From: Burkholderiales bacterium
GTDB lineage: Bacteria; Pseudomonadota; Gammaproteobacteria; Burkholderiales; Burkholderiaceae_E
Direction of reading: 5' to 3'
DNA: 48,211 bases
NCBI GenBank assembly: GCA_947487165.1
Contig: CANKWX010000025.1
Span: 1 to 48,211, forward strand
Shown here: positions 1 through 48,211 of the stretch, piece by piece
Numbering within the stretch: position 1 is the first letter of the stretch
Layout of the letters: each line of letters starts with the position of its first letter
The notes under the pieces: generated by a model
What the model was told of the DNA's origin: nothing
The model's input: the letters and a program-made list of their open reading frames with translations, nothing else
Databases searched by the model: none
Translations under genes and position numbers: made by a program

Positions 1-44
1 CCTTTTCGTCAACTGAGTGCTTCGCGGTTAATGGTCTGCGGCCT

Positions 45-73
45 ATGCAAATGCGAATCTGTCGTATTTGCAT
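45..73. promoter_or_regulatory. Inverted repeat upstream of the iron-type binding protein gene
   Basis: The octamers ATGCAAAT (45-52) and ATTTGCAT (66-73) form a perfect inverted repeat with a 13-nt spacer, about 55 bp before the start of the binding-protein gene. The arms are A/T-rich in a GC-rich genome, which fits an operator. The gene product belongs to an iron-uptake family, so Fur is a natural guess, but the repeat does not match the classical Fur box well. The regulator is unknown. Confidence 0.35.
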
Positions 74-128
74 TCGATCGGATTCTCTCCTAGAGTGAGC
101 GGTCTTTCCTTCGACTGGGCACGCTCTG

Positions 129-1181
129 ATGGCAAACCGACTCTTCTCAGCGATACGCACCGCTACCGCAACGCTGACTGCCGCCCTCCTTCCGTTATTC
201 AGCCACGCTGCCGATCCCGTCCTCAATCTCTATTCCGCTCGGCACTACCAGACCGACGAGGCCCTTTACACGAATTTCACCAAACAGACCGGCATCCGCA
301 TCAACCGGATTGAAGCGGGTGATGAGGCGCTGCTCGAGCGACTGCGCAGCGAGGGTCGCAATTCCCCTGCCGATGTGCTCCTCCTCGTGGATGCCGCACG
401 ACTGTGGCGCGCGCAGATCGATGGCCTGTTCCAGCCGATCCGATCCAAGGTCCTCGACAACCGAATCCCGCCCGCACTGCGCGGCAAGGACGACGGCCAG
501 GGCGCAGAGTGGTTTGCGATGTCGACGCGAGCGCGGCTGATCGTCTACAACCGCGCGTCGGTCAATCCCGGCGACATCCGCACTTATCAGGACCTGGCTG
601 GCGCGACGCTAAAGGGCAAGGTCTGCACACGGTCGGGAGCCCATCCCTACATGTTGTCGCTGATCGGCGCTATGTCAGAGCATCTCGGCGAGGCAGCAAC
701 CGAGCAGTGGGCACGTGGCGTCGTCGCGAACTTCGCAAGACCGCCTCGCGGCGGAGACAGCGATCAGATCAAGGCGGTTGCCAGTGGCGAATGTGGCGTG
801 GCGCTCACCAACACCTACTACCTCGTGCGGATGATGCGATCTGATGCACCGCAGGATAAGGCCGCGGTTGCGAAAATCGGCTGGATCTGGCCGAACCAGT
901 CGTCATGGGGTGCTCATGTGAATATTTCTGGCGGCGGCGTGACGAAAAATGCGCCCAATCGCGAGGCCGCCATCAAATTCATGGAGTACCTGGTGAGCGA
1001 CCAGGCACAGTCCTATCTGGCCAACGGTAACAACGAATGGCCGGTCGAGGCCAGCGCCGTTGCTGACAATCCGACGCTGGCCTCGCTTGGCAAGTTCAAA
1101 GCCGACGAACTTCCGATCGCTCAGATCGGTCGCGCGCAGATCACCGCCGCCAAGATCATCGATCGGGTCGGCTGGCGATAG
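129..1181 (+). CDS. Fe(3+)-type ABC transporter substrate-binding protein (FbpA/FutA-like)
   Basis: Predicted periplasmic protein of 350 aa that captures ferric iron for an ABC importer. The first ~27 residues form a signal peptide: basic start, hydrophobic core, and cleavage after FSHA before ADPVLNLYSARHY. The opening NLYSARHYQTD and the later TNTYYLVRM, with its tyrosine pair, are typical of the FbpA/FutA/IdiA iron-binding branch of family 1 solute-binding proteins, where these tyrosines bind the metal. The length is normal. The permease and ATPase usually encoded alongside are not downstream: the next gene is convergent. They could lie to the left of the window or elsewhere. The start is the ATG at 129, with only a weak ribosome binding site. 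The fold and family are secure; the exact substrate is inferred. Confidence 0.88.
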   Translation: MANRLFSAIRTATATLTAALLPLFSHAADPVLNLYSARHYQTDEALYTNFTKQTGIRINRIEAGDEALLERLRSEGRNSPADVLLLVDAARLWRAQIDGLFQPIRSKVLDNRIPPALRGKDDGQGAEWFAMSTRARLIVYNRASVNPGDIRTYQDLAGATLKGKVCTRSGAHPYMLSLIGAMSEHLGEAATEQWARGVVANFARPPRGGDSDQIKAVASGECGVALTNTYYLVRMMRSDAPQDKAAVAKIGWIWPNQSSWGAHVNISGGGVTKNAPNREAAIKFMEYLVSDQAQSYLANGNNEWPVEASAVADNPTLASLGKFKADELPIAQIGRAQITAAKIIDRVGWR

Positions 1182-1185
1182 ACAG

Positions 1186-1205
1186 TGCCGGCGCGTGCGC
1201 CGGCA
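1186..1205. terminator. GC-rich hairpin between convergent genes
   Basis: TGCCGGCGC (1186-1194) and GCGCCGGCA (1197-1205) form a perfect 9-bp stem with a 2-nt centre. It lies between the stop of the iron-binding protein gene and the stop of the ridA-like gene. Its place between convergent genes suggests a shared terminator, although no T-run follows on either strand. Confidence 0.5.
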
Positions 1206-1212
1206 AGCCCTA

Positions 1213-1560
1213 TCAAACCGCAGCAATCACCTTGATTTCGACCCGATACTTCGGCGCGGCCAGCTTCGATTCGATCGTAGCGCGAGCCGGTGTGTGTCCG
1301 GCCGGCACCCAGGCATCCCAGACCGAATTCATGGCCGAAAAGTCGGCGATATCAGCCAGAAAAATCTGGGCGGACAGGATGCGCGTCTTGTCGCTGCCGC
1401 ACTCGGCCAGCAGTCGATCGATGGCCGCCAGGATCTGGCGGGTCTGACCAGCCGGATCCTGGCTCGCATCCTCGGCGACCTGACCGGCCAGGTAAATCGT
1501 CTGGTTATGGACCACCGCTTCCGACATACGGGAACCGACGTGAAATCGCTGAATCGTCAT
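1213..1560 (-). CDS. RidA family protein (reactive enamine/imine deaminase-like)
   Basis: A 115-aa protein of the YjgF/YER057c/UK114 (RidA) family. Members are small trimeric cytosolic proteins; the best-known ones hydrolyse reactive enamine/imine intermediates released by PLP enzymes. Visible family features are YLAGQVAED near residue 24, the central QILAAIDRLLAECG helix, and the C-terminal PARATIESKLA segment followed by VEIKVIAAV. That segment carries the conserved arginine that binds the substrate carboxylate in active members. It is slightly shorter than typical RidA (about 125-130 aa) and may belong to a divergent subgroup. It converges with the iron-binding protein gene and lies 45 bp downstream of comEC, so it could be read from the comEC operon. 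Its enzymatic activity is not certain. Confidence 0.88.
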   Translation of the reverse strand: MTIQRFHVGSRMSEAVVHNQTIYLAGQVAEDASQDPAGQTRQILAAIDRLLAECGSDKTRILSAQIFLADIADFSAMNSVWDAWVPAGHTPARATIESKLAAPKYRVEIKVIAAV

Positions 1561-1605
1561 GATGAATCGCCTCGGATGGAAACCGCGGATGGTAGCAGCC
1601 CAAGC

Positions 1606-4053
1606 TCACGATGGCGCCGGCGGCACTCGCCAGTAGCGCTCGGGATCATGCCTGCTGCGCGTGATCCGAGGGGCCTGTCCTGCCGAGAACCGGATCTGCA
1701 CCGCACCGTCGGCGTCGCTGCGCAAAATGCCGATGCCTCGATCGTGGTAGCGCTCAAGGACCTTTGAATTCGGATGCCTGAAGCGACTCCGGTAAGCGAC
1801 CTGAAAGATGGCCCAACGCGGTGACACCGCATCGATGAAGGCCTCGGTCGAGGAAGTGGCGCTGCCATGGTGCGGCACGAGCAGCACATCGGCCGCGAGG
1901 TCGTCCTGCGTGTAGATCTCAAGCAGCTTGCGCTCCTGGGGCGCTTCGATGTCGCCCGCCAGCAGCACCGTTCCGGACGGACTGCGAACCCTCAGCACAC
2001 AGCTCACTGCATTGGTCGGTGAGCCGCGAGCGCGCTCGGGCGGATCGGTCGGATGCAGCCATTCGAACTCGGTGTCCTCCCATCGCCATCGCTCGCCGCG
2101 CAGGCAACGCAAGGACTTGCGGGCGCCCGCAAGAATGCGGTGATCGGCAGGCAAGGACGACGCGACCCAATCGGGCGACATCGTCGCAATGATTGACGCA
2201 GCGCCGCCGGAATGATCGTCGTCGAGGTGAGAGATGACCAGCGCGTCGGGGCGCCCGATGCCCTGCGCACGCAGCCAGGGCATGATCACCCGGTTGCCGC
2301 CATCCGCATGAGGACCCATGCTCGGTCCGGTGTCATAGACCAGCGACCGCTCGCCGACCTGTACAACCACCGCCATGCCCTGACCGACGTCGAGCGCGGT
2401 GATCCAGAGCTCACCAGGGCCAGGACGGGCAAGCGGGGCAAACAACAGCGGCGTAAGCGCAAGCGCTCCCAGCGCACGTCGTGGTACACCGACCGGCGCC
2501 AGCAGCATTGCGCAGCCGGCACTCGAGACGATCAGCGCAAGCAGGCCGGGGCGCGGGAGGGGCATGAATGCGCCAGGCAGCTGCGACAGCCATTGCAGGC
2601 TGGAAAGCAGCCAGCGCGTAAGCATCGCGGTTGGCACGAGCAGCCAGGAGGCCAGTTCGGTCGACAGCAATGCGAGCGCGCCCCCGGCCAGCGCAAGCGG
2701 GGTCACAACAATGCTGACAAGCGGGATCGAATAGGCATTGGCGATCGGGCCAATCAGCGAGACCGAGCCGAAGAACCATGCCCCCAGCGGCAGCAGCGCG
2801 ATGGTCGCCGCCCATTGCGTGCGCACAGCGCTGTCGACGAAGGTGGCGATCCGGGTCAGGCCAAAGCGTGTCCCGGCGCAGACCCAGACGATGGCCAGCA
2901 CTGCGCCAAAGGACAGCCAGAAGCCGGCAGCCAGCGGCGCCCAGGGATCGAGCAAGGCGATGACTGCGGCAGACGCGCCGACTGCCGCGCCGATCGAAGC
3001 ACATCGCCCGCTGCCCAGCAGCAAGGCCGCCATGGCCAGCATGAAGCAGGTCCGCTGAGCCGGAATGCCCCATCCGGCGAGCAGCGCGTAGGCAAACGCC
3101 ACGCCGACCGAGGCGATGAGCCTAATGATCTGAACCGGCACCCGGCAGGTCAGGCCGCGCCTTGCCGCCCACCGGCGACGCCAGATCCAGGAAGCGAGGC
3201 TGCCGCCGAGACCGGCCAGCATGGTGATGTGCAAACCCGATATCGACATCAGATGGCCGACGCCCGTTTGATTGAACATCGTCCAGAGATCGGGAGCGAT
3301 AGCCGCCTGATCACCGATGGCCAGCGCCGCCAGCACACCGGCCTCGCGGGCATGCTCGCCCCCGCAGGCCTGAAAGATCGCCGAGCGGATGGCAAGACGC
3401 GCCCGTTCGATTGACACCATCAGCCCGGGCACATGGTCATCGATCAGCTCGCCGCTGCGCACCGAACCGACTGCTCCCACACCCTCTTCGAGCCAGCGAA
3501 GTTCGCGGTCGAAGGCATCGGGGTTGTTGCTTGCATGAGGCCGCTTGAGGCGCACCACGAAGCGCCAGCGCTGCCCGGGCAGCAGCTCCGGAATGGCATC
3601 GGCTGGGGCCTCGCGCTGAGCCGCTCGCCAGGCGGCCTGCCAGGCGAGCTGAATGCGGGGCGATATCTGGCACGAAGCGATCGGCTCGCATAATTCAACC
3701 TGAATGCTGAATCGCTGACCATGGGCGAGGCGAACCGGCAGCTCGTCGATCACGCCGCGCACGGTCAGATCGACACCCTCGAGCGCTGCAGGCAGCCGCT
3801 CGCCGAGTCGATCCGCCGCCCTGTAGCCGGCCGATGACCAGGCCATCCCTGCAAGGGCAATCAAGGCAAGCAAACCCGCCGTGCGCGGCGCAGTGCGTGC
3901 CGCCAGACACGCTGCCAGAGCAGACAGCAATGCCAGCAATCCCGCGGCAATGAGCCATGAATCGGCAGGCAGACGCGCCGACAACTGCAGTCCGAGCACA
4001 GAAAGGACCACCGCAGGCGCAAGCCAGATCGAGAGGACAGAGCGATCACGCAT
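1606..4053 (-). CDS. comEC: ComEC/Rec2 family DNA uptake channel
   Basis: Inner-membrane protein of 815 aa predicted to pass single-stranded DNA into the cytoplasm during natural transformation. The order is canonical: an N-terminal DUF4131-type region with several membrane spans (about 1-200), the polytopic Competence domain with GVGHLMSISGLHITMLAG (about 240-480), then a C-terminal metallo-beta-lactamase domain with LDVGQGMAVVVQ, ISHLDDDHSGGA (HxDDH metal motif) and LLVPHHGS. I chose the ATG at 4053, which has AAGG upstream. The open frame extends further left, but that part reads antisense through tatD and looks nothing like the family. It is last in the lolC/E-lolD-tatD-comEC run, 50 bp after tatD. 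The presence of comEC alone does not prove competence. Confidence 0.93.
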   Translation of the reverse strand: MRDRSVLSIWLAPAVVLSVLGLQLSARLPADSWLIAAGLLALLSALAACLAARTAPRTAGLLALIALAGMAWSSAGYRAADRLGERLPAALEGVDLTVRGVIDELPVRLAHGQRFSIQVELCEPIASCQISPRIQLAWQAAWRAAQREAPADAIPELLPGQRWRFVVRLKRPHASNNPDAFDRELRWLEEGVGAVGSVRSGELIDDHVPGLMVSIERARLAIRSAIFQACGGEHAREAGVLAALAIGDQAAIAPDLWTMFNQTGVGHLMSISGLHITMLAGLGGSLASWIWRRRWAARRGLTCRVPVQIIRLIASVGVAFAYALLAGWGIPAQRTCFMLAMAALLLGSGRCASIGAAVGASAAVIALLDPWAPLAAGFWLSFGAVLAIVWVCAGTRFGLTRIATFVDSAVRTQWAATIALLPLGAWFFGSVSLIGPIANAYSIPLVSIVVTPLALAGGALALLSTELASWLLVPTAMLTRWLLSSLQWLSQLPGAFMPLPRPGLLALIVSSAGCAMLLAPVGVPRRALGALALTPLLFAPLARPGPGELWITALDVGQGMAVVVQVGERSLVYDTGPSMGPHADGGNRVIMPWLRAQGIGRPDALVISHLDDDHSGGAASIIATMSPDWVASSLPADHRILAGARKSLRCLRGERWRWEDTEFEWLHPTDPPERARGSPTNAVSCVLRVRSPSGTVLLAGDIEAPQERKLLEIYTQDDLAADVLLVPHHGSATSSTEAFIDAVSPRWAIFQVAYRSRFRHPNSKVLERYHDRGIGILRSDADGAVQIRFSAGQAPRITRSRHDPERYWRVPPAPS

Positions 4054-4103
4054 CGGCACCGACCTTATCGGTTCATAGCGGGCGGCACAATCAGACCGAA
4101 GTC

Positions 4104-4946
4104 CTAAGGCGTCGGTCGAATCTCGGTGTCGCTCGCTATCTCTTTCACCGAAACCGACGGCGGCAGTGTCACTGCCAGACGCGGCAGAACCCTGATCGCA
4201 TTGGCGCCGGTCGCGGCAAGCACCGTCTCGATCGGCTCGCCGCGCAGATCGGCGAAGACCTGCGCAATCGCGGGCATCTGCTGCGGGGCATTTCGCTGAT
4301 GATTGATCCAGGACGGCGCGATATCGGGCGCATCGGTTTCGAGCACATACGCATCCGCCGAGAAGGCCGCAGCAAGCCGTCGAATCTGCAGCGCGCGCGT
4401 GAAGGTCATGGCGCCGCCAAATCCGAGCACGCAACCGAGATCGATGAAGGTCGAGGCCTGCTGGACGCTGCCGTTGAAGGCATGGGCGATACCGCTTCGC
4501 GGACGCAAGCGGCGAAGATGCTTGAGCACACTGTCCTGGGCACGGCGCACATGCATGATCACCGGCAGGTCAAAGTCGCGGGCGATGCGAAGCTGCTCGA
4601 CAAAAAAGCGCTCCTGTTTCGCCCGATCAAGGCCGGGCACGAAATGATCGAGTCCGATTTCGCCGATTCCGACCAGACGCGGATCGCCGATCGACCGGCC
4701 GACCGCCTCACGCAGGGCGATCAGTTCGGCATCGGCAGCCTGATCGACATGAAGCGGATGGATGCCGAGCGCATAGCGCACGCAGTGATGGCGCACAGAG
4801 AGCGCGGCGACCGTCGCAAAATTGAAGGCCCCGACCGCCGGCACCACGATGCAGGCCACCCCCGACGCCATGGCCGCATCGACCACGTCATCGCGGTCAG
4901 ACTCGAATTCGGCGGCATCGAGGTGGCAGTGGGTATCGATGAGCAT
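4104..4946 (-). CDS. tatD: TatD family metal-dependent hydrolase/deoxyribonuclease
   Basis: A 280-aa TIM-barrel amidohydrolase-superfamily protein. TatD enzymes are cytosolic 3'-5' exonucleases/deoxyribonucleases, also implicated in protein quality control. All metal-ligand motifs are visible: DTHCHLD at the N terminus (HxH), VGIGEIGLD (Glu), VIMHVRRAQ (His), IAHAFNGS (His) and VLETDAPDIAP (Asp). The protein is about 20 aa longer than the E. coli enzymes. It sits 22 bp after lolD and 50 bp before comEC on the same strand. The lolCD-tatD-comEC order makes co-transcription likely. I cannot distinguish TatD from its paralogues YcfH and YjjV by sequence alone, so the symbol is a family label. Confidence 0.9.
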   Translation of the reverse strand: MLIDTHCHLDAAEFESDRDDVVDAAMASGVACIVVPAVGAFNFATVAALSVRHHCVRYALGIHPLHVDQAADAELIALREAVGRSIGDPRLVGIGEIGLDHFVPGLDRAKQERFFVEQLRIARDFDLPVIMHVRRAQDSVLKHLRRLRPRSGIAHAFNGSVQQASTFIDLGCVLGFGGAMTFTRALQIRRLAAAFSADAYVLETDAPDIAPSWINHQRNAPQQMPAIAQVFADLRGEPIETVLAATGANAIRVLPRLAVTLPPSVSVKEIASDTEIRPTP

Positions 4947-4968
4947 CGCTGCGCATCCGGTCGGCCGA

Positions 4969-5697
4969 TCAGGCCGACGTGAGTCGCCCTTCGCGCAGGG
5001 CGAGGATGCGATCGGCGCGCTGCGCCAGCTCGAGGTCGTGAGTGACGATCACGAAAGCGGTGGCGCGTTCGCGACTGAGCTGCTCCATGAGTTCGAACAT
5101 CTGACGGGCCGTGCCGCGATCGAGATTGCCGGTGGGTTCATCGGCCAGCACACAGACCGGCTCGGTCACCAGCGCGCGGGCCAGCGCCACACGCTGTCGC
5201 TCGCCGCCGGAGAGTTCGCCCGGCTGATGCGTCAGCCGCGCGCCCAACCCGACCTGTCGCAACACCTCGGCGGCCCTCGCTTTCGCCTGGGCGATCGGCA
5301 TGCGTCGGATTCGCAGAGGCATCATGACATTGTCGAGTGCGCTGAACTCGGGCAGCAAATGGTGAAACTGATAGACGAACCCGAGCAGCCGATTGCGAGC
5401 CACGCCGCGTTGCGCCTCCGACATCTCGTCAAGGCGCTGTCCGGCAAGCCAGACTTCGCCACTGCTGGCAGTGTCGAGCCCGCCCAGCAGATGCAGCAGC
5501 GTGCTCTTGCCCGACCCCGAAGCGCCCACGATCGCCACCCGCTCGCCGGACTCGATCTGCAGGTCGACGCCCGACAGCACGGTGAGCCGGTCGGCACCCT
5601 GGTTGTAGTAGCGCGTCAGGTTGCGGCAGGCAAGCACCGGATCGACATCAGCGCCCTTGGCACCATCAGCGCCATCAGTCACCGGCTGCTCACTCAT
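4969..5697 (-). CDS. lolD: Lipoprotein-releasing ABC transporter ATP-binding protein
   Basis: A 242-aa ATPase of the LolCDE machine, which extracts outer-membrane-destined lipoproteins from the inner membrane and passes them to LolA. The Walker [10 protein letters not shown] (about 57-65), the Q-loop region [18 protein letters not shown], the signature [15 protein letters not shown] and the Walker [14 protein letters not shown] are all present. QFHHLLPEF is particularly typical of LolD. The gene overlaps the end of the upstream permease gene by 8 nt, so translation is probably coupled. The N terminus is rich in Gly/Ala/Asp and slightly longer than in E. coli LolD; a start a few codons downstream is possible. 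Confidence 0.94.
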
Positions 5698-6946
5698 ACC
5701 GCAGCGCCTCGGCCGGCTTGACGCGCGAAGCGCTCAGACTCGGATAGATCGTGGCGGCGAAGGCCAGCACGCAGGAGGTCAGGCCGATCGAGATCACATC
5801 CGACCAGTGCAGATCGCTTGGCAGATAACTGATGAAGTAAACGCCTGCGGGCAGCACCTGGAATCCGAAGAATTTTTCGATCGCTGCCACCACCGGCCCG
5901 ATGTTCTGCGCGAGCACTACGCCAAGCGATACGCCAAAGAGCGTACCGAGCAGCCCGACCAGTGCACCCTGCACCACGAAGATCGCCATGATCGACCGGG
6001 GCGACGCCCCCAGGGTGCGCAAGATCGCGATGTCGCTGCGCTTGTCGGTCACGGTCATGACCAGCATCGAGACCAGATTGAAGGCAGCCACCGCGACGAT
6101 CAGGGTGAGAATAATGAACATCATCCGCTTTTCGATCTGCACCGCTGCAAACCAGTTGCGATTCTCGCGCGACCAGTCCCGGGCAAACAGGCTCTGATCA
6201 AGGCGGCTGCCGAGTTCGGCCGCCACCATCGGTGCCTGCTGCATGTCGGCGGTGCGCAGTCGAAGCCCAGAGACGCCTTCGACCCGAAACAGCTTGGCAG
6301 CGTCCTCGAGCGAGGTCAGCACGAGCGAACCGTCGTACTCGTAATGCCCTGACTGGAAAATCGCGACCACGGTGAACTGGCGAACCCGAGGGACGACGCC
6401 TGCCGGCGTGACCGTGCCTTGCGGTGCGATCAGCGCGATGCGATCGCCCAGATCGACATGAATCTGCTGCGCCAGCACCCCGCCGATGGCCACGCCGAAT
6501 TCGCCCGGCACCAGCGCCTCAAGCTTGCCTCGAATCACCTGCGCGGCGAGTTCGGAGACCCGGGGCTCGAGCGCCGGATCGATGCCCCGCACCAGCACAC
6601 CCCGCACGCTGTCGTCACGAGTCATCATCGCCTGCCCGGCCACATAGGGCGCGCCATCGACGACCAGCGGGTTGCGCTTGCTCTGCTCGAGCACCGATTT
6701 CCAGTCGAGCATCGGCGGGCCGGTGGCAATGACTTCGATGTGCGAGAGCACCGACAGCATCCTGTCGCGGACTTCTTTTTGAAAACCGTTCATGACCGAG
6801 AGCACAACGATGAGCGCGGCCACGCCAAGCGCGATGCCGGCTACCGACAGCGCCGAGATGAACGAGATGAAACCGTTGCGATTACCGGATCGCCGTCCAC
6901 TGCGGGTGTAGCGAAGGCCAACGAAGAGCTCGTAAGGCAGATTCAA
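5690..6946 (-). CDS. lolC: Lipoprotein-releasing ABC transporter permease (LolC/LolE), TTG start
   Basis: A 418-aa inner-membrane permease of the lipoprotein export complex. It has an N-terminal membrane helix ([30 protein letters not shown]), a large periplasmic domain and three C-terminal helices ([40 protein letters not shown]), as is usual for LolC/E of about 400-415 aa. No ATG gives the usual N terminus. The family-like sequence [15 protein letters not shown] begins at a TTG (6944-6946), so I take this as the start; the longer open frame from 7165 would add 73 unrelated residues. Only one permease gene is present here. Many proteobacteria use a single LolC/E-type permease as a homodimer; a second gene could lie outside the window. 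Confidence 0.9.
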
Positions 6947-7141
6947 ATTGGCTCGAGACGAGAAGGTTATTGGTGCGGACAGCCCCCGGGGCTGTCGAAC
7001 AGGACAGGCAATCCGCAATGGGTATCGCAGGCCGAGGCGTCGAAGTGTGCCATATTCGAAGCATTGCCCTGCAGGATCGAGGGCATGCATGGTCGATGAC
7101 GCGATGATCGCGTCGCCTCTTGCGCGGTAGCGCGCCCCTGC

Positions 7142-8371
7142 GTGCCCGCCCTGCCTTGTTGTCAACGCGTCTTTGTTCGACCCGAATTCGCCCCTTCCTG
7201 TGGCCGCTTTGCTTTGAACCCTGTCCGATCCGCTGACAGCCCTCCCGCGCTGCTGCTTGCCGCGAGCCTGGTCGATCCGGCCTGGCTGGGATCGGATCGG
7301 CTGGCGCAGGCAGCGCGTGCCCCCGGCTTTGCCGCACTCTCGCGAAGAGCATCGATCATCGCTTCAAGCGATGACACCGCGTCTCACCTGCCGGACCCGG
7401 GCCATGAGGACTGGCTGCAAAAGGCCTTCGGTCTGCCGCCGGGTGCCCCGATTGCGGCGTGTTCGGCACTGGCAGACGGCGCTTTGCAAGCCCACTGGCG
7501 CCTGGACCCTGTCAATCTGCATATCGGGCGCGACCATCTTGTGCTGACCGATCCGGCCAGGCTGGCGCTTGGCGCCGACGATGCACGCGCTCTCGCGGCC
7601 TCGATTGCCGGGCTCTTTCAGGACGAAGGGCTGACGCTGATTGCCGCGCATCCTTTGCGCTGGTATCTGCAGGAGGCAGAGCCCTCGCGCGGCCTGCGGC
7701 TGAAAACTCGCTCAATGCTTGCCGCACTCGGTCGCAGCATCGATGGCTGGCAGCCGACAGGCGACGATGCGCGCCGCTGGCGGCGAATCGTCAATGAGGT
7801 GCAAATGAGCTGGTACCGGCACCCGGTTAACGAGCGACGCGAGTCACAGGGCCTGATGCCGGTCAACAGTCTCTGGATCGAAGGCCCCTGCCCTGACCCG
7901 AGCGCGCAGGGCCCGGGCGCTCGGATTGAGGCTCCGACCGCATTGCAATCGGCGGCCGCGGGTCGAATCGCCGCTCGGCGCGGCACCGCCGTCCCGGCCG
8001 CAGGCGCCGATCAGGACAGCCGCAGCGCCGAACTGAGCGCCGAACTGAGCGCCGAACTGAGCGCCGAACTGACTACCGAACTGAGCGATCCGCGCATTGA
8101 AGCGTCGATGGCGCTGACCATCGATGATCGGCTCTTCGAAGCCCAGTGCGCGGGCGATCCGCAGCGGTGGATGCAGGCCTGGCAGTCGCTCGATGCGGCT
8201 TACTTCGGTCCGATGTCCCGTGCTCAGGCGCCTTGGCAGCGCGGCGCGACGCTGGTGCTCGCAGGCGACGGCCTGTGGCGCGAGCTGATGATCGATACAA
8301 GGCGTCAATGGCGCTTCTGGCAGCATCGCCCCACCCCGGATGCGCTGCTGAGCGGTGGGGCCGCGCGATGA
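7142..8371 (+). CDS. Uncharacterised protein upstream of recJ, with an internal AELS tandem repeat
   Basis: A protein of up to 409 aa. It resembles the poorly described gene often found next to recJ in betaproteobacteria, loosely annotated as RpfE-type or phosphoglycerate-mutase-like. I see no catalytic motif I can name. Readable elements include HPLRWYLQEAEPSRGLRLKTRS and VQMSWYRHPVNERRESQGLMPVNSLWIEG, both of which look like conserved core. A low-complexity linker follows in which AELS is repeated (8027-8086), then a C-terminal part ending WRFWQHRPTPDALLSGGAAR. The annotated start is a GTG at 7142; the family-like sequence begins only around residue 35, so a later start such as the TTG at 7214 is plausible. 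Its stop overlaps the recJ start (ATGA), so the two are probably co-translated. Function unknown. Confidence 0.7.
   Translation: MPALPCCQRVFVRPEFAPSCGRFALNPVRSADSPPALLLAASLVDPAWLGSDRLAQAARAPGFAALSRRASIIASSDDTASHLPDPGHEDWLQKAFGLPPGAPIAACSALADGALQAHWRLDPVNLHIGRDHLVLTDPARLALGADDARALAASIAGLFQDEGLTLIAAHPLRWYLQEAEPSRGLRLKTRSMLAALGRSIDGWQPTGDDARRWRRIVNEVQMSWYRHPVNERRESQGLMPVNSLWIEGPCPDPSAQGPGARIEAPTALQSAAAGRIAARRGTAVPAAGADQDSRSAELSAELSAELSAELTTELSDPRIEASMALTIDDRLFEAQCAGDPQRWMQAWQSLDAAYFGPMSRAQAPWQRGATLVLAGDGLWRELMIDTRRQWRFWQHRPTPDALLSGGAAR
8027..8086 (+). repeat. 12-bp tandem repeat inside the recJ-upstream gene
   Basis: Five consecutive 12-bp units lie head to tail. The first three are identical (GCCGAACTGAGC) and the last two carry point changes. 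Each unit adds four residues (AELS or a variant), so a change in copy number would keep the frame. The repeat falls in a linker between two more complex segments. Confidence 0.9.
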
Positions 8372-10086
8372 GCCAATCGCCCCGCCTGGCCGCGCGCAGA
8401 CTCGACCCGGTGGCCTTGGCCCGCCTGACTGCCGCAGGCGTCTCGCCGCTGATGGCCCGTCTTTATGCCGGGCGCGGCATCACGTCGGCGGGAAGCATCG
8501 GCGGCACCCCAGCCGATCTGCTTGCCCCGTCGCTGATGCTCGGCGCCGCCGAGGCAGGCGTGCTCCTGGCCGATGCGATTGCCGCGCGCCGTCGGCTGCT
8601 TGTGGTGGGCGACTACGACTGCGATGGCGCCACCGGCGTGGCAGTCGGCGTGCTCGGTCTGCGGGCAATGGGCGCGGTGGTCGACTATCTGGTGCCCAAC
8701 CGCTTCGAGCACGGCTACGGTCTGACGCCCGAGATTGTCGACCTGGCGCTCGAGCATCCGCGCCTGGGGCGCCCCGATATGCTGATCACGGTCGACAATG
8801 GCGTGGCCAGCCTGGACGGCGTGGCCCGCGCCCGCGCGGCTGGCCTGCAGGTGCTGGTCACCGACCATCACCTGCCCGGCCCTGCCCTGCCCGATGCCAC
8901 GGTGCTGGTCAATCCGAATCAGCCAGGCTGCGCCTTCCCGAGCAAGCATCTGGCCGGCGTCGGCGTCATGTTTTATGTCCTGCTTGCCACCCGCGCCGAA
9001 CTGCGCGATCGCGGTGCCTGGCAGGGGCGCATCGAACCCAATCTGGGCGAGTTGCTCGATCTGGTCGCGCTCGGCACGGTCGCTGACGTGGTGCGCCTCG
9101 ATCGAAACAACCGCCTGCTGGTGGCGGCCGGCCTCAAGCGACTGCGCGCGGGGCGCGCCCGCCCCGGTCTGCTTGTGCTGCTGCGGCTGGCCGGACGCGA
9201 GCCGCGCACTGCATCGAGCCAGGACCTCGGCTTTGCGCTGGGCCCGCGAATCAACGCCGCCGGCAGACTCGCCGACATCACGCTCGGTGTCGAATGTCTG
9301 CTGGCCGACGATGAAGACCAGGCTGCCCAGCTGGCCTCAAAACTCGACGCCATGAACCGCGAGCGCCGCGAGATCGAAACCGACATGCGCGATGAAGCGC
9401 TTGCCGGCGTCGGCGACCCCGACCCGATCGCCCGCACGCTCATCGCCTACCAGCCGAACTGGCATCAGGGTGTGATCGGCCTGGTTGCCTCGCGCCTGAA
9501 GGAGCGATTCGGTCGCCCCACCATTGCACTGGCCCGCGATGACCGGCAACCCGGCCTGCTCAAGGGATCCGGCCGATCGATTTCAGGCGTTCATCTGCGC
9601 GATGTGCTTGACCTCGCCGACCGGCGCTCACCCGGGGTGCTGCTGCGCTTCGGCGGTCATGCGATGGCCGCAGGGCTGACCCTGGACGAAGGTCGGCTCG
9701 ATGACTTTAGCAGCGCCTTCGAGGCGGCAGTGCGCGAGCTCGCCGACCCGGCCTGCTTCTCACCAGTCATCGAGACCGATGGCGCACTCTCACCCGACGA
9801 ATTCAGTGTCGCGACGCTGGCCGAACTCGACAACGAAGTCTGGGGCCAGGGATTTGCCGCCCCGCTCTTCATGGACCGCTTCAAGGTGGTCTCGCAGCGG
9901 CTGATCAAGGATCGGCACCTCAAGCTCGACCTGATGCTCGGCAAGCGCCGCATCGCGGCAATCATCTTCGGGCACACCGAGCCGCTCGGCGCGGAGGCCA
10001 CGCTTGCCTATCAGTTGCAGCGCGACGACTGGCAGGGCGCCAACGGCGTCTCGCTGATCGTGCAGCATGTGGGCGATCCGGGCTGA
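8368..10086 (+). CDS. recJ: Single-stranded-DNA-specific exonuclease RecJ
   Basis: A 572-aa DHH-superfamily nuclease that degrades single-stranded DNA 5' to 3' in recombination and repair. The catalytic motifs are clear: VVGDYDCDGATG (about 79-90), the VDNG motif in LITVDNGVASLDG, VTDHHLPGP with the DHH triad, and a GTVADVVRL segment. The DHHA1-type GGHAMAAGLTL and a C-terminal OB-like region follow. The length is close to E. coli RecJ (577). I start at the ATG at 8368, which overlaps the stop of the preceding gene. The longer frame from 8146 reads out of frame through that gene. The prfB promoter region begins 140 bp downstream. Confidence 0.95.
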   Translation: MSQSPRLAARRLDPVALARLTAAGVSPLMARLYAGRGITSAGSIGGTPADLLAPSLMLGAAEAGVLLADAIAARRRLLVVGDYDCDGATGVAVGVLGLRAMGAVVDYLVPNRFEHGYGLTPEIVDLALEHPRLGRPDMLITVDNGVASLDGVARARAAGLQVLVTDHHLPGPALPDATVLVNPNQPGCAFPSKHLAGVGVMFYVLLATRAELRDRGAWQGRIEPNLGELLDLVALGTVADVVRLDRNNRLLVAAGLKRLRAGRARPGLLVLLRLAGREPRTASSQDLGFALGPRINAAGRLADITLGVECLLADDEDQAAQLASKLDAMNRERREIETDMRDEALAGVGDPDPIARTLIAYQPNWHQGVIGLVASRLKERFGRPTIALARDDRQPGLLKGSGRSISGVHLRDVLDLADRRSPGVLLRFGGHAMAAGLTLDEGRLDDFSSAFEAAVRELADPACFSPVIETDGALSPDEFSVATLAELDNEVWGQGFAAPLFMDRFKVVSQRLIKDRHLKLDLMLGKRRIAAIIFGHTEPLGAEATLAYQLQRDDWQGANGVSLIVQHVGDPG

Positions 10087-10161
10087 CGAGTCACTGCCGC
10101 CAGCGCAGCCGAAGCACCAGCCAGCCAGCCACGGCCACGCGGGCACGCCCGGTGCCTCGGC

Positions 10162-10167
10162 TACAAT
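10162..10167 (+). promoter_or_regulatory. Possible -10 element for prfB-lysS
   Basis: TACAAT at 10162-10167 is a good -10 hexamer about 58 bp before the prfB start, in a non-coding gap of 139 bp after recJ. No clear -35 hexamer stands at the usual distance, so this is a tentative promoter. Confidence 0.35.
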
Positions 10168-10225
10168 CGAGGGCTTGCCGCAAGCTCTTTGAGCCGATGC
10201 GCCCCACCTTCAAGCCGAGTGACCG

Positions 10226-11330
10226 ATGGATGCCGAACGCCTCAACCAGATCGATGCCCTGATCAACGACCTGCGCCACCGACTCGGTGAGCTTCGGGGG
10301 TATCTTTGACTACGATCTGAAGCGCGAACGTCTCGAAGAAGTCAACGAGCGACTCGAATCGCCCGACATCTGGAATGACCCGCAGCGTGCCCAGGAGCTC
10401 GGGCGTGAAAAGAAATCCCTCGAAACTGTGGTCGACAGTCTGAGCGCCATCGGCCAGGGGCTGACTGACGGCGCCGACCTCTTCGAGATGGCCCGCGAAG
10501 AAGCCGATGAATCGACCCTGAAGTCGGTTGAAACCGATGTGCACCGCCTTCGCGAACAAGTCGAAGGCCTCGAGTTCAGGCGGATGTTTTCGCAGCCGGC
10601 CGATGCCAGCAACTGTTTCGTCGAGATCCAGGCGGGTGCCGGCGGCACCGAGGCCCAGGACTGGGCGCAGATGCTGCTGCGCCAGTACCTGCGTTACTGC
10701 GAGCGCAAAGGTTTCAAAGCCGAGATCCTGGAAGAGTCGCCCGGCGAGACCGCCGGCATCAAGGGTGCAACGCTGCGTATCGATGGCGAATATGCCTATG
10801 GCCATCTGCGTACCGAGACCGGCGTTCACCGGCTGGTGCGCAAATCGCCCTTCGGTGCCGGCGACCTGCGCCAGACCTCCTTTGCCTCGCTCTACGCCTA
10901 TCCGGAAGTCGATGATTCGATCCAGATCGACATCAATCCGGCCGACCTGCGCATCGACGTTTTTCGTGCCTCAGGCGCCGGCGGCCAGCACGTCAACAAG
11001 ACCGAGTCGGCCGTTCGCATCACCCACCTGCCGACCAATATCGTCGTGCAGTGCCAGAACGACCGCTCGCAGCACCGCAACAAGGACGAAGCGATGACCA
11101 TGCTGCGCTCGCGGCTCTACGAACACGAAGTGCGCAAGCGCCAGGCCGAACAGGACAAGGTCGAGGCCTCCAAGACCGATATCGGCTGGGGCCATCAGAT
11201 CCGCTCCTACATTCTCGACAAGTCGCTGATCAAGGATCTGCGCACCAACGTCGAGATCAGCAACACCAAGTCGGTGCTCGATGGCGACCTCGACCCATTC
11301 ATCAGTGCCAGTCTCAAGCAGGGTGTCTGA
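10226..11330 (+). CDS. prfB: Peptide chain release factor 2, made by programmed +1 frameshift
   Basis: RF2 recognises UGA and UAA stop codons and releases the finished peptide. The reading frame is in two parts. A 27-codon leader runs from the ATG at 10226 ([16 protein letters not shown]) to CTT and an in-frame TGA at 10307-10309. The rest continues in the +1 frame from GAC at 10308, giving 367 aa in total, close to E. coli RF2 (365). The shift site CGGGGGTATCTTTGAC matches the conserved bacterial layout: an SD-like GGGGG, then CTT, TGA and C. The second part contains the stop-codon-reading SPF motif (RKSPFGAGD) and the catalytic GGQ ([13 protein letters not shown]). The gene is therefore autoregulated by RF2 level. 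lysS follows after 3 bp. Confidence 0.96.
10296..10310 (+). promoter_or_regulatory. Programmed +1 frameshift site of prfB
   Basis: An SD-like G-run (10296-10300) is followed by TAT, the slippery CTT (10304-10306), the in-frame stop TGA (10307-10309) and C (10310). When RF2 is scarce the ribosome pauses at TGA, slips one base forward and reads GAC. The spacing matches the classical site in E. coli. Confidence 0.95.
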
Positions 11331-11333
11331 GCC

Positions 11334-12923
11334 ATGTCCGACCAGGCAAAGCCCGTCAGCAAGCACCTCGCGGCCACCCCGTCCGCGATCGCCACACCGA
11401 CCGCCGCCGAGCTCGATGCAGCCACCCCGGCGGTCGACGAAAATCAGATCATCGCCGAGCGGCGCGCCAAGCTCGCCCGGCTGCGCGAATCCGGCGTCGC
11501 GTTCCCCAACGACTTCGTACCCGCCGACCGCGCCGGCCCGCTGCTGGCCGCGCATGCCGAGCACAGCCGCGAGGCGCTCGAAGCGTCTGCAGTCAAGGTC
11601 TCGGTCGCCGGTCGCATGATGCTCAAGCGCGTCCAGGGCAAGGCGAGCTTTGCCACCCTCCAGGACGCCACCGACCGGCTGCAACTCTGGATCAACGACG
11701 AAGGCGTGGGCAGCGCAGCCCACGAAGCCTTCAAGCACTGGGACCTCGGCGACATCGTCGCCGCCGAAGGCACGCTCTTTCGAACGATGAAGGGCGAGCT
11801 GTCGGTGCGGGTCAGTTCGCTGCGAATGCTTGCCAAGTCGCTTCGGCCGCTGCCCGACAAGTTTCATGGCCTGGCCGACCAGGAGCAGCGCTATCGCCAG
11901 CGCCATCTCGATCTGATCGCCAATGAGGCAGCCCGTAAGACCTTCATCGCCCGCAGCTCGGCCATCACCGCGGTCCGCCGCTTCATGACCGACAACGGCT
12001 TTCTCGAAGTCGAGACGCCGATGCTGCAGCCGATTCCGGGTGGTGCAGCCGCCAAGCCCTTCATTACCCATCATAACGCGCTCGATCAGCAGATGTTCCT
12101 GCGCATCGCGCCCGAGCTCTATCTCAAGCGGCTGGTGGTCGGCGGCTTCGAGCGGGTCTTCGAGATCAACCGCAATTTTCGCAATGAGGGCATCAGCCCC
12201 CGGCACAATCCCGAATTCACGATGATGGAGTTCTATGCCGCCTATACCGATTACCGGTGGCTGATGGACTTCACCGAGGCGGTGATTCGCGCAGCCGCGA
12301 TCGCGGCCTGCGGCACCACCACCCTCACCTACCAGGGCCGCGACCTCGACCTCTCGGTCCCTTTTGCCCGCATGACGATTGCCCAAGCGATCGGCACGCA
12401 TGCGCCGGCCTATCAGGCTGCGCCGCTGTCGGACCTTGAATTCCTGCGGGCCGAGCTGAAAAAACTCGGCGTCGACACCAGCGACCCGCGGCATCGCCAT
12501 GCCGGCGTCGGTGCGTTGCAACTGGCGCTCTTCGAGGAGGTCGCCGAGTCGTCGTTGTGGTCGCCCACCTTCATCATCGATTACCCGATCGAGGTCTCGC
12601 CGCTGGCGAGGGCCTCCGACACGCGCCCCGGCATCACCGAGCGCTTCGAGCTCTTCATGACCGGGCGAGAAATCGCCAACGGCTTTTCAGAGCTGAACGA
12701 TCCGGAGGACCAGGCCTCGCGTTTTCGCGCCCAGGTCGAGGCCAAGGAGGCTGGCGACGAAGAGGCGATGTATTACGACGCCGACTATGTGCGGGCACTC
12801 GAATATGGGATGCCGCCCACAGGTGGCTGCGGTATTGGCATCGACAGACTGGTCATGCTGCTGACAGACAGCCCCAGTATTCGCGACGTCATACTGTTTC
12901 CGGCGCTCAAACGAGATCTCTGA
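11334..12923 (+). CDS. lysS: Lysyl-tRNA synthetase, class II
   Basis: A 529-aa class II aminoacyl-tRNA synthetase that charges tRNA-Lys. The N-terminal ~50 residues are an Ala/Pro/Thr-rich extension. The anticodon-binding OB domain follows ([21 protein letters not shown], about 85-110). The catalytic core has motif 2 in [26 protein letters not shown] and motif 3 in [26 protein letters not shown]. It lies 3 bp after prfB; the prfB-lysS pair is a common bacterial arrangement, so the two are very probably one transcript. The length is slightly above E. coli LysS (505), accounted for by the N-terminal extension. Confidence 0.97.
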
Positions 12924-12934
12924 GGCATCGCGGC

Positions 12935-13561
12935 ATGGACGCGCTTCGACACGTCAGGCTGATGGCCGACTACAACCGATGGACGAACCGGCAGCTCTAT
13001 GCAGCGGTGAGCCCGCTTTCTGCGGCGGTGCTCGCCGCAAAAACCGGTGACCACTTCGGATCGATCATGGCCGGGCTGAGCCATCAGGTGGCAGGTGATG
13101 CTCGCTGGCTGGAGCGCTTCGGCAGCACCGGCCATTTCGAGCGCCTGCTGGCAGCCGGCGATTGGCTGCCGGGGGCGGCGTCACAGTGCGAGTCGGCGAG
13201 TACCGATCTCGGTGAACTTACCGCCCTGCGCGTGCGGATTGACGAGCTGATCGCCGGCTGGTGCGCCGACCTGATCTTCAAGGACCTCGATCGGATTCTG
13301 GTCTACCGCAACCCGACCGGACTTGTACAACAACATCAGCTTGGACCGCTTCTGTCGCACTTCTTCAATCATCAGACGCATCATCGCGGGCAGATCAGCA
13401 CGCTGCTGCACCAGGCGGGCGTCGAGGCCGGGCTGAGCGAACTGGTTGGCATGCCGGGCTTTGACCCGTTTTCGCCGCTCGACGGCGACACAGCACCGGG
13501 TGACCAGCAACACCCGACGCAAACCCTGCCTCAGTCCCGCTCGTCGATCCAGGCCTGCTGA
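12935..13561 (+). CDS. DinB family protein (putative metal-binding four-helix bundle)
   Basis: A 208-aa protein of the DinB/YfiT-like superfamily of four-helix bundles with a three-His metal site. MDALRHVRLMADYNRWTNRQLY is the usual opening helix. LSHQVAGDARWLERF carries the first His position and FFNHQTHHRGQISTLLHQAG carries the HHRGQ signature with the other ligands. Family members include thiol transferases and many proteins of unknown activity. The start is the ATG at 12935, 11 bp after lysS; the longer frame from 12557 is antiphase to lysS. The last ~35 residues form a polar tail, and the final 31 bp overlap the 3' end of the convergent iscX. Specific function unknown. Confidence 0.82.
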   Translation: MDALRHVRLMADYNRWTNRQLYAAVSPLSAAVLAAKTGDHFGSIMAGLSHQVAGDARWLERFGSTGHFERLLAAGDWLPGAASQCESASTDLGELTALRVRIDELIAGWCADLIFKDLDRILVYRNPTGLVQQHQLGPLLSHFFNHQTHHRGQISTLLHQAGVEAGLSELVGMPGFDPFSPLDGDTAPGDQQHPTQTLPQSRSSIQAC

Positions 13562-13725
13562 ATCGCCTCGAGGATCTTCTCACCCGAACGGTCTGGAGAA
13601 TCATCGAAGTCGGGCAGCGCCATCACCCAGGCATGAAGATCGGTGAAGCGGATGCTCATCGGATCGATGTCGGGATGAGCATCGGTCAACGCAATCGCGA
13701 TATCCAGCGTGTCGGTCCATTTCAT
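13531..13725 (-). CDS. iscX: Fe-S cluster assembly protein IscX
   Basis: A 64-aa acidic protein, the usual last gene of isc operons. IscX binds IscS and iron and tunes the rate of cluster assembly, in competition with frataxin. The sequence MKWTDTLDIAIALTDAHPDIDP, RFTDLHAWVMALPDF and EKILEAIQQAWIDERD matches the family throughout, including the conserved DLHxWV segment. The length is normal. The start lies 4 bp after fdx. Its 3' end overlaps the convergent DinB-like gene by 31 bp. Confidence 0.93.
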   Translation of the reverse strand: MKWTDTLDIAIALTDAHPDIDPMSIRFTDLHAWVMALPDFDDSPDRSGEKILEAIQQAWIDERD

Positions 13726-13729
13726 CGCA

Positions 13730-14062
13730 CTACTCCCTTGCGTGATTGATGGTGTAGCGGGGCAGTTCGATGGTCAGGTCGACCTCGACCGGGTTGATCT
13801 GACATGACAGCCGCGAATTGGCCGTCAGGCCCCAGGCCTTGTCGAGCATGTCGTCTTCTTCGTCGCTCGACATCGGCAAGCGATTGAATCCCTCGCGCAC
13901 GATCACATGACACGTGGTGCAAGCCGCCACCATGCCGCAGGCATGTTCGATGTCGATACCGTGGTCGAGCAACTGCTGACAAAGGCTGGCGCTTGAGCTG
14001 GCTTCAAAACGCGCACCCTGCGGAGCCAGACTGTCATGGGGAAGGACGGTGATGGTGGTCAT
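13730..14062 (-). CDS. fdx: ISC [2Fe-2S] ferredoxin
   Basis: An adrenodoxin-type ferredoxin of 110 aa that supplies electrons for cluster assembly on IscU. The four cluster cysteines are visible: HACGMVAACTTCHVIV (Cys-x5-Cys-x2-Cys) and RLSCQINP. The ending ELPRYTINHARE is diagnostic of Isc Fdx. I place the start at the ATG at 14062 because MTTITVLPHDSLAP aligns with known Fdx N termini. An ATG at 14098 overlaps the hscA stop and would add 12 residues; translational coupling makes it a real alternative. The gene lies between hscA and iscX. Confidence 0.94.
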   Translation of the reverse strand: MTTITVLPHDSLAPQGARFEASSSASLCQQLLDHGIDIEHACGMVAACTTCHVIVREGFNRLPMSSDEEDDMLDKAWGLTANSRLSCQINPVEVDLTIELPRYTINHARE

Positions 14063-14094
14063 GATGCTCGTCGGTATCAGCAGTGAGGGAAGGC

Positions 14095-15960
14095 TCATGC
14101 AATGTCGTCGAGGCGACGACCAGCCAGGGCCTGGCGCACCGCCCGATCCATCCGCCGCGCAGCAAAGGTATCGGTGCTGCGCGACAGCGCATCGAGCGCC
14201 GACGCAATCTGACCCGAATCGTCGCCGCCTGCCGCGAGCTTGAGCGCGCGCATCTGGACCCCGATGTCTTCCAGCTCTGCAGCGTCGAGCAGATCGGCAT
14301 CGGCTTCGAGCGCAATTTGTGTGGCCTCAAGCAGACGATCGGCATCGACCTGCTGCTCTCGCAGCGCGCGCGCCCTCATGTCGCTGTCGGCGCTGCCAAA
14401 CGAGTCTTTCAGCATGCGGGCAATGTCATCGTCTGACAGGCCATAAGAGGGCTTGACCTCAATCGACGCTTCGATCCCCTGCGACTGCTCGCGAGCGGTG
14501 ACCGACAGCAGGCCATCGGCATCAACCTGAAACATCACGCGAATGCGCGCCGCGCCGGCAGCCATTGGCGGAATCCCGCGCAACTCGAAGCGCGCCAGCG
14601 AGCGACAGTCCGAGACGAGTTCGCGTTCACCCTGCACCACATGCAAGGCCATTGCGGTCTGACCTTCCTTGAAGGTCGTGAATTCCTGAGCCCTGGCGAC
14701 CGGAATCGTTGAATTGCGCGAAATGATCCGCTCGACCAGTCCGCCCATGGTTTCGAGTCCGAGCGACAGGGGAATGACATCGAGCAGCAGCCAGTCGGGG
14801 TCCGATCCGGAAAGATTGCCGGCGAGCAGGTCGGCCTGCATCGCAGCACCCAGCGCCACCACCTGATCCGGATCGAGATCGGTCAGCGGTGCTTTGCCGA
14901 AGAGCTGTGCAAGCGCCTCACCGACCTGCGGCATACGGGTCGATCCACCAACCAGCACCACACCGGTCACTTCATTGATCGACATGCCCGAATCACGCAA
15001 AGCGCGGCGCACCGCATCGAGCGTTCGATCGAGCAGATCTGCCGTCATCGCGCGGAACTGCCCGGCGGTCACCGACGTGACAAGCCGACCCCGACCGCTG
15101 ATGTCAGCTTCAATCAGGGCCTCGCCCTGCATGCTCAACTGTTCTTTACAACGACGCGCGGCCATCAGGACTCGCCGCAGATCCTGAGGCGCAAGCTCAT
15201 CCAGCGCATTGTCACGAACGAAACAGTCGGCCAGTCGCCGATCGAAATCATCACCGCCCAGCGCGGTATCGCCGCCGGTCGCAATCACCTCGAACACGCC
15301 TCGAGTCAATCGCAGAATCGAAATATCGAAGGTGCCGCCCCCCAGGTCATAGACCGCATACACACCTTCAGATCCATGGTCCAGGCCGTACGCGATCGCT
15401 GCAGCGGTGGGCTCGTTGAGCAGACGCAAGACGTCCAGACCGGCGAGCCGCGCCGCATCCTTGGTGGCCTGTCGCTGCGCATCATCAAAATAGGCCGGCA
15501 CCGTGATCACTGCTCCGACCAGCTCACCACCAAGCGCCGCCTCGGCTCGAAGGCGCAGTGTGCGAAGGATTTCGGCCGAGACCTCTACCGGACTGCGTTC
15601 GCCCGCGACGGTCGCAAGCTTCACCATGCCGGGCGAATCGATGAAGGTGTAGGGCGAACGATGACGATGCGCGTCATCCAGCCCGCGGCCCATAAAGCGC
15701 TTGACCGAAACGATTGTGTTGACCGGATCGTCGGCCGCGCCATCGAGTGCGCTCTGACCGACGTCTATCTTGCCAGCCTCGCGATAGCGCACAACTGATG
15801 GCAACAGGGGGGCGCCTTGTGCATCGAGCAGGACCTCAGCCAGGCCCGACCGAAGCGCCGCGACCAATGAATGCGTTGTTCCAAGATCGATACCGACCGC
15901 CAGCCGCCGCTGATGCGGTTCGGGCGACATGCCGGGTTCTGAGATTTGCAGCAGGGCCAT
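14095..15960 (-). CDS. hscA: Fe-S protein assembly chaperone HscA
   Basis: A 621-aa specialised Hsp70 that, with HscB, works on IscU to release the assembled cluster. The nucleotide-binding domain has [13 protein letters not shown] (about 22-34), [34 protein letters not shown] and [14 protein letters not shown]. The substrate-binding domain follows from about residue 390 and ends in a helical lid. Length and position are typical. The start is 10 bp after hscB. In the family the substrate is the LPPVK motif of IscU, which is present in the iscU product here. Confidence 0.96.
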
Positions 15961-15970
15961 CCGGAAATCC

Positions 15971-16501
15971 TCAAGCGGCGAGTGCGTCCTGGGCCGCAGC
16001 CACTTCGGCGCCGAACTTGTCGATGAACATCAGTCGTCTCACCGCATCGGCAGCACGCGGGTAATCATGATCAAGATCGATGGCTTGCGCGATTTCCTCG
16101 TGCAGCCGGGTGCGATGATCGCACAGCAGGCGGTCGAGCCCTGCGAGCGCGACACCGTCTTTGGTCTCGCGTGCCTCTTCGAGCGACTCGCGCCAGCCCA
16201 TCTGTTCGACCAGAAAGGTATGCGCCATCGATGTATTGGTTTCAGCCTGAATTGGCGCACCGTGCAGCTCGCACAGATATGCAGCCCGGCGGGTCGGATC
16301 GGCCAGCGTGCGATTGGCTTCATTGGCCTGCGTGGCCAGCTGCATCGCGATCCGATGCTCGGCACCGCCTGCCCTTGCGAAGCGATCAGGGTGCACAGCG
16401 GCCTGCAGCCGCAGGTATGCCTGCTGCAGTTGAGCAGGATCCAGCCGATAGGACTCGGCCAGCCCAAGGAACTCGAAGTGACTCTTGCTGCGAAAATCCA
16501 T
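15971..16501 (-). CDS. hscB: Fe-S co-chaperone HscB (J-domain protein)
   Basis: A 176-aa DnaJ-like co-chaperone that brings IscU to HscA and stimulates its ATPase. The N-terminal J domain contains the HPD tripeptide in [14 protein letters not shown] (about 37-39). The C-terminal three-helix domain (from [20 protein letters not shown] on) binds IscU. The length matches E. coli HscB (171). It is 10 bp after iscA and 10 bp before hscA in the operon. Confidence 0.95.
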
Positions 16502-16511
16502 ACTGCGACGC

Positions 16512-16835
16512 TCAGACCTTGAAGGACTCTCCGCAGCCGCACTCGCTCTTGACGTTAGGATTATTGAACTTGAACCCTTCGTTCAGTCCTTCGCGAACGA
16601 AGTCGAGTTCGGTGCCATCGATGTAGACCAGGCTGCGCGGATCCACCAGCACTTTCACGCCATGGCTGTCGAAGCTCACGTCTTCCACCAGCGGCTCGTC
16701 GGCATATTCAAGTTTGTAGGCCAGACCCGAGCAGCCCGTGATTTTGACGCCCAGGCGCAGCCCGATGCCTTTGCCTCGCCGCTCGAGATATCGGGAGACA
16801 TGCTTTGCTGCCGCCTCTGTCAGAGTGATCGCCAT
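16512..16835 (-). CDS. iscA: Fe-S cluster assembly A-type carrier IscA
   Basis: A 107-aa A-type carrier that accepts iron or clusters and hands them to targets. The three ligand cysteines are present: [10 protein letters not shown] (Cys about 35) and the C-terminal [12 protein letters not shown] start at the ATG at 16835 ([20 protein letters not shown]), since the longer frame to 17045 is out of frame with iscU and unrelated to the family. It lies 23 bp after iscU. Confidence 0.95.
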
Positions 16836-16858
16836 GTGCTGCCCTCCCTGTGCGCCGC

Positions 16859-17269
16859 TCAGGCTGCCTTGGGCTCGGCGCCCGCCGCCTGGCCGTGCTT
16901 GGTGCGGTAATCGTCGATCGCTGCCTTGATGGCATCTTCTGCCAGGATCGAGCAGTGGATCTTGACCGGCGGCAGCGCGAGTTCTTCGGCGATCTGGGTA
17001 TTGCGAATCGCCATCGCCTGATCGAGTGTCTTTCCCTTGACCCACTCGGTCACCAGCGAAGAAGAGGCAATCGCCGAGCCGCAGCCATAGGTCTTGAATC
17101 GTGCGTCTTCGATGATGCCCTTGTCGTTCACACGGATCTGCAGTTTCATGACATCGCCACAGGCGGGCGCGCCAACCATGCCGGTGCCGACCGACGGATC
17201 GGCCTTATCCAGCGCGCCAACATTGCGCGGATTTTCGTAATGGTCGATGACCTTGTCGCTATATGCCAT
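16859..17269 (-). CDS. iscU: Fe-S cluster scaffold protein IscU
   Basis: A 136-aa scaffold on which [2Fe-2S] clusters are built from IscS-derived sulfur. The conserved ligands are Cys in [13 protein letters not shown], Cys in [18 protein letters not shown] and Cys in [12 protein letters not shown]. The chaperone-recognition motif LPPVK stands just before the last cysteine. The opening [21 protein letters not shown] is canonical. The gene follows iscS after 51 bp. The C terminus carries a short Ala/Gly-rich tail. Confidence 0.97.
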
Positions 17270-17320
17270 ATCAAACCTCTCTGCAAAAAATAATGAACGA
17301 TGAAGGTGCTGACGACCGGC

Positions 17321-18529
17321 TCAGTGGGCCGCCCATTTCACGGAGTTCAGATCGATCCCGTCTTTGACCATCTCCCACAGCGGCGACATGTCGCGCAGCT
17401 TGCCGACCTTGTCCTTGAGCAGCGCGATCGCAAAGTCGATCTCCTGTTCGGTGGTGAAACGCCCGACTGAAAAACGGATCGAGCTGTGAGCCAGTTCGTC
17501 GCTGCGGCCCAGGGCACGCAGGACATAGGAGGGCTCCAGACTCGCCGAGGTACAGGCTGATCCGGATGACACCGCGAGATCCTTGACCGCCATGATCAGC
17601 GATTCGCCCTCAACATAATTAAAACTGATGTTCAGGTTGTGGGGCACGCGATGGGTCATATCACCGTTGATGAAAACCTCCTCCATCTCGCAAACGCCGC
17701 GATAGAGCCGGTCACGCAGCATGCGCACGCGTTCGTTTTCAGCCGCCATTTCGACGCGCGCCAGCCGAAACGCTTCGCCCATACCGACGATCTGATGGGT
17801 CGGCAATGTGCCCGAGCGCATGCCGCGCTCGTGGCCGCCGCCGTGGATCTGCGCTTCGATGCGAATCCGCGGTTTGCGTCGAACGAACAACGCGCCCACG
17901 CCTTTCGGGCCGTAGGTCTTGTGAGCCGAGAAGCTCATCAGATCGACCTTCAAACTAGCCAGATCGATCTCGATCTTGCCGGTGGTCTGCGCACTGTCGA
18001 CATGAAACACAATGCCACGCTCACGACAGATTTCGCCGATTGCCGGGATATCCTGAATCACGCCGATCTCGTTGTTCACATACATGACCGACACCAGAAT
18101 CGTATCCGGACGCAGCGCTGCCTTGAACACGTCGAGGTCAATCAGCCCGTCATCGCGCACGTCGAGGTAAGTCACTTCGAAGCCGCCGCGCTCAAGCTCA
18201 CGCATGGTGTCGAGTGTTGCCTTGTGCTCGGTCTTGACCGTGATCAGATGCCGGCCGCGCTCCTTGTAGAACATGGCCGCGCCCTTGAGCGCCAGATTGA
18301 TCGATTCGGTCGCGCCCGAGGTCCAGGCCAATTCACGGACATCGCAATTGACCAGAGCGGCGACTTCCTCCCGGGCATTTTCAACAGCTTTCTCTGCATC
18401 CCAGCCGTAGGAGTGGCTACGCGATGCCGGGTTGCCGAAACGCTGGGTCAGCCAGGGAACCATGACATCGACAACGCGCTGGTCAACAGGCGTGGTCGCA
18501 GAGTAATCGAGATAAACCGGCAATTGCAT
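17321..18529 (-). CDS. iscS: Cysteine desulfurase IscS
   Basis: A 402-aa PLP enzyme that takes sulfur from cysteine as an enzyme persulfide and passes it to IscU, tRNA-thiolation factors and others. [16 protein letters not shown] opens the protein. The PLP lysine is in [17 protein letters not shown] (about 206) and the persulfide cysteine is in [21 protein letters not shown] (about 328). The C terminus [19 protein letters not shown] is the IscU-contact tail of group I enzymes. The start is the ATG at 18529; the longer frame to 18721 runs antisense through the end of iscR. It begins 28 bp after iscR. Confidence 0.97.
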
Positions 18530-18557
18530 CGCCCGCTCCTTGAGTTGTGAGGCTTTG

Positions 18558-19088
18558 TCAGGAAACCGACGTCCGGCGCGAGCCGTCGAAGTCGATCGGT
18601 TGCAAGGTGGAGGTCGGAAATTCAAGCGCTGCTCGATGCTCTCTGAGCACCGAGACCTGTCTCGGTGCCGACGGCGACTCGCGCAGCAACTGCTTGTCGA
18701 CGAGTTCGCGCAGGGAGACACCCTGCAGAAACTCGATCATTTTCTGGTTCAGGCTGGTCCAGAGTTCATGGGTCATGCACGGACCATCTTCGAAACAGTT
18801 TTCCTTGCCGCCGCAACTGGTGGCATCGAGCGGCTCATCGACAGCAAAGATGATCGCCGCGACCGATATCTCGGCCATCGGACGGCCCAGGGTGTAACCG
18901 CCACCCGGACCGCGCGTGCTTTCGACCAAGGTATGTCGGCGCAGTTTCCCGAACAACTGTTCAAGGTAGGAAAGTGAAATTCTCTGGCGTTGGCTGATGC
19001 TGGCAAGCGTCACCGGGCCACTTTGCTGGCGCATGGCCAAGTCAATCATGGCAGTCACAGCGAAACGGCCTTTCGTCGTCAATCGCAT
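18558..19088 (-). CDS. iscR: Rrf2-family Fe-S-responsive regulator IscR
   Basis: A 176-aa winged-helix repressor whose [2Fe-2S] form shuts down the isc operon when clusters are plentiful. The helix-turn-helix region ([24 protein letters not shown]) is followed by the recognition wing [13 protein letters not shown]. The cluster-binding cysteines are in [22 protein letters not shown] (three Cys spaced as in E. coli IscR at 92, 98 and 104). It is the first gene of the operon, with AGGAG 8 nt before the ATG. Two IscR-like sites lie in its own promoter, so negative autoregulation is expected. Confidence 0.96.
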
Positions 19089-19103
19089 GGAGTCGGCTCC
19101 TGT

Positions 19104-19128
19104 AAACCCGAGTAAGACAGTCGAGAAT
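19104..19128. promoter_or_regulatory. IscR type-1-like operator, promoter-proximal site
   Basis: Comparison by eye with the E. coli type-1 consensus (a 25-mer with ...GACT...AGTC... half-sites) gives 21 of 25 positions compatible. The right half, CAGTCGAGAAT, is nearly perfect. The site covers the predicted -10 element and transcription start, so the bound regulator would block RNA polymerase. Confidence 0.65.
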
Positions 19129-19153
19129 ACCTAAAGCCGACTCTTTTTGTCGA
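19124..19153 (-). promoter_or_regulatory. Predicted sigma-70 promoter of the isc operon
   Basis: On the minus strand a -35 hexamer TCGACA (19153-19148) and a -10 hexamer TATTCT (19129-19124) are separated by 18 bp, about 36 bp before the iscR ATG. Both hexamers are overlapped by IscR-like sites, which fits autorepression. Confidence 0.6.
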
Positions 19154-19157
19154 GTAT
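19133..19157. promoter_or_regulatory. IscR type-1-like operator, upstream site
   Basis: 22 of 25 positions fit the E. coli type-1 IscR consensus, including GCCGACT on one side and GTCGAGTAT on the other. The site spans the spacer and the -35 element of the predicted iscR promoter. Its centre is 29 bp from that of the second site, an arrangement like the paired sites upstream of E. coli iscR. Confidence 0.72.
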
Positions 19158-19219
19158 CCGCACAGCAAATGGGGCCATGCGGACCGATGCACCTCGAACG
19201 ACCTCAATCCATGCCGAAC

Positions 19220-19741
19220 TCAGGCAGCTGCCACCTGCGTGGCACGGCGACGCGCAACGTCGAGCAGACCAGCGCAAGCGTCTTCGATCAGATCGAGTGC
19301 CTGATCAAAACCCTGCTGAGCGCCGTAATAGGGGTCAGCAATCGTTGCCGACTCATGCTCGGTCGCAAAACGCATCAGCAACTGAATCTTGTGATGATCC
19401 TTCTTGGGGGCCATCTGCTGCAGCAGCCCAAGATTGTCCCAGTCCATGGCAAGAATCAGATCAAAGGCATCGAAGTCTTTCTCACTGACCCGGCGTGCGC
19501 GCATATCGGAGATATCAAAGCCACGCTTGGCAGCCGTCGTCTGAGCGCGGCGATCAGGCGCCTCTCCGACATGAAAAGCATGAGTGCCTGCCGAAGAGAC
19601 CTTGACGACGTCTTCGAGCCCGGCCTGACGAACCAGGTGCCTGAAGACACCCTCGGCCATCGCCGAGCGACAGATATTGCCCATGCACACGAACAGCACA
19701 CGGGTGTTCATTGCCATCGAAAGGGGTTCTCGCTTTGCCAT
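19220..19741 (-). CDS. Low-molecular-weight protein-tyrosine phosphatase
   Basis: A cytosolic phosphatase of up to 173 aa. The P-loop VLFVCMGNICRSAMAEGVF contains the CX5RS nucleophile motif close to the N terminus, and the general acid Asp is in IADPYYGAQQGFDQALDLIEDA. The length is normal. I use the ATG at 19741, preceded by GGAAGAAG; the ATGs at 19717 and 19711 would give the shorter N terminus more usual for the family. It lies 51 bp after uvrB and 131 bp before iscR on the same strand. Its physiological substrate cannot be told from sequence, and no exopolysaccharide gene is nearby. Confidence 0.93.
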   Translation of the reverse strand: MAKREPLSMAMNTRVLFVCMGNICRSAMAEGVFRHLVRQAGLEDVVKVSSAGTHAFHVGEAPDRRAQTTAAKRGFDISDMRARRVSEKDFDAFDLILAMDWDNLGLLQQMAPKKDHHKIQLLMRFATEHESATIADPYYGAQQGFDQALDLIEDACAGLLDVARRRATQVAAA

Positions 19742-19792
19742 ATCTTCTTCCGTGCTTGAATCAATAAAAAGTTGATGGTCGGTTGACCCGCT

Positions 19793-21901
19793 TCAGGCCG
19801 CCTTGCCGCCTTGAAAGGGAACCACGTTGTCACTGCCGCCCGAACCGAACACGCGCTCCTTGAGCCGTGTGAGCTGATCCCGGGCTTGTGCCGCCTTCTC
19901 GAATTCGAGATTGCGGGCATGTTCGAGCATGAGTTTTTCCAGACGCTTGAGCTCGCGCGCAGCGCCCTTCTCGCCAAGAGACTCGTACTGAGCACGATCC
20001 TCGGCGGCCTGCAATTCCTTCTTTTCGTGAGACGGGTCATAAACACCGTCGATCATTTCCCTGACCTGCTTGATCACGCCCTTGGGAACAATGCCGTGCT
20101 CGGTATTGAAACTGACCTGCCGCACTCGACGCCGATCGGTTTCATCGATGGCCTGTTTCATCGAATCAGTGACGCGATCGGCATAAAGGATCGCTGTGCC
20201 GTTGAGGTTGCGGGCCGCTCGACCGATGGTCTGAATCAGACTGCGTTGCGAGCGCAGGAAACCTTCCTTGTCGGCATCGAGAATTGCCACCAGCGAGACC
20301 TCGGGAATATCAAGACCTTCGCGCAGCAGGTTGATCCCGACAAGGACATCGAACACGCCGAGCCGAAGATCACGAATGATCTCGACCCGCTCGACGGTAT
20401 CGATGTCGGAGTGCAGATAACGAACCTTGACGCCGTGCTCGGACAAATAGTCGGTCAGGTCCTCGGCCATCCGCTTGGTGAGCGTGGTCACCAGAACGCG
20501 TTCGCGGCTCGCCACCCGAAGGTGGATCTCGGAAAGCACATCGTCGACTTGCGTTGTTGCCGGCCTGACCGTGACCGCAGGGTCGATCAGCCCGGTGGGA
20601 CGCACCAGCTGCTCGACCGTCTGCCCGCTGTGGTCGGCTTCATAGGCGGCAGGTGTCGCCGAGACAAAAATGCACTGGCGCAACTTGCGTTCGAACTCCT
20701 CAAACTTCAAAGGACGGTTGTCGAGGGCAGATGGCAGCCGAAACCCGAAGTCGACCAGGGTTTCCTTGCGCGCACGGTCGCCTCGATACATGCCGCCGAG
20801 TTGCCCGATGGTCACATGCGACTCGTCGAGGATGATCAGCGCGTCTGAGGGCAGATAGTCAACCAGCGTCGGCGGAGGCTCACCCGGGGCGGCCCCTGAC
20901 AGATGCCGCGTGTAGTTCTCGATGCCTTTGCAAAACCCCAGCTCGGAGAGCATTTCGAGGTCGAAGCGGGTGCGTTGCTCGAGTCGCTGGGCCTCGACCA
21001 GCTTGCCGCCGGAGCGCAACTCGTCGAGGCGGGCAGACAATTCGATCTTGATCGACTCGACCGCACGCAAGACGGTGGCCCGTGGCGTCACGTAGTGCGA
21101 TGAAGGATAGACAGTAAAGCGCGGAATTTTTTGGCGGACACGTCCGGTGAGCGGATCAAAGAGCTGGATCGACTCGACCTGATCATCGAAAAGCTCGATG
21201 CGCACAGCGAGCTCGGCGTGCTCGGCTGGAAAGACATCAATGGTGTCGCCCCGGACCCGGAAGGTGCCGCGTGCAAAATCGGTCTCGTTGCGCTTGTACT
21301 GCATCGTGACCAGGCGCTGGAGCACATCACGCTGCGACAGCTTGTCGTGCACACGCAAGGTCATGACCATGGCGTGATAGTCGGACGGGTTGCCGATGCC
21401 GTAGATGCAGGAAACGGTGCCGACGATTACGACATCGCGACGCTCCATCAGCGACTTGGTCGCTGACAGGCGCATCTGCTCGATGTGCTCATTCACCGAC
21501 GAGTCCTTCTCGATATAGAGGTCGCGGGAGGGCACGTAGGCTTCGGGTTGGTAGTAGTCGTAATAGGAGACGAAATACTCGACAGCATTGTTCGGAAAGA
21601 ACTCGCGCATCTCGGCGTAGAGTTGCGCGGCAAGTGTCTTGTTCGGGGCCAGCACCAGCGCAGGGCGCCCGGTTCTGGCGATGACATTGGCCATCGTGTA
21701 AGTCTTGCCCGACCCGGTCACGCCCAGGAGCGTCTGGAATGCCAGGCCGTCGTCAATACCTTCAACCAGGCTCGCGATTGCCTGCGGTTGATCACCGGCC
21801 GGCTCAAACGGCTGATGCAACTGGAAAAGACTGCCGGGATGGCAAAGGAGTTCGGGGGTCGCTTGCACGCTGCTCACTGGGGTCGGCGGAACTCGCCACA
21901 T
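19793..21901 (-). CDS. uvrB: Excinuclease ABC subunit B
   Basis: A 702-aa damage-verification helicase of nucleotide excision repair. It is loaded by UvrA, opens the DNA and recruits UvrC. Walker A is in [17 protein letters not shown], and the beta-hairpin that inserts between the strands is in the [19 protein letters not shown] region. Helicase motifs include [23 protein letters not shown] and [14 protein letters not shown]. The C-terminal UVR domain is in [28 protein letters not shown]. The length is normal with a ~15-aa N-terminal extension; a start further in is possible. I saw no convincing LexA box in the 157-bp gap before the divergent tyrB. Confidence 0.97.
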
Positions 21902-22058
21902 GCTAGACTTTGCGCTGCAACAAATCTGTCGTGTTCCATCTGAAGATTATCGCCTGAGCGCTCCGGAAAAGCCAGTATCCTGCCTGTTTTTTAGGCAATT
22001 AATTTTCCGTCAATGCTCAGCCTAATGAGCAAATAACTTTAAATTACATACTGTTACG

Positions 22059-23267
22059 ATGAGTTTCTCACCGTTTACTTCACTTCCCATGGCCGGCCGG
22101 GACCCAATCCTCGGGCTGAACGAGGCCTTCGCGGCAGACCCGCGTCCGAACAAGGTTAATCTGGGGATGGGTGTCTACAGCGACGACGCCGGAAAGATTC
22201 CCTTGCTTGCTGCCGTCAAGCAGGCAGAAGCCCAGCTTCACGCATCCAGCCTGGCACGCGGCTACCTCCCGATCGATGGCATCGCGAAGTACAACCTGGC
22301 GGTTCAGTCGCTGCTGTTCGGCAGCGATTCGCCGCTGATCAAAGACCAGCGGGTAGCCACTGTCCAGGCGCTTGGCGGGACGGGCGCGCTCAAGGTTGGT
22401 GCGGACCTGTTGCGCCGATTCGTCCCTGAAGCGCAGGTATGGATCAGCGATCCGAGCTGGGAAAACCACCGCGCCCTTTTCGAGAGCGCCGGCTTTACCG
22501 TCAACAACTATCCCTACTACGACGCCGATTCGCACGGTGTTCGCTTCGACGAGATGCTGGCGAGCTTGCGCAGCCTGCCGGCAGCGTCGGTCGTCGTGCT
22601 GCACGCCTGCTGCCACAACCCGACCGGCGTCGACCTGTCGGCCGACCGGTGGGAACAGGTCATCGAGGCCTGTGTGGCTGGCAAGCTGGTGCCCTTCCTC
22701 GATATCGCCTATCAGGGGTTTGGTGACGGCATTGAGGCTGACGCGGCAGTCGTTCGTCAGTTTGCAAAATCCGGAATCGATTTTCTCGTGTCGAGCTCAT
22801 TCTCGAAGTCTTTCTCGCTTTACGGCGAGCGCGTGGGCGCCCTGTCGGTCGTCGCCCAGGACAAGGACGAAGCCGCCCGAATCCTGAGCCAGCTCAAGCG
22901 AGTGGTTCGCACCAACTACTCGAATCCGCCAACGCATGGCGGCTCGGTGGTCGCGGCAATCCTGACGACCCCAGCGCTGCGGGACCAATGGGAAGCCGAA
23001 CTTGCGGTCATGCGCGACCGGATCCGTGCGATGCGCACCGGGCTGGTCGAACGCCTGGCCAAGCGCGGCGTCAAGCGTGACTTCAGCTTCGTGACCCGGC
23101 AGCGGGGAATGTTCTCTTACTCCGGCCTGACACCCCAGCAGGTCGATCGTCTGCGTGACGACTTCGGCATCTATGCGATCTCGACCGGCCGGATCTGTCT
23201 GGCCTCGGTCAACAGCCGCAACATCGATGCGATCGCGGATGCGATCGCTGCGGTCATCGCCGACTGA
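22059..23267 (+). CDS. tyrB: Aromatic amino acid/aspartate aminotransferase (class I, TyrB-like)
   Basis: A 402-aa PLP-dependent transaminase of the Ia subgroup (AspC/TyrB), transferring amino groups between aspartate or aromatic amino acids and 2-oxoglutarate. Visible hallmarks are VNLGMGVYSDDAGKIPLL, HACCHNPTGVDLSADRW, SSSFSKSFSLYGERVGAL with the Schiff-base lysine, and SNPPTHGG. The length fits the subgroup. It is divergent from uvrB. No strong ribosome binding site precedes the ATG. AspC and TyrB cannot be separated reliably by eye; the position next to uvrB is as for tyrB in related betaproteobacteria. Confidence 0.9.
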   Translation: MSFSPFTSLPMAGRDPILGLNEAFAADPRPNKVNLGMGVYSDDAGKIPLLAAVKQAEAQLHASSLARGYLPIDGIAKYNLAVQSLLFGSDSPLIKDQRVATVQALGGTGALKVGADLLRRFVPEAQVWISDPSWENHRALFESAGFTVNNYPYYDADSHGVRFDEMLASLRSLPAASVVVLHACCHNPTGVDLSADRWEQVIEACVAGKLVPFLDIAYQGFGDGIEADAAVVRQFAKSGIDFLVSSSFSKSFSLYGERVGALSVVAQDKDEAARILSQLKRVVRTNYSNPPTHGGSVVAAILTTPALRDQWEAELAVMRDRIRAMRTGLVERLAKRGVKRDFSFVTRQRGMFSYSGLTPQQVDRLRDDFGIYAISTGRICLASVNSRNIDAIADAIAAVIAD

Positions 23268-23308
23268 CGGTTCAATCTGGCCTGTCGGCGCGACCCGGCG
23301 GGGGCTAC

Positions 23309-24067
23309 TCAGCCTCTGCCGATGAAGGGCATCTTGGTCGCCATGATCGTGATGAACTGGACATTGGCATCCAGCGGCAATCCGGCCATGTATCGAATCG
23401 TCTCGCCGACATGGGCGACGTCCATCGTGGCTTCGGCCCGAACCGAGCCGTCGGGCTGCGGCACGCCGGTCGCCATGCGCGCCGTCATCGGGGTGGCGGC
23501 ATTGCCGATATCGATCTGGCCGCAGGCGATGTCGTACTTGCGGCCATCGAGCGAGGTCGATCGGGTCAGGCCGGTAATTGCATGCTTGGTCGAGGTGTAA
23601 GGGGCTGAATTTGGGCGCGGCACATGCGCCGAGATCGACCCGTTGTTGATGATTCTCCCGCCCCGCGGCGTCTGATCCTTCATGATCCGGAAGGCATGCT
23701 GAGTGCAAAGGAAGGCACCCGTCAGATTGGTGTCGACGGCAGCCTTCCATTGAGCCAGCGTCAGATCTTCGAGGTTGATCGGCGGAGCACCAACGCCTGC
23801 GTTGTTGAAGAGCACGTCCAGCCGGCCAAAGGTCGCAGCGGTGCGCTCGAAAAGTGCAGCAACCGAATCGGGGTTGGCGACGTCGGTCGCCACGGCAAGT
23901 GCCTGCCCCGCGGCGACACCCGACTCGGCGATGACCTGCTCAAGCGCATCGATGCGCCGACCCGCCAGGACCACCCGATAGCCGTCTCCCAGCAGCGCCA
24001 GCACCGCTGCGCGCCCGATCCCTGTACCAGCCCCGGTAATCAGGGCCACTTTGTTGTGCGATGCCAT
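23309..24067 (-). CDS. Short-chain dehydrogenase/reductase
   Basis: A classical NAD(P)-dependent SDR of 252 aa. The cofactor motif [10 protein letters not shown] (about 12-21), the NNAG stretch in [12 protein letters not shown], the catalytic Ser in [11 protein letters not shown] and the YTSTK catalytic pair are all present. The C terminus ([21 protein letters not shown]) is typical of a widespread group of uncharacterised SDRs. I start at the ATG at 24067, which has GGGAG upstream, rather than the ATG at 24094. It is convergent with tyrB. Substrate unknown. Confidence 0.9.
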
Positions 24068-24169
24068 TGCGTCTCCCGCATGTTGTGTCTGCAACCGCGG
24101 ATCCTACCGTGCCCACCGCCAGTCCGCCGGGACGGACTGCGGCTGACTGGCATCGAATAACAGTTGCGA

Positions 24170-24175
24170 TATACT
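24170..24175 (+). promoter_or_regulatory. Probable -10 element of the tRNA-Asn gene
   Basis: TATACT lies 10 bp before the first base of the tRNA. It is a strong -10 in an otherwise GC-rich context. A matching -35 is not clear. Confidence 0.5.
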
Positions 24176-24185
24176 CGCAGGCTGT

Positions 24186-24261
24186 TCCCTGATAGCTCAG
24201 TCGGTAGAGCGACGGACTGTTAATCCGCAGGTCCCTGGTTCGAGTCCAGGTCGGGGAGCCA
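24186..24261 (+). tRNA. tRNA-Asn (anticodon GTT)
   Basis: A complete 76-nt tRNA with encoded CCA. The acceptor strand TCCCTGA (24186-24192) pairs with TCGGGGA (24251-24257) with one G-U pair. The D arm (GCTCAGTCGGTAGAGC), the anticodon loop CTGTTAA with GTT, and the T arm GGTTCGAGTCC all fold normally. The discriminator is G. The sequence closely resembles E. coli tRNA-Asn. Confidence 0.97.
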
Positions 24262-24284
24262 GTCAATTCAAGGCCCTGCGCGCG

Positions 24285-24310
24285 AAAGCCCGTGGGGCTT
24301 TTCCTTTTTT
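24285..24310 (+). terminator. Rho-independent terminator after tRNA-Asn
   Basis: AAAGCCC (24285-24291), a GTG loop and GGGCTTT (24295-24301) form a tight hairpin followed by a T-rich run ending in TTTTTT. It lies 24 bp after the tRNA. Confidence 0.85.
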
Positions 24311-24434
24311 TGGCGATCGGTTCAATCGTGGCGGCTGAGCGAGCAAGGCGGCTGAGCGTACTCAATGAGGCCAGGCGAGCAGCTTTTATGCTGATGAAAC
24401 CCCGGAAACCCTCAATCGATCGGAGAACAGCACT

Positions 24435-24749
24435 ATGAATACCGCCTTCAGACCCGGCAGATTTCGTACCCTCCTCGCCGTCGGCGCCCTGCTCGCAGCC
24501 GCTGCCGCGCAAGCGGCCAGTGGTTATGTCGTCACGCCTGCGCAGGAAAAAAGCATCCGCGTCGGCATGACCCGCGATGAAGTTCGTGCCGCCCTCGGAC
24601 GCCCGGCTCACAACCTGAAATACCGAACTGAGCCGGGTCGCACATGGACCTATGGCGTGGTGGGCAGTGACACCAAAGTCTTCGAGGTCGACTTCAATGC
24701 CGACGGCAAAGTCAACTCGACTCATGTTGTCGAGGCGCCGGTCAACTGA
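24435..24749 (+). CDS. Small exported SmpA/BamE-fold protein
   Basis: A 104-aa secreted protein. A Sec signal peptide (FRTLLAVGALLAAAAAQA, cleavage near residue 28) is followed by ~75 residues resembling the SmpA/OmlA (BamE) fold: IRVGMTRDEVRAALGRP, then a Trp/Tyr strand (GRTWTYGVVG) and VFEVDFNADGKVNSTHVV. It has no lipobox cysteine, so unlike BamE it should be a soluble periplasmic protein. GGAG stands 10 nt before the ATG. The DmdB-like gene is 368 bp downstream; in that gap (24750-25117) I see no gene, RNA or clear terminator. Function unknown. Confidence 0.75.
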   Translation: MNTAFRPGRFRTLLAVGALLAAAAAQAASGYVVTPAQEKSIRVGMTRDEVRAALGRPAHNLKYRTEPGRTWTYGVVGSDTKVFEVDFNADGKVNSTHVVEAPVN

Positions 24750-25117
24750 TTGCCTGCACCGCCCGGCGCCAGCCTGGTGGGCGAGCTTTTGATCGCACCG
24801 CCGGCGGCGTCGGGCGACCTGATTGGCGCTCTCTGAGTTGAGCCGTTCAGGCGCGCTGCTTTTTACATTCTCTGGTTTCCCGCCGCTGTGAACTGACCCC
24901 GGCGATCGGCAGGCTCCGATGCCGAGTCCTGCTCGGCTGGTCCGAAGCCCCTGTCAGCGTGAATCGCCCGGTCTACTGCGCTGCGAAATGCTGCGCTACC
25001 GATGACGGGCGGAAGCCTGACTCTCAAGACGACATCACGCAGATCCATAGCGACTGTTGATAGGATGCGTCACCGCCGCGCGTGCGGCCACCACCCAACC
25101 CCTAGGAAACACGCAAC

Positions 25118-26752
25118 ATGCTTCAACCAGGCCTGATGATGGATATGCCGCTGCTGCTTTCCGGCATCATCGAACACGCGGCAGCACAATACGGCGACGC
25201 CGAGATCGTTTCGCGTGAGACCCACGGCCCGCTCTTTCGCTACACGACCCGTGAATGCGCGCTACGCGCAAAAAAGCTCGCGAATGCGCTGACTGGCCTG
25301 GGTCTCAAACCCGGCAGTGCGCTTGCCTCGATCGCCTGGAACAACCATCGCCACCTTGAGGCCTATTACGCGGTATCGGGCAGCGGCATGGTGATGCACA
25401 CCTGCAATCCGCGCCTGCACCCGCAGCAGCTCATCTACATCATCAACCACGCCGAAGACGAAGCAGTCATCTTCGACGCAAGCTTTGCGCCGATCATCAA
25501 GGGCATTGCCTCGCACTGCCCCAAAGTACGCCACTGGGTGTGCCTGGCCGATGCGGCCAATACTCCCGCCATCGAGGGCGTCGCGAAGGTCCTCAACTAC
25601 GAGGACCTGATCGCACCCGCTAGCGATGTTTTCGACTGGCCGAGTTTTGATGAGCGCACCGCTGCAGCGCTGTGCTACACCTCCGGCACCACCGGCAACC
25701 CCAAGGGCGCGCTCTATTCGCACAGGGCCATCGTCCTCAATGCAATCACCATCTGTATCCCGGGCGCACTTGGCCTGTCTCCGCAAGAGGCCATCCTGCC
25801 GGTCGTGCCAATGTTTCATATCAATGCCTGGTGCCTGCCTTATGCCACGCTGATTGCCGGCGCCAAACTGGTGTTGCCCGGCCCCAAGCTCGATGGCCCG
25901 TCGCTTTACGAGCTGATGGAAGCCGAAAAGGTGACCGTCAGCGCCGGCGTGCCCACCATCTGGCAGGGCTTGATCGCCCACCTCGACCAGCACGGCCTGA
26001 AATTTTCGACGATGCGGCGCACCGCCACCGGTGGCTCAGCCATGCCGCTTGCCCTGATCGCGAAATTCAACGATCAATACGACGTCGACGTTCGCCATGG
26101 CTGGGGAATGACCGAGACCACGGCCGTTGCCACGATGGGCGTGATTACTGCGCAGCAGCAGGCCGAGTGGACGCCCGAGCAGCGTCACGCGCTCATTGCC
26201 AAACAGGGAAAAAGCGTCTTTGGCATCGAGATCAAGGTGGTGGACGACAGCGGCGCCACCCTGCCACGCGACGGCACCTCGCAGGGCGAACTGATGGTGC
26301 GCGGGCAGTGGATTCTCGAGCGCTATTTCAAGGGCGACACATCGCCGCTGGTCGATGGCTGGTTTCCCACCGGCGACATCGCGGTGATTGCACCTGATGG
26401 GGTGATGCAAATTCGCGACCGCACGAAGGACGTGATCAAGACCGGTGGCGAGTGGATCAGCTCGATTGACCTGGAAAACGCGGCAGTGGGCCACCCCGGC
26501 GTGCAGATGGCAGCAGTAATCGGTGTCAAGCACCCCAAGTGGGATGAGCGCCCGCTGCTGTTTATCGTCAGAAAGCCCGGACAGGAGGTGAGCAAGGACG
26601 AGATCCTCAGCTTCCTCGCCGAACGGGTCGCAAAGTGGTGGGTACCCGATGACGTCGTCTTTCTTGATGCGCTGCCTGTTGGCGGTACCGGCAAGGTGCA
26701 GAAAGCGGATCTGCGCAAGCAATATGGCGGCGTATTCGCCTCACCCGACTAA
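25118..26752 (+). CDS. Fatty-acyl-CoA/3-(methylthio)propionyl-CoA synthetase-like AMP-forming ligase
   Basis: A 544-aa acyl-adenylate-forming enzyme that activates a carboxylic acid to its CoA thioester. The P-loop motif YTSGTTGNPKGALYSHRA (about 186-203), the HGWGMTETTAV motif, WFPTGDIAVIAPDGVMQIRDRTKDVIKTGGEWIS and the C-terminal catalytic lysine in GGTGKVQKADLR are intact. The N terminus (MLQPGLMMDMPLLLSGIIEHAA) and WNNHRHLEAYYAVSGSGMVMHTCNPRL resemble the group that includes DmdB and medium/long-chain fatty acid ligases. AGGA precedes the ATG. The NTF2-like gene follows after 63 bp. The true substrate is unknown. Confidence 0.9.
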   Translation: MLQPGLMMDMPLLLSGIIEHAAAQYGDAEIVSRETHGPLFRYTTRECALRAKKLANALTGLGLKPGSALASIAWNNHRHLEAYYAVSGSGMVMHTCNPRLHPQQLIYIINHAEDEAVIFDASFAPIIKGIASHCPKVRHWVCLADAANTPAIEGVAKVLNYEDLIAPASDVFDWPSFDERTAAALCYTSGTTGNPKGALYSHRAIVLNAITICIPGALGLSPQEAILPVVPMFHINAWCLPYATLIAGAKLVLPGPKLDGPSLYELMEAEKVTVSAGVPTIWQGLIAHLDQHGLKFSTMRRTATGGSAMPLALIAKFNDQYDVDVRHGWGMTETTAVATMGVITAQQQAEWTPEQRHALIAKQGKSVFGIEIKVVDDSGATLPRDGTSQGELMVRGQWILERYFKGDTSPLVDGWFPTGDIAVIAPDGVMQIRDRTKDVIKTGGEWISSIDLENAAVGHPGVQMAAVIGVKHPKWDERPLLFIVRKPGQEVSKDEILSFLAERVAKWWVPDDVVFLDALPVGGTGKVQKADLRKQYGGVFASPD

Positions 26753-26815
26753 GCACCATACGCAACTAAGCAACACGCCCAACCAAGCAATCCATCCAAC
26801 TGACGAAACCAAACC

Positions 26816-27334
26816 ATGACCATGACAATGACAAGCACCCCCGAGCAGATGGACGCGCTGTTTGGCCAGCATATGGACGCCGAGTTGTCGAGTGATCTCG
26901 ACAAGACGATGGCCACGATGTCGGCCAACCCGCATATCCTCAACGGCCCTTCCCTGCGCGGTGGTGAAGGTCAGGAAGCCGTGCGGCAGTTTTATGCCAC
27001 TGACCTCATCGGCCAGTTCTTCCCGCCGGATGTGACATTCAAGTCCATCTCCCGCACGCATGGCGAAAACCGACTGGTTGACGAGTTGGTCATTTCGTTC
27101 ACCCACACCCAGAAGATGACTCACATCCTGCCGGGCGTTGCACCGACCGGAAAGCCGGTGTCGGTGATCTTCGTGGTCATCGTCGGATTTGAAGAAGACA
27201 AGGTCGCTTATGAACACATTTACTGGGATCAGGCTTCGATCCTCAAGCAGATCGGTCTGATCGATGGCAGCGGATTACCGATCTCGGGCGCTGAGTCGGC
27301 GCAGCAACTGCTGAAGTTCACGAAGCTCGGCTGA
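26816..27334 (+). CDS. NTF2/SnoaL-like protein
   Basis: A 172-aa protein with the alpha+beta-barrel NTF2-like pattern: a helical N terminus, VRQFYATDLIGQFFPPDVTFKS, RLVDELVISFTHTQKMTHILPG, then VSVIFVVIVGFEEDKVAYEHIYWDQASILKQIGLI. These proteins are cyclases, isomerases or binding proteins, often in catabolic clusters; no specific activity can be named. Three in-frame ATGs (MTMTMT) make the exact start uncertain. The preceding 60 bp are C/A-rich with no Shine-Dalgarno. The stop codon TGA (27332-27334) is the first triplet of the 219-bp direct repeat, so the natural 3' end may have been replaced at the repeat junction. Confidence 0.8.
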   Translation: MTMTMTSTPEQMDALFGQHMDAELSSDLDKTMATMSANPHILNGPSLRGGEGQEAVRQFYATDLIGQFFPPDVTFKSISRTHGENRLVDELVISFTHTQKMTHILPGVAPTGKPVSVIFVVIVGFEEDKVAYEHIYWDQASILKQIGLIDGSGLPISGAESAQQLLKFTKLG

Positions 27335-27579
27335 TCATCAAACCAGAGTTCGGCAACGCCATCGAAGGGCTCGGGCGCGCCGCCGTTTCGCGCCTGCATG
27401 CGGGCCATCTGTTCGCGATCCTGGAGGGTCCTCAACTGCACATAGCGCCTTCCACCATGCGCCTTGGCATGGCTTTTGACCAACGGGGCATGAACCTCAC
27501 GCCAGTAGGTGAGGAACTCCTCCCAGGTGAGCCCGGGTTTTCGACGTAGAAGGTCAGCAGATACTGTCAGCTCGATCAC
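27229..27579 (-). pseudogene. Truncated EthD-domain gene (left copy)
   Basis: The reading frame starts at a likely GTG (27579, VIELTVSADLLRRKPGLTWEEF) and encodes ~82 residues of an EthD-type dimeric alpha/beta-barrel protein. Over 73 residues, 66 are identical to the complete gene at 30939-31307. Homology stops abruptly at 27332, after ELWFDDQ. The last ~34 codons read antisense through the end of the NTF2-like gene. The C-terminal ~40 residues of the family (RFIDLAASPMWMSREWEVI in the intact copy) are missing. I take it as a remnant of a duplication or rearrangement. It could still make a short protein. Confidence 0.8.
27332..27550. repeat. 219-bp direct repeat, left copy
   Basis: This segment aligns without gaps to 31069-31287 in the same orientation, with about 24 mismatches counted by eye (roughly 89% identity). 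It covers the N-terminal part of the EthD gene and begins exactly at the TGA of the NTF2-like gene. The two copies enclose the TRAP transporter genes. Confidence 0.93.
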
Positions 27580-27625
27580 CGAGCCTGCGGGCGACTCACA
27601 ACCCGCCCAGCGCCAGCTTGAACCG

Positions 27626-27664
27626 ACGCACGCCCCCACCGCTTATTGCGCAGGGGGCGTGCGT
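27626..27664. terminator. Strong hairpin after the TRAP operon
   Basis: ACGCACGCCCCC (27626-27637) and GGGGGCGTGCGT (27653-27664) form a perfect 12-bp stem with a 15-nt loop, 8 bp past the dctM stop. It probably ends the TRAP transcript, although no T-tract follows. Confidence 0.65.
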
Positions 27665-27671
27665 GCTTGGG

Positions 27672-29006
27672 TCACTTTCCGACCAGGTATAGCGACAGCG
27701 ACGGAGCGATAACGATTATCGTCAACCAAAACAGCATGATGATCACAAAAGGTATACAGGCCTTGGTGATCGTCACGAAAGATTCCTTGAAAGCGGCCAT
27801 GGCCACAATCAGGTTCAAACCAACCGGCGGGGTCAGATAGCCAATTTCAAGGTTGGCAATCATGATGATCCCGAAGTGGATCGGGTCGAACCCCTTGGCC
27901 ACGGCAAGCGGCTCCAGCAGCGGAGCGAGGATCAGAATCGCTGATCCCACGTCCATCAGGCACCCCACAATCAACAGCAGCACATTGATCATGAACATCA
28001 GCACCCAGCGGTTCTCGACGGTTCCTACCAGCGCCTGAACCATCTGCTTGGGCGCACCGGAGTGATCGAGAATGGTATTGAGGCTGCCCGCGATGCACAG
28101 CAGCGGAATCAGGGTTGCCAGCAGCTTGACCGTCTCGATGACCACTTCATAGAAGTCCTTGAACCCCATCTCGCGGGTCGCGAAGTAGTGTTTGACCTTC
28201 TGCATGGCACTTGCCTGAGGCGGCGCTGGGCTTGCACCGTCCTTCTCGTGCACCAGGAATTCGATCAGCAGCGCATAGGCCAGGCCCATCGCACCGGCTT
28301 CTGTTGGACTGAACCACCCGAAATAAATGCCACCGATGAGAATAAAGGGCAGCAAGAGCGCAAAAATGCCGCCAAAAAAGGATTTCAGTGCCCCTGCCAG
28401 GGTGAGTTGCCCTCGGGGCAGATGACGGTTGACATACAGCGCATAGGCTGAAAAGAACAGGGTCAGAAGCAAACCCGGGCCGATGCCTGCCACGAAGAGG
28501 TGGGCAATATTGCGCTCGGTCATGATGCCGTAGAGGATCAATGGAATCGAGGGCGGGATGATGATGCCGAGTGTGCCGGCGGATGCCACCGACCCAAGAG
28601 CAAACTGCTTGCTGTAGCCACTTGCGACCAGTGCAGGGTACATGATGCTGCCGATGGCGAGCATGGTGACAATCGACGAGCCATTGATCGCCGCGAAGGC
28701 CGCACACGACAGCACGCAGGCAATGCCAAGACCTCCGGGGATGGGGCTGGTCAAGGTTGCCATGATCCCGATCAATCGCTTGGCGATCGACCCCTTCGAC
28801 ATGATGTTGCCGGCCAGCATGAAGAGAGGAATCGAGAGCAACACTTCGCGATCGACGGTGAACCAGAAGTCCTGGATCAGGTATTCGATCTTGCTTTTCG
28901 CGATGAACATATGGATGTAGGCGGTAGCGACCGCCAACACCAGAACCAGACTCTGACGCAGCAGCAAAAGCAGCACAATCAGAGCGAGCAGTCCGAGCCA
29001 TTCCAT
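27672..29006 (-). CDS. TRAP transporter large permease (DctM family)
   Basis: A 444-aa polytopic protein with about 12 membrane segments, the ion-coupled translocation subunit of a tripartite ATP-independent periplasmic transporter. Family features include SIPLFMLAGNIMSKGSIAKRLI, GGLGIACVLSCAAFAAINGSS, ASAGTLGIIIPPSIPLILYGI and LNLIVAMAAFKESF. A polar cytoplasmic stretch near 245-275 (HEKDGASPAPPQAS) interrupts the helices. It overlaps the DctQ-like gene by 1 nt (TGATG), so expression is coupled. The sequence does not reveal the substrate; TRAP systems generally take carboxylates. Confidence 0.95.
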   Translation of the reverse strand: MEWLGLLALIVLLLLLRQSLVLVLAVATAYIHMFIAKSKIEYLIQDFWFTVDREVLLSIPLFMLAGNIMSKGSIAKRLIGIMATLTSPIPGGLGIACVLSCAAFAAINGSSIVTMLAIGSIMYPALVASGYSKQFALGSVASAGTLGIIIPPSIPLILYGIMTERNIAHLFVAGIGPGLLLTLFFSAYALYVNRHLPRGQLTLAGALKSFFGGIFALLLPFILIGGIYFGWFSPTEAGAMGLAYALLIEFLVHEKDGASPAPPQASAMQKVKHYFATREMGFKDFYEVVIETVKLLATLIPLLCIAGSLNTILDHSGAPKQMVQALVGTVENRWVLMFMINVLLLIVGCLMDVGSAILILAPLLEPLAVAKGFDPIHFGIIMIANLEIGYLTPPVGLNLIVAMAAFKESFVTITKACIPFVIIMLFWLTIIVIAPSLSLYLVGK

Positions 29007-29506
29007 CAGTGCATCTCCCCTTTAGGCTCCGGACGCAGGGCCGGATAGGCCATAAACACCAGGTGTCGTATCGCTGAAGAAAAAAACATCCAGGGAAGAA
29101 TGAGCTGGATCGGCCACACCTTGATGGGAATCGCCATGCCGCGTTCTCCGAGCGCGTAGGAACTTTGAACGAACTGGACTGCATAAAACCCCAGCGCGAT
29201 ACAAATCAGCGCAGCCACAGCGTCGGAAACCCGCTCCATGTGGGGCTCCCAGGACGCCGGCACCCACTTGTCCATGAACTGCGGACGCAGATGCCCTCGC
29301 TCGGCGGTCACAAGGGCAAACCCGACCAGTCCCGCGATCGCAGTGGCCCATACCGCAAAGCGCTGAGCGCCGAAAATGCCGTTGCCGAAAAACTCACGCG
29401 CGATCACGTCAGCAACCAGCGCCCCTGAGCCAGCGGCCAACGCAATGGCGCACACCGCCAATTCGATCCAGAGCAGAACTTTAAGCAATCGACGCATCAG
29501 GTCCAT
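29006..29506 (-). CDS. TRAP transporter small permease (DctQ family)
   Basis: A 166-aa protein with four predicted membrane helices, including VLLWIELAVCAIALAAGSGALVADVIARE, AVWATAIAGLVGFALVTAE and VAALICIALGFYAVQFV. It carries the DctQ-typical RxFF-like turn (AREFFGNGIFGA). DctQ links to DctM and is required for TRAP function. It sits between dctP and dctM; 192 bp with two hairpins separate it from dctP. Confidence 0.92.
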   Translation of the reverse strand: MDLMRRLLKVLLWIELAVCAIALAAGSGALVADVIAREFFGNGIFGAQRFAVWATAIAGLVGFALVTAERGHLRPQFMDKWVPASWEPHMERVSDAVAALICIALGFYAVQFVQSSYALGERGMAIPIKVWPIQLILPWMFFSSAIRHLVFMAYPALRPEPKGEMH

Positions 29507-29565
29507 CGAGCATTCCTTACCCTATTCCTGGCACCGTGGCCGAAATTCATTGAAACAGGCGAGTT

Positions 29566-29612
29566 GCAGGCCATCGCAGGCCTGCGGGTGCCTGACAGCG
29601 ATTGATCAGGCA
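29566..29612. promoter_or_regulatory. Tandem hairpins between dctP and dctQ
   Basis: Two adjacent stem-loops lie in the 192-bp gap. The first is GCAGGCC (29566-29572) with GGCCTGC (29579-29585), the second TGCCTGA (29589-29595) with TCAGGCA (29606-29612). Such structures can stabilise the upstream dctP message or partly stop transcription, giving more binding protein than permease. That role is inferred. Confidence 0.5.
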
Positions 29613-29698
29613 GGCAGCGGCGGGTCGCCCAGTTGGCTCAACACGCACGCAATAAAGCCGGGCAACCCTTGGGTGACCTGGCCGATGTTCCAACCTGC

Positions 29699-30709
29699 TT
29701 ACTTGCCGCCGCGGGCTGCGAATTCCTTCTTGCCCCGCTGGATCGCATCCCAGAGTTCTTGCGACGAGCCTCCGGATTCCTTGACCATCTGTTCCTGGTT
29801 CGGCAGTACGAGCTTGGACCACTCGCTGCGCTGAGCGGGGGTCAGTTCGTGGATAAATCCACCTTTTTGCTTGAACTCGGCCATTTTGGGTTTGACGCTC
29901 TCATCGACCTCACGACGCATACGCGGGGTATCAGGCGAGGCGGACTGCACAACCTTCTTCATCTCGGGGCTCAGTCCGTCCCAGATGCGCTTGTTGATGA
30001 TGAAACCCGAAGGATGGTGCAGGTGGCGGGTCATGACGTAGTGCGGCGCGCTTTGTGCGGCCGGTGTGGTCACGTAGTAGGGAAAGGGCAGGTCGGCGGC
30101 TTCGACCAGACCACTTTGAAGTGCCGGAAAGAGCTCCGACAGCGGCATCTGTACGCCATTGACGCCCAAGGATGTCCAATAGATCTTGGACGAAGCAGCC
30201 GGACCAACCCTGACTTTCATGCCTTTTACGTCAGCAGGGGTCAGACAGGCCTTTTTGCAGACGGTGTCGTTCCAGCCGACTTCACTGATGGCCAGCAGGA
30301 TCAGACCCTTCGCTTCGTAGATCTTGCGCAGCACCGGAAAAGCGTAATTGTCTGTCACGAAGTCACGTTCTGCATCGCTGGACCAGAGGTAGGGCGTGGT
30401 CATCAGACCCGCCTCGGGAATCAGCGGGGCGATCCCGGCCATGGAAATACCCGCCATCTCGACCCGTCCGCGAACGATCTGTTGCGCGATTTCCTGCTCG
30501 CTGCCAATAAACAGACGTTCAGCTTTGATCGTCCCCTTTGAACCAGCGTTGATGTTGGCGACGGTTTCGTCGACGAACGTGATCAGGGGCGAACCGGGTT
30601 GGGCTGCAGAAACCATCTTCCAGTTCTCTTGGGCCAGAGAAGGGGTGTGGACGAATGCAGCAAGTACTGTCGTGGCGAGCGCCGACGCACACCAAGCATT
30701 GAACTTCAT
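29699..30709 (-). CDS. TRAP transporter substrate-binding protein (DctP family)
   Basis: A 336-aa periplasmic binding protein. A Sec signal peptide (CASALATTVLAAFVHTPSLAQ, ~26 aa) precedes ENWKMVSAAQPGSPLITFVDE. The central region ADVKGMKVRVGPAASSKIYWTSLGVNGVQMPLSELFPALQSGLVEAAD carries the family pattern with the conserved arginine that binds the ligand carboxylate (KVRVG). GGAGA precedes the ATG. It is first in the dctP-dctQ-dctM block. An organic acid is the expected ligand; which one is unknown. Confidence 0.94.
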   Translation of the reverse strand: MKFNAWCASALATTVLAAFVHTPSLAQENWKMVSAAQPGSPLITFVDETVANINAGSKGTIKAERLFIGSEQEIAQQIVRGRVEMAGISMAGIAPLIPEAGLMTTPYLWSSDAERDFVTDNYAFPVLRKIYEAKGLILLAISEVGWNDTVCKKACLTPADVKGMKVRVGPAASSKIYWTSLGVNGVQMPLSELFPALQSGLVEAADLPFPYYVTTPAAQSAPHYVMTRHLHHPSGFIINKRIWDGLSPEMKKVVQSASPDTPRMRREVDESVKPKMAEFKQKGGFIHELTPAQRSEWSKLVLPNQEQMVKESGGSSQELWDAIQRGKKEFAARGGK

Positions 30710-30832
30710 TCAGTGTCTCCTATGTCTTTCTTATTTGGACCGGGCCAGGTAACCCGATATTACCCGAAGCGATTCCGCTCCCGCCACGGATGCGGAGTCA
30801 GCGTACAGGAGTCGCAGATGACGACGACTTTC

Positions 30833-30851
30833 CCCCCAGAGTTCGTGGGGG
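30833..30851. terminator. Hairpin in the gap between the EthD gene and dctP
   Basis: CCCCCA (30833-30838) and TGGGGG (30846-30851) form a 6-bp stem with a 7-nt loop. It lies in the 229-bp region between the EthD stop and the dctP start, which contains no gene. It may end the upstream minus-strand transcript; no T-run follows. Confidence 0.35.
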
Positions 30852-30938
30852 ATATCCTTGGACGATCATCCATGAATCCGGCGAACCGAGTCGAAGAACT
30901 GCTGTCGCATTGACGGAGCCGATCGCGCACTGCCCCCG

Positions 30939-31307
30939 CTAGCGCATCGAAATAACTTCCCACTCGCGGCTCATCCACATCGGCGAGGCCGCCAGATCAA
31001 TGAACCTGCGCTCGTCTTCAAGCAGTGCCATCGCACCCGCCTTGCCTTCGGCGGAGCGCGGCACCGGTTGATCATCAAACCAGAGCTCGGCAACACCATC
31101 AAAGGGCTCGGGCGCGCCGCCGTTTCGCGCTTGCATTCGGGCCATCTGCTGACGGTCCTGAATGGTCCTCAACTGGACATAGCGTCGGACACCAAGTGCC
31201 TCGGCATGGCTTTTTACCAACGGGGCATGAACCTCACGCCAATAGGTGGAGAACTCATCCCAGGTGAGCCCGGGTTTTCGACGTAGACAGAATGTGAGCT
31301 TGATCAT
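30939..31307 (-). CDS. EthD domain-containing protein (intact copy)
   Basis: A 122-aa protein of the EthD/dimeric ferredoxin-like alpha/beta-barrel group. MIKLTFCLRRKPGLTWDEFSTYWREVHAPLV is the classical opening, followed by RRYVQLRTIQDR, FDGVAELWFDDQ and an ending RRFIDLAASPMWMSREWEVISM. EthD proteins accompany oxygenase or degradation pathways; the biochemical role is poorly known. I start at the ATG at 31307; the longer frame extends into the preceding gene. It lies 44 bp after the MFS gene and may be last in that operon. Its N-terminal part is duplicated at 27332-27550. Confidence 0.88.
   Translation of the reverse strand: MIKLTFCLRRKPGLTWDEFSTYWREVHAPLVKSHAEALGVRRYVQLRTIQDRQQMARMQARNGGAPEPFDGVAELWFDDQPVPRSAEGKAGAMALLEDERRFIDLAASPMWMSREWEVISMR
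31069..31287. repeat. 219-bp direct repeat, right copy
   Basis: Counterpart of 27332-27550, same orientation, no gaps. It lies inside the intact EthD gene, which suggests that this copy is the parent or the undamaged form. Confidence 0.93.
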
Positions 31308-31351
31308 GGGAGGCACCTGAAAATGAACGCGGGTGAGGTCACCGCGTCGAT

Positions 31352-33034
31352 CTACTGGAAAAATCGGGCTGCGCTGATAAGGGTCTTGTACACCCCCCAT
31401 CCCAGGGGAATGCCAACCACCAACCAGGCGGCAACAAGCAGGAGCGGATTGCCTGGACGAGGCCTCACCCCGTCGTCGTCGACAAGCGGTGCAATGCCTT
31501 CGGACTGAGAGCCGATTTCATGCGCGAGCCGCTTTTCAGTGGCCAATTCTTCCTGGGACATGAACCATTTATCGGCAACCGGGCGGATCATCAGATTGCA
31601 GATCAAACCGATGGTCAGCATGCCAACCAAGATGTACATGGTCTGGTTGTAGACCTGCTCCCGCGGTAGCCCCAGACTCAGCTGGTATTCGCGCATGTAG
31701 TTGACCACCACCGGCCCGAGAACACCGGCAGTTGCCCAGGCTGTCAGCAATCGGCCATGGATGGCACCCACCATCTGCGTGCCGAACAGATCTGCCAGAT
31801 AAGCCGGGACTGTGGCAAACCCTCCCCCATACATGCTCAGAATCAAGCAGAGCGCGGCTACGAAAAGCAGTTGATTTCCGGCTGCCGCGCTGATTGGGAT
31901 GCTGGCGTAGAGGATCCCACCCAACACGAAGAACACCACATACGTATTCTTGCGTCCAAGCTTGTCGGACAGGCTTGCCCAGAAAAAGCGGCCGACGATA
32001 TTGAACAGGCTCAGCAAGGCCGCAAAACCGGCCGCAATGCCTGCGATCGTGGTCAGTTGCGACTTGTCCAGATCGGCATAGCGCGTGGATACCCCGATCA
32101 AACTGCCACCGAATACCTCCTGAAGCATCGGCGAAGCCATCCCGATCACACCGATGCCTGCGCTGACATTCATGCAAAGGACCATCCATACCAGCCAGAA
32201 CTGCGGAATCGCCCAGACATTTCTGACGTGCACATGACGAGTGGTGATCATCGCGCTCTGGGGGCTTTTGTGCGAGCGAGACCGTCCCGAAGGCGTCCAA
32301 CCCGAAGGCGGTATGCGGTAGCTCATCGCGCCGCCGATCATAAAAACAAAGTAGCCGAGCGCCATCACCACAAAGGTCTGCCAGACACCCACCTGGTCAG
32401 CCGTCGCAAAGCGCTTCATGAGGTCGGCCGCCAGCGGCGATCCGATCATCGCGCCACCGCCAAAGCCCATGATCGCCATGCCGGTTGCCATGCCTCGGCG
32501 ATCAGGAAACCATTTGATCAACGTGCTGACCGGGCTGATGTAGCCCAGGCCAAGCCCGATCCCGCCGATAACGCCCGAGCCGAGGACCATCAGCCAGAAC
32601 TGATGCAGGTATACGCCAAGCGCCGAAAGGAGCATGCCACCACACCAGCACACCGCACTGACGACACCTGCTTTTCGAGGCCCTTCCCTTTCTAGCCATC
32701 CACCCCAGACCGCCGCGGCACATCCGAGAAAGACAAAAAACAGGGTGTACATCCAGCCGAGTGTCGCGATTGTCCAGTCGCAATGGGTGACGACCAGCAT
32801 CTGGAAAAAGCCGACCTCGGGTCCGCACTTGACCGCCTCCTTGATGCCGACAGCCTTTGACAATGGCAGCCAGAACACAGAGAACCCGTAGGCCATGCCG
32901 ATGCATAAATGAATCGCCAGCGCCGCTGGCGGGACCAGCCACCGATTGAACTGGCTGCTGGCAACGATTCGCTCTTTCGATAGCAGTCCCGGGGTGACGC
33001 CGTCGGTACCTTTGAATTCGAGCGAGGCAATCAA
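31352..33034 (-). CDS. MFS transporter, oxalate/formate antiporter (OFA) type
   Basis: A 560-aa major facilitator with about 12 helices. LVPPAALAIHLCIGMAYGFSVFWLPLSKAVG is typical of the OxlT/OFA family, as is the glycine-rich GGIGLGLGYISPVSTLIKWFPDRRGMATGMAIMGFGGGAMIG. A loop around 240-270 (GWTPSGRSRSHKSP) and a long C-terminal tail make it larger than OxlT (~418 aa). It overlaps the cupin gene by 4 nt (ATGA), so the pair is coupled. Many OFA carriers exchange small dicarboxylates or monocarboxylates; the substrate here is not known. Confidence 0.9.
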   Translation of the reverse strand: MIASLEFKGTDGVTPGLLSKERIVASSQFNRWLVPPAALAIHLCIGMAYGFSVFWLPLSKAVGIKEAVKCGPEVGFFQMLVVTHCDWTIATLGWMYTLFFVFLGCAAAVWGGWLEREGPRKAGVVSAVCWCGGMLLSALGVYLHQFWLMVLGSGVIGGIGLGLGYISPVSTLIKWFPDRRGMATGMAIMGFGGGAMIGSPLAADLMKRFATADQVGVWQTFVVMALGYFVFMIGGAMSYRIPPSGWTPSGRSRSHKSPQSAMITTRHVHVRNVWAIPQFWLVWMVLCMNVSAGIGVIGMASPMLQEVFGGSLIGVSTRYADLDKSQLTTIAGIAAGFAALLSLFNIVGRFFWASLSDKLGRKNTYVVFFVLGGILYASIPISAAAGNQLLFVAALCLILSMYGGGFATVPAYLADLFGTQMVGAIHGRLLTAWATAGVLGPVVVNYMREYQLSLGLPREQVYNQTMYILVGMLTIGLICNLMIRPVADKWFMSQEELATEKRLAHEIGSQSEGIAPLVDDDGVRPRPGNPLLLVAAWLVVGIPLGWGVYKTLISAARFFQ

Positions 33035-33471
33035 GCAATACCCGTCGGCTTGTCGCAGGGCACGGTGCCCATTTCGCCGGGCAGCGTCACCTCAAGCAAT
33101 TCGAATTCGCTCGAGGTGGCGATCTCGTTGTGCTTCATGCCGCCGGGAATCAGCATCGACTCACCGGCCTGAAGCCGAATCGTTTTGCCATCTTCAAACT
33201 CGAGATCGACCCAGCCCTTGAGCGCATAGATGAACTGGGCCTCGCAGACGTGGTAGTGCCAGCCAGTCGGCTGCGACAGGCCTTGACTCGAGGACATGAC
33301 CTGCGCCCGAATCTTGCCACCCGTGGCGGCGGCAACCATCAGATCGCGGTAGGTAAAAAATTCGCGTCGACCCGGCACCACGGGTGCGGTGAGCGATGTG
33401 GCATGGACCATTGACCCGGGGCTGATGCCGCTTGCGATATCGGTTGGTGCGACAGTTGTGATGATGTTCAT
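33031..33471 (-). CDS. Cupin domain protein
   Basis: A 146-aa single-domain cupin. The first metal motif is GWHYHVCEAQFIYALKGWVDLEFEDG and the second is LQAGESMLIPGGMKHNE, giving His ligands as in small mononuclear-metal cupins. The N terminus (PGSMVHATSL, GRREFFTYRDLMVAAATGGKIRAQVM) looks like a short extra strand pair. GGGAGA precedes the ATG. It follows selD after 47 bp and overlaps the MFS gene, which puts it between a selenium-metabolism pair and a transporter. It could be a sensor/binding protein or a small enzyme; the function is unknown. Confidence 0.85.
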   Translation of the reverse strand: MNIITTVAPTDIASGISPGSMVHATSLTAPVVPGRREFFTYRDLMVAAATGGKIRAQVMSSSQGLSQPTGWHYHVCEAQFIYALKGWVDLEFEDGKTIRLQAGESMLIPGGMKHNEIATSSEFELLEVTLPGEMGTVPCDKPTGIA

Positions 33472-33518
33472 TTTTTGTCTCCCTGATGATGTGGGCGTGA
33501 TGGTCGCCTGTCGCCGTA

Positions 33519-34583
33519 TCAGAGCACGACAAGTCGCGGCGATCCAGCCGCCGCCTTCACCGATCCGACCACTGCCGCCTGCTCAAAGCCATGGCGTCTG
33601 AAGACCGCCATCACCGCATCGACTGCTGAAGGGTCGCACGACACCAGCAGACCGCCACTGGTCTGCGGATCAGTCAGCAAGGCCCGATCGAGGAGATCGA
33701 ACCCCTGCGGCAGCGAGACATCGTGGCCATAGCCGGCCCAGTTTCGCTCGGACGCACCGGTGATCAATCCACGAGCGGCCAGCGCCCGCACGCCGTCGAG
33801 TTGCGGCACTGATTGCCAGTCGATCGAGACCTCGCACCTGGCACCACGCGCCAGCTCAAGCGTGTGCCCGGCCAGACCGAAACCGGTGATGTCGGTCAGG
33901 GCATGAACCCCGGGCAAGGCCGCCAGATCGGGGCCCGGGGTATTGAGCTTGGTCGTGGTCGCGATCATCTGCGCATAACCAGCCTCGCCAAGCTCGCCCT
34001 TTTTCAGCGCTGCCGACATCACACCCACGCCGATCGGCTTGCCCAGGATCAACACGTCGCCCGGGCGGGCATCGGCATTTCGCTTGACATGCTTCGGATG
34101 CACCAGGCCGATCGCCACCAGCCCATAAATGGCTTCGACCGAATCGATGGTGTGACCGCCTGCAATCGGAATGCCGGCAGCACGACAGACCGATGCACCG
34201 CCCTCCAAAATTTTGCCGATGGTTTGCGTTGACAGCACATTGATCGGCATGCCAACCAGCGCCAGGGCCATGATCGGCCGCCCGCCCATCGCATAAACGT
34301 CGCTGATCGCATTGGTTGCCGCGATGCGCCCGAACTCGATCGGATCATCGACGATCGGCATGAAAAAATCGGTGGTGGCGATCAGTGCCTGTTCGTCATT
34401 GAGCTGATAGACCGCTGCGTCATCGGCGGTCTCGATGCCGACCAGCAGTTCTTTCGGGACGGGCATCGCCACCGTGCCCTTGAGGATCTCGGACAGCACG
34501 CCTGGGGCAATCTTGCAACCGCAACCGCCGCCATGCGACAACGAGGTCAGGCGCGGCTCGGTCAGCGTTTCAGGTGAATTCAT
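33519..34583 (-). CDS. selD: Selenide, water dikinase (selenophosphate synthetase; SelD/SenC)
   Basis: A 354-aa enzyme that makes selenophosphate from selenide and ATP, the activated selenium donor. It matches SelD along its length: LSHGGGCGCKIAPGVL with the catalytic Cys (encoded TGC, not Sec), DDAAVYQLNDEQALIATTDFFMPIVDDPIEFGRIAATNAISDVYAMGGRPIMA, AGGHTIDSVEAIYGL, LTDITGFGLAGH and TDPQTSGGLLVS. AAGGAG stands before the ATG. It lies 36 bp after the SenB-type gene, which suggests that it serves as SenC in selenosugar/selenoneine-type synthesis. selA, selB and selU are not in the window, so wider roles cannot be judged. Confidence 0.95.
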   Translation of the reverse strand: MNSPETLTEPRLTSLSHGGGCGCKIAPGVLSEILKGTVAMPVPKELLVGIETADDAAVYQLNDEQALIATTDFFMPIVDDPIEFGRIAATNAISDVYAMGGRPIMALALVGMPINVLSTQTIGKILEGGASVCRAAGIPIAGGHTIDSVEAIYGLVAIGLVHPKHVKRNADARPGDVLILGKPIGVGVMSAALKKGELGEAGYAQMIATTTKLNTPGPDLAALPGVHALTDITGFGLAGHTLELARGARCEVSIDWQSVPQLDGVRALAARGLITGASERNWAGYGHDVSLPQGFDLLDRALLTDPQTSGGLLVSCDPSAVDAVMAVFRRHGFEQAAVVGSVKAAAGSPRLVVL

Positions 34584-34619
34584 GGTGACTCCTTCATTGA
34601 TCGACAGACGGGTGAGGCC

Positions 34620-35585
34620 TTATGAGTGACGCCTGATGAGGGACGCGACAAGGCTCTGCACTGCGGCCCGCTCACGCGCTGGCTCGAACAAGGGCGCACG
34701 GGCATCGCACTCGGCTTTCAAGCCTGCGAGCATACCGGGAAGGTCGCGGGCTGATTCGAGCAGGCTGGCCAGCGCGAGATCGTTGCCGACCGGGAAATAG
34801 CCTGTGTAGTCAGGGCCGAGCAGACCGATGTTGCCGTCGATGCCAGAAGCCAGCACAGGCGTACCGCTTCGCACCGCCTCGACCACCACATGGGCACCGC
34901 CTTCCATGCGGCTCGGGTGCACCAGGACATGGGCTGCCTGAATGCGCCGTCGCACGGCCTGATGCGGCAGGGGGCCGAGCCAGCGGTACTGCGGGCATTG
35001 CTGCATGAGCGCCTGCGCCTGCTCACCGAACGCGGGATCGAGCGCAGAACCGATATGGTCGAGCAGGATGTCATCGCGATCGACCAGGCGGCGCGCCGCG
35101 CTGAAAAAAGTCTGCGGCGATTTTTCGGCGCGCAGATGACCGACCATGAGCGCGCGTAGATGCCGATCGGTGTGCGGCAGCGCCTTGCGTGGCGAACTGG
35201 ATTGCAGGATCACGCTTGTTTTTTCCCGGTCCTGGGGCGCCAGACGCTGCGCACCGAGTTCGTTGAGGACGACCAGCGAATCGGCAAGCCGGATCGACTG
35301 CTTCGCAGAGTCATCTCTGGCGATATCCCGATAGAGATCGGTTCCGGTCAAAACCAGCAGGATCGGCCGATCAGGATGCGTCGATCTCCAGGCGGCCACC
35401 GAGCCCGCCGAGCGGCGTGCATGCATGGCGATCAGCAATGATTCGGGCCCGCCTTCCCACGCCTGGCAAAGCCTGACACGGTAAGTTCGCGACAGGATTC
35501 GCTCCCATCGATGCGCAGTCTGCCAATTGCCGTTGTTGGCATCGGCCAGAGCAGGGGTGACGATGACGATGTCGCTTCTGTCCAC
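34620..35585 (-). CDS. senB: Selenosugar synthase-like glycosyltransferase (SenB, TIGR04348 family)
   Basis: A 321-aa GT-B glycosyltransferase. VTPALADANNGNWQTAHRWERIL near the N terminus is the signature of the family typified by SenB, which in selenoneine synthesis joins selenophosphate-derived selenium to a UDP-sugar to form a selenosugar. The second Rossmann half has RALMVGHLRAEKSPQTFFSAARRL and the nucleotide-sugar region VLVHPSRMEGGAHVVVEAVRSGTPVLASGIDGNIGLLG. The immediate downstream selD (36 bp) supports the assignment. senA, the partner that makes the selenium-histidine bond, is not adjacent: the gene upstream is a divergent CoA-transferase. The activity is from family knowledge, not visible directly. 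Confidence 0.88.
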   Translation of the reverse strand: MDRSDIVIVTPALADANNGNWQTAHRWERILSRTYRVRLCQAWEGGPESLLIAMHARRSAGSVAAWRSTHPDRPILLVLTGTDLYRDIARDDSAKQSIRLADSLVVLNELGAQRLAPQDREKTSVILQSSSPRKALPHTDRHLRALMVGHLRAEKSPQTFFSAARRLVDRDDILLDHIGSALDPAFGEQAQALMQQCPQYRWLGPLPHQAVRRRIQAAHVLVHPSRMEGGAHVVVEAVRSGTPVLASGIDGNIGLLGPDYTGYFPVGNDLALASLLESARDLPGMLAGLKAECDARAPLFEPARERAAVQSLVASLIRRHS

Positions 35586-35749
35586 CGCCGCAGTCTAGCG
35601 TCATCGGACGAAGCGCCGACCGAAGAGGCCCGCGAAGGCATCCAGGTCTTCCCGGTCATCCTGTGGAATAAGATACCGTCACCGCGCATCGGGTCAATCC
35701 TCATCGACTCGATCGACGTCATTGAATAACCATCAAAACAGGAGATACC

Positions 35750-37003
35750 TTGAACGCTGCCACCCTTCCCGAAAATACCGGCCCACTGAACGGGATTCGC
35801 GTCCTCGACCTGTCTCGCGTCCTGGCAGCCCCCTTTTGCGTGCAGACCCTCGGCGACCTCGGCGCCGACGTCATCAAGATCGAGCGCCCCAACATCGGCG
35901 ACGAATCGCGCCAATGGGGTCCTCCCTGGTTCAAGAACGACAAGGGCGAGCAGACCAAGGAGTCGGCCTATTTCATGTCGGCCAACCGCAACAAGCGTTC
36001 GGTGGCGATTGATCTGGCCAGCCCCGATGGGCAGGAAGTGATCCGCAAGCTCGCGATGAGCGCCGACATCTGCATTGAAAACTTCAAGGTCGGCGACCTG
36101 GCGCGCTACGGGCTTGATGCCGCGTCGCTGCGAAAACTCAACCCGCGCCTGATCTACTGCTCGGTGACCGGCTTCGGCCAGACCGGCCCATGGGCCGAGC
36201 GCCCCGGCTATGACTATCTGTTCCAGGGCATGGGCGGACTGATGAGCGTGACCGGCGAGCGCGACGATCTGCCAGGCGGTGGCCCGCAGCGCCTGGGCGT
36301 GCCGCTGGTCGATCTGTCCACCGGCATGTATGCCACGGTAGCCATCCTGGCCGCGCTGCATCACCGCACGGTCACCGGCGAAGGCCAGCACCTCGATATC
36401 TCGCTGATGTCGACCGTCATGGCGATCAGCTCGGGGCAGTTGTCGAACCATATGGTCGGTGGCGCGATTCCGGGACGCACCGGCAACCATGCTCCCAACA
36501 TCACACCCTACGGCGTCTACCCCTGCTCCGACGGGCTGCTGATCATTGCCAGCGCCAATCAGAAGCAGTTCGTGACCCTGTGCAAGGCGCTCGAGCATCC
36601 CGAGTGGGGCGACGATCCTCGCTTCAAGGACAACGCCTCACGCATCGCGCATCGTCACGAACTTGGCGAGCTCTTTGGCTCGGTCACGCGTACCCAGACC
36701 CGCGAGCATTGGGAGACGCTGTTTACGAAAGTCGGCGTGCCGGCCGGGCCGATCAACAACTACGCGCAAGCGCTCGAGCATCCTCAAGTGAAGCATCTGG
36801 GCACGCGTATCGGCATCCCCCATCCGCTGGGTGGCGAGGCGCCTGGCATCGGCAGTCCGATCCGCATGTCGAAGACTCCGGTGTCCTATCGCCGCCCTCC
36901 CCCGATGCTCGGCCAGCACACGCATGAAGTGCTGCGTGAACTCGGCCTGGATCAAGCCGCGATCGACGCATTGACCCAATCCGGCACCATTTCCTCAACC
37001 TGA
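35750..37003 (+). CDS. CaiB/BaiF family (class III) CoA-transferase, TTG start
   Basis: A 417-aa enzyme that moves CoA between carboxylic acids. GIRVLDLSRVLAAPFCVQTLGDLGADVIKIERP, the ANRNKRSVAIDLASPDG segment and YCSVTGFGQTGPWAERPGYDYLFQGMGG are typical. The catalytic Asp is in GVPLVDLSTGMYATVAILAALHHR (about 187). The start is a TTG at 35750, well supported by AGGAGA 5 nt upstream; no ATG fits. It is divergent from senB with 164 bp between. The substrate is unknown; the acyl-CoA genes elsewhere in the window suggest organic acid metabolism. Confidence 0.93.
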   Translation: MNAATLPENTGPLNGIRVLDLSRVLAAPFCVQTLGDLGADVIKIERPNIGDESRQWGPPWFKNDKGEQTKESAYFMSANRNKRSVAIDLASPDGQEVIRKLAMSADICIENFKVGDLARYGLDAASLRKLNPRLIYCSVTGFGQTGPWAERPGYDYLFQGMGGLMSVTGERDDLPGGGPQRLGVPLVDLSTGMYATVAILAALHHRTVTGEGQHLDISLMSTVMAISSGQLSNHMVGGAIPGRTGNHAPNITPYGVYPCSDGLLIIASANQKQFVTLCKALEHPEWGDDPRFKDNASRIAHRHELGELFGSVTRTQTREHWETLFTKVGVPAGPINNYAQALEHPQVKHLGTRIGIPHPLGGEAPGIGSPIRMSKTPVSYRRPPPMLGQHTHEVLRELGLDQAAIDALTQSGTISST

Positions 37004-37047
37004 GTCCGCAAGGCATCTGCCGTCGCTCAGCACCACCAGGACACCGC

Positions 37048-37359
37048 ATGAGCGACAGCCAGATCGAGGTTCCCGAGTCCTTCATTCGTCTGTATCTCGA
37101 CCCCGGGCGCATCAAACCCCGGGAGTCGCGCGCTTTCATCGCGCAACGCTACGATCTGTGCGAGGACATGGCACAGATGCTGATGGACCCGGCGCACGAA
37201 ACGCTCTGGAAGCTGAGCATCACCGAGTGGGATGTGCTTCATCGCATGCAGCAGGGGCTGATGGGAGGCGAGGTGAACCTGTCCCTGGCTGAGTCGCAAT
37301 GGGTCGCACTGCGCCTCGCCGAACTGCTTGGCTGGAATGCGAAGGGTCTCTTCGACTGA
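37048..37359 (+). CDS. Small conserved-looking protein of unknown function
   Basis: A 103-aa soluble protein: PESFIRLYLDPGRIKPRESRAFIAQRYDLCEDMAQMLMD, then alpha-helical segments up to SLAESQWVALRLAELLGWNAKGLFD. It has no signal peptide, membrane helix or metal motif. AGGA precedes the ATG. The sequence is balanced and unlike a shadow frame; the position 44 bp after the CoA-transferase suggests co-transcription. I do not recognise the family. Short inverted repeats (CCGGG/CCCGG and GCTTC/GAAGC) follow in the 104-bp gap. Confidence 0.7.
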   Translation: MSDSQIEVPESFIRLYLDPGRIKPRESRAFIAQRYDLCEDMAQMLMDPAHETLWKLSITEWDVLHRMQQGLMGGEVNLSLAESQWVALRLAELLGWNAKGLFD

Positions 37360-37463
37360 CAGTACGCCGGGTTTACCCGGGAACTGCTTCGCTTGAAGCT
37401 GCCGCAATCAGCCCAAGGTCAGTTCTGTCCGCCAGCGTGAATGGCGGGGTTCAGAGGGATGCC

Positions 37464-37784
37464 ATGAGCACAATCACTCGCATTGAAGTACCGCCGCGGC
37501 TCACCGTACTGCTGACTCTGGCGCAGTTGCTGGAGCGGCTTGAGCACAGCAACAAGCCGATTCATGCAGAGCAATATCGCTCGGTGGTGCAGCATCTGGT
37601 GAAAGAACTGGAGTCGGTCGATCACGATGAGACCTTTCGCCAACTGCTGAGCGCCTTTCCGGCCATGTCGCAGCTTCACGAAAATATGAATTACGACAAG
37701 GCAGGGCTTTGCCGCTCACCGCTGAGCGCATCGCTGGCCGCTGAGGCGCAGGCCCGTGCCGCGCTTGTCCGCGCAGCAACTTAG
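37464..37784 (+). CDS. Small helical protein of unknown function
   Basis: A 106-aa protein, probably all helical: TVLLTLAQLLERLEHSNKPIHAEQYRSVVQHLVKELESVDHDETFRQLLSAFPAMSQLHENMNYDKAGLCRSPLSASLAAEAQARAAL. GAGGG stands shortly before the ATG at 37464. It has no membrane segment or known motif. It ends 7 bp before the convergent nucleotidyltransferase gene. The function and family are not recognised. The pattern of charged and hydrophobic residues supports a real gene. Confidence 0.7.
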   Translation: MSTITRIEVPPRLTVLLTLAQLLERLEHSNKPIHAEQYRSVVQHLVKELESVDHDETFRQLLSAFPAMSQLHENMNYDKAGLCRSPLSASLAAEAQARAALVRAAT

Positions 37785-37791
37785 GCGCGCG

Positions 37792-38496
37792 TCAGCCCTC
37801 TTTCCGGTCGGTCGGCCAGGACAGGCTGCGACCGGTCGCTCGGCGAAATGACTCGATCTCCTCCGGCGTATCGATGTCGATCAGGTAGTGGGTGTTGTCA
37901 CTGTCAAAGGGCAGTGCCGAGGCACGGTTGGCCTGTCGCCATTGCCTGCACCCGATACTCTGATCGGCTGACAGCACCGCATCACGGACTGCAGGAGTAA
38001 AAATCACCGGATTTCCAGGCTGGCCTTGCACCCGGGGAAACATCAGCAGGCAATCGGCCGGGCGCACCGCAAAGCCTGCGATCAGATCGATCAGATCCGG
38101 CGAATCGATCATCGGTTGATCAGCGAGGGCCATGAGGACCGCATTCGATCTGCCGCGCAGCTGCTGCAAGCCGATACGCTGCGATGAAATCTGCCCCTGA
38201 GCCGGGTCGGGGTTCTGAACGACCCGAACGCCCGTGCCGCCGAGCCAGGGCGCGATCTCATCAGCATAAAAGCCGAGCACGACCACCAGATGATCGACGC
38301 CTGCCGCTTTCAGCGCACTGATCTGACGCAGGATCAGCGGCACGCCGTCAAGCTGCAGCAGGCATTTCGGTCGATGGCCGAGCCGCGATCCGGCACCGGC
38401 CGCCATCAGAATCGCGTCGAATGGCACCGCCGCGGCGGCGACCATCGACTGCTCGCTAGTCGGTCCTCCGGATGAGGACATGGGGCTGGAAAGCAT
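37792..38496 (-). CDS. MobA-like/MocA-type nucleotidyltransferase
   Basis: A 234-aa protein with the NTP-transferase fold. FDAILMAAGAGSRLGHRPKCLLQLDGVPLI contains the LAAGxxxRxGxxK nucleotide-binding signature, MALADQPMIDSPDLIDLI carries the catalytic Asp region, and FPRVQGQPGNPVIF matches the MocA/MobA-like subgroup that adds CMP to the molybdenum cofactor. The family also includes uncharacterised enzymes. The first ~25 residues are a polar extension, and a later start is possible. A MoxR/CoxE-type pair lies 4.5 kb away; molybdenum hydroxylases themselves are not in the window. Confidence 0.85.
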   Translation of the reverse strand: MLSSPMSSSGGPTSEQSMVAAAAVPFDAILMAAGAGSRLGHRPKCLLQLDGVPLILRQISALKAAGVDHLVVVLGFYADEIAPWLGGTGVRVVQNPDPAQGQISSQRIGLQQLRGRSNAVLMALADQPMIDSPDLIDLIAGFAVRPADCLLMFPRVQGQPGNPVIFTPAVRDAVLSADQSIGCRQWRQANRASALPFDSDNTHYLIDIDTPEEIESFRRATGRSLSWPTDRKEG

Positions 38497-38561
38497 GGCG
38501 AATCTCCTGCAACAGGTGCTCGATCAATCGATCATGGGGCTTGACCGCGCGGTTCTGCGCA

Positions 38562-39917
38562 TCAGAAAAGCCTGAGCAACAGTCCGATGCTGCCGCAGCT
38601 TGCCAGCAGCGTTATCACGCCGACTTTGAATCGAAACAGTGCCACAGCGGCAATCAGTGCGATCGCCGCTGCAAACAGGTCGAGATGATTTTCCCTTCCC
38701 TGCGGCCACAGCACATGCAGTGCGAAGTACAACGCGAGATTGAGGATGACACCGACAACGGCCGCGGTAATGGCCGACAGCGGCGCAGTAAAACCAAGCT
38801 TGCCGTGCGTCGCCTCGATCAGCGGTCCGCCGGCAAAGATGAAAACGAAAGACGGCAGAAACGTGAAAAAGGCGACGATGCAGGCAGCCATCGCGCCGCC
38901 AAGGAACAGCATCTCCGGCCCCAGGACCTCCCGGCTCCAGCCGCCAATGAACCCGACAAATGCCACCACGATAATCAGCGGCCCGGGCGTCGTTTCGCCG
39001 AGCGCGAGGCCGTCGATCATCTGCGGGCCACTCAACCACTGATAGCCCTCGACCGCGCCCTGGTACACATAGGGCAAAACCGCATAAGCGCCACCGAAGG
39101 TCAGCAGAGCAGCCTTGGTGAAGAACCACCCCATTTGCGTAAGCGTGCCCTGCAGACCGTTTGCGACAAGCAGGGCGCCCATGGCAAGCCCCCACACCAG
39201 CACGCCGACGGCAATCACCGTCACAAGACGCAAAGGCGAAAAGCGGGCGTGCGGGGCGATCGGCGTGTCGTCGTCGATCAGCGCCGCACCGTAATCCTTG
39301 CCGGTATCGCTGTGGCCGCCCCCAACGGCAAAGTAACGAGGTGCCAGGCGCGAACCCAGCAAACCGATCAGCGCGGCGACCATCAAGACAAGCGGAAACG
39401 GTGCATCGACGATGGCGATCGCCAGAAACGCCGCGATCGCAATGCCCCACATCACCCCATTTCGTAGCGCACGCGAACCGATTCGAAAAGCCGCATGCAG
39501 GACAAGCGCGACCACCGCAGGTTTCAGGCCATAAAAGATGCCGGCCACCAGTGGCAGTTCACCGAAGCGAATATAGATCCAGGACAGACCGATCAGCAGG
39601 AAGAGCGACGGCAGCACAAAGAGTCCGCCAGCGACCAGACCGCCTGCAGTCCGATGCATCAGCCAGCCGATATAGGTCGCCAGCTGCTGGGCCTCGGGCC
39701 CGGGCAACACCATGCAGTAGTTGAGCGCATGCAGAAAGCGCCGCTCGCTGATCCAGCGGCGGCGCTCGACCAGTTCGCTGTGCATGATGGCGATTTGCCC
39801 CGCTGGTCCGCCGAAGCTGATGAAGCCCAGTTTGAGCCAGAAAACAAAGGCCTGACGAAAGCTGACCGGCGCAGGCGCTGACCGCGTCTCGACTGTCGGC
39901 TTCGCGTTGATGGTCAC
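38562..39917 (-). CDS. chrA: Chromate transporter ChrA, two-domain form
   Basis: A membrane protein of about 451 aa with two homologous CHR domains. The first has FISFGGPAGQIAIMHSELVERRRWISERRFLHALNYCMVLPGPEAQQLATYIG; the second has LLTFGGAYAVLPYVYQGAVEGYQWLSGPQMIDGLALGETTPGPLI. ChrA exports chromate by a proton-driven process, though some members have other or unknown roles. I prefer the GTG at 39917, preceded by GGGCGAGG and 20 bp after the SDR stop. An ATG at 39998 would overlap the SDR gene. No chrB regulator is adjacent. Confidence 0.9.
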   Translation of the reverse strand: MTINAKPTVETRSAPAPVSFRQAFVFWLKLGFISFGGPAGQIAIMHSELVERRRWISERRFLHALNYCMVLPGPEAQQLATYIGWLMHRTAGGLVAGGLFVLPSLFLLIGLSWIYIRFGELPLVAGIFYGLKPAVVALVLHAAFRIGSRALRNGVMWGIAIAAFLAIAIVDAPFPLVLMVAALIGLLGSRLAPRYFAVGGGHSDTGKDYGAALIDDDTPIAPHARFSPLRLVTVIAVGVLVWGLAMGALLVANGLQGTLTQMGWFFTKAALLTFGGAYAVLPYVYQGAVEGYQWLSGPQMIDGLALGETTPGPLIIVVAFVGFIGGWSREVLGPEMLFLGGAMAACIVAFFTFLPSFVFIFAGGPLIEATHGKLGFTAPLSAITAAVVGVILNLALYFALHVLWPQGRENHLDLFAAAIALIAAVALFRFKVGVITLLASCGSIGLLLRLF

Positions 39918-39937
39918 TGCCTCGCCCAGATCGACGT

Positions 39938-40714
39938 CTACTTCCAGACGGCGTCTGACTGCGACTTCATGAAGAGCTTTTGCATACCGCCCAGCCATCG
40001 ATCGTAGTCATCGGTTTTCTTGCGCATGTACTGGAGCACCTCGGGGTGAGGCAGGACAAGAAAGGTCTCGGCAGCCATCACCTTCACGATCTCATCGGCC
40101 ACGACCTCTGCGCTCAGGATGCCGTCACCGCCCGCCGACCCACCATCGCCCGGCACCATGCCGGTTCGGACTGCCTGCGGGCAAAGGCAGGACACATGCA
40201 AGCCGCTGCGTCCGTAGGCAATCGAGAGCCATTCGGCAAACGCCACCGCCGCATGCTTGGTGACTGCATAGGCTGCCGACTCGACGATGTTGAGCAGACC
40301 GGCCGCCGATGCCGTGATGAGAAAGTAGCCTTCGCCGCGAGCGACCATCTTGTCGACCAGCGCGCGCGCCGCCCAGACATGGGCCATCAGGTGGATCTTC
40401 CACATCTTGTCCCACATCTCGTCATCAGGCTCGGCGCCTTTGCTGTTGCCGATGCCGGCATTCGAAAAGAAGATGTCGACCCGCCCGTAACGGGCTTCGG
40501 CAGCCGCCACCAGCGCCTGGATATCGGCCTCACGACTGACATCGCAACGCACCGCCAGGCCGTTGACCGCCTGCGCCACCGGCTGCAGGCCGGCTTCATT
40601 CATGTCTGCCACGACGATGCCGGCCGCGCCCTCGGCATGAAACTTGAGCGCCGTGGCGCGCCCGATGCCGCTGGCCGCACCGGTGATGACTGCAATCTTG
40701 CCCTTCACATCCAT
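39938..40714 (-). CDS. Short-chain dehydrogenase/reductase
   Basis: A 258-aa classical SDR. TGAASGIGRATALKFHAEGA binds the cofactor, VADMNEAG suggests an NAD preference (Asp after the second strand), the NAG motif is in FFSNAGIGNSKG, and the catalytic residues are in ITASAAGLLNIVESAAYAVTKHA (Ser, YxxxK). The C-terminal part, EVLQYMRKKTDDYDRWLGGMQKLF, is typical of a group near fatty-acid or steroid metabolism genes. It lies 60 bp after the nitroreductase gene and directly before chrA. Substrate unknown. Confidence 0.91.
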   Translation of the reverse strand: MDVKGKIAVITGAASGIGRATALKFHAEGAAGIVVADMNEAGLQPVAQAVNGLAVRCDVSREADIQALVAAAEARYGRVDIFFSNAGIGNSKGAEPDDEMWDKMWKIHLMAHVWAARALVDKMVARGEGYFLITASAAGLLNIVESAAYAVTKHAAVAFAEWLSIAYGRSGLHVSCLCPQAVRTGMVPGDGGSAGGDGILSAEVVADEIVKVMAAETFLVLPHPEVLQYMRKKTDDYDRWLGGMQKLFMKSQSDAVWK

Positions 40715-40774
40715 GAGTTGTCTCCTTCAGGTCGATGCTGGAATGCTGATCTCGAATCGAATGCTGACCGCCCT

Positions 40775-41449
40775 TCACACCCCGTGAAATCTGGCGAAAG
40801 TCTCAAGCGGCGCGCGTCGTGTGACCAGTTGATTGATCGGATGGCTGTCATCCCGAAAGCCAATGGCCATGCCGGTGAAGAGCATGCGCTCGGCGGGGGT
40901 ACCGAGAAAGTTCGTGACGGTCTGCGGATAGACAGCCCAGCACTCCTGCGCGCAACTGTCGAGCCCCTCTTCGCGCAGCAGCAGCATCACGGTCTGCAGG
41001 TACATGCCCAGATCCGACCATTGGGGCATACCCATTCGCCGATCGACTGTGCAGAAAAGGGCAAGCGGCGCGCCGAAAAACTGATAGTTCCGCGCAAACC
41101 ACTGAAGCCTCGCGGCCTTGTCTTCGCGCGGAATGCCGAGCAGCGCATACATGTCTTCGCCAACCTGGAAACGATAGTCGCGATAAGGCGCGACCAGTTC
41201 AGGCGGGTAAATGCTGTAGTCCTTGACCGGATCGCCGGCGGGTGCCTGAATGACCCGCGTTCGCATGATGTCCTTGAGCCTGATGAGCGGCTCGCCTGCC
41301 ACCACGTCGATATGCCAGGGCTGGAGATTGCCGCCAGTGGCCGATCGCGACGCCGCGGTCAGCACGCGGCGAATCACCTCTGCGTCCACCGGCTTGTCGA
41401 GAAAGGCGCGGATCGAACGCCGGCTGGCAACGGCTTCATAGGTATTCAT
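40775..41449 (-). CDS. Nitroreductase family flavoprotein
   Basis: A 224-aa FMN-dependent oxidoreductase. ASRRSIRAFLDKPVDAEVIRRVLTAASRSATGGNLQPWHIDVV contains the conserved RRSxRxF and the flavin-phosphate contact segment, and MYLQTVMLLLREEGLDSCAQECWAVYP is the second flavin-binding region. FTGMAIGFRDDSHPINQL completes the fold. Its natural substrate could be quinones, nitroaromatics or other acceptors. It is divergent from the M28-like gene with 130 bp between, where a 13-bp tandem repeat lies. Confidence 0.92.
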   Translation of the reverse strand: MNTYEAVASRRSIRAFLDKPVDAEVIRRVLTAASRSATGGNLQPWHIDVVAGEPLIRLKDIMRTRVIQAPAGDPVKDYSIYPPELVAPYRDYRFQVGEDMYALLGIPREDKAARLQWFARNYQFFGAPLALFCTVDRRMGMPQWSDLGMYLQTVMLLLREEGLDSCAQECWAVYPQTVTNFLGTPAERMLFTGMAIGFRDDSHPINQLVTRRAPLETFARFHGV

Positions 41450-41525
41450 GACGGTCTCCCGAAGGCTTGTGGTGATCTCTGCAATAGTGGGATCTTCTCA
41501 TCAAGTCGCCGAAACCCGACAATGT

Positions 41526-41564
41526 AACGCCACCGAGCAACGCCACCGAGCGACGCCACCGATC
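41526..41564 (+). repeat. Three-copy 13-bp tandem repeat in the leader of the M28-like gene
   Basis: AACGCCACCGAGC is repeated at 41526, 41539 and, with two changes, 41552. It ends just before the GAGGAG ribosome binding site (41566-41571) of the downstream gene. A copy-number change would alter the leader but not the protein. Confidence 0.85.
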
Positions 41565-41579
41565 TCGAGGAGTACCGTC

Positions 41580-42779
41580 ATGTCAGACCCCTTGTCGGGT
41601 ACAGCACTTTTTCGCGACATCGAGCGCTACGCCGGTTTTGGACTCCATCGCTATGGCAGCAGCGGCGCCGAAGCGGCGATGGCATGGATTGAGCATGAAC
41701 TCGCTTCGGCCGGTTATCAGGTCAACTCCCAGACACTGACGATGCCCCGGCAATATGAACTCGACCATGCGCAATTGCGCATCGGAGACGCTGCGCTCGA
41801 GGCCTTTCCACACTGGTGGCTGCCGGAAGACCGCGCAACATTCGCCCTGTCGGCACAGCTTGGCAACGACGCCGATGCGGCAGGAAAACTGATCTGGGTT
41901 GCGCTTCCGCACGATCGCAGCGCCTATCTCAATGATTCGCACCGCACGGCGATTCATCAGGCTGCCCGACGCAATCCGGTAGCCATCGTCCTCACCATCG
42001 ACAATCCGGCAAACGACATCTTCACTTACAACGCCAATCAGGACGACGCCCCCTGGCCGGTACCGGTGATCGTGGTCGCGGCACGCCACAAGCCGCAGCT
42101 CGCCAAGGCCCTGAACGATGGCACTGTGATATCGGTCGATATCGCCGGACGCTACCGGCGCGATGTTCCCGGGCGCAACCTGATTGGGCGCCTCGATCGC
42201 GGCGCATCGCAAACGATCGTCATCTCGACACCGGTCACCAGCTGGTTCAACAGCACCGGCGAGCGTGGTCCCGGCATCGCCAGCTTTCTGGCACTGGCGC
42301 GCCATGCCGCGGGTCGGCAGTGCGATACCAATCTCGTGTTCGTTGCCACTGCAGGACACGAAATCGGACACGGCGGCATGGAGACCTTCCTGCGCGATGG
42401 CGCACCGGCGCCGTCTGCGGTCAAGGCATGGATTCACCTTGGCGCCTCGAACGCCTGCCACCATTGGACGCAGGACGGCGAGGGCTGGCACACCGACGGT
42501 TCGGTCGATAGTGCTTCGCGACGTCTGGTGATGAGCCCCTCGATGCAGACGACGATCAGCGAGCAATTCCGGCAAATCGATGCCGTGCGATTCATCGCAG
42601 ACAAGGAAGCGATCGGCGAACTGCGCGATGTCAAAGCGGCCGGTTATCGCGATTTCTTCGGGATGGCCGGGTCACATCGCTTTTTTCACACGCCGACAGA
42701 CGGCCCGCAGACCACCAGCGCGGCCATTCTGGAGCCTGTCGCAAGAGCCTTCGCCAGCGCGCTGGACGCGCTCATGTAG
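41580..42779 (+). CDS. M28-like (PA-domain) protein with an atypical metal site
   Basis: A 399-aa protein with the architecture of M28 aminopeptidases: an N-terminal helical cap (MAWIEHELASAGYQVNSQTL), an inserted domain at about 85-195, then RNLIGRLDRGASQTIVISTPVTSWFNSTGERGPGIASFLALAR and LVFVATAGHEIGHGGMETFL, ending in FFHTPTDGPQTT. The usual M28 ligands are altered. The HxD after the first strand is replaced by TPVT, and the EE pair by HE. However, HEIGH (260-264) fits an HExxH zinc motif, and the final His is kept. It may have a changed metal site or be a non-catalytic member. GAGGAG precedes the ATG at 41580. No signal peptide. Function unknown. Confidence 0.7.
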   Translation: MSDPLSGTALFRDIERYAGFGLHRYGSSGAEAAMAWIEHELASAGYQVNSQTLTMPRQYELDHAQLRIGDAALEAFPHWWLPEDRATFALSAQLGNDADAAGKLIWVALPHDRSAYLNDSHRTAIHQAARRNPVAIVLTIDNPANDIFTYNANQDDAPWPVPVIVVAARHKPQLAKALNDGTVISVDIAGRYRRDVPGRNLIGRLDRGASQTIVISTPVTSWFNSTGERGPGIASFLALARHAAGRQCDTNLVFVATAGHEIGHGGMETFLRDGAPAPSAVKAWIHLGASNACHHWTQDGEGWHTDGSVDSASRRLVMSPSMQTTISEQFRQIDAVRFIADKEAIGELRDVKAAGYRDFFGMAGSHRFFHTPTDGPQTTSAAILEPVARAFASALDALM

Positions 42780-42947
42780 CACTCAGCCGGCGTATCGAAC
42801 GACCGCGCACATCACCACCCGCGACCGATCTGGGTCGCGTGGTGTCGCACAGCATCGCAGAACTGAAACGCCTGCACAGGCATGCCGAACGGCTGCGTTA
42901 AACTCGTCCTCGTTCCCTTTCTGCGCGACCGCTGTCGCCGATTCCAG

Positions 42948-43934
42948 ATGACCTCATCGTCGCGACTTCCCTCCTCTGTCTTGGCTTCCGATCAACTGGG
43001 CTTCGCATCGATCGATGCTGTGACCGCCGCGCTCGCCTCTGCAGGCTATATCTCGACCCCGTCGATCTCCACTGCGCTTTACCTTGCTCACCATCTTCGA
43101 AAGCCGGTGCTGGTCGAAGGTCCGGCAGGCGTTGGAAAGACCGATATGGCGGTCTGCATTTCCAGGGCCTTGAGCTATCCGCTGCTGCGGCTGCAGTGTT
43201 ACGAAGGGCTCGATGAGAGCAAAGCGCTGTATGAGTGGCAATACGGCAAACAGCTGCTCTACACCCAGGTTCTGAAAGACAAGATCAACCATCTCATCGG
43301 CGATGCCGACTCGATCGAGGCCTCGCTGGCCAAACTCTCGGGCTTTCGTGACCTCTTTTTCTCGCGCGAATTTCTTGCCCCGCGCCCGGTCCTCAAAGCC
43401 ATGGAGCAGGACGGTGGCTCGGTTCTGCTGATCGACGAAATCGATAAGTCTGATGAGGCTTTCGAAGCCCTTTTGCTCGAAGTCCTTGCCGACTACCAGG
43501 TCACCATCCCCGAGATCGGCACCATCCAGGCCCAAACCCCTCCGCTGGTGATCCTCACCTCCAACAACACTCGCGAACTGGGCGACGCGCTCAAGCGCCG
43601 TTGTCTGCATCTGCATGTGGGTTTCCCCGATGCCGACCGCGAACAGCAGATCGTACGGGCACGCGTCCCGGATATTGCGCAGTCCCTTCTCAAGCAAATG
43701 GTCGACTTCGTTCAATCGCTGCGCGAGCAGGACATCCGCAAGCTGCCGTCGATCAGTGAAACCGTCGACTGGGCTCGTACCCTGCTGCTGATGCATGCCG
43801 AGGCACTCGACCCTGCGCTGGTTCGCTCGACGCTCAGCGTCCTGCTCAAGCGCCAGACCGACGTCATCTCGCTCGACGGAAAACTCGATTCGCTGACCCA
43901 TGCAGCCATCACCGGACCCGGCGCGGCAGCGTAA
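42948..43934 (+). CDS. MoxR-type AAA+ ATPase (CoxD-like)
   Basis: A 328-aa AAA+ ATPase. Walker A is GPAGVGKT in PVLVEGPAGVGKTDMAVCISRAL (about 60), Walker B is SVLLIDEIDKSDEAFEALLLEVL, and sensor 1 is LVILTSNNTRELGDALKRRC. LQCYEGLDESKALYEWQYGKQLLYTQ is characteristic of the CoxD-like branch, which with a VWA partner activates molybdenum hydroxylases or other metalloenzymes. The start is taken at the ATG at 42948; an ATG at 42882 gives 22 more residues. The stop is directly followed by the VWA gene's ATG, so they act as a pair. No target enzyme genes are visible. Confidence 0.92.
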   Translation: MTSSSRLPSSVLASDQLGFASIDAVTAALASAGYISTPSISTALYLAHHLRKPVLVEGPAGVGKTDMAVCISRALSYPLLRLQCYEGLDESKALYEWQYGKQLLYTQVLKDKINHLIGDADSIEASLAKLSGFRDLFFSREFLAPRPVLKAMEQDGGSVLLIDEIDKSDEAFEALLLEVLADYQVTIPEIGTIQAQTPPLVILTSNNTRELGDALKRRCLHLHVGFPDADREQQIVRARVPDIAQSLLKQMVDFVQSLREQDIRKLPSISETVDWARTLLLMHAEALDPALVRSTLSVLLKRQTDVISLDGKLDSLTHAAITGPGAAA

Positions 43935-45395
43935 ATGGAACGTGCGCTGACACGGTTCATCCGGGCCTTGCGCTCGGCCGGTGCCGATGTCTCCAGCACT
44001 GAGGCCATCGACGCAGCCCGAACGGTTGCGCTGGTGGGCTACGCCGATCGGGAGGTGATGAAGACATCGCTGTCGATGGTGCTGGCCAAGTCGGAAGAGG
44101 AGAAAGTCCTTCACGAACATCTCTTCGATGTCTTCTTCAAGACGGTCGAATCCGCGCCAAGGCGTGATCAGCAACAGGACCCGAATGCCGACTCGGCCGA
44201 AGGCGAAGACGATTCGAATCTGATGCCCGGCCAGGCAGAGTCGCAGGGCCAGGGCAACGACGATTCGAATGCGCCAGCCTCTGGTGACGACACACCGTCC
44301 GACGACGCCGCCGGCGACCCTGACGCCGATCAGATCGGACGCTTCCTGGCACTGGCCAGCAACAAGAATCCGGCTCAGGTCGCGATGGCGATGCAAAAGG
44401 CCGCCACTGCAGTCGGTGCCGACGAGATCCGCTTTGCCTCGCAGACCGGTTATTTCGTGCGTCGTATGCTCGAGCAGCTCGGCGTCGAGGCGCTGGAGCG
44501 CAGGCTCCTCGAAAAGCTCGACGATCCCTCGCCCTCATCGCAGGCGCAGGCGCAAGAACTGATCGACGCCCGAATGGCTGTTCAGCAGCAGGCTCGTGCG
44601 CACATCAAGCAGCGTTATGAGGTCTTCGGTCGCAGTGCCACCGAAAACTTCATGAATGAGACGATCGCCAATCGCTCGATCGACCAGCTCGAATATCGCG
44701 ACCTCGAACGAATGAAGTTCATCGTTGCGCGGATGGCCAAACGTCTGGCTGTCAGGCACTCGCGCAAGCGGCGCATCCGCAATCGCGGCCGCCTTGATAT
44801 CGGCCGCACACTGCGGGCGAGCGCAGCCAACGATTGGGTGCCGGTCGACCTCATCTGGCGAACCAAGCGCAAGGATCGCCCGAAGATCGTCGCAATCTGC
44901 GATGTCTCCGGGTCGGTCGCAAGTTATGTACGCTTCCTGCTGCTGTTCTTGCACACGCTGCGCGACGAAGTCTCGGACGTCGATACCTTTGCCTTCTCCA
45001 ACAAGCTGCATGACGTCGGCGACATCCTCGCCCGCCTCTCGCCCGAAGCCGCCATGGATCGCATCGTCGATGTTGCCGGTTCGGGTAGTACCGATTACGG
45101 CCAGGCACTGGCCGAGTTGCAGGAGAGCTACTTCGACAGCATCGACCGACGCACGACCGTGATCATCCTGGGCGATGGTCGCTCCAACCACAGCGACCCA
45201 AGGCTCGATATCGTTCAGGAAATCGCAGACCGCGCCAAACGCCTGGTCTGGCTGTGCCCCGAGCCGCCGATGAGATGGGGTACCGGTGACAGCTGCATGC
45301 TGCGCTACGAACCACTCATTACCAAGCTCTATCACTGCGCGACCGCAGCCGATCTGGAGCGCGCGGTCGACGATGTGATGCTGGCCTACGACTAG
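43935..45395 (+). CDS. VWA domain protein, CoxE family
   Basis: A 486-aa partner of the MoxR ATPase. The N-terminal region (RFIRALRSAGADVSSTEAIDAARTVALVGYADREVMKTSLSMVLAKSEEE) is typical of CoxE-like proteins. An acidic, low-complexity linker at about 75-140 (DSNLMPGQAESQGQGNDDSNAPASGDDTPSDDAAGD) follows. The C-terminal von Willebrand A domain has the MIDAS motif in AICDVSGSVASYVRFLLLF (DxSxS). In CO dehydrogenase systems CoxD and CoxE help mature the active site. It starts right after the MoxR stop. The target here is unknown. Confidence 0.92.
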   Translation: MERALTRFIRALRSAGADVSSTEAIDAARTVALVGYADREVMKTSLSMVLAKSEEEKVLHEHLFDVFFKTVESAPRRDQQQDPNADSAEGEDDSNLMPGQAESQGQGNDDSNAPASGDDTPSDDAAGDPDADQIGRFLALASNKNPAQVAMAMQKAATAVGADEIRFASQTGYFVRRMLEQLGVEALERRLLEKLDDPSPSSQAQAQELIDARMAVQQQARAHIKQRYEVFGRSATENFMNETIANRSIDQLEYRDLERMKFIVARMAKRLAVRHSRKRRIRNRGRLDIGRTLRASAANDWVPVDLIWRTKRKDRPKIVAICDVSGSVASYVRFLLLFLHTLRDEVSDVDTFAFSNKLHDVGDILARLSPEAAMDRIVDVAGSGSTDYGQALAELQESYFDSIDRRTTVIILGDGRSNHSDPRLDIVQEIADRAKRLVWLCPEPPMRWGTGDSCMLRYEPLITKLYHCATAADLERAVDDVMLAYD

Positions 45396-45453
45396 TCGCC
45401 TTGAGCCGACAGCAGAGCACAAATCCCTGCTTTGCGGGCCTCTGAAACGACAC

Positions 45454-45480
45454 GGGGCGGGTCGATCATCGACCCGCCCC
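45454..45480. terminator. Strong hairpin between convergent CoxE-like and acyl-CoA dehydrogenase genes
   Basis: GGGGCGGGTCGAT (45454-45466) and ATCGACCCGCCCC (45468-45480) form a near-perfect 13-bp palindrome, followed by GCCTTTCACT on the plus strand. It lies between the two stop codons and may serve both genes as a terminator. Confidence 0.75.
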
Positions 45481-45501
45481 GCCTTTCACTCAGCCTGCGT
45501 C

Positions 45502-46821
45502 TCAGTTACGAAAGACGGCTGCGCTGCTCGCGTCTTCCTCGCCACCTTCATAGCGGCGAACTTCGTTGCGACCGACCACCAGATGATGGACTTCGTCCGG
45601 ACCGTCGGCCAGACGCAGCGTACGCTGCTGGGTGTACATGCGTGCCAGCGGGGTCCACTGCGACACACCGGTTGCGCCATGCATCTGGATCGCCTGGTCG
45701 ATGATCTGGCAGACACGCTCGGGCACGAGCGCCTTGACCATGTGCACCCAGATGCGGGCTTCACGATTGCCCAGGACATCCATGGCTTTAGCGGCCTTGA
45801 GCACCATCAGGCGCATCGATTCGATCTCGATGCGTGCACGCGAGATGATCTCGATGTTGCCGCCCAGATGCACCAGCTTCTTGCCGAAGGCTTCGCGCGA
45901 CAGACCGCGAGTGACCATCAGCTCCAGCGCCTTTTCGGCACTGCCGATCGAACGCATGCAGTGGTGGATCCGGCCCGGACCAAGGCGAACCTGGGAGATC
46001 TCGAAACCACGACCTTCGCCGAGCAGCATGTTGTCTTTCGGGACGCGCACATTGTCGAACTTGATATGCATATGGCCGTGGGGCGCATCGTCTTCGCCGA
46101 AGACGAACATCGGGCCAAGGATCTTGACACCGGGTGTGTCGATCGGGACCAGGATCTGCGACTGCTGCTTGTGCGCCGGCGCATCAGGGCTGGTCTTGCA
46201 CATCGTGATCATGATCTTGCAGCGCGGATCACCGGCGCCCGAGATGTAGAACTTCTCACCGTTGAGCACCCACTCCTCGCCTTCGAGGACAGCCTGCATG
46301 CCGACGTTCTTGGCATCGGACGAGGCCCGGTTGGGCTCGGTCATGGCATAGGCCGACCGGATCTCGCCGGCCAGCAACGGCTTGAGCCAGCGCTCTTTTT
46401 GGGCGGGGGTTCCGACGCGCTCAAGGACTTCCATGTTGCCGGTGTCAGGCGCGGCACAGTTCATGGTCTCGGAGGCCATGCGATTGCGACCGAGAACGGC
46501 TGCAATATAGGCATAGTCGAGGTTCTTCAGACCCTCGCCGGTTTCGGCATCAGGCAGGAAGAAATTCCAGAGGCCTTCTTTCTTTGCCTGGTTCTTGGCG
46601 CCTTCGAGCAGCTCGAGTTGGCCCGGTGCGTAGCTCCAGCGATCAGCACGGCCTTCACCGAGCTTTTCGAATTTCTCTGACATCGGTTCGACCGTGTCGG
46701 TAACGAATCGACGCACATGCTCGAGCAGCGGCATCGCTGCCTCGGACATCCGCAGATCGTTGAGCTCATCGAGCGGGTTCAAGCCGAAACCGGTTTTGGG
46801 TTTCACTGTGAAATTGTTCAT
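45502..46821 (-). CDS. Acyl-CoA dehydrogenase (ACAD10/11-like)
   Basis: A 439-aa FAD enzyme that oxidises an acyl-CoA to the 2-enoyl-CoA. Features in order are NFFLPDAETGEGLKNLDYAYIAAVLGR, APDTGNMEVLERVGTPAQKERWLKPLLAGEIRSAYAMTEPNRASSDAKN (FAD/substrate binding), GEEWVLNGEKFYISGAG, VRLGPGRIHHCMRSIGSAEKALELM and QMHGATGVSQWTPLARMYTQQRTLRLADGPDEVH. The C-terminal pattern and the HH near GPGRIHH are like ACAD10/11-type enzymes, in which catalysis relies on an Asp near the end (DGPDE). The start is the ATG at 46821. It is divergent from the dienoyl-CoA reductase gene with a 135-bp gap. The chain-length specificity is unknown. Confidence 0.94.
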   Translation of the reverse strand: MNNFTVKPKTGFGLNPLDELNDLRMSEAAMPLLEHVRRFVTDTVEPMSEKFEKLGEGRADRWSYAPGQLELLEGAKNQAKKEGLWNFFLPDAETGEGLKNLDYAYIAAVLGRNRMASETMNCAAPDTGNMEVLERVGTPAQKERWLKPLLAGEIRSAYAMTEPNRASSDAKNVGMQAVLEGEEWVLNGEKFYISGAGDPRCKIMITMCKTSPDAPAHKQQSQILVPIDTPGVKILGPMFVFGEDDAPHGHMHIKFDNVRVPKDNMLLGEGRGFEISQVRLGPGRIHHCMRSIGSAEKALELMVTRGLSREAFGKKLVHLGGNIEIISRARIEIESMRLMVLKAAKAMDVLGNREARIWVHMVKALVPERVCQIIDQAIQMHGATGVSQWTPLARMYTQQRTLRLADGPDEVHHLVVGRNEVRRYEGGEEDASSAAVFRN

Positions 46822-46911
46822 GGTCGTATCTCCCTCTTGGCGGTCTATGAATTCAAAAGCCGGTCGATATTGCCACAGCCGGCGCCAGAATGCCGTGTCA
46901 GTTCCGACTGA

Positions 46912-48211
<1,300 letters not shown>

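Follow-up and report, generated by a model that had tools for sequence, protein, structure and literature searches.

A senB-selD pair in a Burkholderiales genome that appears to have lost senA and its neighbouring transporter genes by deletion

The senB-selD cluster described here reads, by comparison with relatives of the same genus, as a selenoneine (sen) cluster that has lost senA and a PhnD-type ABC transporter by deletion. It lies in the window, the whole stretch of 48,211 nucleotides that was analysed, which is contig 25 of the genome G000 (3.78 Mb, 140 contigs, 98.3% complete). The predicted senB-selD pair that is intact but lacks SenA is real: SenA is gone from the locus and is not found in the rest of the assembly. 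In two published accounts, SelD of the sen family makes selenophosphate and SenB makes selenosugars from UDP-sugars (PMC9814287, PMC10891094). In the publications consulted, SenB provides an intermediate towards selenoneine. The selenosugar made by the retained SenB-SelD pair may well serve here as an end product or a selenium sink, a reading that is put forward tentatively. The locus comprises the following features.

34620-35585, minus strand: senB, selenosugar synthase (Se-glycosyltransferase); TIGR04348, 438.5 bits, cut-off 300
33519-34583, minus strand: selD (senC), selenophosphate synthetase; two SelD models, 532 and 423 bits, each above cut-off
33031-33471, minus strand: small metal-type cupin; Cupin_2
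31352-33034, minus strand: OFA-type MFS carrier; MFS_1, MFS_OXA tail domain
about 30939-31307, minus strand: EthD-family protein; EthD family match
35586-35749, intergenic: junction at which senA and the PhnD-type ABC genes sit in G052; locus alignment
35750-37003, plus strand: CaiB-type family III CoA-transferase; family match, far flank of the senA-ABC block in G052

Profile searches and ORF coordinates place senB, selD, the cupin, the OFA-type MFS and EthD genes in line on the minus strand, as originally predicted. Coordinates also reproduce the predicted gaps of 36 (senB to selD), 47, -4 and 44 bp, provided that the internal Met at 31307 is taken as the EthD start; the longest EthD ORF reaches 31400 and would overlap the MFS gene. 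The glycosyltransferase signature and the SelD catalytic Cys that had been noted are both present, as EGGAHV in SenB and as GGGCGCK, read straight from the translation, in SelD, which is the sole SelD over cut-off in the genome. The gene past senB is divergent, as had been said, and the orthologues of this CaiB-type CoA-transferase in G048, G054 and G052 are 97-99% identical. The MFS protein falls below every transporter cut-off (SfMCT, 291.7 against 320; oxalate/formate models, 142.7 against 374.85 and 122.1 against 335); its MFS_OXA tail domain scores 42 against a cut-off of 24. Scans of the window find promoters (1 versus 1.6) and terminators (3 versus 4.2) at or below shuffle level, so that co-transcription is neither shown nor excluded; the sole promoter-like site, at 35697-35670 on the minus strand, lies ahead of senB. 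Two EthD copies (27229-27639 and 30939-31400) are 89% identical over 223 bp and have TRAP transporter genes between them. This TRAP block is missing from the stretches fetched from G052 and G054, and in sequence it looks like an insertion with duplication.

The same-genus relative G052 (locus L086) retains senA. There a CaiB gene, two ABC permease genes, an ABC ATPase gene, the gene for a PhnD-type binding protein and senA, all on the minus strand, are followed by senB and selD on the plus strand, with the cupin gene about 0.8 kb beyond selD. The senA gene is divergent from senB and sits at the spot that matches the window junction. In G000, G048 (L083) and G054 (L084, L153), senB comes straight after CaiB, and the intervening senA and ABC genes are missing; absence in three separate assemblies makes an assembly error unlikely. 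The G054 intergenic region matches the CaiB side of G052 over 144 bp at 81%, and its next 55 bp match the senA 5' end and the senA-senB gap of G052 at 91% (E 1e-15). The resulting stub amounts to about the ten first codons of senA, if senA starts at an internal Met, and on this alignment it is taken as the scar of the senA deletion. G000 and G048 have junctions that can be aligned gap-free and that lack the senA stub; one loss with a later second change, and two losses, are both possible. The PhnD-type ABC genes (binding protein, ATPase and two permeases; L086:5148-8592 in G052) were lost along with senA in the window lineage. The transporter is a candidate for the import of selenium or hercynine. 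Among the best 80 of 502 named SenB loci, 34 have PhnD close to senB (one of the 34 at 33%), mostly with senA or egtD.

No SenA is found in the window, as predicted, or in the whole 98.3%-complete assembly (SenA model, E 1e-40, cut-off 420). It had been suggested that senA might lie elsewhere in the genome; the whole-genome search rules this out for the assembly, as the lone match to the SenA model, on contig C45, has 325 bits and is an EgtB (TIGR03440, 516.7 bits, cut-off 360). Behind this gene lies the start of an EgtD (model positions 2-71 of 301), after which the contig ends. SelA and SelU are both over cut-off in G000, and no tRNA is found in the 12 kb of contig C33 that hold selA. Besides EgtB, the genome has five places with an FGE domain. 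No OvoA-length protein is matched in G000 by the SenA model at E 1e-40, a model that does detect proteins in 700-880 aa frames of other genomes.

The presence of EgtB with an EgtD start behind it, and of an EgtB-like protein in G048 and G054 as well, favours a takeover in which EgtB replaced SenA, placing the SenB selenosugar on hercynine so that selenoneine is still made. This is unlikely on the residues. For this comparison 80 SenA-side and 19 EgtB-side sequences were aligned, each assigned to its side by the better BLAST score and with spans of fewer than 300 residues dropped; 26 columns separate SenA from 16 EgtBs, the focal three (G000, G048, G054) being left out. At these columns the EgtBs of the focal three agree with the EgtB majority at 25 and with SenA at none, and the remaining column has a third residue; this rules out an EgtB shifted towards SenA. 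The genomes G114 and G139 and the records behind L179, L183 and L201, with SenB-SelD and no EgtB-like match (SenA model, E 1e-40), also speak against a takeover. A promiscuous EgtB could nevertheless finish selenoneine, which would count against a selenosugar product.

SenB of the window matches four PDB sequences at E 1e-10 (8k5u, 8jjn, 8jjq, 8fbx), named Se glycosyltransferase, TIGR04348 family glycosyltransferase or SenB. In the alignment it has N20, T23, R152, K155, E228 and E236 together with the EGGAHV signature. Published work on Variovorax SenB reports N20, T23, R155, K158, E231 and E239 as important (PMC10891094, PMC10702425). The equation of R152, K155, E228 and E236 with the published R155, K158, E231 and E239 comes from our own alignment. 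The gene is full length and free of stops in G000, G048 and G054, and codon comparisons indicate that it is intact and under purifying selection among these senA-less genomes. Its dN/dS is 0.165 (G000-G048), 0.134 (G000-G054) and 0.204 (G048-G054), and 0.15-0.18 against the senA-bearing G052. Non-synonymous changes number 14 of 42 (G000-G048, p 4e-8), 24 of 79 (G000-G054, p 9e-16) and 30 of 76 (G048-G054, p 3e-10), where about 74% are expected. G000 and G048 share a junction, so that their SenB differences should postdate the loss of senA. The SenB dS between these two is 0.12, below that of CaiB (0.34) and SelD (0.48), which hints at recombination and weakens dN/dS as an argument.

SenB dN/dS exceeds that of SelD (0.04-0.09) and CaiB (0.02-0.04), with G052 included or left out, though it lies within the range of a 103-aa ORF and MobA. 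This excess, and a loss young enough that G054 retains the stub of senA, would suit a decaying cluster in which senB is a relic of recent senA loss with no selenosugar role left. Decay of this kind is doubtful in view of a SenB that is full length in three genomes, the significant purifying selection among them, and the presence of SenB-SelD without SenA in other lineages.

On the preferred reading, in which the selenosugar step is retained, SelD would convert selenide to selenophosphate, and SenB would join selenium to a UDP-sugar and free the selenosugar. Without SenA, the usual route from selenosugar to selenoneine would be shut. The selenosugar itself could then be what benefits the cell, which has SelA, SelU and EgtB besides: it could trap or store reactive selenide, or act as a small redox-active selenol. 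Expression and activity of SenB are inferred, as is the fate of the selenosugar. The constraint on senA-less SenB, its kept residues and its recurrence in other Burkholderiales favour a working senB-selD pair. SelD is required anyway for SelA and SelU, so that only senB argues for the retained selenosugar step. A further proposal, possible but rather speculative, is that a stand-alone SenB-SelD pathway, with free selenosugar or a simple derivative as its end product, has been retained by selection where Burkholderiales repeatedly lost senA.

One of the two options in the original prediction was a different selenium compound; in the form considered here, the cupin (perhaps with EthD) would act on the selenosugar to give a new metabolite and the MFS carrier would move it. 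The predicted senB-selD pair without SenA stands; the cupin and MFS as conserved selenium parts do not, and such a metabolite now appears very unlikely. Tight spacing of senB, selD and cupin would fit it, as would the fact that in G000, G048, G054 and G052 no known gene comes between selD and the cupin, whose metal-type residues are intact. Against this, the cupin stands beside sen genes with senA (G052) as well as without it, and homologues in the family lie away from sen. Residues H72, H74, Q79 and H114 show no variation among the 15 aligned homologues, whether or not these lie close to sen, so that nothing marks the cupin as selenium-specific. Homologues with 72-81% identity occur in six family genomes: in G023, G027, G029, G030 and G032 they are on contigs other than that of senB, and in the sixth, G053, SenB is missing. 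No sen genes are present in the stretches fetched around these six homologues. In two other loci, cupin homologues (77% identity) lie ahead of a SelA-like gene with 38-41% identity to SelA (L157:1798-3418, L158:7864-9457).

The MFS gene adjoins the cupin gene in none of three close relatives. In G054 the order is SenB-SelD-cupin-EthD, with EthD directly after the cupin; in G048 SenB-SelD-cupin is followed by an SDR on the opposite strand; and in G052 the MFS gene is about 10 kb from the cupin and adjoins a ligase gene. Among the best 80 of 502 confirmed named SenB loci (tblastn at E 1e-8; some loci cut by contig ends), a cupin is found in the fetched stretch of one, L170, evidently the record of G048 itself, and MFS or EthD in none. 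A conserved cupin-MFS-EthD set is thus ruled out, and a recurrence of cupin-MFS next to TIGR04348 proteins is seen neither in the three relatives nor in these 80 loci. Judged by gene order, the MFS carrier is a neighbour and not a conserved part. The cupin, EthD and MFS genes, which lie downstream of selD, are regarded as passengers or as possible helpers.

SenB-SelD pairs without SenA recur beyond the window genome. Within the family, SenB is found in 39 of 74 genomes and SenA over cut-off in 29, all 29 of which also have SenB. Ten SenB genomes are therefore without SenA over cut-off. In three of these, which are set aside, senB lies close to a contig end: G049 (75% complete), which has a SenA piece at the end of its contig, and G013 and G024 (77-78% complete). 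This leaves G000, G048, G054, G025, G042, G070 and G071. In a sample of the order, TIGR04348 is matched at E 1e-60 in 120 of 399 genomes, 118 over cut-off. Of the 111 TIGR04348 genomes beyond the family, 74 have SenA over cut-off (41/61 and 33/50). The other 37, sorted by position and frame length, comprise 12 with a sub-cut-off relative that adjoins senB or lies no more than about 6 kb away, six with only an OvoA-length frame, four with an EgtB-like protein elsewhere and 15 with no match. Fifteen loci were fetched from the latter 25 genomes. SelD lies beside SenB in two (G114, G139; one contig each, no SenA-like match at E 1e-40) and is absent from the other 13 loci, where support for a selenium pathway is weaker. 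G281 and G400, with SenA elsewhere, likewise have no adjoining SelD. L179, L183 and L201, records given without completeness, likewise combine adjacent SenB-SelD with the lack of any SenA-like match at E 1e-40; SelD of L179 is in two overlapping pieces. L201 is from Tepidicella baoligensis B18-50, is not marked as a MAG, and has PhnD-type ABC genes as well as senB and selD.

The 80 best of 502 named loci include SenA in 61, SelD in 61 (five only at 31-36% identity) and EgtD in 35. For the 19 loci without SenA in the fetched stretch, SenA is over cut-off elsewhere in seven genomes; the remaining 12 genomes have none over cut-off, three of them with partial SenA-like pieces. Neither ORF clustering nor Pfam reveals a shared replacement neighbour in senA-less loci. 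Besides SenB and SelD, clustering returned an ATPase-like cluster, synteny within SelD-less loci and, by our reading, antisense shadow ORFs. Pfam was run on ten ORFs, nine from SenB loci without SenA (L183, L201, L207, L266, L272) and the ligase of L153, and gave no common partner; three have no family, and some are probably not real genes. Loci L267-L271, L274-L278 and others of the same order encode TIGR04348 proteins in which all six catalytic residues examined are present, and have no SelD in the fetched stretch. In L205, L228, L235, L237 and L242, EgtD immediately precedes SenB on the same strand and SenA is over cut-off elsewhere in the genome, an arrangement that reads as a rearranged sen cluster.

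No account of SenB without SenA was found in the literature searched, though one may be in print. If the last enzyme is lost yet SenB is conserved, the selenosugar may matter in itself, or a different enzyme may use it. Sister genomes with and without senA form a natural experiment, and T. baoligensis B18-50 could be tested in culture.

Three known systems offer comparison. Ovoselenol, named in PMC13188914 with a citation of Kayrouz 2024 (Nat Chem), is another microbial selenium metabolite and is reportedly made with an enzyme of the SenA/OvoA superfamily; G000 differs in having no OvoA-length match (SenA model, E 1e-40). The ergothioneine pathway (EgtB, EgtD) is shared in so far as G000 has EgtB and the start of EgtD on C45, but that pathway uses sulfur, and EgtB does not adjoin senB in G000. 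Unlike the sen cluster of Variovorax paradoxus (SenA, SenB, SenC/SelD), the window is without senA and without the PhnD-type ABC genes that accompany senA in G052. With that cluster the window shares the tandem SenB-SelD arrangement and the key residues (PMC9814287, PMC10891094, PMC10702425).
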